Origin: an uncultured Fidelibacterota bacterium | GTDB lineage: Bacteria; Fidelibacterota; Marinisomatia; Marinisomatales; TCS55 | Direction of reading: 5' to 3' | Assembly (NCBI GenBank): GCA_913041075.1 | Contig: CAJWGZ010000002.1 | Span: 1 to 39,634 of the forward strand | Length of the DNA stretch: 39,634 nucleotides | In this document: positions 1 through 39,634 of the stretch, piece after piece | Layout of the letters: the number at the start of each line of letters is the position of its first letter | Numbering within the stretch: position 1 is the first letter of the stretch | The notes under the pieces: model-generated | Told to the model about the DNA's origin: nothing | Seen by the model: the letters and a program-made list of their open reading frames with translations, nothing else | The model's database searches: none | Translations under genes and position numbers: made by a program

Positions 1-2
1 AT

Positions 3-167
3 GATGCCTACATTCAGAAAGCATATTTTCGTGATACGGATGAAGTCTGGTTTAGAGTCCGTGTCGGCAGCTATGATAACCGGGAAACGGCACTTGCGGT
101 TGGTAAAGTTATCGCCAGTGCCATGGCCACGGATATCTGGGTTGATTTTGTAAGATTTGATGACTAA
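3..167 (+). CDS. C-terminal end of a SPOR-domain-like protein (truncated by window start)
   Basis: Frame 3 reads DAYIQKAYFRDTDEVWFRVRVGSYDNRETALAVGKVIASAMATDIWVDFVRFDD*; the F/YRVRVGSYDNRETA pattern is typical of SPOR domains. Confidence 0.7.
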   Translation, partial: DAYIQKAYFRDTDEVWFRVRVGSYDNRETALAVGKVIASAMATDIWVDFVRFDD

Positions 168-193
168 CAATTTTCATAAACCAAGGAGAAAAA

Positions 194-1441
194 ATGGATC
201 CAATGAAACTTTACTTTGATGTGCGGGACATTTTCCGCGCACCACGCCTCGCACTGAGCGGAAAAAAAGTCATTATTCTCATGCAAGCCAATCTGGTCGG
301 CTATACGGTATACTGGGTGTTGAATTATCTGGGTGCAGCGGCCCATGGCATGGCTTTTTCTGATACCTGGGCAGCTTATGGACTCTATCCCTGTGTACTA
401 AGCCTTGATTCCCTCTCCGGCATTGCCTGCGTACTCTACTGGATCGGAGTCGCCTTTTGGTTTTATGCCATTTCTTTAGGCGCTACTGCAGTGTCGCGCG
501 TAACCTATAAACAGCTGAAAGGCGACGAATTTTATTCCGGAGGTGATGCCTGGTCCTATGTCAAGAAACACTGGCATCCGGTCGTTTTCAGTTCCATTTC
601 ACTGGGCTTGATACTTGCCTTCCTTTTCTTCCTCGCTGCTATATTCGGCTTGGTAGGTAAAATACCCTATGTTGGTGAATTTCTTTTTGTACTACCCTAC
701 CTCCTGTATTTCTTTGGATCGGTATTTACAATCTACACCGGTATCGTATTCCTGGTCGCCCTAGTCTACACACCGGCAATTGTCGGTACCTACGAAGAAG
801 ATACTATGGGGACAGTCTGGCATAACTTTTCCATTACCTGGGGTCAACCCTGGCGAATCATTCTTTATCACGGTGCCCTAGTACCAGTTCTGGTACTGGG
901 TGCGTATTTTTTCTCTCATGCCTGGATTAGCGGCTATGGATTGATCAATGCAGTGTTCAGTCACGAATGGTTAATGGGGTCAAAACTGCTCAATATTGTT
1001 GGTTGGGCCACCCAGGCCGTTCACCCGGGTGCATTGTGCTCCCTGCTGGGTAATACCTGCAGTATTTGTATTGCCTGCTGTGCCGGCTGTGGTTCACTGC
1101 TAACATCCAGCGGTGTTGCACTTTCAGCCACGGAGCTGGTAGCTGCATTTATACTGGCAGTTTTCCTGTTCTTGCTGATCGTTTCGGTGGTATCCTATAC
1201 AATGGCCGTACTTTCAGTAGGCGAAACACTGATGTTCATCATTTTCAAAAAACGCTCTGATGATGATAATCTATTGGAAAGAAAAGATGAAGAAGAACTT
1301 GACGAAGAGGAAGAAGATGATAATTTCTCACTAGATGATGATGAATTTGATGATGACAGTGATACGAATACAGGAGCAGGTGAAGAAGGATCAACAAATG
1401 AAGCGGATCAGGATGATTCCGAGACGGAGGATAATCCCTAG
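194..1441 (+). CDS. Multi-pass membrane protein with Cys-rich segment and highly acidic C-terminal tail, unknown function
   Basis: 415 aa ORF, RBS aaggag upstream, several hydrophobic segments, D/E-rich tail of about 60 residues. Confidence 0.85.
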   Translation: MDPMKLYFDVRDIFRAPRLALSGKKVIILMQANLVGYTVYWVLNYLGAAAHGMAFSDTWAAYGLYPCVLSLDSLSGIACVLYWIGVAFWFYAISLGATAVSRVTYKQLKGDEFYSGGDAWSYVKKHWHPVVFSSISLGLILAFLFFLAAIFGLVGKIPYVGEFLFVLPYLLYFFGSVFTIYTGIVFLVALVYTPAIVGTYEEDTMGTVWHNFSITWGQPWRIILYHGALVPVLVLGAYFFSHAWISGYGLINAVFSHEWLMGSKLLNIVGWATQAVHPGALCSLLGNTCSICIACCAGCGSLLTSSGVALSATELVAAFILAVFLFLLIVSVVSYTMAVLSVGETLMFIIFKKRSDDDNLLERKDEEELDEEEEDDNFSLDDDEFDDDSDTNTGAGEEGSTNEADQDDSETEDNP

Positions 1442-1517
1442 GTAGGCAGCGCTTCTCATCCGGGGAATAATACTGATTTACCCCTTGGATGGATCTTGAC
1501 AAACTGGGTAATTTTCT

Positions 1518-2027
1518 ATGATAGAAGTGAAGCTATTTAGAGCGGATCTAGAACGCGGTTTAAATAAACAGCTTTTTGAAATTTCCAGCGAATATTTTGT
1601 TGACCAGGCTGTAGAGTTTGCAGAGGCAAAGATTACCTGTTCCCTGACCTCGGAAAAACAATGGCACGGATACCGCTTAACTGGAGAAATATCCATTCCT
1701 TTTTTCGAGACTTGTGATCGTTGTCTGGTTGAGTTTACCGATCAGCATACGACCGAATTCTTTATCCTGTTAACCAATGACAGTGAACTGTCAGGCGCGG
1801 AAGATGATGATGTAATCTGGTTTAGTGATGCTGAGAATACAGTTGACATTGGACCAGTCATCCGTGAACTGGTTCTGGTTGAAGAGCCGTTTAAGACTAT
1901 ATGTAGTGTTGATTGCAATGGAATCTGTCCTTATTGTGGCGCAAATCGGAATCAGGAAAACTGCGGTTGTAATGTAGATACCGTCGTAGACAATCGCTGG
2001 GAAAATTTGAAGCAAATTATTAAATAA
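1518..2027 (+). CDS. YceD/DUF177 family protein
   Basis: 169 aa; CDRCLVEF and CxxxCNGICPYCGANRNQENCGC Cys motifs; directly upstream of rpmF. Confidence 0.85.
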   Translation: MIEVKLFRADLERGLNKQLFEISSEYFVDQAVEFAEAKITCSLTSEKQWHGYRLTGEISIPFFETCDRCLVEFTDQHTTEFFILLTNDSELSGAEDDDVIWFSDAENTVDIGPVIRELVLVEEPFKTICSVDCNGICPYCGANRNQENCGCNVDTVVDNRWENLKQIIK

Positions 2028-2058
2028 AATAGTAAACAAAAAAAATTAGGAGAAAGAA

Positions 2059-2238
2059 ATGGCACTTCCAAAAACTAGAATATCAAGAGCAAGGGGCCGT
2101 AAACGCAGAACTCATTACAAAGCAGGACATGTGGCCATCATGACCTGTCCACAGTGCAGTCAGAAAAAAATGCCGCACCGCGCTTGTCCAAATTGCGGTT
2201 ATTACCGTGGTCGACCAGTTATTTCGGCTGCTGACTAA
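2059..2238 (+). CDS. rpmF: 50S ribosomal protein L32
   Basis: 59 aa, below the ORF-track cutoff: MALPKTRISRARGRKRRTHYKAGHVAIMTCPQCSQKKMPHRACPNCGYYRGRPVISAAD; CPxC..CPNCG zinc ribbon; RBS aggaga. Confidence 0.95.
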   Translation: MALPKTRISRARGRKRRTHYKAGHVAIMTCPQCSQKKMPHRACPNCGYYRGRPVISAAD

Positions 2239-2247
2239 AAACATTTA

Positions 2248-3255
2248 ATGAAAATTGCCTTAGATGCTATGGGGGGAGATCTGGCGCCTCGATCCCCTGT
2301 CGTAGGCACACTGCAATTCCTGCAGGATCAGACTTCCGGAATGGAAGTAATTCTGGTCGGTGACCAAACCATATTAAAGGAAGAACTAGGTGGTTCTATC
2401 CCTAAAGGTATCAGGATCCACCATACAACCCAAGTGGTGACCATGCATGAACGAGGCTCTAAAGCCATAAAGACCAAACCAGATTCATCGATCGTGCAGG
2501 GTATAAACCTGGTCAAGGATGGTCTTGCGGATGCCTTCGTCAGTGCCGGTCACACGGGCGCGATCATTGCTACATCATTATTGTCTTTGGGGTGCATTGA
2601 AGGGTTAAAACGCCCAGCCCTGGCAGCCTATATTCCTACGGCAACCGGCGGGAAAATGATATGTGATGTCGGTGCTAATCCTGATGCACGACCGGAGCAT
2701 ATGCTGCAGTTCGCGATTATGGCCGCCATTTACTTTGATCATGTGGAAGGCAAACCACATCCTAAGATTGGCCTAGTCAATATCGGTTCAGAGCCCAGCA
2801 AGGGTAGCGATCTTTATCAGGAAACACATAAATTGGTCAAGAAGGAACTGCCCAATGACTTTATTGGCAATGTGGAAGGAAGACACTTGTTGGATTCGCC
2901 GGCCGACATCCTCATCTGCGATGGATTTGTTGGTAACACCATACTGAAATTTGCTGAGAGTTGGGTAAACCTTTTTATTAGACAGCTCAATAAACAGATT
3001 ATGGGCAAACGGTCATACCAAATGGTGGCACGCATGCTACAGCCTGTTTTTACCAACCTGAAAAAGCTTTACGACTATGAAGAATTTGGTGGCGTTCCCT
3101 TGCTGGGAGTGAATGGGGTCGTTATTGTCTCCCACGGAAATTCTTCTCCAAAAGCAGTGAAAAATTCACTTCTGGCAGCCAAAAAATGTATCACCGAAAA
3201 TCTGTTGGGCGATATCCAGCATAGCATTATTGAACATATGGTAGTAGTCAATTGA
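2248..3255 (+). CDS. plsX: Phosphate acyltransferase PlsX
   Basis: MKIALDAMGGDLAPRSPV N-terminus; rpmF-plsX-fabH order. Confidence 0.95.
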   Translation: MKIALDAMGGDLAPRSPVVGTLQFLQDQTSGMEVILVGDQTILKEELGGSIPKGIRIHHTTQVVTMHERGSKAIKTKPDSSIVQGINLVKDGLADAFVSAGHTGAIIATSLLSLGCIEGLKRPALAAYIPTATGGKMICDVGANPDARPEHMLQFAIMAAIYFDHVEGKPHPKIGLVNIGSEPSKGSDLYQETHKLVKKELPNDFIGNVEGRHLLDSPADILICDGFVGNTILKFAESWVNLFIRQLNKQIMGKRSYQMVARMLQPVFTNLKKLYDYEEFGGVPLLGVNGVVIVSHGNSSPKAVKNSLLAAKKCITENLLGDIQHSIIEHMVVVN

Positions 3256-4238
3256 GAGCTGCAATTACAGCAACCAGCCGTTATCTGCCAGATCATATCA
3301 TGACGAATTTTGAGCTGGAAAAGATGGTGAGTACCTCCGATGAATGGATCAGAACGAGAACAGGTATCAGCGAACGCCGCATAGTTCACAAAGGACAAAC
3401 CACTGCGGATATGAGTACGAATATTGCCAAAGAATTATTGCAGCGCTCCAACACCGACCCGGAAGAAGTGGAAGTAATCATTATTGCTACGGTGACGCCG
3501 GATATGGCCACACCGGCGACAGCTTCACTTGTCCAGGATAGAATTGGCGCGATAAAAGCATGGGGCTTTGACCTTTCTGGCGCCTGTACTGGATTTATTT
3601 ATGCCCTCGATACAGCAACCAGACTGATTGAATCGGGAAAATATAAAAAGGTCATGGTTATTGGTGTGGATACCATGAGTTCTGTACTCGATTATTCGGA
3701 TCGCAATACCTGTGTTCTATTTGGGGATGGGGGCGGCGGTGTGATGCTTGAGCGAGCAGCCGATGAGGAACATGGTGTGTTAGATTCCATTTTGCGTACC
3801 GATGGATCTGGTGGTGATTATCTCAAAATACCTGGCGGAGGCAGCCTTCACCCTGCTTCCCATGATACGGTAGATAAAAAATTACACTATATCACTCAGG
3901 ACGGTCGCGTGGTATTTAAGTTTGCAGTAAAAGGTATGGCCGATGTCAGTGCGCAAATTCTTGAACAAAATGGCATAGCAAGTAGTTCTGTAGATCTATA
4001 TATCCCTCATCAGGCCAACAAGCGTATCATTGATGGTGCGGCCGAGCGATGTGGATTTAATGAGAATCAAGTGTTTATAAACATTGATCGCTATGGTAAC
4101 ACAACAGCCGGGACTATTCCTATCTGTATAGATGAAGCGGTTGAATTTGGACGTTTACAGGATGGAAATCTACTGCTTTTAGCTGCGTTCGGCGCCGGTT
4201 TTACCTGGGGCAGTATGCTTATACGCTGGGGCAAATAA
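3252..4238 (+). CDS. fabH: 3-oxoacyl-ACP synthase III; TTG start overlaps plsX stop (TTGA)
   Basis: Active-site GACTGFIYAL Cys, YIPHQANKRII His, NTTAGTIP Asn motifs. Confidence 0.95.
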   Translation: MRAAITATSRYLPDHIMTNFELEKMVSTSDEWIRTRTGISERRIVHKGQTTADMSTNIAKELLQRSNTDPEEVEVIIIATVTPDMATPATASLVQDRIGAIKAWGFDLSGACTGFIYALDTATRLIESGKYKKVMVIGVDTMSSVLDYSDRNTCVLFGDGGGGVMLERAADEEHGVLDSILRTDGSGGDYLKIPGGGSLHPASHDTVDKKLHYITQDGRVVFKFAVKGMADVSAQILEQNGIASSSVDLYIPHQANKRIIDGAAERCGFNENQVFINIDRYGNTTAGTIPICIDEAVEFGRLQDGNLLLLAAFGAGFTWGSMLIRWGK

Positions 4239-4240
4239 AA

Positions 4241-5167
4241 ATGGCCACAGCGTTTGTTTGTCCTGGCCAAGGATCTCAAAAAGTATCCATGGGTCATGAT
4301 CTCTTTACGAGCAGCGAAGTTGGCAAAAAATATTTCGACCTGGCCAATGAGATCATGGAAATTGATATCCAGAATATAATTTTTAATGGCCCTGAAGAAA
4401 AATTAAAAGAAACCCAATATACCCAGCCAGCGATTTATATTGTCAGCGTTATTTTAGGATATATTTTATTGGAAAAGGGAATGCAACCTGATATGGTTGC
4501 GGGTCATAGTCTGGGTGAATATTCAGCCTGTACAATTGCTGGATCACTTGCTTTTAAAACAGGATTATCATTGGTGAAATTACGGGCAGAAAGTATGCAA
4601 GATGCCGGGATCACCAATCCCGGGACCATGGCTGCGATTATTGGCATGACCGATGAAGATGTCATATCCATGTGCAATACCATATCCAGTGATGAATCTG
4701 TAGTTGTTGCCGCAAATTTTAATTGTCCTGGTCAAGTAGTTATATCCGGAGACATTAATGCAGTACATGAGGCCATGGGAAAAGCCCATGATCTGGGGGC
4801 TAGAATGGCCAAAGAACTGAATGTTAGCGGAGCGTTCCATTCCCCACTGATGGATCCGGCCAAGAAACGGTTGTCTGCTGCATTGGATACTATTGAAATT
4901 AATACTGCTACCATGCCTGTTTATGCTAATGTCACCGCCCAACCAACGACTGAAGCTGATGAATTACGGTCGAATTTGAAAAACCAGCTCGATTGTCCGG
5001 TAAAATGGCATGAGACAATTGATAATATGAAAACTGCTGGCGCTACAGAAATGATGGAAGTTGGCCCCGGTCGCGTACTGCAGGGTTTGACCCGCAGAAT
5101 TGATAAAAAATTAATTTCGAAAGGTGTGGAAACCTTGGAACAAATCGAAGGAATTGCCCATGTTTGA
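4241..5167 (+). CDS. fabD: Malonyl-CoA:ACP transacylase
   Basis: CPGQGSQKVSMG and GHSLGEYSA motifs. Confidence 0.95.
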   Translation: MATAFVCPGQGSQKVSMGHDLFTSSEVGKKYFDLANEIMEIDIQNIIFNGPEEKLKETQYTQPAIYIVSVILGYILLEKGMQPDMVAGHSLGEYSACTIAGSLAFKTGLSLVKLRAESMQDAGITNPGTMAAIIGMTDEDVISMCNTISSDESVVVAANFNCPGQVVISGDINAVHEAMGKAHDLGARMAKELNVSGAFHSPLMDPAKKRLSAALDTIEINTATMPVYANVTAQPTTEADELRSNLKNQLDCPVKWHETIDNMKTAGATEMMEVGPGRVLQGLTRRIDKKLISKGVETLEQIEGIAHV

Positions 5168-5903
5168 TTTATCTGGAAAAGTTGCCTTAGTAACCGGCGC
5201 ATCCCGTGGTATCGGCTGTGGTATTGCCAAAACACTGGCTGAAAATGGTGCTCATGTTGTATGTGTCAGTCGCAAAGTAAGTGATGTTCAGTCTGTTGCT
5301 GATGAAATTACCGCTGCTGGCGGTGCCGCCACCGCAGTTGCCTGTGATATATCTGATTCAGATAATGTGAGTAAATTGATCAAGGAAACAGTCGCAACCC
5401 ATGATCATCTTGATATACTGGTGAATAATGCTGGTGTTACCAGAGATAATTTGTTAATGCGCATGTCTGAGGATGACTGGAATACGGTTTTAAATATAAA
5501 TTTGAAGGCTGCTTTTATTGCTATCAAGGCAGCAGCGCGAACGATGATGAAGCAACGCAACGGTCGAATTATTAATATTTCATCTGTAGTTGGTCTGATG
5601 GGTAATGCCGGCCAGGTCAATTATGCCGCATCCAAAGCAGGGCTTATTGGGCTAACCAAATCCACAGCCCGTGAATTGGCATCCCGCGGTATCACTGCAA
5701 ACTGTATCGCTCCAGGTTATGTTGCGACAGATATGACCAAGGAACTTGGAGATGAGGTGCAACAATCATTAAATGAAAAAATACCACTTGGACGAATGGG
5801 TCAGGTAGAAGATATAGCCTATGCTGTCGCTTTTCTAGCATCAGACGAGGCAGAATATATCACAGGACAGACGCTGGCCATCGATGGTGGTATGGTTATG
5901 TAA
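5160..5903 (+). CDS. fabG: 3-oxoacyl-ACP reductase; start revised from ORF-track 5124 to ATG 5160
   Basis: [43 protein letters not shown] motifs; the ATG overlaps the fabD end. Confidence 0.95.
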
Positions 5904-5928
5904 GCTAAATCAAAGGAGGAATACCTAT

Positions 5929-6159
5929 ATGTCTACATTTGACAAAGTGAAAGACATCATATTGGACAAACTTGGTGCAGAAGAAGACAAAATAACAGAA
6001 GCTGCATCTTTTATGGATGATCTCGGAGCAGATTCTCTTGATACGGTGGAATTGATCATGGAAATGGAAGAAGAATTTGGCATAGAGATACCTGATGAAG
6101 AGGCGGAAAAACTTGCCACTGTCGGCGATGCAGTCAGTTATATTGATTCTGTTAGCTGA
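5929..6159 (+). CDS. acpP: Acyl carrier protein; start revised from 5884 to ATG 5929
   Basis: 76 aa, [15 protein letters not shown] phosphopantetheine motif; strong RBS aaaggagga upstream. Confidence 0.96.
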
Positions 6160-6176
6160 TAAACTAGTCTATTAAT

Positions 6177-7412
6177 ATGCGGGTTGTTGTCACTGGCATG
6201 GGAGCGGTTGCTCCCAACGGTAATAGTGTCTCCGAATATTGGGATGCCTTAACTGCCGGTCAGAGCGGTATTGATCATATTACTTATTTTGATACCACCG
6301 ACTTTCCTGTAAAAATTGCCGGTGAGGTGAGCAACTTCGATCCCGAGCAATATTTTGAACGAAAGGAAGTACGCAAGCTGGATCCATTCAGCGTTTATGC
6401 GCTGGTAGCCTCTAATGAGGCTATACAGATGTCTGGTTTGGATGCTGGCGGATTTGATCCACAGCGTGCTGGTGTCATGCTCGGTTGCGGCATCGGTGGA
6501 ATCACGACACTATTAGCTGAACACGTTGTTCTTCAGAATCGTGGTGCCCGGCGGATAAGCCCCTTTTTTGTAACCAAACTGATTTCCAATATCGCTGGCG
6601 GACAGATTGCCATTAAATGGGATCTGCGAGGACCAAACCAAACTGTTACCTCTGCTTGTGCCTCGGCAACTGATGCAATTGGATTGGCATTACGGTTGAT
6701 TCAATCAGGTTCGGCAGATATTATGGTTGCTGGTGGAACTGAAGCATCCATTTGTGACTTACCCCTGGCTGGTTTTTCAACCATAAGGGCCCTTTGTAAT
6801 GCGGCGGATCCACCCCAAAGTGCCAGTCGCCCGTTTGACAAGGATCGCGGGGGGTTCGTCATGGGCGAAGGCGCGGGTATCCTTGTTTTGGAAACGGAAA
6901 AGCATGCGCAATCCCGTGGCGCAACAATAATAGGAGAACTCGCCGGTTATGGATCCACCAATGACGCATTTCATGTTACCCAGCCCGCAGAGGGCGGTGC
7001 CGGTGCTGTAAAAGCTATGCAGTTAGCCATAGAAGATGCTGGTGCAGAACCGGAAGAGGTTGATTACATTAATGCCCATGGAACATCTACACCGTATAAT
7101 GACAAGAATGAAACAGCTGCAATAAAAACTGTTTTTGGGGATCATGCACGTAAGTTGAAGATTAGCTCAACTAAATCAATGACCGGGCACCTATTGGGTG
7201 CCAGCGGTGGCATTGAGGCGATCGCAGCCCTGAAAACAATCGAAAAGCAAACCATCCCCCCTACGATCAATTATACGACCCCTGATCCAGATTGTGATTT
7301 GGACTACGTCCCCAATACTGCAGAAGAAACGCAGGTAAATTCAGTCCTATCAAATACCTTTGGCTTTGGCGGCCATAATGCCGTTGTCTTCATGCGCAAG
7401 TGGCAAGATTAG
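6177..7412 (+). CDS. fabF: 3-oxoacyl-ACP synthase II
   Basis: MRVVVTGMGAVAPNG; active-site TSACASATDAIG; NAHGTSTPYND; STKSMTGHLLGASG. Confidence 0.95.
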   Translation: MRVVVTGMGAVAPNGNSVSEYWDALTAGQSGIDHITYFDTTDFPVKIAGEVSNFDPEQYFERKEVRKLDPFSVYALVASNEAIQMSGLDAGGFDPQRAGVMLGCGIGGITTLLAEHVVLQNRGARRISPFFVTKLISNIAGGQIAIKWDLRGPNQTVTSACASATDAIGLALRLIQSGSADIMVAGGTEASICDLPLAGFSTIRALCNAADPPQSASRPFDKDRGGFVMGEGAGILVLETEKHAQSRGATIIGELAGYGSTNDAFHVTQPAEGGAGAVKAMQLAIEDAGAEPEEVDYINAHGTSTPYNDKNETAAIKTVFGDHARKLKISSTKSMTGHLLGASGGIEAIAALKTIEKQTIPPTINYTTPDPDCDLDYVPNTAEETQVNSVLSNTFGFGGHNAVVFMRKWQD

Positions 7413-7413
7413 C

Positions 7414-8124
7414 GTGGGTCTGATTACTGCTTTAAAATCTGTCTTAAAATCTACCCTAGATCCCCAACCAAAAATAACTAAGACCATTGGCTATCAGTTC
7501 AGGAAACCAGATTATCTTGAACAGGCTCTTACGCACCGCTCGGTCACGCCCGAGCCGCGCAAAAACTATGAACGTCTAGAATTCTTAGGAGATGCGGTGA
7601 TTGACATAATCATCAGCCGTGAACTAATGCGCCATTATCCAGAGGGCGATGAGGGTCTGCTTACCAAAAAACGGGCGGCGCTTGTGCAGCAATCCTTTTT
7701 AGCAACCATTGGTAACATGCTCGATGTTATTGATAATTTGAACGTGGAACCAAGCGTAGATCTCACCAATGAAAAGGTGGCGTCTAAACAACAGGCCAAC
7801 CTTGTGGAAGCGTTAATCGGCGCGGTCTACTTGGATGGCGGTATTAAACCAGCAAAAAAAATAATCCTGGATACCATTTGGAGACACCGCAGTGAAGCTT
7901 GGAAAACTATTAATTATAAAGGCCAGTTAATTGAATATTGTCATGCCAATGCTATTAACAATCCAAAATTTAACCTGGTTAATGTTTCCGGACCTGACCA
8001 TCAGAAAATGTTTGAAGTACACGTAACCATCAATGGCCACGGATATCCAACAGGTGTGGGAACAGATAAAAAATCAGCGGAACAATCAGCTGCCCAAAAG
8101 GCTTTAGACAGCCTAATGGTTTAA
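7414..8124 (+). CDS. rnc: Ribonuclease III; probable GTG start at 7414 (the 7360 start overlaps fabF)
   Basis: ERLEFLGDAVIDIIIS signature; C-terminal dsRBD (GVGTDKKSAEQSAAQKAL). Confidence 0.93.
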   Translation: MGLITALKSVLKSTLDPQPKITKTIGYQFRKPDYLEQALTHRSVTPEPRKNYERLEFLGDAVIDIIISRELMRHYPEGDEGLLTKKRAALVQQSFLATIGNMLDVIDNLNVEPSVDLTNEKVASKQQANLVEALIGAVYLDGGIKPAKKIILDTIWRHRSEAWKTINYKGQLIEYCHANAINNPKFNLVNVSGPDHQKMFEVHVTINGHGYPTGVGTDKKSAEQSAAQKALDSLMV

Positions 8125-8664
8125 TTAATGCTTTAGCTCTTTGATCTGATCGCGGATCTTAGCAGCAACTTCATATTTCTCCCCTTCAACTGCTACCTGT
8201 AACCGATCTTCTAGTTCTTTTACCGATAAACTGGTGCTTGTTTCCCCGGGGATCTCATCGTCTTCGTCTTCAATTCCGGCCTCATCAAATAATTTTTCCG
8301 CGATCATAATTGGTGCCTGCATCCGTAATCCGACTGCGATTGCATCACTGGGCCTGGAATCCACCGAACGCTTACCAGTGATCTTGCCATTGATATCCAG
8401 TGTTGCATAGAACACGCCTTCTTCCAAACTTGTGATCCGTACAGCAACCAGATTCGCCTCTACTTCCTTAATCAATAGACCAATCAGGTCGTGTGTCAGC
8501 GGTCGCGGAGTATCCATTGATTCCAAGGCCAAAGCAATAGACTGCGCTTCGAAGGCCCCTACGATAACAGGCAGTTTCCTGGTTCCATTTATTTCACAAA
8601 GAATAACAGCATAACTGCGGCTTGGTGGGTGAAATGATATTTTCTGAACTTTAACCGGTATCAT
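8125..8664 (-). CDS. Bifunctional nuclease family (DUF151) protein with C-terminal UVR domain
   Basis: LPVIVGAFEAQSIALALE; SRPSDAIAVGLRMQAPI; ELEDRLQVAVEGEKYEVAAKIRDQI UVR motif. Confidence 0.88.
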   Translation of the reverse strand: MIPVKVQKISFHPPSRSYAVILCEINGTRKLPVIVGAFEAQSIALALESMDTPRPLTHDLIGLLIKEVEANLVAVRITSLEEGVFYATLDINGKITGKRSVDSRPSDAIAVGLRMQAPIMIAEKLFDEAGIEDEDDEIPGETSTSLSVKELEDRLQVAVEGEKYEVAAKIRDQIKELKH

Positions 8665-8729
8665 AGGTGAAAATAATTTAGGCTATGTACAGGCGGGTAA
8701 GCCAACCTTTTTTTCTACGAAATGGCAAT

Positions 8730-9770
8730 TTATTTACGCGATAGTTGATCTTTTAGGTTCGAAATTTTTTCAACCGGGGATGGATCGGTATCGTGCAAAT
8801 ATGCGCACCACAGACTAACCCAGTCTCCATAATGAATAAGGTGTAATAATCGTTCAAAGCGACTGCCACCACCTACAGCAACTTCGTATTGGTTTTTTGT
8901 AACATTATCTAGGATCGCACCAGTAACATCCTGGCGCACAGAAACCCGTTCATGATCGCTTTTATCTTTGAGCCAGATAATGCTCAAATGATTGAACAAC
9001 TCAGGATTATTATCCCAGCCAACGATCTCATTATGATTCAACTCCGGCAATTCATTATGAAAGGCCAGCATTTTCCCATTTTCACAAAACTGACCTCGCC
9101 AGCGCAGCGCAACTACAGCTGTACTCTCCGTCTCACCATATATTATAGGTATTGTACCATGAACACTTTTGGCCAATGACCAGGTTCCATTTTCATCATC
9201 AGCTTTACTGTAGTTATCCCGCAAGGATTCCAGTAGATCAGCTGTTTTTTTAAGTTTTTGCTCAATATCTGAAGCCACCAGCCCGACTCCCATCAGTAGG
9301 TACAACATCGGTACAAATGAATAGGCCAATGCGGCTCTGGGCTGCAGGCCAGTTGGTATGAGTACAGTATCACAATTATTTTTCTGCAGCACATCCAACA
9401 GGGTCCCGCCGGTGGTAATTCCACAGACCTGGCAGCCCTTTGTCAGCGCGTCCGCTAAAGCACTCAATGTTTCTTCAGTTCCGCCTGAATATGATGATGC
9501 GATCACCAGTGTACGTGCATTGGCCCAGGCTGGAACATTATAATTACGGGATACATAGATGGGTACTTTTAATTCATCGCGCAGGAGCATACGATTAACA
9601 TCGCCGCCGATCGCTGAACCGCCCATGCCGGCAACGACAACATTTTCGATTTTAGTATATGTGCTGGTTAAAGATACCTGTTGGCCAATGGCCATGGCAT
9701 CTCGCAGATTATCCGCAAAACTATATATGGCCTTTTTCATATCCTCGGGGTCTGTAAATGTTTTGCTCAT
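8730..9770 (-). CDS. SIS-domain bifunctional phosphoglucose/phosphomannose isomerase
   Basis: VVAGMGGSAIGGDV, ASSYSGGTEETLSAL, ELNHNEIVGW motifs. Confidence 0.85.
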   Translation of the reverse strand: MSKTFTDPEDMKKAIYSFADNLRDAMAIGQQVSLTSTYTKIENVVVAGMGGSAIGGDVNRMLLRDELKVPIYVSRNYNVPAWANARTLVIASSYSGGTEETLSALADALTKGCQVCGITTGGTLLDVLQKNNCDTVLIPTGLQPRAALAYSFVPMLYLLMGVGLVASDIEQKLKKTADLLESLRDNYSKADDENGTWSLAKSVHGTIPIIYGETESTAVVALRWRGQFCENGKMLAFHNELPELNHNEIVGWDNNPELFNHLSIIWLKDKSDHERVSVRQDVTGAILDNVTKNQYEVAVGGGSRFERLLHLIHYGDWVSLWCAYLHDTDPSPVEKISNLKDQLSRK

Positions 9771-9771
9771 A

Positions 9772-10743
9772 TCAGTAGTTCCTGTTTTTGATAAAGTTTG
9801 TGAATGCTACCAACTCTTCTCGGCCTGGATCCGGTATAACAACTAGATCACTAACAGCATTATTGAAATATTCTTCCGCCATAGCTGTTGTTTCTGCATA
9901 GACACCTGAATCCTTAAAGAAAGTTCGCATTCCGGTCAGTTTTTCATCGATCGGCTGTCCCTCTGAACGCTGACAGAATTCAGACCATTGCTCTTGGGCC
10001 ATTTTTCGAGCCATTAATGTTAGGGCAGTTTGCTTCTGGGCGATTACATCACTACCCAAACTCTTACCCATTTCATCGGCATCACTGAAAATCTCTAGTA
10101 TATCATCCTGAATCTGAAAGCCTTTGCCAATATCATAACCAAACTTCCGTAGTTGACTGCATACCCCCTCATCCTGGTTGGCCAGTAACGCCGGTATTTC
10201 CACACATAAACTGAGCATAGCACCAGTTTTTTTCTCTGTCATATGCAGATAATCATTCAGTGTTATGGTTTGATTTTCTTCATATTCCTTATCATATGCT
10301 TGGCCAACACAGACGGCCAACGCCCCATCATTAAATACAGCACCAACACGCTGTGTGTTATTGCGCACCCTGCTAATGGCTCGGTGGGCCTCAATAAATA
10401 GTCCGTCACCAGCTAGGATAGCAGTTGCATTATCCCATTTATTTTGAACGGTTGGCTGGCCATGGCGCAACAGATCATCATCCATAATATCATCATGCAC
10501 CAGGGTAAAATTGTGCAGCAGTTCCACCGCCAGGGCGGCATGGCGCAGGTCATCTTCATCCACTCCGAAGGCTTGACCCGTTAACGTTAATAAAACCGGC
10601 CGTAATCGTTTTGCGTTTCCGGCAAGTACATACCGCAGTGGGTCGTACAAATATTCTGGTTGCTGGGGAAAAGGATAATTCTTGAGTTGCCCATCCAGTC
10701 TTTTTTGCAATTCAGCAATTTTTTGCAAAAAGTCGTCAGTCAC
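9772..10743 (-). CDS. Polyprenyl (farnesyl/geranylgeranyl-type) diphosphate synthase; likely GTG start at 10743 overlapping the upstream stop
   Basis: LVHDDIMDDDLLRHGQPT (first Asp-rich motif) and QIQDDILEIFSD (second). Confidence 0.88.
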   Translation of the reverse strand: MTDDFLQKIAELQKRLDGQLKNYPFPQQPEYLYDPLRYVLAGNAKRLRPVLLTLTGQAFGVDEDDLRHAALAVELLHNFTLVHDDIMDDDLLRHGQPTVQNKWDNATAILAGDGLFIEAHRAISRVRNNTQRVGAVFNDGALAVCVGQAYDKEYEENQTITLNDYLHMTEKKTGAMLSLCVEIPALLANQDEGVCSQLRKFGYDIGKGFQIQDDILEIFSDADEMGKSLGSDVIAQKQTALTLMARKMAQEQWSEFCQRSEGQPIDEKLTGMRTFFKDSGVYAETTAMAEEYFNNAVSDLVVIPDPGREELVAFTNFIKNRNY

Positions 10744-12103
10744 CAACCTCGATCTCCACCGAACCAATTGATTGTAGTTTGGTAAGAACCAAATCTTTGA
10801 TCTCTTCCATGCGATCCTGTGAATTGGCTTCGAAGCGACACACGATTACCGGCTGAGTATTGGAAGATCGAACCAGGCCCCAACCATCCCCAAATTTGAT
10901 GCGCACGCCATCTACGGTGATGCAGTCATAGTTGGCTGTAAAATATTCTGCAGCTTCTTTGGCAATACGAAATTTTTCCTCATCAGACTCACAAGCCATG
11001 CGCATTTCGGGGGTAGAATGATATACCGGCAATTCTGCTTTCAATTCGGAAAGTTTTCGGTTTCCACGTGATAAAGTCTGGACAATTCGTGCCGCCACAT
11101 ATATTCCATCATCATACCCAAAGTAATCATCTGCAAAAAAAATATGACCGCTCATTTCGCCGCCCAGTTTACAGCCCAACTCGTGCATCTTTTGTTTGAT
11201 CAGGGAATGCCCTGTCTTCCACATCACTGGCTTTCCACCGTATTTCACAATCATATCTTCCAGGGCCTGGGAACACTTCACGTCAAAAAGAATCTCTTCG
11301 CCGTCTGCTATCAACTCGGGTAAGAATAGGGCCATTAGTTGATCGGCCCAGACCACATCACCGGTCTCATCCACCACACCGACCCGGTCCGCGTCCCCAT
11401 CAAAGGCAACGCCAATATCATAATCACCGGATTGAATGGTCTGTATGAGATCAGCTAGGTTTTTTTCCACTGTTGGGTCCGGGTGATGATTAGGGAACGT
11501 ACCATCCGGTTCGCAGAAAAGTTCAGTGAGTTCTATGCCCAGATCCTTGAATATTTCCGGCGCATTAAGCGACCCCGCTGCATTCCCGCAATCCATCACT
11601 ACTTTCATCGGCCTGGCAATATTGATCTTTTCGATTATCATGGCTTTATAATCGGCTCGTATGTCATGCTTAATCTCACTGCCTGTACCTATCTCAAAAT
11701 CATTATCTTCAATATACTTGCGCAGGGTCTGGATACTATCGCCATAAACCGCCTTGCGATCCATTGACATCTTAAAACCATTGAATTCCGGTGGATTATG
11801 ACTGCCCGTTATCTGCACCGCACCACCTACCCCCAACTTGAACATACTGTAATAATTGGTTGGGGTCGGTAAAAGCCCCAGGTTGATTACATCGATTCCC
11901 GTTGATAATACACCTTCTTTGAATTGTACCATGAGATCCGGTGTGGTGAGTCGTATGTCACCGCTCAAGGCTATTTCCCTAAAACCATTTCGTTTGACAA
12001 ACGTGCCAAAAGCCTGCCCCAATAAGGTCACCACATGGGGTGGAAAATCGTCTACTACCTTGCCCCGAATGTCATATTCTCGAAATATATACTTATTGAC
12101 CAT
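10736..12103 (-). CDS. Phosphomannomutase/phosphoglucomutase
   Basis: IFREYDIRGKV, TGSHNPPEFNGFK phosphoserine loop, AFDGDADRVGVVDE metal loop, RSSNTQPV. Confidence 0.93.
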   Translation of the reverse strand: MVNKYIFREYDIRGKVVDDFPPHVVTLLGQAFGTFVKRNGFREIALSGDIRLTTPDLMVQFKEGVLSTGIDVINLGLLPTPTNYYSMFKLGVGGAVQITGSHNPPEFNGFKMSMDRKAVYGDSIQTLRKYIEDNDFEIGTGSEIKHDIRADYKAMIIEKINIARPMKVVMDCGNAAGSLNAPEIFKDLGIELTELFCEPDGTFPNHHPDPTVEKNLADLIQTIQSGDYDIGVAFDGDADRVGVVDETGDVVWADQLMALFLPELIADGEEILFDVKCSQALEDMIVKYGGKPVMWKTGHSLIKQKMHELGCKLGGEMSGHIFFADDYFGYDDGIYVAARIVQTLSRGNRKLSELKAELPVYHSTPEMRMACESDEEKFRIAKEAAEYFTANYDCITVDGVRIKFGDGWGLVRSSNTQPVIVCRFEANSQDRMEEIKDLVLTKLQSIGSVEIEVGD

Positions 12104-12219
12104 CGAATCCTTTATAATGACTCAAATAATTGAAAACTACTGGTGAGTTTACGGAAAACATTTGCTTGAAAAAATAAAGATGGTTTTTATTACGCAGTAT
12201 TACCGTTAGTTTTTATATC

Positions 12220-12786
12220 ATGAGGCTGGAACCAATCGATTATTTTTTCTGTTTCGGCGACTATTTTGTAGCTATATCCTTGGTCATTCTGTTTTTCAGG
12301 GCCTGGAAGAATAATATCCTGCCCAGATATTTAATCAAGGCTTTTATGATCGGCTGCTTGATTGGTTCCACCTGGGAATTCACCTTTCATTTTCTGGGTG
12401 ATGAATTCGCCTATGCGGTAAAGCAATGGCCCCTGGGATTATCCGGTTGGCCTAAGAAACTAAGTCACTCTATTTGGGACGGCGGCTTATTTATGTTTGG
12501 TATTTGGTTATGTTTTAAATATCTGCCCCTACCCCTGTTTACTCGCTTTAGCTGGCGCGAACTGGGTATTATGGAAGCCTGGGGTATCTTTCAGGAACTA
12601 CTGGTAGAATACTTATTCAATGGCCGGGTCTGGGTCTACAATGAACTGTCCTGGAATCCGGTCATTATTCCACCGTTACCCGGATCAGCAACAACTGTGG
12701 GCTATACGTTGATCCCCCAGGCTGTCTGGGTAGTAGCACCGGTGCTATTTTATTTGATCTTGCTGCGCTTGCCTAAAGATCAATAG
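12220..12786 (+). CDS. Hypothetical integral membrane protein
   Basis: 188 aa, several hydrophobic segments; no family recognised. Confidence 0.75.
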   Translation: MRLEPIDYFFCFGDYFVAISLVILFFRAWKNNILPRYLIKAFMIGCLIGSTWEFTFHFLGDEFAYAVKQWPLGLSGWPKKLSHSIWDGGLFMFGIWLCFKYLPLPLFTRFSWRELGIMEAWGIFQELLVEYLFNGRVWVYNELSWNPVIIPPLPGSATTVGYTLIPQAVWVVAPVLFYLILLRLPKDQ

Positions 12787-12857
12787 GGATAATTTTCCGG
12801 AAAATAGAACAGCTTATTTCAGAAGCACCATTTTCTTAGATGGTATAAACGCATCAA

Positions 12858-12873
12858 TGTGATATCAATCACA
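12858..12873. promoter_or_regulatory. CRP/FNR-family operator-like palindrome TGTGATATCAATCACA
   Basis: Perfect inverted repeat TGTGAT-N4-ATCACA; TTGACT -35-like hexamer at 12895..12900 downstream. Confidence 0.6.
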
Positions 12874-12949
12874 CGTAAACAGTATACATGATTTTTGACT
12901 ATATTCTGCTTCTTAAATAATTCTACTAGTTCAATTAAATGGGGTACGT

Positions 12950-14380
12950 ATGAAAACGGGAATCGAATCATGGTATAAAACTTTTAGTAAAGTATTTACT
13001 GTCAGTATCTGTTTGATCATTTTGTCAGGCTGCAGCAGCCGACATAATAACCATATGAAAGATTATGTCTATAAAGCAGATCCTGCTTTTCGCTATGAAA
13101 TTGAAGAAACATACAAGGCCGATGGCTGGACAGAATACCGGGTCAAAATGGTTTCCGGAACATGGCTTACCAAACAGGAAGTAAACCATACCGAGTGGTG
13201 GCATTGGGTTACCATAGTCGTGCCCGATGAAGTGGCGGAAACCGAAGCGCTGGTGATCATTGGTGGCGGATCAACCAGAGATAAGGAACCAGAGGCTGCA
13301 AATGAATTACTGATCCAGGCAGCGGTAGGAACCAAGTCTATTGTAGCCGAGATCAGCAACATTCCCTTCCAGCCGCTCAATTATGTTGGCGATGAAAAGG
13401 ATGACCGGACCGAGGACGATATTATTGCCTATGGCTGGCGGAAATATATGGAAGGTGGCGCTAAAGATGAGGACGTTGAGTGGCTGGCGCGACTGCCCAT
13501 GACCAGGGCTGTAGTCCGGGCCATGGATGTGATTCAGGAAATCGGTGCCGATATCAGTAAACCGGTTGATGGTTTTGTTGTGGCCGGTGCTTCAAAACGA
13601 GGCTGGACGACCTGGACAACAGCCGTTGTTGATGACCGGGTTATTGCTATTGTGCCTGTTGTCATCGATATGCTTAATGTGGTGCCATCTTTTAATCATC
13701 ACTGGCGCTGCTATGGTGATTGGTCCCCAGCCATAAATGACTATATAAATGAGGGGATTATGCCTTGGACAGGTTCGAAAGAATATGCACGATTAATGGA
13801 ACTGGTCGAACCCTATTCATTCATTGATCAGTTAACCCTACCAAAATTTCTGATAAATGCCACTGGTGATGAATTTTTTGTTACTGATTCCTGGCAATTT
13901 TACTGGGATGACCTGGTGGGTGATAAATACATCCAGTATGTACCGAATGCAAACCATGGGCTAAATGGCACCTATAACTTGGGCAGCCTGGTGGCTTTCT
14001 ACAATGCGGTGATCACTGATAGTGCTATACCAAAATTTGATTGGTCTGTTAGCGCTGACAGCATTTACCTGGAAGTGTATTCAGCTGAAGATTATAAAGT
14101 CACAAAATGGGCAGCAGTGAACGAAAATGACCGGGACTTTCGTGTTCCTGTTATTGGCAAGGTTTGGGAAGCTACGGAAATCCCCCAAACATCAGATAAC
14201 CGCTACGCTGTACATTTTTCGGCACCGGAAAATGGCTACAAGGCCGGGTTGCTGGAAGTTGTATTTGACTCAGGTACGGAAGTGCCTTTCACGTTCACTA
14301 CTGGCACAGTTGTTACACCCGATGCATACCCATTTGGTCCGTTCACGCCTAACGAACCACAGGGAACACCGGCAAATTAA
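12950..14380 (+). CDS. PhoPQ-activated pathogenicity-related (PqaA-like) alpha/beta-hydrolase lipoprotein
   Basis: Lipobox LSGC; WWHWVTIVVPDEV, GGGSTRD, VAGASKRGWTTWTTAVVDDRV, NATGDEFF motifs of the PhoPQ_related family. Confidence 0.82.
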   Translation: MKTGIESWYKTFSKVFTVSICLIILSGCSSRHNNHMKDYVYKADPAFRYEIEETYKADGWTEYRVKMVSGTWLTKQEVNHTEWWHWVTIVVPDEVAETEALVIIGGGSTRDKEPEAANELLIQAAVGTKSIVAEISNIPFQPLNYVGDEKDDRTEDDIIAYGWRKYMEGGAKDEDVEWLARLPMTRAVVRAMDVIQEIGADISKPVDGFVVAGASKRGWTTWTTAVVDDRVIAIVPVVIDMLNVVPSFNHHWRCYGDWSPAINDYINEGIMPWTGSKEYARLMELVEPYSFIDQLTLPKFLINATGDEFFVTDSWQFYWDDLVGDKYIQYVPNANHGLNGTYNLGSLVAFYNAVITDSAIPKFDWSVSADSIYLEVYSAEDYKVTKWAAVNENDRDFRVPVIGKVWEATEIPQTSDNRYAVHFSAPENGYKAGLLEVVFDSGTEVPFTFTTGTVVTPDAYPFGPFTPNEPQGTPAN

Positions 14381-14571
14381 TCAAAAATTTTGGTCGCCGA
14401 TCCAAGGTTCGATTTTTTTTAAAGCTCACCGTCGACAAGCACAATAAATAAACAAAATTATTTGTGATTCCCCATCGTGAATTTTGACGAGTTGGATATT
14501 CTAATTAGTTCAGTGAACACTATCCACTTGAAATTTTCTCGTCGACAAATACCGTAAAATAACTTTTCTTC

Positions 14572-14600
14572 TTGAAGAACTATTCTTTGTAAAATATATT
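14572..14600 (+). promoter_or_regulatory. Candidate sigma70 promoter for nrdJ (TTGAAG-17-TATATT)
   Basis: -35 TTGAAG 14572..14577, spacer 17, -10 TATATT 14595..14600. Confidence 0.5.
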
Positions 14601-14694
14601 AATAGTTGCCAACCAAGCGATTAATCGCTTATTCACTTGCCAGCCGTAGTTTTTTAAAAATTGTAACCACCACATACCAATTAAGAGGACACAT

Positions 14695-17109
14695 ATGGCA
14701 GAAGCAATGGAATTTGATTTTTCGCTTCCTTCAAATAAGGGGAAGAAGTTCGATCCAGAACTTGTTGAAAAAGTTAAAAAAATCCAGCAAGAAGCTAATG
14801 GCAAAACCCAGACAGAGGACATTCCGGAAAACTACAGCATAGAAAACTATTATGCTGATGATGAACTCGGCGCTGACGTTTTAAAAAACAAGTACCTCGC
14901 ACCCTGGGAAAACCATCCCTGGGAAATTTGGAAACGGCAAGCTTCCGCTCTAGCCTCTGTTGAAAATAGTAAGAAACTGCAGGAAAAATGGGCAGCTAAA
15001 TTCTTTGCCGTACTGGAAGATTTCAAATTTGTACCCGGCGGAAGGATCATGCATGGCGCCGGTCGTGAAGATATTACAACCACGTTGAATAATTGCTATG
15101 TGATGGCCATAAAAGATGATGCCATCGATGAAATATACAAAACCGTAACTAGCGAAGCGTTGACCTATAAATACGGTGGCGGTTGCGGTCATGATCTTTC
15201 GGTCCTGCGACCTTCGGGCGAATCTATCAATGGTACCGGTGGTGAATCCTGCGGTCCTACTGGTTTTATGAACCTTTTTTCTGAGAATACCAATACCATC
15301 GCACAACACGGGCGGCGGGGTGCTAATATGCAGACCCTCCGTGTAGATCATCCCGACATTGAAAAATTTATTAGTATCAAGACTGGTGATATCAATATGG
15401 TCAAATATTCCAACATTTCGGTGCTCTTGACCCATGACTTTATGAAAGCAGTTGAAGATGATACGAACTTCGACCTCCACTGGAATGGTAAGACCTATAA
15501 AACTCTCCGGGCGCGTGACTTGTGGGAACAAATTATCACCAATGCTCACGCCAGCGCAGAGCCCGGTTTACTTTTCTGGGATACTATGAAGGATCACCAC
15601 AACGCTGAATATTGTAGCCCCCTGGTCTCAACCAATCCCTGCGCTGAACAACCATTGCCCGATGGTGGTTGTTGTAACCTGGGTGCAGTGAACCTGGAAC
15701 GATTTGTTGATGAAAGTAGCAATTTTATGATCGACGAATTCAAGGAAACAGTATCCGTCGCAACCCGCTTCCTTGATAATGTCGTAGATTATAATGTTGA
15801 CCGCCACGCGCTGGAAATACAGAAAGATAATGCCATAAATGACCGCAGGATCGGACTCGGAATACTGGGTTTGGGTGATATGTTATTGAAAATGGGCATT
15901 AAATATGATAGCGAAGACGCCCTTCAGACTACTGATCAGATCATGAAAATTTTTCGTGACACAGCTTATGAGACCAGTGTCGAACTTGCTCAGGAAAAGG
16001 GGCAGTACCCGAAGTTTGACTGGCCTGGTTTTAGTAAAAGCAAATTCGTAAAAAATTTACCCAAAGCCATGCGGGATAAGATCCGCAAAGGTGGTATCCG
16101 TAATTCAACGATCACAACTGTTGCTCCTACCGGTAGCGGTGCCATTGTTGCCGGAGTTACTTCAGGCGTGGAACCCATATTCGCTACTAGTTACACGCGA
16201 CGGGTGAAGAAGAATGATAGCTATGGTAAAGATTTTCGTGAATACAAGGTCTATCACCCCACAATCAAGAAACTTTTTGGTACTGATGAGCAGCTCCCGG
16301 ACCACGTAGTCACGGCGCATAATATCGATCCATTCTTTCGGGTTAACATGCAGGGTGTTATTCAAAAATATATTGATAGTTCTATTTCTTCCACAGTAAA
16401 CCTGGCTGAGGATATTACCGTAGAAACAGTAGCTGAAATTTACATGACTGCCTACAAATCCGGCTTAAAGGGTATTACCGTCTACAGAGAAGGATCAAGG
16501 GAAGGCATCCTAGTAACCAAGAAAGAGGAAGACGATAGTGATACTGTGACCGTCGCTAAGGCAAAAGAAGCTAACGCTTCGAAAGTAACACCCACCCCCC
16601 GGGGTCGTCCGATCATCACGAATGGTGTAACTAGGCGCATACGTACAGGGGAAGGTTCTCTATATATCACCATCAACGAAGATCAAGAAGGCTTATGTGA
16701 AGTATTCACTACCATTGGAAAGGCGGGCGGTAACGCTGCTGCACAATCAGAGGCAATAAGCCGTCTAATATCCTTAGCATTACGGTCTGGAGTTAATCCA
16801 AATTCAGTCGTACGCCAATTAAAAGGTATTTCTGGCCCTAACCCAACCTGGGAAGATGGACGTCTAATATTATCTACCCCAGATGCTATTGGAAAAGCAT
16901 TGGATGATTATCTACGGGAAAGAGAACAACAACGAAGTGCTAATGGAGACCTTAAAGAAGATCAAAAACCACTGATAACCATGGCACCAGCTGCCGTGGA
17001 AGTCGAAGTAGGTGTTTGTGAAGAAGGTAGTCCTTATAACTGCAGTAATATAGTCAATGAAAATGGCTGCATGGTTTGCCGACAGTGTGGTTGGTCTAAA
17101 TGCGACTAA
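14695..17109 (+). CDS. nrdJ: Vitamin B12-dependent (class II) ribonucleoside-diphosphate reductase
   Basis: 804 aa; NPCAEQPLPDGGCCNLGAVNL active-site motif; GGGCGHDLSVLRP; C-terminal CNCMVCRQCGWSKC-like zinc element; RBS agaggac. Confidence 0.93.
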   Translation: MAEAMEFDFSLPSNKGKKFDPELVEKVKKIQQEANGKTQTEDIPENYSIENYYADDELGADVLKNKYLAPWENHPWEIWKRQASALASVENSKKLQEKWAAKFFAVLEDFKFVPGGRIMHGAGREDITTTLNNCYVMAIKDDAIDEIYKTVTSEALTYKYGGGCGHDLSVLRPSGESINGTGGESCGPTGFMNLFSENTNTIAQHGRRGANMQTLRVDHPDIEKFISIKTGDINMVKYSNISVLLTHDFMKAVEDDTNFDLHWNGKTYKTLRARDLWEQIITNAHASAEPGLLFWDTMKDHHNAEYCSPLVSTNPCAEQPLPDGGCCNLGAVNLERFVDESSNFMIDEFKETVSVATRFLDNVVDYNVDRHALEIQKDNAINDRRIGLGILGLGDMLLKMGIKYDSEDALQTTDQIMKIFRDTAYETSVELAQEKGQYPKFDWPGFSKSKFVKNLPKAMRDKIRKGGIRNSTITTVAPTGSGAIVAGVTSGVEPIFATSYTRRVKKNDSYGKDFREYKVYHPTIKKLFGTDEQLPDHVVTAHNIDPFFRVNMQGVIQKYIDSSISSTVNLAEDITVETVAEIYMTAYKSGLKGITVYREGSREGILVTKKEEDDSDTVTVAKAKEANASKVTPTPRGRPIITNGVTRRIRTGEGSLYITINEDQEGLCEVFTTIGKAGGNAAAQSEAISRLISLALRSGVNPNSVVRQLKGISGPNPTWEDGRLILSTPDAIGKALDDYLREREQQRSANGDLKEDQKPLITMAPAAVEVEVGVCEEGSPYNCSNIVNENGCMVCRQCGWSKCD

Positions 17110-17132
17110 ATCATATTAAGTAATTCTGTTAT

Positions 17133-17162
17133 AAAAAAGCCCCTTTCGAAAGGGGCTTTTTT
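17133..17162. terminator. Bidirectional intrinsic terminator between nrdJ and frr
   Basis: Perfect inverted repeat AAAAAAGCCCCTTTCGAAAGGGGCTTTTTT, convergent genes. Confidence 0.93.
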
Positions 17163-17183
17163 ATTAGAATAACCTTCGGTCGA

Positions 17184-17741
17184 CTAAACTTCCATTAATT
17201 CTTTTTCTTTGTTTTCCATCATATCACTCAGCGTTTTTATATGCCCATCTGTAATATCCTGAATTTTTGTTTCAGAGCGTTTAATCTCATCTTCAGATAA
17301 ATGATCATCCTTTTGTAAATCTCTGATATGGTGTATAGCATCGCGGCGTACATTTCTCACTGCGATCCTACCTTCTTCTGTTAATTGATGGACATATTTT
17401 GTTAGGTCTCTGCGCCGTTCTTCAGATAATGGTGGAATCGGAATATGTATCACCTCACCGTTATTATTCGGGGTTAACCCGAGATTGCTTTCCATGATTA
17501 CTTTTTCGATATCGGGCATCACTGATTTGTCAAATGGGTGTATCGTAATCAGCCGCGGCTCAGGGACTGAAATTGTAGAAAGCTGGTTTAGTGGCGTTAA
17601 AGTATCATAATATGATATTCGAAGCGTTTCTACCAATTCAGGATTAGCTCTTCCTGTTCGAACTTTATTTATTTCCATTCTGGTATGGATGACTGCTTGA
17701 TCCATACGGTGAACCGCATCGTCTATTATATCCTTGATCAT
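17184..17741 (-). CDS. frr: Ribosome recycling factor
   Basis: VRTGRANPELVETLRISYY; canonical position after pyrH. Confidence 0.96.
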   Translation of the reverse strand: MIKDIIDDAVHRMDQAVIHTRMEINKVRTGRANPELVETLRISYYDTLTPLNQLSTISVPEPRLITIHPFDKSVMPDIEKVIMESNLGLTPNNNGEVIHIPIPPLSEERRRDLTKYVHQLTEEGRIAVRNVRRDAIHHIRDLQKDDHLSEDEIKRSETKIQDITDGHIKTLSDMMENKEKELMEV

Positions 17742-17745
17742 GGGT

Positions 17746-18462
17746 TTAGTCCCCCACTAAAGTTCCAATCGGTTCACCGAGAATTAACTTTTTCAGATCC
17801 CCGTTGCGATTGATATTAAATACTTTGATTGGCAATGAATTCTCCTTGCACAGTGATATAGCTGTCATGTCCATAATCCGCAGTTCTTTCTGTATTGCCT
17901 CTTTGTACGAAACCCGATCATATTTGATCGCATCAGAATGTACTACTGGGTCTTTATCATATACACCATCAACTTTTGTACCTTTGATCAATACTTCCGC
18001 ACCCAATTCAGTTGCCCGCAATGCCGCAGCTGTATCAGTGGTGAAGTACGGGTTTCCCGTGCCACCAGCTACTACTACAATCCGACCCTTTTCCAAATGT
18101 CTGATAGCCCGGCGGCGAATATAGGGTTCAGCTATTTGTGCCACGGTAATTGCAGATAATGTTCGGGTTACAGTTCCTAAATTCTCTAGAGCATCCTGTA
18201 CACAGATTGCATTCATAATCGTTGCCAGCATACCAAGATAATCACCCGTGACGCGCTGCATGCCCTTCGCCGCAGCTTGCATACCTCTAAATATATTCCC
18301 TGCCCCAATAACCAGGCCAATATCAATACCCAAATCGTGAATTGATTTTACTTCTACAGCCAGCTGTGTGGCTTTTGCGGGATCAATCCCAAAACCTTCT
18401 TCACCAGCCAGCACTTCTCCCGATAATTTGAGAAGAACCCGCTGGTAAGCCGTTTCAGGCAT
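17746..18462 (-). CDS. pyrH: Uridylate kinase
   Basis: [41 protein letters not shown]. Confidence 0.96.
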
Positions 18463-18468
18463 TAGGAA

Positions 18469-19080
18469 TTATTGTTGGCCGTTATTGGACTCGCCAACTG
18501 CGTAACGGATATAACGTCCAACAGAAATATTCTCACCCAGAGTGGCAATAGATTCTGTGATAAGATCCTTTACTATTTTGTCTGGATCTTTAATGAAGGG
18601 TTGTTCAAGTAAACAAATTTCTTGGAAATATTTATCCATTTTACCGGTAACAATTTTTTCAATCATTTTATCCGGTTTTTTCGAATTTTTTGCCTGTTCA
18701 GTATAGATATCTTGCTCAGATTTTACCAATTCTTCAGGCACTTGTTCACGACTAACAGATACGGGGTTTGTTGCCGCAATTTGAATAGCCAGATTATGAA
18801 CCAATTCCTTAAACCCGTCCGTTTTTGCCACAAAATCTGTCTCACAGTTCACTTCCACAAGAACGCCCAGCCTTCCACCATGGTGTATATAGGAATAAAC
18901 CAACCCATCTTGCGCAGAACGTATACCTTTCTTCTCTGCCTTGGTCACACCTGCTTTCCGTAATGCTTCGACTGCCTTTACAAGATCGCCATCAGTCTCC
19001 ACCAAGGCTCGCTTACAGTCCATCATTCCTGCTCCTGTTTTATCTCGTAATTCTTTTACAATCTTAGCATCAATACTCAT
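18469..19080 (-). CDS. tsf: Elongation factor Ts (short form, 203 aa)
   Basis: VKELRDKTGAGMMDCKRAL; VEVNCETDFVAKTDGF. Confidence 0.95.
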   Translation of the reverse strand: MSIDAKIVKELRDKTGAGMMDCKRALVETDGDLVKAVEALRKAGVTKAEKKGIRSAQDGLVYSYIHHGGRLGVLVEVNCETDFVAKTDGFKELVHNLAIQIAATNPVSVSREQVPEELVKSEQDIYTEQAKNSKKPDKMIEKIVTGKMDKYFQEICLLEQPFIKDPDKIVKDLITESIATLGENISVGRYIRYAVGESNNGQQ

Positions 19081-20027
19081 TAATTACTCTCAGATTTGGG
19101 TTCTTCTTCTGGTTCTTTTATATCATCTTGTGGTTCATCTACCACTACTTCATCGGGTAAATCTTTATCCGCATCTTCCGAACTTTCTTCCACGGCAATT
19201 TCTTCTTCTAAACTTTCACTTTCGTCCCCAATTTCTTGCACCGCTGCAGTATCATCCACCGCCTCTACTTCCTTATCTACAGCGTCAACCTTTACTGCTG
19301 TTTCGATCACTATTTCACCTTTTCCACTATCCTCTGTTTTATCAACTTCCTTCACTTGTGCCGATAGGATAGTATCGGTCAAAGCTGAAATGATCAATTG
19401 AATTGTACGAATAGAATCATCGTTAGCCGGTATCGCATGGCTCACAACTGTAGGGTCAGTATTGGTATCAACAATGGCAATAACTGGTATTTCCAATCTC
19501 AAAGCCTCTTGTACTGCGGTTGATTCAAAATTGGCGTCTACAATAATTACTACATTAGGGACACGACGCATGTCCTTGATTCCTCGATGCTGATCAGCAA
19601 GCTTGACTCGTTCGCGATTGAGTTTTTGAATCTCTTTTTTTGTTAAATTTTCATAAATGGTTGAGCCTTCTTTTTCAAGTAATTGTAAACGTTTAATACT
19701 TTTCTTGATCGTTGAAAAATTGGTCAGTGTTCCACCCAACCACCGTTCAACGACATAGAACATTCCACAGCGGTCCGCTTCCTGTTGTACGATATCTTTG
19801 GCTTGTTTCTTGGTGCCGACAAAGAGTACTTCACCATTTTTCTTTACAATGCCGCTTAAAAATTCCTGTGCTTTCTTTAATCTGGCGAGTGTTTCTTCCA
19901 AATTGATAATATGAACCCCATTTTTCTCCATCAGTATAAACGGTTCATAAGAAGGATGCCATTTTCTGGTTACATGCCCAAAATGGGCACCAGTACTAAG
20001 TAAATTTTCGAAATTAACTTCAGACAT
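19080..20027 (-). CDS. rpsB: 30S ribosomal protein S2 with long acidic C-terminal extension
   Basis: LLSTGAHFGHVTRKWHPSYEPFI; RWLGGTLTNFSTI; PVIAIVDTNTDP; about 85 D/E-rich extra residues. Confidence 0.95.
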   Translation of the reverse strand: MSEVNFENLLSTGAHFGHVTRKWHPSYEPFILMEKNGVHIINLEETLARLKKAQEFLSGIVKKNGEVLFVGTKKQAKDIVQQEADRCGMFYVVERWLGGTLTNFSTIKKSIKRLQLLEKEGSTIYENLTKKEIQKLNRERVKLADQHRGIKDMRRVPNVVIIVDANFESTAVQEALRLEIPVIAIVDTNTDPTVVSHAIPANDDSIRTIQLIISALTDTILSAQVKEVDKTEDSGKGEIVIETAVKVDAVDKEVEAVDDTAAVQEIGDESESLEEEIAVEESSEDADKDLPDEVVVDEPQDDIKEPEEEPKSESN

Positions 20028-20033
20028 AAAATG

Positions 20034-20426
20034 TTAACGTTTGGAAAACTGGAATCGTTTACGCGCACCTGGCTGACCATATTTTTTTCTTTCCACTCTG
20101 CGTGCGTCTCTTTTTAAATAACCCGCTGCCTTCAGCACCGGCCGGTAATCTGCGTTATCCTGTAATAATGCTCTGGCTATACCTAAACGGATAGCTCCTG
20201 CCTGGCCAGTAAGGCCCCCGCCTTTTACGTTTACATTAAAATCATATGCGTCAACTTTTTCAATTGCGTCCAAAGGTTCTAAAACAACCTTAGCTAAAGA
20301 TTCACGGCATAGGTATTCCCTGAAATCCCGACCATTAATTTTGATCTTCCCTTTCCCAGAAGAAAGGTAGACTCTAGCAACTGCTGCTTTTCGCCGACCA
20401 GTACCGTTTTCTGTGGTTATTGGCAT
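20034..20426 (-). CDS. rpsI: 30S ribosomal protein S9
   Basis: [50 protein letters not shown]-terminus. Confidence 0.97.
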
Positions 20427-20429
20427 TAA

Positions 20430-20861
20430 TTATTTATCCAGTACCGTAGGATTCTGTGCCGCATGAGGGTGATCTGAGCCAGCATATATGCGCAGATGGG
20501 TCATCATTTTGCGTCCCAATCTGTTTTTCGGCAGCATGCCTTTTATTGCCGATTCCAGAATTCGTTCCGGATGAGTACGACGCACTTCTTCTACATCCAC
20601 AAAAGAAGTTGCTCCGGGGTATCCTGAATGACTGAAATAGGTTTTATTTTTCTCTTTTGATCCGGTGAGTTTGATCTTTTCTGCATTGATTATAACAACA
20701 CAGTCACCCATATCCATATGCGGCGTGTAAGTTGGCTTGTGCTTGCCTTTAAGAAGTTGGGCAATTTTGGTTGCAAATCTTCCCAAAATTTTTCCTTCCG
20801 CATCGGCAAGAATCCAATTTTTCTCTATTTCTGACTGTTTTATCGAAAATGTTTTCATCAT
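20430..20861 (-). CDS. rplM: 50S ribosomal protein L13
   Basis: WILADAEGKILGRFATKIAQLLKGKHKPTYTPHMDMGD. Confidence 0.97.
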   Translation of the reverse strand: MMKTFSIKQSEIEKNWILADAEGKILGRFATKIAQLLKGKHKPTYTPHMDMGDCVVIINAEKIKLTGSKEKNKTYFSHSGYPGATSFVDVEEVRRTHPERILESAIKGMLPKNRLGRKMMTHLRIYAGSDHPHAAQNPTVLDK

Positions 20862-20885
20862 TTTTCACTTCGAATAAAGCCGCTG

Positions 20886-20915
20886 AAAATAGCCTTATAC
20901 CTTTACGTTTGTCAA
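20886..20915 (-). promoter_or_regulatory. Candidate promoter of the rplM-rpsI-rpsB-tsf-pyrH-frr unit (TTGACA-18-TATTTT)
   Basis: Reverse complement: TTGACA at 20915..20910, 18-nt spacer, TATTTT at 20891..20886, about 25 nt before the rplM ATG. Confidence 0.55.
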
Positions 20916-20952
20916 TAATTAATAACCCCGTAATACTTAGGGGGTTTTTGGG

Positions 20953-22233
20953 TTAATTAAGGTCAGCTATGGTCCCCTTACTAATCGTATAGCGAACCTT
21001 TCCTTTTAGCTTTTCCCCAATAAAGGGTGTGTTACGGGATTTGGAATAGATATTTTGTTCTTTGTATATCCATTCTTGAGCAGGATCGAGAATCGTCAGT
21101 TCAGCAGCACAGCCTATTTTAAATAGATCCTCTTCAAAGCCCATGACGCGCCTCGGGTTTACAGTTAATAATTTCAATAATTCTTTCAGCGGCATGTCCA
21201 AAACTTTATTCACAGCACCAAAACAGCTTTCTAAACCGATCATACCAAACGGTGCTGATTCAAAAGTAGCTTCTTTTTCATCTATTGTGTGGGGTGCATG
21301 ATCTGTGGCAATACAATCGAAAGTGCCATCCTTTACCGCTTTGATTAATTCCTTACGATCATCCTCAGTGCGAATCGGTGGTGCAACTTTAAAGTTTGTA
21401 TTGTATTCTAAAAGTGCTTGATCATTAAAGAATAAATGGTGCGGTGTCACTTCTGCTGTAATATTTGGATTTAATTTTTTCATTCTGCGGATGTTCGCAG
21501 CTCCACCGGCAGAAGATACATGGGGTACATGAAGTTTTGCCTGAATCATGTTCGCCAATTCAAGATCCCGTTGAATCATTATTGCCTCTGCCAGGGACGG
21601 ATTGCCGGCTAAACCGAGGCGTGTGGAAATCTCTCCTTCATGCATTAGACCATTATTGCGTAAACATTCATCTTCCGCATGATTAATAACCGGTTTATCA
21701 AACATAGAAGTGTATTCCAAAGCCAACCGCATAACCTGGGCATCAGATATAGGCAAACCATCGTCACTTAAGGCGACAGCCCCCTCGGAAATGATTCCTT
21801 GAACCTCAGTTAATTCTTGACCTTTTTGTCCTTTTGTTACCGCTCCAATGGGGTGAATATGCACTGGACATTCTTCTGCCTTTTCAACAATAAAACGTAT
21901 TGATTCAGGTGTATCTAAAGGAGGTGACGTATTGGGCATTACACACACACGCGTAAAACCACCTGCTAATGCTGCTCGAGAACCAGTTTGCAATGTTTCC
22001 TTGTCTTCACGTCCCGGTTCACGGAAGTGGACATGTACATCACAAAATCCATGGGTGATTACAAGGCCGGAACAATCGATCTTGGTCTCACCTTTCGCAC
22101 CACCAGTAGAACCAACCGATTTAATTTTATTTCGCTCAATTACAACATTACCCTTCTTAGACCTTCCAGATAACGGATCCAGAATTGTACCCCCTTGCAG
22201 CACAAGTTTCTTTGGTAGTTTTTTCAAATTCAT
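20953..22233 (-). CDS. pyrC: Dihydroorotase
   Basis: HGFCDVHVHFREPGREDKETL; CIATDHAPHTIDEK. Confidence 0.94.
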   Translation of the reverse strand: MNLKKLPKKLVLQGGTILDPLSGRSKKGNVVIERNKIKSVGSTGGAKGETKIDCSGLVITHGFCDVHVHFREPGREDKETLQTGSRAALAGGFTRVCVMPNTSPPLDTPESIRFIVEKAEECPVHIHPIGAVTKGQKGQELTEVQGIISEGAVALSDDGLPISDAQVMRLALEYTSMFDKPVINHAEDECLRNNGLMHEGEISTRLGLAGNPSLAEAIMIQRDLELANMIQAKLHVPHVSSAGGAANIRRMKKLNPNITAEVTPHHLFFNDQALLEYNTNFKVAPPIRTEDDRKELIKAVKDGTFDCIATDHAPHTIDEKEATFESAPFGMIGLESCFGAVNKVLDMPLKELLKLLTVNPRRVMGFEEDLFKIGCAAELTILDPAQEWIYKEQNIYSKSRNTPFIGEKLKGKVRYTISKGTIADLN

Positions 22234-22240
22234 TTATTAC

Positions 22241-23167
22241 TCAATTATTTTCTGGTTTTCCGCCTAGCAACAAATATAAAATGGCCATACGGGACGCAAC
22301 TCCATTGAGAACCTGATCCAGAATTATTGCTTCTTTACCATCTGCAACAGAACTATCGATTTCAATACCGCGATTCATTGGACCAGGATGCATGATCACG
22401 ATCTCTTTTTTATGTTTTTTCAAGCGTTCTGAAGTAATACCAAATAGGTTACGGTATTCACGCACTGAAGGAAATAACCCGCGATCCATACGTTCCAGTT
22501 GGATCCGCAACACATTAATGGCATCAGCCCAGTCTAAAACTTCATCAAGATCATGGGTTACTCGAACACCGAGGCTGTCGATGTGGGGTGGAATTAAAGT
22601 AGTTGGCCCACAAAGTATAACCTCTGCACCTAACTTTTTCAATCCATAGATATTGCTCCGCGCCACTCGACTGTACATTATATCTCCGATAATTCCGATC
22701 CTTAGACCTTTCACTTTCCCAAAACGTTCCTGAAGACTGGTCATATCCAAAATAGCTTGTGTAGGATGTTCATGGGTACCATCTCCAGCATTAATTACCA
22801 CCGCATCGACATATTTTGTCAAATGTAATGAAGCACCGGGATCTGGGTGGCGCATAACGACAGCATCAATTTTCATCGCCTCGATATTTTGAACCGTATC
22901 TTTGAAACTTTCACCCTTTTTCAAACTGCTCGAGGATGCCGAGAAATTCACTGTATCAGCGCTAAGGCGTTTTTGAGCCAATTCAAAACTGATTCGTGTG
23001 CGTGTGGAATTCTCAAAAAATAGATTTACAATCGTTTTCCCTTGCAGGGATGGCACTTTCTTGATCGGTCGATCAAGTACCTCTCGAAAGCTGAAAGCTG
23101 TATCAATAATACTAACTATATCTTCAGCTGGGTAATGTTCAAGTCCTAGAAGGTGTTTTTCCTGCAT
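22241..23167 (-). CDS. pyrB: Aspartate carbamoyltransferase catalytic subunit
   Basis: FFENSTRTRISFELA; HPTQAILDM; HPGPMNRGIEI. Confidence 0.96.
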   Translation of the reverse strand: MQEKHLLGLEHYPAEDIVSIIDTAFSFREVLDRPIKKVPSLQGKTIVNLFFENSTRTRISFELAQKRLSADTVNFSASSSSLKKGESFKDTVQNIEAMKIDAVVMRHPDPGASLHLTKYVDAVVINAGDGTHEHPTQAILDMTSLQERFGKVKGLRIGIIGDIMYSRVARSNIYGLKKLGAEVILCGPTTLIPPHIDSLGVRVTHDLDEVLDWADAINVLRIQLERMDRGLFPSVREYRNLFGITSERLKKHKKEIVIMHPGPMNRGIEIDSSVADGKEAIILDQVLNGVASRMAILYLLLGGKPENN

Positions 23168-23170
23168 TGT

Positions 23171-23722
23171 TTATTTCGCCTGATCGTATTTCAAGAGCAG
23201 CACGGCATCTTTATTATCCACTTCTTTTAATCGAACAGCTACATGTTCGCCCTCATGGGTAGGAATATTCTTTCCAACAAAATCTGCTCTAATAGGCATT
23301 TCCCTGTGTCCTCTATCCACCAATACAGCCAACTGAATGGCCTTTGGTCGTCCGAATGCATTTAATGCATCTATAGCTGCTCGGATTGTCCTGCCGGTAA
23401 AAAGAACGTCATCTACCAAAACAACAATTTTATCATCTATGGTAAAGGGGATATCCGTGCCCTTTACTTGAGGCACCACTAATCGATCCCGGAAGTCATC
23501 ACGGTGAAAGGTAATATCCAGTGAGCCTAAGACTATCTCAGTACCAGAAAATTCGGAAATTTGGGAATGTATTCTTTTAGATAGCGGTTCACCGCGCGTT
23601 TGAATCCCGATCAGCGCCAAATTATCTGGGTTATTGTTTCGTTCCAGAATCTCATGGCTCAATCTGGCGATGGTCCTGCTTATGGCAGTTGCATCCAGTA
23701 ATATGGTTTGTTTTTTTGTCAT
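23171..23722 (-). CDS. pyrR: PyrR: pyr operon regulator / uracil phosphoribosyltransferase
   Basis: LIGIQTRGEPLSKRI; VVLVDDVLFTGRTIRAAIDAL PRPP loop; first gene before pyrB-pyrC. Confidence 0.95.
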   Translation of the reverse strand: MTKKQTILLDATAISRTIARLSHEILERNNNPDNLALIGIQTRGEPLSKRIHSQISEFSGTEIVLGSLDITFHRDDFRDRLVVPQVKGTDIPFTIDDKIVVLVDDVLFTGRTIRAAIDALNAFGRPKAIQLAVLVDRGHREMPIRADFVGKNIPTHEGEHVAVRLKEVDNKDAVLLLKYDQAK

Positions 23723-23740
23723 AGGTTCATCCCTGAAACC

Positions 23741-23842
23741 AAAAAACCCCTGGGGGGCAGCATTTCTAGCGCTTTCCAGCGCTCTGCACGACCAGAGGCC
23801 TCATTACTGCCCTTTTTGCTATCTCTGTAGCTATTTAAAGGG
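23741..23842 (-). promoter_or_regulatory. PyrR-type transcription attenuator in the pyrR leader
   Basis: Minus-strand RNA: anti-antiterminator CCCUUUAAAUAGCUACAGAGAUAGCAAAAAGGG (23842..23810) with CAGAGA hexaloop; antiterminator GGGCAG (23812..23807)/CUGCCC (23760..23755); terminator GCCUCUGG (23799..23792)/CCAGGGGU (23753..23746) followed by a T-run. Confidence 0.82.
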
Positions 23843-23857
23843 TCAAAAATCACGGCC

Positions 23858-23886
23858 ATATTACACTAGGGAACAGTATCTGCCAA
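23858..23886 (-). promoter_or_regulatory. Candidate promoter for pyrR-pyrB-pyrC (TTGGCA-17-TAATAT)
   Basis: TTGGCA at 23886..23881, 17-nt spacer, TAATAT at 23863..23858, just upstream of the attenuator. Confidence 0.6.
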
Positions 23887-23906
23887 GCAGTTTTCCCAAG
23901 AAATTA

Positions 23907-24851
23907 TCATTGTTTATTAAAGCCCGTGACAATGTGGTCTGCAATCTTATCCGGTGCTATTCCAATATCAATGGTAAGATCAATATTTTCTTGTCTAAAC
24001 CATTGTAATTGCCGTCGGGCATATTGACAGGTTCGCAATATAATTTTTGCTTCGAGTTCTTCTTTATTCAATTTACCATCAAGAAAAGCGGCGATTTGTC
24101 GATACCCAATGGAATCCATCGGGTGCATGGCAATAGGATCATTTCCTTTACGCAGCATTTTTGTTTCTTCGATCCAACCACTATTGAGCATCTTGGCAGT
24201 TCGTTTTGCTATACGTTTATCTAATTCCTTCCTATCAATAGTAAGTAAAACCGTGAAAAGATTTAATGTCGGTGTACCAAATTTTTCCTGTCTGTTGAAA
24301 TGTTCTGATGGCGGTTTGCCCGTTACTGTATAGATCTCTAACGCTCTGATCAGCCTTTTTTTATTATTTGGATGGACTTTTACTGCATACTCTGGGTCCA
24401 ATTCCTGCAGTCGGTTTAGTAATCCATCCGGACCAGTTTCTTCATATTCCTGAATAAGTTTTTCTCTTACATCTAGATCGGTCTCGCTCTCAGAAAATAT
24501 GCCCTTGGTGATCGCTCGATAATATAATCCTGCGCCACCACACATAATGGGTTCTTTTCCCCTTTCAGAAATATCCTTAACCAGATTTAAGACTAATTTT
24601 GCGTATTTCCCAGCTGAGATAGGTGAATCTGGGTCTTTTACGCCGATGAGATGATGCGGTGCTGCTGCCAGTTCTTCAATAGTAGGTTGTGCCGTTCCAA
24701 CGGCCATACCCTTGTATATTTGCCGTGAATCAAGGCCAATGATCTCACCATTTACTTTGTTTGCCACATCAATGGCAACGGTCGTTTTTCCAATCGCTGT
24801 AGGGCCTACAATAGCCAGAACAGGTTTAGGATTGGAGCGCTTATTATCCAT
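23907..24851 (-). CDS. miaA: tRNA dimethylallyltransferase
   Basis: AIVGPTAIGKTTVAIDVA; GLDSRQIYKGMAVGTAQP; GGAGLYYRAI. Confidence 0.95.
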   Translation of the reverse strand: MDNKRSNPKPVLAIVGPTAIGKTTVAIDVANKVNGEIIGLDSRQIYKGMAVGTAQPTIEELAAAPHHLIGVKDPDSPISAGKYAKLVLNLVKDISERGKEPIMCGGAGLYYRAITKGIFSESETDLDVREKLIQEYEETGPDGLLNRLQELDPEYAVKVHPNNKKRLIRALEIYTVTGKPPSEHFNRQEKFGTPTLNLFTVLLTIDRKELDKRIAKRTAKMLNSGWIEETKMLRKGNDPIAMHPMDSIGYRQIAAFLDGKLNKEELEAKIILRTCQYARRQLQWFRQENIDLTIDIGIAPDKIADHIVTGFNKQ

Positions 24852-24865
24852 AGTAAAATGAAGGT

Positions 24866-26605
24866 CTAGGTGCGTTCAAAACGCTGATCAAGTTCTTCCA
24901 GCGATAATTGAACAATAATTGGGCGACCGTGCGGACAATAATATGGATGTTTTGTAGCAAAAAGGCGATTTACCAATACTTGCATTTCTTCTATAGTCAA
25001 TGAATCTCCTGCTTTGACAGCCGCATGGCAGGCAAAAGAAGCGGCCAGATTTTCCACATATGAACTGGACTTTTCTCGATTGGCCACATAATGATCAATT
25101 ATATCCCTGATCACAGAATTCTCATTACCCCAGCCCATATCCGACGGAATAGCCTCAAGCAAAATCTTGTTTTGACCATTTTCTTTCATTCGAAATCCCA
25201 ATTTTTCCAGATATGGTAGGATATCCAATAGGACGGAGTATTCATCTGTAGAAAACTCCAATATTTCAGAAAATAACAGTGTCTGCGCCGATAAGGGCGT
25301 CGAATCAAACGCAAGCAGCGCATCTTCAAATAATACGCGCTCGTGCGCCACATGCTGATCAATTATCACCAGACCACTATTGATCTGACTGATGATGTAT
25401 TTGTCATGTACTTGCCACATGATGCTACCTTCAATCGCAGTGGCTTCTTCTTTTTGGTCTGCCAGGTTGCTGACATATTCTTTCGCACGTTGCAGATCAG
25501 CACCACTTTCCGATTGCTTGGCAGGCGTGAACCATAGTGGTTCCTGGCGTTGATTTGGATCAATTTCTTTTCCAAATGTTACCATTTGTCCAACATGCTG
25601 TTCAAATGATGGAATTGTTGCCAAAATACTAGCCAGCGCTTCTCTTACCGCTGATTTTACCACATGATAAATGCGCCATTCATCGGTAAAGCGTACTTCG
25701 ATCTTTCTCGGATGTACATTTACATCCAATTGGTCAGGTGGCAACACTAGATTCAACAATGAAAAAGGGTATTCACCTCTTTTTACTAGGGATTCATAGG
25801 CTGCATAAACCGCCGAATTCAGAAGCCGATTTTGAATAAATCTGCGGTTAACAAAAAGATACTGCTCTCCTGGCCGTCCCCGTACGAGATTCAGTGTGCC
25901 GACAAATCCGGATATATTGTAATCACCTTTTATCATATTTACTGGCAGTAATTGATCCCGATAAGAAGGGTCTGTTAACGCTATAATTCTTTCTTCAAGA
26001 CTTTCTGGCGTTAGATTCAATATAGTTTTATCATTATGCATTAGTTGGAAAGAAACTTCAGGAAATTCCAGTCCAAAACGACGCAGCATTTTCACAATTT
26101 GCCGGAATTCAGTCGTAGCTGATTTCAGGAATTTTTTCCGTGCTGGCGTATTATAAAATAGATTCCGTACAGTAATCTCTGTCCCACCTATTGGCGGGGC
26201 CGCTTTAATAGCATCGGTAACACCATTGACTAAATCCATTTGATACCCTGCGGATTCATCTACTGATGAAGACACATTTATTTCCGATACTGACGCAATA
26301 CTGGCCAGTGCCTCCCCCCGAAACCCAAGTGTTCGTATCTTAAACAGATCATCAACTTTGGATATTTTACTCGTAGTATATCGTAGAAAGGCTTGCGCCA
26401 GTCCATCTGCTGTAATCCCGTGCCCATTATCTCGAACTTGAATCAGCTGGTGGCCACCTTTCTCTACGACAACAGTTATCTCCGTCGCACCCGCATCTAT
26501 ACTGTTTTCAAGGAGCTCTTTTACAACAGACGCTGGGCGTTCTATTACCTCACCAGCAGAAATTTTATTGCGCAGGTCCTCAGGTAGAGAAAGTATTGGT
26601 TTCAT
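24866..26605 (-). CDS. mutL: DNA mismatch repair protein MutL (endonuclease-type C-terminus)
   Basis: IAAGEV-like NKISAGEVIERPASVVKELLENSIDAGA; GFRGEALASI; DQHVAHERVLFE and CPHGRP motifs. Confidence 0.95.
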   Translation of the reverse strand: MKPILSLPEDLRNKISAGEVIERPASVVKELLENSIDAGATEITVVVEKGGHQLIQVRDNGHGITADGLAQAFLRYTTSKISKVDDLFKIRTLGFRGEALASIASVSEINVSSSVDESAGYQMDLVNGVTDAIKAAPPIGGTEITVRNLFYNTPARKKFLKSATTEFRQIVKMLRRFGLEFPEVSFQLMHNDKTILNLTPESLEERIIALTDPSYRDQLLPVNMIKGDYNISGFVGTLNLVRGRPGEQYLFVNRRFIQNRLLNSAVYAAYESLVKRGEYPFSLLNLVLPPDQLDVNVHPRKIEVRFTDEWRIYHVVKSAVREALASILATIPSFEQHVGQMVTFGKEIDPNQRQEPLWFTPAKQSESGADLQRAKEYVSNLADQKEEATAIEGSIMWQVHDKYIISQINSGLVIIDQHVAHERVLFEDALLAFDSTPLSAQTLLFSEILEFSTDEYSVLLDILPYLEKLGFRMKENGQNKILLEAIPSDMGWGNENSVIRDIIDHYVANREKSSSYVENLAASFACHAAVKAGDSLTIEEMQVLVNRLFATKHPYYCPHGRPIIVQLSLEELDQRFERT

Positions 26606-28443
26606 TACCTGTTAATGATATTAAGAGAATCGGTATATATCTTATCTCGCAGAGAAGTTGCCTGCTGAAGAAGTAGTTCTACCTCTTTTTTTACCTCTAC
26701 AATAAATTTTTGGTCTGAGTCAACTGCTGGCAGGTTTATATAAATATTGAGTGAACCACCGCGAACGCCCGCATAAGCGACTTCACCAGCAACACCCACA
26801 TCACTAACAGAATTAGGATTACCTCTATTAACTAAATCCACTGCTAATTCTAACACCTGGTGCGATAGCCTAGCTACTTCCAAGGGTACAGTAATAGCCC
26901 GTTTATTTGCCGCCAATAGTGCTGATTCTTTGGCGGTCATTTCTTCCTTGGTGGAATCCGGTAACCGATTTGCCTCTATTACTGCATTAAATGCATCCGT
27001 ATCCTCATCAACAAGAGCAGTAAGCTGTTGTTTTATCGTCTGTGCTTTTATACCCATAGCTTCCATTTCATCGCGATAATCTTCGAAGCCTTTTTTTTCA
27101 TGGGTTAATGCCGCTACCATGGATACGAGTCCTGAACCAAGTCCGCCAACAAGTGCTGCGACACTACCACCTCCCGGTGCAACTGAATTTGTAGATAATT
27201 CATCGGCAAAGTCTTGCACAGACATACCAGCTAGTTTGTTACTCGAATCACTCACGGCATAATCAATTATTTTTTCTTTTGGAACAAAAGAAGATACATT
27301 ATTCAGTCCCAAAGATTGAACTGCTACTTCAACAAGCCGTGCTTCCGGTACACCCGGTGTACAACGCTGTTTTTTTAAATAATGGTCACCGGCCATCAGC
27401 AATGCATTAAGTGGAATTAAGCCAACTAATTCGCTACCGGTAACACGCAAACCACGTTCCTCTGCTAGCTTACAGGCCATGTCAAACACATCGTGTATAG
27501 TTGATTTATGGTAATTTGTAAAATTAATGGAAATCTGGGCGCATCCATATTCATCAATGATCCAGCCAACGGCCTTTACATCCTTAAACAAACCTGGCTT
27601 TAATACAGGTCTGCCGACTAAATCATTGCTGTTGTAACCACGATCTCTATGTACAGCTTCTAAATCATATCCATGTTCACTATTGTTGTGATCCACAATT
27701 TCTGCTGGACCATCGCCAACATAATCACACAAGCTACAAGGATAGTCACCATCCTCATACCGTATGATATCTCCATCAAGCAGATTGGGTGAATCTGGGT
27801 TCTGGCGTCTGTGGGCTCGTCCTTTCTCCCGTAACTCGAACGCAATATCAGTGGCCAGACGCTTATCCAATGTATTGAGATTGATATTATAAGCAATCAG
27901 GAATTCTCTAGCACCGACAACAGTGGCACCGGCCTGTTCATGAAACTCAGTTGGTCCGAAATCTGGACCCCACGCAGGATCAGCCAGTTTATCTTTTAAT
28001 CCTTCATATTCGCCTGACCGTATAGTCGCCAGGTTTTTACGTTTGGGTGTCTGGGCAGAATTTTCATACAAATAAACTGGAATCGATAGATCTTCGCCAA
28101 CACGTTTACCAACTCGCTTCGAAAGGGATATACAATCATCCATAGAAACACCGCTAACAGGTATAAATGGACATACATCCGTAGCGCCCATTCGTGCATG
28201 AGCACCTTTATGACTACGCATATCCAAAACTTCTCCCGCTGATTTTATCGCTTGAAAAGCTGCATCTTCAACTGCTTCAATAGGGCCCACAAATGTCACC
28301 ACTGTTCGATTGGTATCAGCACCTGGATCAACATCCAACAATGTAATCCCAGGAATTGCTTCAATGTGGGCCGTAATAGTACTTATCTTCGCAAGATCAC
28401 GGCCTTCACTAAAATTAGGGACACATTCAACTAGCTGCTGCAT
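26605..28443 (-). CDS. ftcD: Glutamate formiminotransferase / formimidoyltetrahydrofolate cyclodeaminase fusion with zinc-finger-like insertion
   Basis: VECVPNFSEGRD N-terminus, MRSHKGAHARMGATDVCPFIP; C-terminal cyclodeaminase APGGGSVAALVGGLGSGLVSMVA. Confidence 0.92.
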   Translation of the reverse strand: MQQLVECVPNFSEGRDLAKISTITAHIEAIPGITLLDVDPGADTNRTVVTFVGPIEAVEDAAFQAIKSAGEVLDMRSHKGAHARMGATDVCPFIPVSGVSMDDCISLSKRVGKRVGEDLSIPVYLYENSAQTPKRKNLATIRSGEYEGLKDKLADPAWGPDFGPTEFHEQAGATVVGAREFLIAYNINLNTLDKRLATDIAFELREKGRAHRRQNPDSPNLLDGDIIRYEDGDYPCSLCDYVGDGPAEIVDHNNSEHGYDLEAVHRDRGYNSNDLVGRPVLKPGLFKDVKAVGWIIDEYGCAQISINFTNYHKSTIHDVFDMACKLAEERGLRVTGSELVGLIPLNALLMAGDHYLKKQRCTPGVPEARLVEVAVQSLGLNNVSSFVPKEKIIDYAVSDSSNKLAGMSVQDFADELSTNSVAPGGGSVAALVGGLGSGLVSMVAALTHEKKGFEDYRDEMEAMGIKAQTIKQQLTALVDEDTDAFNAVIEANRLPDSTKEEMTAKESALLAANKRAITVPLEVARLSHQVLELAVDLVNRGNPNSVSDVGVAGEVAYAGVRGGSLNIYINLPAVDSDQKFIVEVKKEVELLLQQATSLRDKIYTDSLNIINR

Positions 28444-28444
28444 A

Positions 28445-28567
28445 TTACCCTGTGTCGCGCGCCAACTGATTTAAATAATACATTAGCCAAACCACGATAA
28501 AAAAAAGAAAACCTGTCCAGATAAGGGATCGGCCCTGTTTAAGACGATGGATATTTTTTTTAAACAT
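28445..28567 (-). CDS. Predicted 40-aa single-TM small membrane protein (not in the ORF track)
   Basis: MFKKNIHRLKQGRSLIWTGFLFFIVVWLMYYLNQLARDTG*; basic N-terminus, hydrophobic core, stop 1 nt from the ftcD ATG, fills the M50-ftcD gap. Confidence 0.55.
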   Translation of the reverse strand: MFKKNIHRLKQGRSLIWTGFLFFIVVWLMYYLNQLARDTG

Positions 28568-28583
28568 TAATTTTAACTTTGCC

Positions 28584-29201
28584 TTACAGTCCAGCGAAAA
28601 GAAATAGAAAAAATTTTACAAACGGACCCATAAACCACCAGATTGGGGAAATTGGTGTAAAATAACCAATAAGGATGGCGCCCATCAGTATCTGAGGACC
28701 ATATATTTGCAAATTTCTAACAAGTTCTGGATTTGTCCGAATCAACAATCCCGAAAAGATCTGTGAACCATCTAATGGCGCAATTGGAATCATATTAAAT
28801 ACGGCCAACATAATGTTGATTTGGGTAAAGAACATGATCATCATGGCCATAGTTCCATGTACAAAACCTAACCGTAGAATCGTACCTCCAATAAATGCCA
28901 GGAGTAGATTGGAAGCCGGGCCGGCAAAGGCAATCTTCATCATATCTACCCGCGGGTTACTTAAATAACGAATATCTACTGGTACCGGTTTTGCCCACCC
29001 AAAACCAACAAAAAGGATCATTAGCCCACCGATCGGGTCAAGGTGCGCCATTGGGTTCAACGTTAAGCGCCCAGCATAGCGTGCAGTTGGATCTCCCAGT
29101 TTGTTCGCAACCCAGGCATGAGAGAATTCATGAAATACCAGAGCAAATAATAGTACAGGAATTAATAGAACTAGTACTTCAGGTGGTAACCGAAATAACA
29201 T
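28584..29201 (-). CDS. Site-2 protease family (M50) membrane metalloprotease
   Basis: FHEFSHAWVANKLGDPTARYAGRLTLNPMAHLDPIG; NMIPIAPLDGSQIF. Confidence 0.92.
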   Translation of the reverse strand: MLFRLPPEVLVLLIPVLLFALVFHEFSHAWVANKLGDPTARYAGRLTLNPMAHLDPIGGLMILFVGFGWAKPVPVDIRYLSNPRVDMMKIAFAGPASNLLLAFIGGTILRLGFVHGTMAMMIMFFTQINIMLAVFNMIPIAPLDGSQIFSGLLIRTNPELVRNLQIYGPQILMGAILIGYFTPISPIWWFMGPFVKFFLFLFAGL

Positions 29202-29204
29202 ATA

Positions 29205-30098
29205 TTACCATCGTGGGTGAAATTTTTGAACTTCTGATGTCAAAAATAATTTATCATGATGAGTATAGATTTGAGTAGTTGAAATATCAACATGACCTAA
29301 CATTAATTGAACTTCCCGCAAATTTGCACCACCATCCAATAAATGGGTCGCAAAGGAATGACGCAATATATGTGGATAAACTCTTTTAGTAATTCCTGCA
29401 GCTTCTGTCCATTTTTTCAAGATATTATTTACAGTCATACGTGTCAATGGTTTACCATTATTACTAAGAAATAAGCATCCATCATGTTTACTTCTATCTG
29501 CTAGTTTGTGTCGAAGATATTTAAGGTAATTATCAATCACTTGGATTGCATTATTACCGATAGGAACAAATCGTTCTTTCTTTTTTTTCCCAATTACGCG
29601 AAGCATTTGTATATCCGGCAAATCTTTCTGCACTACCAGTTGACATAATTCAGACACACGTAATCCAGCAGAATATAAAACTTCCAGAACGGCCTTATCC
29701 CTGTAACCCATTGAATCCTCGATATCCACTGCATTAATAATTGCTTCAATTTCAATAACGGACAAAACCTGCGGTATTTTTTTTGGCAGTTTTGGGGGAT
29801 CCAATAATTGGGTTGGATTTTTCTTTACCAACTTTTCCATTGATAAAAATTCATGGTAAGATCGTATCGATGAAAACGATCGTGTAATACTTACCGGTGC
29901 CAGATGGACATCATTCAAATAGCGGATAAAACTGCGGATATGGATCTGTCGGATATCATCGAGATCAATTAATGATTGTTCATTAGATAAAAAATCAAGA
30001 TAACGTTTTAAATCACCTTTGTAGGCGGAAATAGAATTGGGTGAAAGATTTTTTTCAACACGAAGCATAGTAAGGTAATCCTTAAGATAGGTTTTCAA
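29205..30098 (-). CDS. XerC/XerD-type tyrosine recombinase
   Basis: [48 protein letters not shown]. Confidence 0.92.
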
Positions 30099-30111
30099 CC
30101 TATTAATACCT

Positions 30112-30690
30112 CTAATTTAAAATAGCATTTTCCACCATTTCGCACATAATGTGCTCAGCCAGTAAATGGCCTTCCTGAATACGCTGGGTATCATCGCTTG
30201 GAATACGAATTACTACATCACCTTTATCACGCAATTTGCCGCCGGATTGACCGGTTAAAATGATTACAGCCATATCCATTGCCTTCGCCCTTTCAACGGC
30301 TTGCACAATATTTTCTGAGTTACCACTGGTGGAAATGGCAACAAGTACATCGCCAGCCTTTCCCAGACCATCAAGCTGCCGGGAAAATATTGTATTGAAA
30401 TCTGTATCATTAGACCATGCCGTAAGAAAAGATGAATCCGTAGTTAATGCAATTGATGCGATCGCTGGACGATCATGATCTCGAAGTCCACCCATAAGTT
30501 CAGTGGCCATGTGTTGGGCATCCGCCGCACTGCCTCCGTTACCGCACCAGAGTATTTTTCCACCGTTTTTTACAGCATCAGTCAAAATATTTGCTGCAAT
30601 GTCTATATCTTTAGCACAAGCATTGAGCATGGCCCGCTTAACATCTGCACTAGTGGAAATTATCTGCCTAGAATCTAGTTTAGCACTCAT
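30112..30690 (-). CDS. gmhA: Phosphoheptose isomerase (SIS domain)
   Basis: [38 protein letters not shown] overlaps the upstream stop (ATGA). Confidence 0.9.
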
Positions 30691-31445
30691 GTTTGGTTTA
30701 CATGTATAGCTTCAGCAAATTTTTTCAACATGTCTTCATTATTATTTTCTTCAATTATAGTCCCGGTGACCACAAAACTAGCTCCAGCTTCAACTTTTTC
30801 GCGGGCAACTTCCGGCTTGCGAATTCCACCACCAACGATCAAGGGGATATCCACATGTTCAACTACTTCTTTAATCAATTCATTTGGCACTGCCTGTTTT
30901 GCGCCGCTGCCGGCTTCAAGATATATTAATTTTTTTCCTAGATATTGGGCCGCAAGTGCATGGGCTATTGAAATATCCGGTTTATCCATAGGAATAGGTG
31001 CCGTACCACTCATAAACTGTACTGCAGAGTCACTGCCCCCATCCAGCAATAAATACCCAGTTGGTATAACCTCAATACCTAGGTCTTTTACGATGGGTGC
31101 AGCAATAACCTGTTCACCGATCAAATAATGGGGATTCCTTCCCGAAATAATGGACATGAACAGAATCGCATCATAATGGCTGTTTAGTTGACTAATACCA
31201 CCTGGAAAAAATATCACAGGAATTTCAGCCAGAGACCTAATTTGAGCAACCCGTTCACTGCAACGACCATCCATCATTAGACTACCACCAACGAATATTG
31301 CGTCTACACCAGAATTGTTGATCTTTTTGACCTTGTCTGCTAAACCATTTTCACTTTTTCTATCAGGGTCAATAAGTACAATATACCCGGCGCCCTTCTT
31401 TTTTCGAACGGATAATAAATGGTTATAGACTTTTGAATTCATCAT
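30687..31445 (-). CDS. Geranylgeranylglyceryl phosphate synthase (PcrB/GGGPS family)
   Basis: YIVLIDPDRK; VDAIFVGGSLM; LYLEAGSGA-type LIYLEAGSGAKQAV; PLIVGGGIRKPEVA. Confidence 0.88.
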   Translation of the reverse strand: MMNSKVYNHLLSVRKKKGAGYIVLIDPDRKSENGLADKVKKINNSGVDAIFVGGSLMMDGRCSERVAQIRSLAEIPVIFFPGGISQLNSHYDAILFMSIISGRNPHYLIGEQVIAAPIVKDLGIEVIPTGYLLLDGGSDSAVQFMSGTAPIPMDKPDISIAHALAAQYLGKKLIYLEAGSGAKQAVPNELIKEVVEHVDIPLIVGGGIRKPEVAREKVEAGASFVVTGTIIEENNNEDMLKKFAEAIHVNQT

Positions 31446-31456
31446 AATAGTTAAAT

Positions 31457-31834
31457 TTACGAAATTAGATCATCATATGCGGTGGCGGTTAATAGATCAC
31501 TTATTTCATCTTGGTTAGCTATCTCGACCTTTACCATCCAACCATCGCCATATGGTGTATCGTTAACTGCTTCAGGATTATCATCCAGGTTTTCATTCAC
31601 TGCAATTACGGTACCGGAGATGGGCATATAAAGATCAGCAACCGTTTTTACTGCTTCTATTGAACCTGCGGAATGGCCTTTTTCAACAGTTGAATTCAAC
31701 TCTGGAAATTCGACAAATACAATATCTCCTAGTTCGCTTTGAGCAAAATCGGTTATACCTATGGTGGCCACATTTCCTACAACATTCACCCATTCATGAT
31801 CACTGGTGTATAATAAATCAGTTGGTACATTCAT
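31457..31834 (-). CDS. gcvH: Glycine cleavage system H protein
   Basis: YTSDHEWVNV; GDIVFVEFPELNSTVEKGHSAGSIEAVKTVADLYMPISG lipoyl motif. Confidence 0.94.
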   Translation of the reverse strand: MNVPTDLLYTSDHEWVNVVGNVATIGITDFAQSELGDIVFVEFPELNSTVEKGHSAGSIEAVKTVADLYMPISGTVIAVNENLDDNPEAVNDTPYGDGWMVKVEIANQDEISDLLTATAYDDLIS

Positions 31835-31852
31835 TAATGTATTCCCCTAAAG

Positions 31853-33205
31853 TTAATCTGCGACACTGAAATGAAAATTTTCCAAATAACCCGTATCGAA
31901 ATTACCACTTTTAAATTGCTCATCACGCATGATGGCCTGGTGAAATGGAATTGTTGTTTTCGGTCCTTCAATAATACATTCTTCTAATGCGCGCTCCATG
32001 CGAATGATTGCCCCTTCTCTAGAACTCGCGGAAACAATCAATTTGCCGATCATGGAATCATAATAGGTGGGAATTTGATATCCCGCGTAAGCATGACTAT
32101 CAACCCGGACACCTTTTCCGCCAGGCATATGAAAACTGGTTATTTCCATTGGTGAAGGGACAAAATCATTAGCTGGGTCTTCTGCATTAATGCGGCATTC
32201 TATTGCATGGCCCCTTAAGTGAAATTTTTCAAGGAAAGATGGAAAAGATTTACCAGCATGCATTCTGAGCTGCTGTTTAATCAAGTCTACACCTGAGACC
32301 ATCTCTGTAACCGGATGCTCTACTTGTATTCTCGTATTCATTTCCATGAAATAGTAATTAAGATTTTTATCAACAAGAAATTCCACGGTACCAACACCGA
32401 CATACTTCACAGTCTTAGCAGCGTTAATTGCAGATGACCCAATTTTTTTTCGCAAATCACTATCGACTATCACTGATGGGCTCTCTTCAATCAATTTTTG
32501 GTGCCGTCTCTGGATAGTGCACTCTCGCTCACCCAGATGAATTGTATTGCCAGAGTTATCGGCTAATATCTGAACCTCAATATGGCGCGGATGCTCAACA
32601 AATTTTTCCAAATAGAGATCACCGTTATCAAAAGCACTTTTTGCCTCTGCCTGTGCAGCACCAAAAGCGGATTCCAACTCATCTTGCGATTTCACCAGGC
32701 GCATCCCTCTGCCACCGCCGCCCGCTGATGCTTTTATCATAACGGGATAGCCCACTTTTTCTGCAAGGTTTCTTGCTTCACCGACATCATTAAGCACATC
32801 ATCACTACCTGGTATAACAGGCACGCCGCAACTCTTCATCGTTTTTTTTGCCTCTGACTTATTTCCCATTGCATTAATAATCTCTGCTGTGGGACCAATA
32901 AAAACAAAACCATTATCCTGGCAAATACGTGAAAACTCTGCATTCTCTGCTAAAAAGCCATATCCGGGATGGATCGCTTCTGCATGGGTTATTTCAGCCG
33001 CGGCCAAGATACGGGGGATGTTTAGATAACTTTCGTTACTAGGAGGTGGCCCTATACAGACAGCTTCATCAGAAAATTTAACATGGAGTGAGTATTCGTC
33101 AGCCGTGGAATAAACGGCCACAGTTTTTATGCCAAGTTCATGACAGGCCCGAATAATTCGCAGTGCAATTTCACCCCGATTAGCAATCAGGATCTTTTTA
33201 TACAT
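31853..33205 (-). CDS. accC: Acetyl-CoA carboxylase biotin carboxylase subunit
   Basis: [45 protein letters not shown]. Confidence 0.96.
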
Positions 33206-33211
33206 AATAAA

Positions 33212-33673
33212 TTAATTAGGCTCTATAATAAACAAAGGCTGATTGAATTCCACCGCCTGTCCACTCTCAACAAGAATTTTCTGAATTACACCAATATCCT
33301 CAGCTTCAATTTCATTCATGATCTTCATGGCCTCAATGATGCAAAGTGGGTCACCTTTTTTAACAGAATCACCTTCTTTTACAAAGGGGGGATCATCAGG
33401 AGATGGTGCTCTATAAAATGTTCCTGGCATCGGTGATAATACTTCAACCCCAGGAGTTGAGTCCGGTTCTTCAGTGGCTGTTTCGCTCATTTCAGGTATA
33501 TCTGATCGGTCAGTGGTTTGTTTTGGAGTTACCGTAGCTACCGGTAAGCCTTCCTCAACACCAGGTGCTTCTTTTACCACACGATACCGAATGCCGAAAA
33601 AAGTTACATCGATCTCATTAACATCGCTGTTTTCAAGAATATAAAGAATTTCTTTTAGCCTATCCTGCCACAT
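33212..33673 (-). CDS. accB: Biotin carboxyl carrier protein
   Basis: C-terminal [14 protein letters not shown] biotinylation motif; adjacent to accC. Confidence 0.95.
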
Positions 33674-33707
33674 ATACTTACATAGGTTTCAAGTAAGAAA
33701 ACTAACC

Positions 33708-34271
33708 CTAAGATCTTGCTCTTTCAATATATTCCCCGCTTCTGGTGTCAATTTTTAAGACATCACCACTATCAATAAATAAAGGAACATTTACCACATA
33801 ATCAGTCTCAACTGTCGCTGGCTTAGTGGCCCCTGTTGCCGTATTTCCTCTCTCCCCTGGCTCAGTGTGTTGTACTTCAAGATTAACGTGTGCAGGCAAG
33901 CGAATATCAATAATTAAAGCACCATCAAATAATATATCCACATTCTGACCTGGTTTTAGAAAATTGATTTTATCGCCAATAATTTCCGCTAGAATATTGA
34001 TTTGATCATACGTCTGGCTATCCATGAATACATAACTATCACCATCTTTATATAAGTATTGCATTGCCTTTACATCAATTCTAATTAATTCAATTTTTGC
34101 ACCAGCATTAAATTTTTTTTCTACTACTTTTCCTGACTGAATATCTCGCAATTTTGTACGAACAAATGCATTGCCTTTACCAGGTTTAACATGTAGAAAT
34201 TCCAATACTTTCATTCGCTTCCCGTTTTCCAACAGAACTGCACCTTTTTTTATATCACTTGTCGTGGCCAT
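33708..34271 (-). CDS. efp: Elongation factor P
   Basis: EFLHVKPGKGNAFVRTKLRDIQSGKVVEKKF; full length 187 aa. Confidence 0.96.
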   Translation of the reverse strand: MATTSDIKKGAVLLENGKRMKVLEFLHVKPGKGNAFVRTKLRDIQSGKVVEKKFNAGAKIELIRIDVKAMQYLYKDGDSYVFMDSQTYDQINILAEIIGDKINFLKPGQNVDILFDGALIIDIRLPAHVNLEVQHTEPGERGNTATGATKPATVETDYVVNVPLFIDSGDVLKIDTRSGEYIERARS

Positions 34272-34350
34272 GGATAATCCCGTTTTGTAATTTGAATTTA
34301 ACCTTTTCCTTCACTATCTCAAATTTTAGTTACACACCTATAATTCCATT

Positions 34351-35289
34351 TTACGTGTTTTGTATTTTCCAGGATGGAACAGTGTTTTTCACAAATGTTT
34401 CCCCTGCAGCCAGGTCTTCATGGCAAATCATTTTCTCCGGATCAGATTTTGCATATTTACTTAGGTCAGCCCGTTGCAAAATATCCATCCATATACTTAA
34501 TTGGTCACGATCAAAAGGAATTACTGATCTGTACTGCTTTATTTCCTCAGTAGTCATTTCCAATGTCTTTATGTACACACTGTTCTCCACATATTCTCTT
34601 AAGATATATGAAAGTTGTACATAAAACTCTTTTATCTCTCCACGTTGCAGATATTTACTACCCTTTAAGTGGTTAAGTTTTTCAAGTGCCATCTCATCAG
34701 CTGGCTTGCTAGACTGTACAGTTTCTACTTCTATGTGTTCAGTCGGTATGCGTTTACCATAAATGACGTACAATCCATATAAAATCCCAGCTAGTAACAA
34801 GACTAAAATAATTGTCGTCATCGGCCATCTTCTAGAAACAGGTACTGGCCCTTTGATTGGTCTCATGGATTGTGAACCGGTTTTAGCAACCATTGATACA
34901 ACATTGATTTCTAGTGAATCGGTGTTTACTACAAAATCTAAGGTACTGTCTGGTTTAAAAACATTTACCGTGATGGCTGGAATAACTACCGTACCTGTAT
35001 CCCACACCGATAAGATATAATCTATTCCAGTAATTTTTCCATTTTCATTATATAGCGGTTCTAATTGTCGTACTTCTAATGGTTCACTAAACTGAGTTTG
35101 TGGTACGACCAAATAATTATCTCTAAGAAATTTTGTCTGAATCCTGAACCTAATCAAATCTCCAATCGCTGCAAATGATGTATCAGTTGATACGGATAAT
35201 TGAAAGGAACCATTTAAACTCTCGTTTTTTCCACAGGTATATAAAAAAAGTATTAGGCCGATATAGAAAAGTATTTTTCTTGGGATCAT
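34351..35289 (-). CDS. BatD-like lipoprotein with one TM segment
   Basis: Lipobox LYTC; Ig-like N-terminal half, TM TTIILVLLLAGILYGLYVIYG, C-terminal FYVQLSYILREYVE domain; adjacent to DUF58 and MoxR. Confidence 0.65.
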   Translation of the reverse strand: MIPRKILFYIGLILFLYTCGKNESLNGSFQLSVSTDTSFAAIGDLIRFRIQTKFLRDNYLVVPQTQFSEPLEVRQLEPLYNENGKITGIDYILSVWDTGTVVIPAITVNVFKPDSTLDFVVNTDSLEINVVSMVAKTGSQSMRPIKGPVPVSRRWPMTTIILVLLLAGILYGLYVIYGKRIPTEHIEVETVQSSKPADEMALEKLNHLKGSKYLQRGEIKEFYVQLSYILREYVENSVYIKTLEMTTEEIKQYRSVIPFDRDQLSIWMDILQRADLSKYAKSDPEKMICHEDLAAGETFVKNTVPSWKIQNT

Positions 35290-35295
35290 GACCTG

Positions 35296-36171
35296 CTATA
35301 CACGCTTTTCACGGCGCTTAAAATAATTCATTAGCGGTTCAACATAATCACCAGTGGTAGAAATTTGGATTAGATCAAATTTTATACGACCACATTCCTT
35401 GTTGAATTTTATCCATTTTTCTTCCTGCTCTTTCTTAAATAATAAACGTTCTTCTTTTGAACTCGTATCAATCCAGAATTGTTCATTAGTTTCCGGGTCG
35501 TGTACCTTTAACAATCCTAGGTCAGGTATATCGGATTCTGCTACATCATTCATTTGAATACCAATTAGATCATGTTTTCGGTTAGCAACCTTAAGCGATT
35601 TCCAATATCCTTCATCCATATAATCAGAGATTAGAAATACGACACTTCTGCGTTTTGCTACCTTCAGTAAGAAATCAAGTGCATTTTGAATTGCGGTTCC
35701 CCGTCCTTTCGGTTTGTGGTAAAGTAGTTCTCTAATTACGCGTAGGACATGTGACTTTCCCTTTTTTGGGACAACATATTTTTCAATTCTATCGCTAAAA
35801 AGGATTAATCCAACCTTATCATTATTCTTTATAGCCGAGAAGCCCAATACTGCAGCAATTTCTGCAGCAATTTCATTCTTAAATCTTCGCAGTGTACCAA
35901 AATTTCCTGATCTGCTCATGTCAACTATGAGATAGACAGTTAATTCCCTTTCTTCTTCAAAGATTTTAATATATGGCGCATTAGATCGCGCGGTCACATT
36001 CCAATCAATTAAACTAATATCATCACCGGGTTGGTATTTTCTTACCTCAGAAAAAGACATGCCTCTACCTTTGAAGACAGAGTGGTATTCACCGCCAAAA
36101 AGATCATTAACTAAACCACGAGTTCTGATCTCAATACGACGAACTTTTTGGATGATCTCTTTCGGGATCAT
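35296..36171 (-). CDS. DUF58 family protein
   Basis: GRGMSFSEVRKYQPGDDISLIDWNVTARSNAPYIKIFEEERE signature. Confidence 0.93.
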   Translation of the reverse strand: MIPKEIIQKVRRIEIRTRGLVNDLFGGEYHSVFKGRGMSFSEVRKYQPGDDISLIDWNVTARSNAPYIKIFEEERELTVYLIVDMSRSGNFGTLRRFKNEIAAEIAAVLGFSAIKNNDKVGLILFSDRIEKYVVPKKGKSHVLRVIRELLYHKPKGRGTAIQNALDFLLKVAKRRSVVFLISDYMDEGYWKSLKVANRKHDLIGIQMNDVAESDIPDLGLLKVHDPETNEQFWIDTSSKEERLLFKKEQEEKWIKFNKECGRIKFDLIQISTTGDYVEPLMNYFKRREKRV

Positions 36172-36183
36172 ATTACAATGTAA

Positions 36184-37179
36184 TTAGGGGACTTCGATTG
36201 TTTCGAAAAGTCGTTGGATAATCTCTTCAGATGTTAATTCTTCTGCTTCTGCTTCATAAGTTAAAATGATACGATGACGAAGAACATCTGCACCTACGAA
36301 ACGCACATCTTCAGGAGTGATATAGCCACGGTGTTCTATGAAAGCACGGGCCTTCGCAGCTAATACAATATTAATTGAAGCTCTAGGTGAAGCTCCGTAA
36401 TCAATAAGGCCAGCCAAATCACTTAATCCAAAATCTTCAGGATTTCGTGTAGAAAATATGAGGTTCAATATATATTCTTCAACTTTTTCATCAACATAAA
36501 TATCATTTATTATGTTTTGCGCTGCCAAAATCTGTTCTGGCTTTGCCACTGGGTTAATTGATTGATTAACGGATGTTTTCGCCATTTTCCTCAATATTTG
36601 TTTTTCTTCTTCCTTTGTTGGATAGTCTACTTTCAGCTTTAGCATAAATCGATCTACCTGCGCCTCTGGCAGCGGGTATGTGCCTTCTTGTTCTATTGGA
36701 TTTTGCGTCGCGAGAACAAGAAATGGACTATCAAGAACAAAAGTATTTTCTCCAATGGTAACCTGTCTTTCCTGCATTGCCTCTAACAAGGCACTCTGCA
36801 CTTTTGCGGGCGAACGATTGATCTCATCAGCTAGGATTATATTAGCAAAGATTGGGCCTTTTCGCGTTTCAAACCCGCCCGTTTTCTGGTTATAAATAAG
36901 TGTACCAATTAAATCTGCCGGAAGCATATCAGGCGTAAATTGAATACGCTGAAATTTGGCGTCTATAAGCTGCGCCATTGTCTTAACCAGCAAAGTTTTG
37001 GCTAAGCCTGGCACTCCTTCAACAAGTATATGCCCATTGGCCAACATGCCTATTAAAAGTCGATTAACCAGGTCAGTCTGACCTACAATCGTTGCACTAA
37101 CAGCCTCTCTGAGTGTATCAACAAAGCTTGATTCGCGAGATATACGTTCATTTATTTCTGATAAACTAAACTCTGCCAT
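36184..37179 (-). CDS. MoxR-family AAA+ ATPase
   Basis: HILVEGVPGLAKTLLVKTMA; LADEINRSPAKVQSALLEAMQE; ATQNPIEQEGTYPLPEAQVDRF. Confidence 0.95.
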   Translation of the reverse strand: MAEFSLSEINERISRESSFVDTLREAVSATIVGQTDLVNRLLIGMLANGHILVEGVPGLAKTLLVKTMAQLIDAKFQRIQFTPDMLPADLIGTLIYNQKTGGFETRKGPIFANIILADEINRSPAKVQSALLEAMQERQVTIGENTFVLDSPFLVLATQNPIEQEGTYPLPEAQVDRFMLKLKVDYPTKEEEKQILRKMAKTSVNQSINPVAKPEQILAAQNIINDIYVDEKVEEYILNLIFSTRNPEDFGLSDLAGLIDYGASPRASINIVLAAKARAFIEHRGYITPEDVRFVGADVLRHRIILTYEAEAEELTSEEIIQRLFETIEVP

Positions 37180-37197
37180 AAAAAATATTGATATATA

Positions 37198-37683
37198 TTA
37201 GGATGTAATATGCTTAAGGACATCAATCTCATTTATGTCCTTACCAAGATAATCTAGTTCAAATTGGACCGATGGTGCTAATTCGTGCTCAGGAAATCGA
37301 TCGAGAAAAATCTTATAATTCAATTCTGCTTTAGGGTTATCACTTAAAATATTAGCATAAATATAACCAATCATAAATTGCGCCTGTGCCTCTTGATTTG
37401 TTCCAGAAAAATTATTAACCACATTGACATAAGCAGCAATTGCACTATCAAAATCACGCAAATCATTCATGTAAATATCACCAATTAGGTATTGCGTCTT
37501 GGCAGCCAAAACATGGTCAGGGTATTTTTTTAATAGCAAATCAAGATTAGATAATGCGCCTTTAATATCTTTTTCATTTCTAGCATTCTCCGCACCGCTA
37601 AATAATTCCTCTGCAGTCTGGTTACTACCACAACCAGAAACAAAAACCCCAATAATGGTTAGGATAAAAAGTATTTTCCTCAT
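37198..37683 (-). CDS. TPR-repeat lipoprotein (BamD/YbgF-like)
   Basis: Lipobox VSGC; TPR-like units ALSNLDLLLKKYPDH, AIAAYVNVVNNFSGT. Confidence 0.7.
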   Translation of the reverse strand: MRKILFILTIIGVFVSGCGSNQTAEELFSGAENARNEKDIKGALSNLDLLLKKYPDHVLAAKTQYLIGDIYMNDLRDFDSAIAAYVNVVNNFSGTNQEAQAQFMIGYIYANILSDNPKAELNYKIFLDRFPEHELAPSVQFELDYLGKDINEIDVLKHITS

Positions 37684-37789
37684 TCTAGATAATTACCTGT
37701 ATTTAAAAACTGCGGAATTTATACGCAAGTATACCCATCAACAAGAAAGAACTACGATTATATACATAGTAAATAATTAAATGTTCCTC

Positions 37790-39592
37790 TTAAAATATGT
37801 ATAAGAATCCAAGATTAAGTTGCCCGGATCCAGGTTTATCAAATCGGCAAGCATAATCCAGGCGTATAGGTCCCAACGGAGATGCAAGTGTAACCCCAAA
37901 TCCTCTTCCCCATTGGATTGATTTCAAGGCCACATTATTTATTTTATCTGTAAGTTGCCCTCCTTCTAAAAATATTTCACCGCCCAATAACCAAACTATC
38001 GGGAATCGAATCTCCCAGTTTAACAAAAGTCGAATCAGTTCACCTCTTGGGATATCTTCATCATTATCTGTCAGAAATTTAAGTGCTTCCCAAGCCCTCA
38101 AGCTTGAACTTCCACCCAAGTAAAATTTATCATATAATAAAGTTGTTTCGTATTCATCATAGTCTTCGTCCCAATCAAAGATCATACCGTATTTTATACG
38201 GCTAGCCATAGTCCAATCCTTCCTTATTGGTAAATATCCTTGAATTCCTGTATCAATTTTCTGGTAAGTTCTATTTCCGCCAAGTAAACCACCAACACTA
38301 ATGAACTCCGTAAAAAGAACATATCCTCTTGATGGATATAAAGGGTTATTAGCCTTATCCAATCTACCAATTATCCTAATAGATCGATTTTCTATATCAT
38401 TTTTATCATCCCGTTTTTTATCATCAAATAATTCCCACCGTAAAATCGTTCTTAAATATGACCTATCATCTAATCGTAAAATATTGGCCAACTGAAAACC
38501 GTAACGGTATATACCTTCATTTTGCTCATAATTTCGAAATGATTGAAAAAAACCACTCAATTCAGTTGGTATGCGTAATCCGAGAATCCATTGATTTGAT
38601 AAAAGCACGTCAACTGTAGCGCGGGGCCATTGCCATTCAGTTTCCAGTGGTAATGCAAGCAATGATTTTATCTCTAAATTAGCAGCGGAGTTAAAAACCC
38701 TGCGGTCTTTCCAAGCGACATCACCACCGAGTGCACTAACTGGGTCAACACCTTCATTTACTGTTACTGCTATTAAACCACCGGAAGATAATATCTCTCT
38801 TCGATTTAGTTCTCTTAATTCAATAACTAAATTAACCGTAGTATCATTGGTTATATTTTTAACAGGCATTATCGCGGCCATTGAAAAAATGCCAATCTCC
38901 ATTAATTTTCTTTGGCTGGCATCTATATTACTTTTTACATATTTGTCTCCAACTTTGAAGTCTAATTCTCTAAATATCACATTAGAATCAAGATTCTCTT
39001 TCATTCCATCAACGTAAATTTTATTTATATATACATCTGGACCCTCTTGGATTTCAATATTTACAACTACTGAATCAGTCACAAGCTGAGATGTTTTTGT
39101 TTCTAGAAATAATTTACTTTTCTCATGGTAGGCTTCATTTAATTCACTCCGGTTAACCTGAATAGCAACGGGGTTATATGGCTTATTTTCTTTTAGTTTA
39201 AAAATAGATATTATTTGTTTATCTGTAAGTGTAGCGTTTCCTGATAGATTTATTGTATTAAGGAAATATTCTTTACCTTCCTGGATTCTAAAGAAAATAT
39301 CTGCTTTTCCATCATTAATCGTGAATGAATCAATAACAGCCACATCCAAAAAACCTTTTGTCAGGTAATAGTTTTTAATGCTTATCGCATCGAGTTTTAT
39401 AACACGCCGATCAAAAGACTGATTAGAAAAAAGTAATTTATTTTGAATATTGATAATTTGCTTAAGGTGCTTGCTTTTGATCCTTGAATTACCGATAAAT
39501 TTAACATCACTGACCTGAGTGACATCTTCGGGCATAGCCCACAAGAGATTTAGACTAAGCAAGCCTGTTAAAACCAAGCAACAGTATTTCAT
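37790..39592 (-). CDS. Omp85-family outer membrane protein (BamA/TamA-like, about three POTRA domains)
   Basis: Signal peptide; POTRA-like starts VSDVKFIGNSRI, YFLNTINLSGNATL, VYINKIYVDGM; GGSSSLRAWE loop; SPLGPIRLDYA and terminal Phe. Confidence 0.85.
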   Translation of the reverse strand: MKYCCLVLTGLLSLNLLWAMPEDVTQVSDVKFIGNSRIKSKHLKQIINIQNKLLFSNQSFDRRVIKLDAISIKNYYLTKGFLDVAVIDSFTINDGKADIFFRIQEGKEYFLNTINLSGNATLTDKQIISIFKLKENKPYNPVAIQVNRSELNEAYHEKSKLFLETKTSQLVTDSVVVNIEIQEGPDVYINKIYVDGMKENLDSNVIFRELDFKVGDKYVKSNIDASQRKLMEIGIFSMAAIMPVKNITNDTTVNLVIELRELNRREILSSGGLIAVTVNEGVDPVSALGGDVAWKDRRVFNSAANLEIKSLLALPLETEWQWPRATVDVLLSNQWILGLRIPTELSGFFQSFRNYEQNEGIYRYGFQLANILRLDDRSYLRTILRWELFDDKKRDDKNDIENRSIRIIGRLDKANNPLYPSRGYVLFTEFISVGGLLGGNRTYQKIDTGIQGYLPIRKDWTMASRIKYGMIFDWDEDYDEYETTLLYDKFYLGGSSSLRAWEALKFLTDNDEDIPRGELIRLLLNWEIRFPIVWLLGGEIFLEGGQLTDKINNVALKSIQWGRGFGVTLASPLGPIRLDYACRFDKPGSGQLNLGFLYIF

Positions 39593-39634
39593 TTTGGTAT
39601 TACTATCTAGTAAGAATAACGCAGGCGGTATTTT

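Follow-up and report, generated by a model that had tools for sequence, protein, structure and literature searches.

The leader of the pyrR-pyrB-pyrC genes in an uncultured marine bacterium holds three RNA helices that exclude one another through shared or crossing pairs, which raises the question of whether a PyrR-dependent attenuator of the Bacillus type operates in a Gram-negative of the FCB group. The window, i.e. the whole stretch of 39,634 nucleotides that was analysed, is one contig in a MAG of Ca. Neomarinimicrobiota (FCB) (assembly of 1.38 Mb, 72% complete). An earlier reading made from the letters alone (the sequence-only reading) had guessed an FCB-type host, correctly, as the closest named PyrR record (97% identity) belongs to an uncultured Candidatus Marinimicrobia MAG. 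The cognate PyrR is encoded directly downstream of the leader, where both a curated HMM and PyrR homologues of known structure (e.g. 1a3c, E=1e-55) identify it, and both the gene order and the identity of PyrR fit the attenuator reading. The same-strand upstream neighbour, miaA, is outside the switch and sets the upstream boundary of the leader, and the element lies, as originally described, between promoter-like hexamers and HMM-named pyr genes (Table 1). Sequence analysis of this leader and its homologues argues that the element is very probably a PyrR-dependent transcription attenuator of pyrR-pyrB-pyrC.

Table 1 Features of the pyr leader and its neighbouring genes in the window
Feature	Position	Strand	Basis or remark
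pyrC, dihydroorotase	20953..22233	-	TIGR00857 above cut-off; gap to pyrB 7 nt
pyrB, aspartate carbamoyltransferase	22241..23167	-	NCBIfam NF002032 above cut-off; gap to pyrR 3 nt
pyrR, bifunctional pyr operon regulator / uracil phosphoribosyltransferase	23171..23722	-	NCBIfam NF003549, 244 bits against a cut-off of 138
Intrinsic terminator U-run, 6 U	23741..23746	-	Sequence
Terminator 3′ arm CCAGGGGUUUU	23743..23753	-	Pairs with GAGGCCUCUGG, 11 bp
Antiterminator 3′ strand UGCUGCCC	23755..23762	-	Pairs with GGGCAGUA, 8 bp
Terminator 5′ arm GAGGCCUCUGG	23792..23802	-	Fold, shuffles and covariation
Antiterminator 5′ strand GGGCAGUA	23805..23812	-	GGG 23812-23810 common to the binding-loop lower stem
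PyrR-binding-loop hairpin (anti-antiterminator)	23810..23842	-	MFE fold, held-out covariance model, covariation; strands CCCUUU (23842-23837), AAA + UAGCUA (23836-23828), CAGAGA (23827-23822), UAGCAA (23821-23816), AAAGGG (23815-23810)
Hexaloop CAGAGA (CNGNGA), A-U closed	23822..23827	-	Sequence; kept across relatives
Promoter-like -10 hexamer TAATAT	23858..23863	-	Ends 13 nt before the segment starting GACCC
Promoter-like -35 hexamer TTGGCA	23881..23886	-	17-nt spacer to -10
miaA, same-strand upstream neighbour	23907..24851	-	TIGR00174 above cut-off

The binding-loop-like hairpin proposed from sequence (CCCUUU-AAAUA-GCUA-CAGAGA-UAGC-AA-AAAGGG) is present at that place within the unconstrained MFE fold. 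It is composed of a lower stem (CCCUUU/AAAGGG), a 5′ purine bulge (AAA) and an upper stem (UAGCUA/UAGCAA) with one A.A mismatch, the purine-rich internal bulge and the paired lower stem together giving CCUUU-AAA...AAAGG. The hexaloop fits the CNGNGA core, as had been pointed out, and its C, G and GA are kept in relatives. Simulated windows contain, by chance, an average of 0.12 hexaloop hairpins of this geometry. Another CNGNGA hexaloop hairpin, similar in geometry, occurs at 31035 of the minus strand; it gave no covariance-model match and was taken as a chance occurrence.

Both competing helices proved longer than first read. The antiterminator, described as GGGCAG pairing with CUGCCC, is present and reuses the GGG of the hairpin, but it extends to 8 bp, not 6, and a match of this quality was equalled in 0 of 200 shuffles. 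The terminator pairing, given as GCCUCUGG with CCAGGGGU followed by a T-run, is likewise present and crosses the antiterminator pairs, but its helix is 11 bp long; the intrinsic terminator upstream of the pyr genes is GAGGCCUCUGG/CCAGGGGUUUU plus U6. The antiterminator and terminator have no base in common in the window, but their pairs cross (the antiterminator 3′ strand ends 1 base before the terminator 3′ arm, and the 5′ strands are 2 bases apart), and forming both together would require a strained pseudoknot. In most relatives, the two helices have 1-2 bases in common.

Left unconstrained, the leader folds into binding loop plus terminator at -39.6 kcal/mol (z -2.98), and 0 of 200 shuffles were equally stable. 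Along the growing transcript, for which all energies are thermodynamic values, the antiterminator is the MFE structure when the transcript ends just after the antiterminator 3′ strand (-28.0 to -28.8 kcal/mol; forcing the binding loop gives -27.0 kcal/mol), placing it ahead of the binding loop by 1.0-1.8 kcal/mol. Once the terminator 3′ arm has been made, binding loop plus terminator reaches -39.8 kcal/mol against -34.9 kcal/mol, a margin of 4.9. An alternative-structure analysis had been suggested with the original reading, and this order of stabilities along the nascent transcript is the one expected for an attenuator. Attenuation needs an early decision between nearly equal folds, which protein binding could swing, and then a strong terminator, and these energies describe both.

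That PyrR binds here, what nucleotide it responds to and in which direction it regulates are all inferred from Bacillus (PMC7430163). On that analogy, transcription would begin just upstream of the hairpin and, when uridine nucleotides are high, PyrR with UMP/UTP would hold the binding-loop hairpin, which would keep its GGG (23812-23810) from the antiterminator, so that the terminator would form and transcription would stop ahead of pyrR. At low levels of uridine nucleotides, GGGCAGUA of the nascent RNA would pair with UGCUGCCC, and this pairing, which crosses the terminator, would allow the polymerase to read through.

The promoter-like hexamers are kept in place across the genus, whose diverged species have TTGTTA-17-TATTAT at this site, and therefore a transcription start upstream of the hairpin is plausible. 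Among relatives, the best promoter-like site lies 12-14 nt before the hairpin segment in 29 of 79 leaders, compared with 7 when shuffled. Promoter scores in the relatives show no excess (7.92 against 7.95 shuffled), and the promoter is the weak point of the reading because the clustering is in position only, not in score. With miaA directly upstream on the same strand, the terminator might merely end the miaA transcript, in which case the pyrR promoter would lie downstream of the terminator and the hairpin would be incidental. We regard this as extremely unlikely, given that the binding loop and antiterminator, which an ordinary terminator does not need, are conserved and covary, that the promoter-like hexamers stand upstream of the hairpin at a distance conserved in the genus and clustered in relatives, and that the start codon follows the U-run by only ~20 nt.

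Translational control by PyrR is known in other bacteria. Action of PyrR on translation through a block of the ribosome site, as in some non-Firmicutes, would accommodate the members of group g23 and the several members of families f16/f17 that have the hairpin without an obvious U-run terminator, but is highly improbable for the window's genus, in which a strong terminator with a 6-U run is accompanied by a covarying antiterminator and the hairpin is ~90 nt from the start codon. Control of termination is the preferred reading.

PyrR was found in 114 of 150 relatives and leaders were extracted for 107 loci, at 79 of which a CNGNGA hexaloop hairpin of the expected geometry precedes pyrR. A single gapless alignment of all leaders (A1) was dropped; class A only was used for the covariance model and the pair counts because A1 mixed two classes that are 1 nt apart on the 3′ side. 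In the binding-loop alignment with the genus included, 93.1% of cells are paired, a score reached by 0 of 500 shuffles, and there are 31 double-changed cells compared with 8.9 in shuffled alignments; sliding the partner by one column reduces pairing to 54-58%. Changes on both sides were seen in 6 of 11 binding-loop pairs (upper stem 5/6, lower stem 1/5), the lower stem being mostly invariant and 97.6% paired, with T6, T7, T8, A9 and A10 invariant in the A2/A3 alignments. Relative to the usual C-G, the A-U closing pair of the window's genus is one such double change. In a four-strand composite of the antiterminator and terminator from 36 leaders, both-side changes were present in 12 of 15 pairs (0 of 500 shuffles), a test that leans toward structure because the register of ~10 rows was set by pairing. 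An independent single-leader shuffle test found the antiterminator in most leaders of family f1. The sequence-only reading had proposed to look for compensatory changes in homologous leaders, and to count their lack against itself; such changes were found in all three helices.

A search with the Rfam PyrR model (RF00515), which had also been proposed, found nothing in the window or in the whole genome, and a control search with the same model matched Thermus. A run of the model on five relatives likewise stayed under its threshold. Across the 150 relatives the gathering score of 54 bits was never reached (best 52.9), and sub-threshold scores occur at many pyrR leaders, several just under the cut-off, so in this phylum the family is barely visible to the public model, which does not pick up the window's genus. 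We take this as a limit of the model and not as a refutation because a lineage-specific, held-out model does match. For this covariance model (R1) the training set was 22 distinct class-A hairpins from other genera, with the window's genus excluded, and its sole significant match in the whole 1.38-Mb genome was at 23844-23807 (40.7 bits, E=1.1e-7; next match, E=1.27). In relatives, R1 nearly always gives one match per genome, at the pyrR leader, and the one relative with two matches has two pyrR copies.

In a second phylum, sampled around the Melioribacteraceae MAG G245, R1 matched 29 of 297 genomes and all 20 of the matches fetched were directly upstream of pyrR, so the distribution in the FCB group is broader than one MAG. 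R1 also finds pyrR-leader binding loops in MAGs of Calditrichia, Chloroflexota and Actinobacteria/Thermoleophilia. Many leaders from these groups and from the Melioribacteraceae-side phylum carry a terminator; they have the same binding loop, with terminator sequences and antiterminator partners of their own. The g22 group has reduced genomes of 0.7-1.0 Mb that are up to 98% complete; in them there was no PyrR match, and no binding loop was found except for one weak match.

A real attenuator could also be read by another protein, or directly by a nucleotide, and not by PyrR, a possibility to which the RF00515 threshold being reached nowhere in the phylum sample and the deviating closing pair in the window's genus lend something. 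We consider it very unlikely, as the element lies directly upstream of pyrR at 20 of 20 second-phylum matches and at nearly all Neomarinimicrobiota leaders matched, it retains two marks of the published PyrR site, the CNGNGA loop and the purine bulge UAA(A) (PMC7430163), and the g22 genomes, which are without pyrR, are also without the element, the one weak match aside.

The published consensus of the PyrR site is ARUCCAGAGAGGYU, and the top of the upper stem is described as crucial for PyrR binding (PMC7430163). In the window the top of this stem is U-A/A-U in place of U-G/C-G and the published ARUC/GGYU is not matched; as had been noted from the sequence, GCUA/UAGC differs from the consensus yet stays paired, and it was seen in 5 of 5 genus members with the site. 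The three helices and their position upstream of pyrR are shared with other Neomarinimicrobiota leaders, unlike the closing pair, which is C-G in most of them. Many f1 species (class B) have a 1-nt bulge in the upper stem and 1 nt less on the 3′ side, and in the sister families f16 and f17 a pentaloop, CGNGA, replaces the hexaloop on a covarying stem.

The pentaloop was seen ~60-145 nt upstream of pyrR at loci L083, L088, L090, L094, L095, L096, L100, L101, L102 and L106, and that of L102 and L106 is also A-U closed, apparently independently of the window's genus. Group g23 (L071, L073, L077, L078, L079) has a hexaloop that is apparently A.G closed (GUA-CAGAGA-GGC or close), and a U-run terminator is missing from several of its leaders, which would point to control at translation. 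In family f18 (L091, L093, L098, L099, L103, L104, L105), the region ~90-130 nt upstream of pyrR yielded no hairpin of the PyrR type; these leaders have instead a conserved stretch like CTAANTT...CCTTGAAGTGAG and then a terminator before pyrR, and their PyrR differs at otherwise conserved positions (e.g. 146, 152 and 153 in ancestral-PyrR numbering). The f18 leaders possibly use a different recognition element. At the g6/g7 loci L003, L006, L008-L010, L014, L016, L021 and L061, the terminator loop contains UGGAACGG, the complement of CCGUUCCA in the 5′ arm of the binding loop, and L061 changes both sides (GGAAUGG / CCAUUCC). The two strands may form a second antiterminator helix, which the window lacks.

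The closing pair of the loop was also compared with a helix-1 residue of PyrR, which we take to be Thr18 of B. subtilis. Among proteins with a C-G-closed hexaloop, 54 of 71 have Thr at this position; where a hexaloop is closed by A-U or A.G, 10 of 10 have Ile, Ala or Val, a pattern that may reflect descent alone because these ten proteins represent two clades only. The idea that the Neomarinimicrobiota recognition element diversified (A-U, A.G, pentaloop) and that PyrR changed alongside at the helix-1 residue is a tentative one, to which we give well under an even chance on these alignments; if true, the phylum has natural, partly non-interchangeable PyrR/RNA pairs.

The element resembles the B. 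subtilis pyr attenuators (RF00515; PMC7430163) in its CNGNGA hexaloop, two-part stem and 5′ purine bulge, in the A-B (binding loop), B-C (antiterminator) and terminator logic, and in having pyrR immediately downstream. It differs from them in the A-U top pair and the GCUA/UAGC stem, in the A.A mismatch lower in the upper stem, in the antiterminator 3′ strand lying between the terminator arms, beside the 3′ arm, in its FCB Gram-negative host and the blindness of RF00515 to the site, and in number, as one site was found in a 72% complete genome compared with three in B. subtilis. A literature search, which covered few subscription journals, found nothing linking Marinimicrobia with PyrR. A 2013 survey placed the PyrR motif, present in several lineages, in a 'moderate distribution' class (PMC3766115). 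The expectation that an FCB host would broaden the range of the mechanism is borne out in that the distribution is wider than the usual Firmicutes picture, but presence outside the Firmicutes was itself already known (the Thermus control; PMC3766115).

The PyrR attenuator logic first read from the leader has survived the held-out model, covariation, the energy order and the identity of PyrR, and these comparisons give good support to the element as a divergent version of a switch already known in kind, one that Neomarinimicrobiota use widely. A PyrR switch like that of Bacillus is thereby placed in a phylum of uncultured marine FCB bacteria and, as judged by R1, in another FCB phylum. RF00515 scores were sub-threshold in the tested leaders of both, so PyrR control probably extends further than current counts show. 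Variants with a changed closing pair or a pentaloop occur naturally, and they offer an evolutionary way to test which RNA features PyrR recognizes, features hitherto known mainly from B. subtilis mutants.
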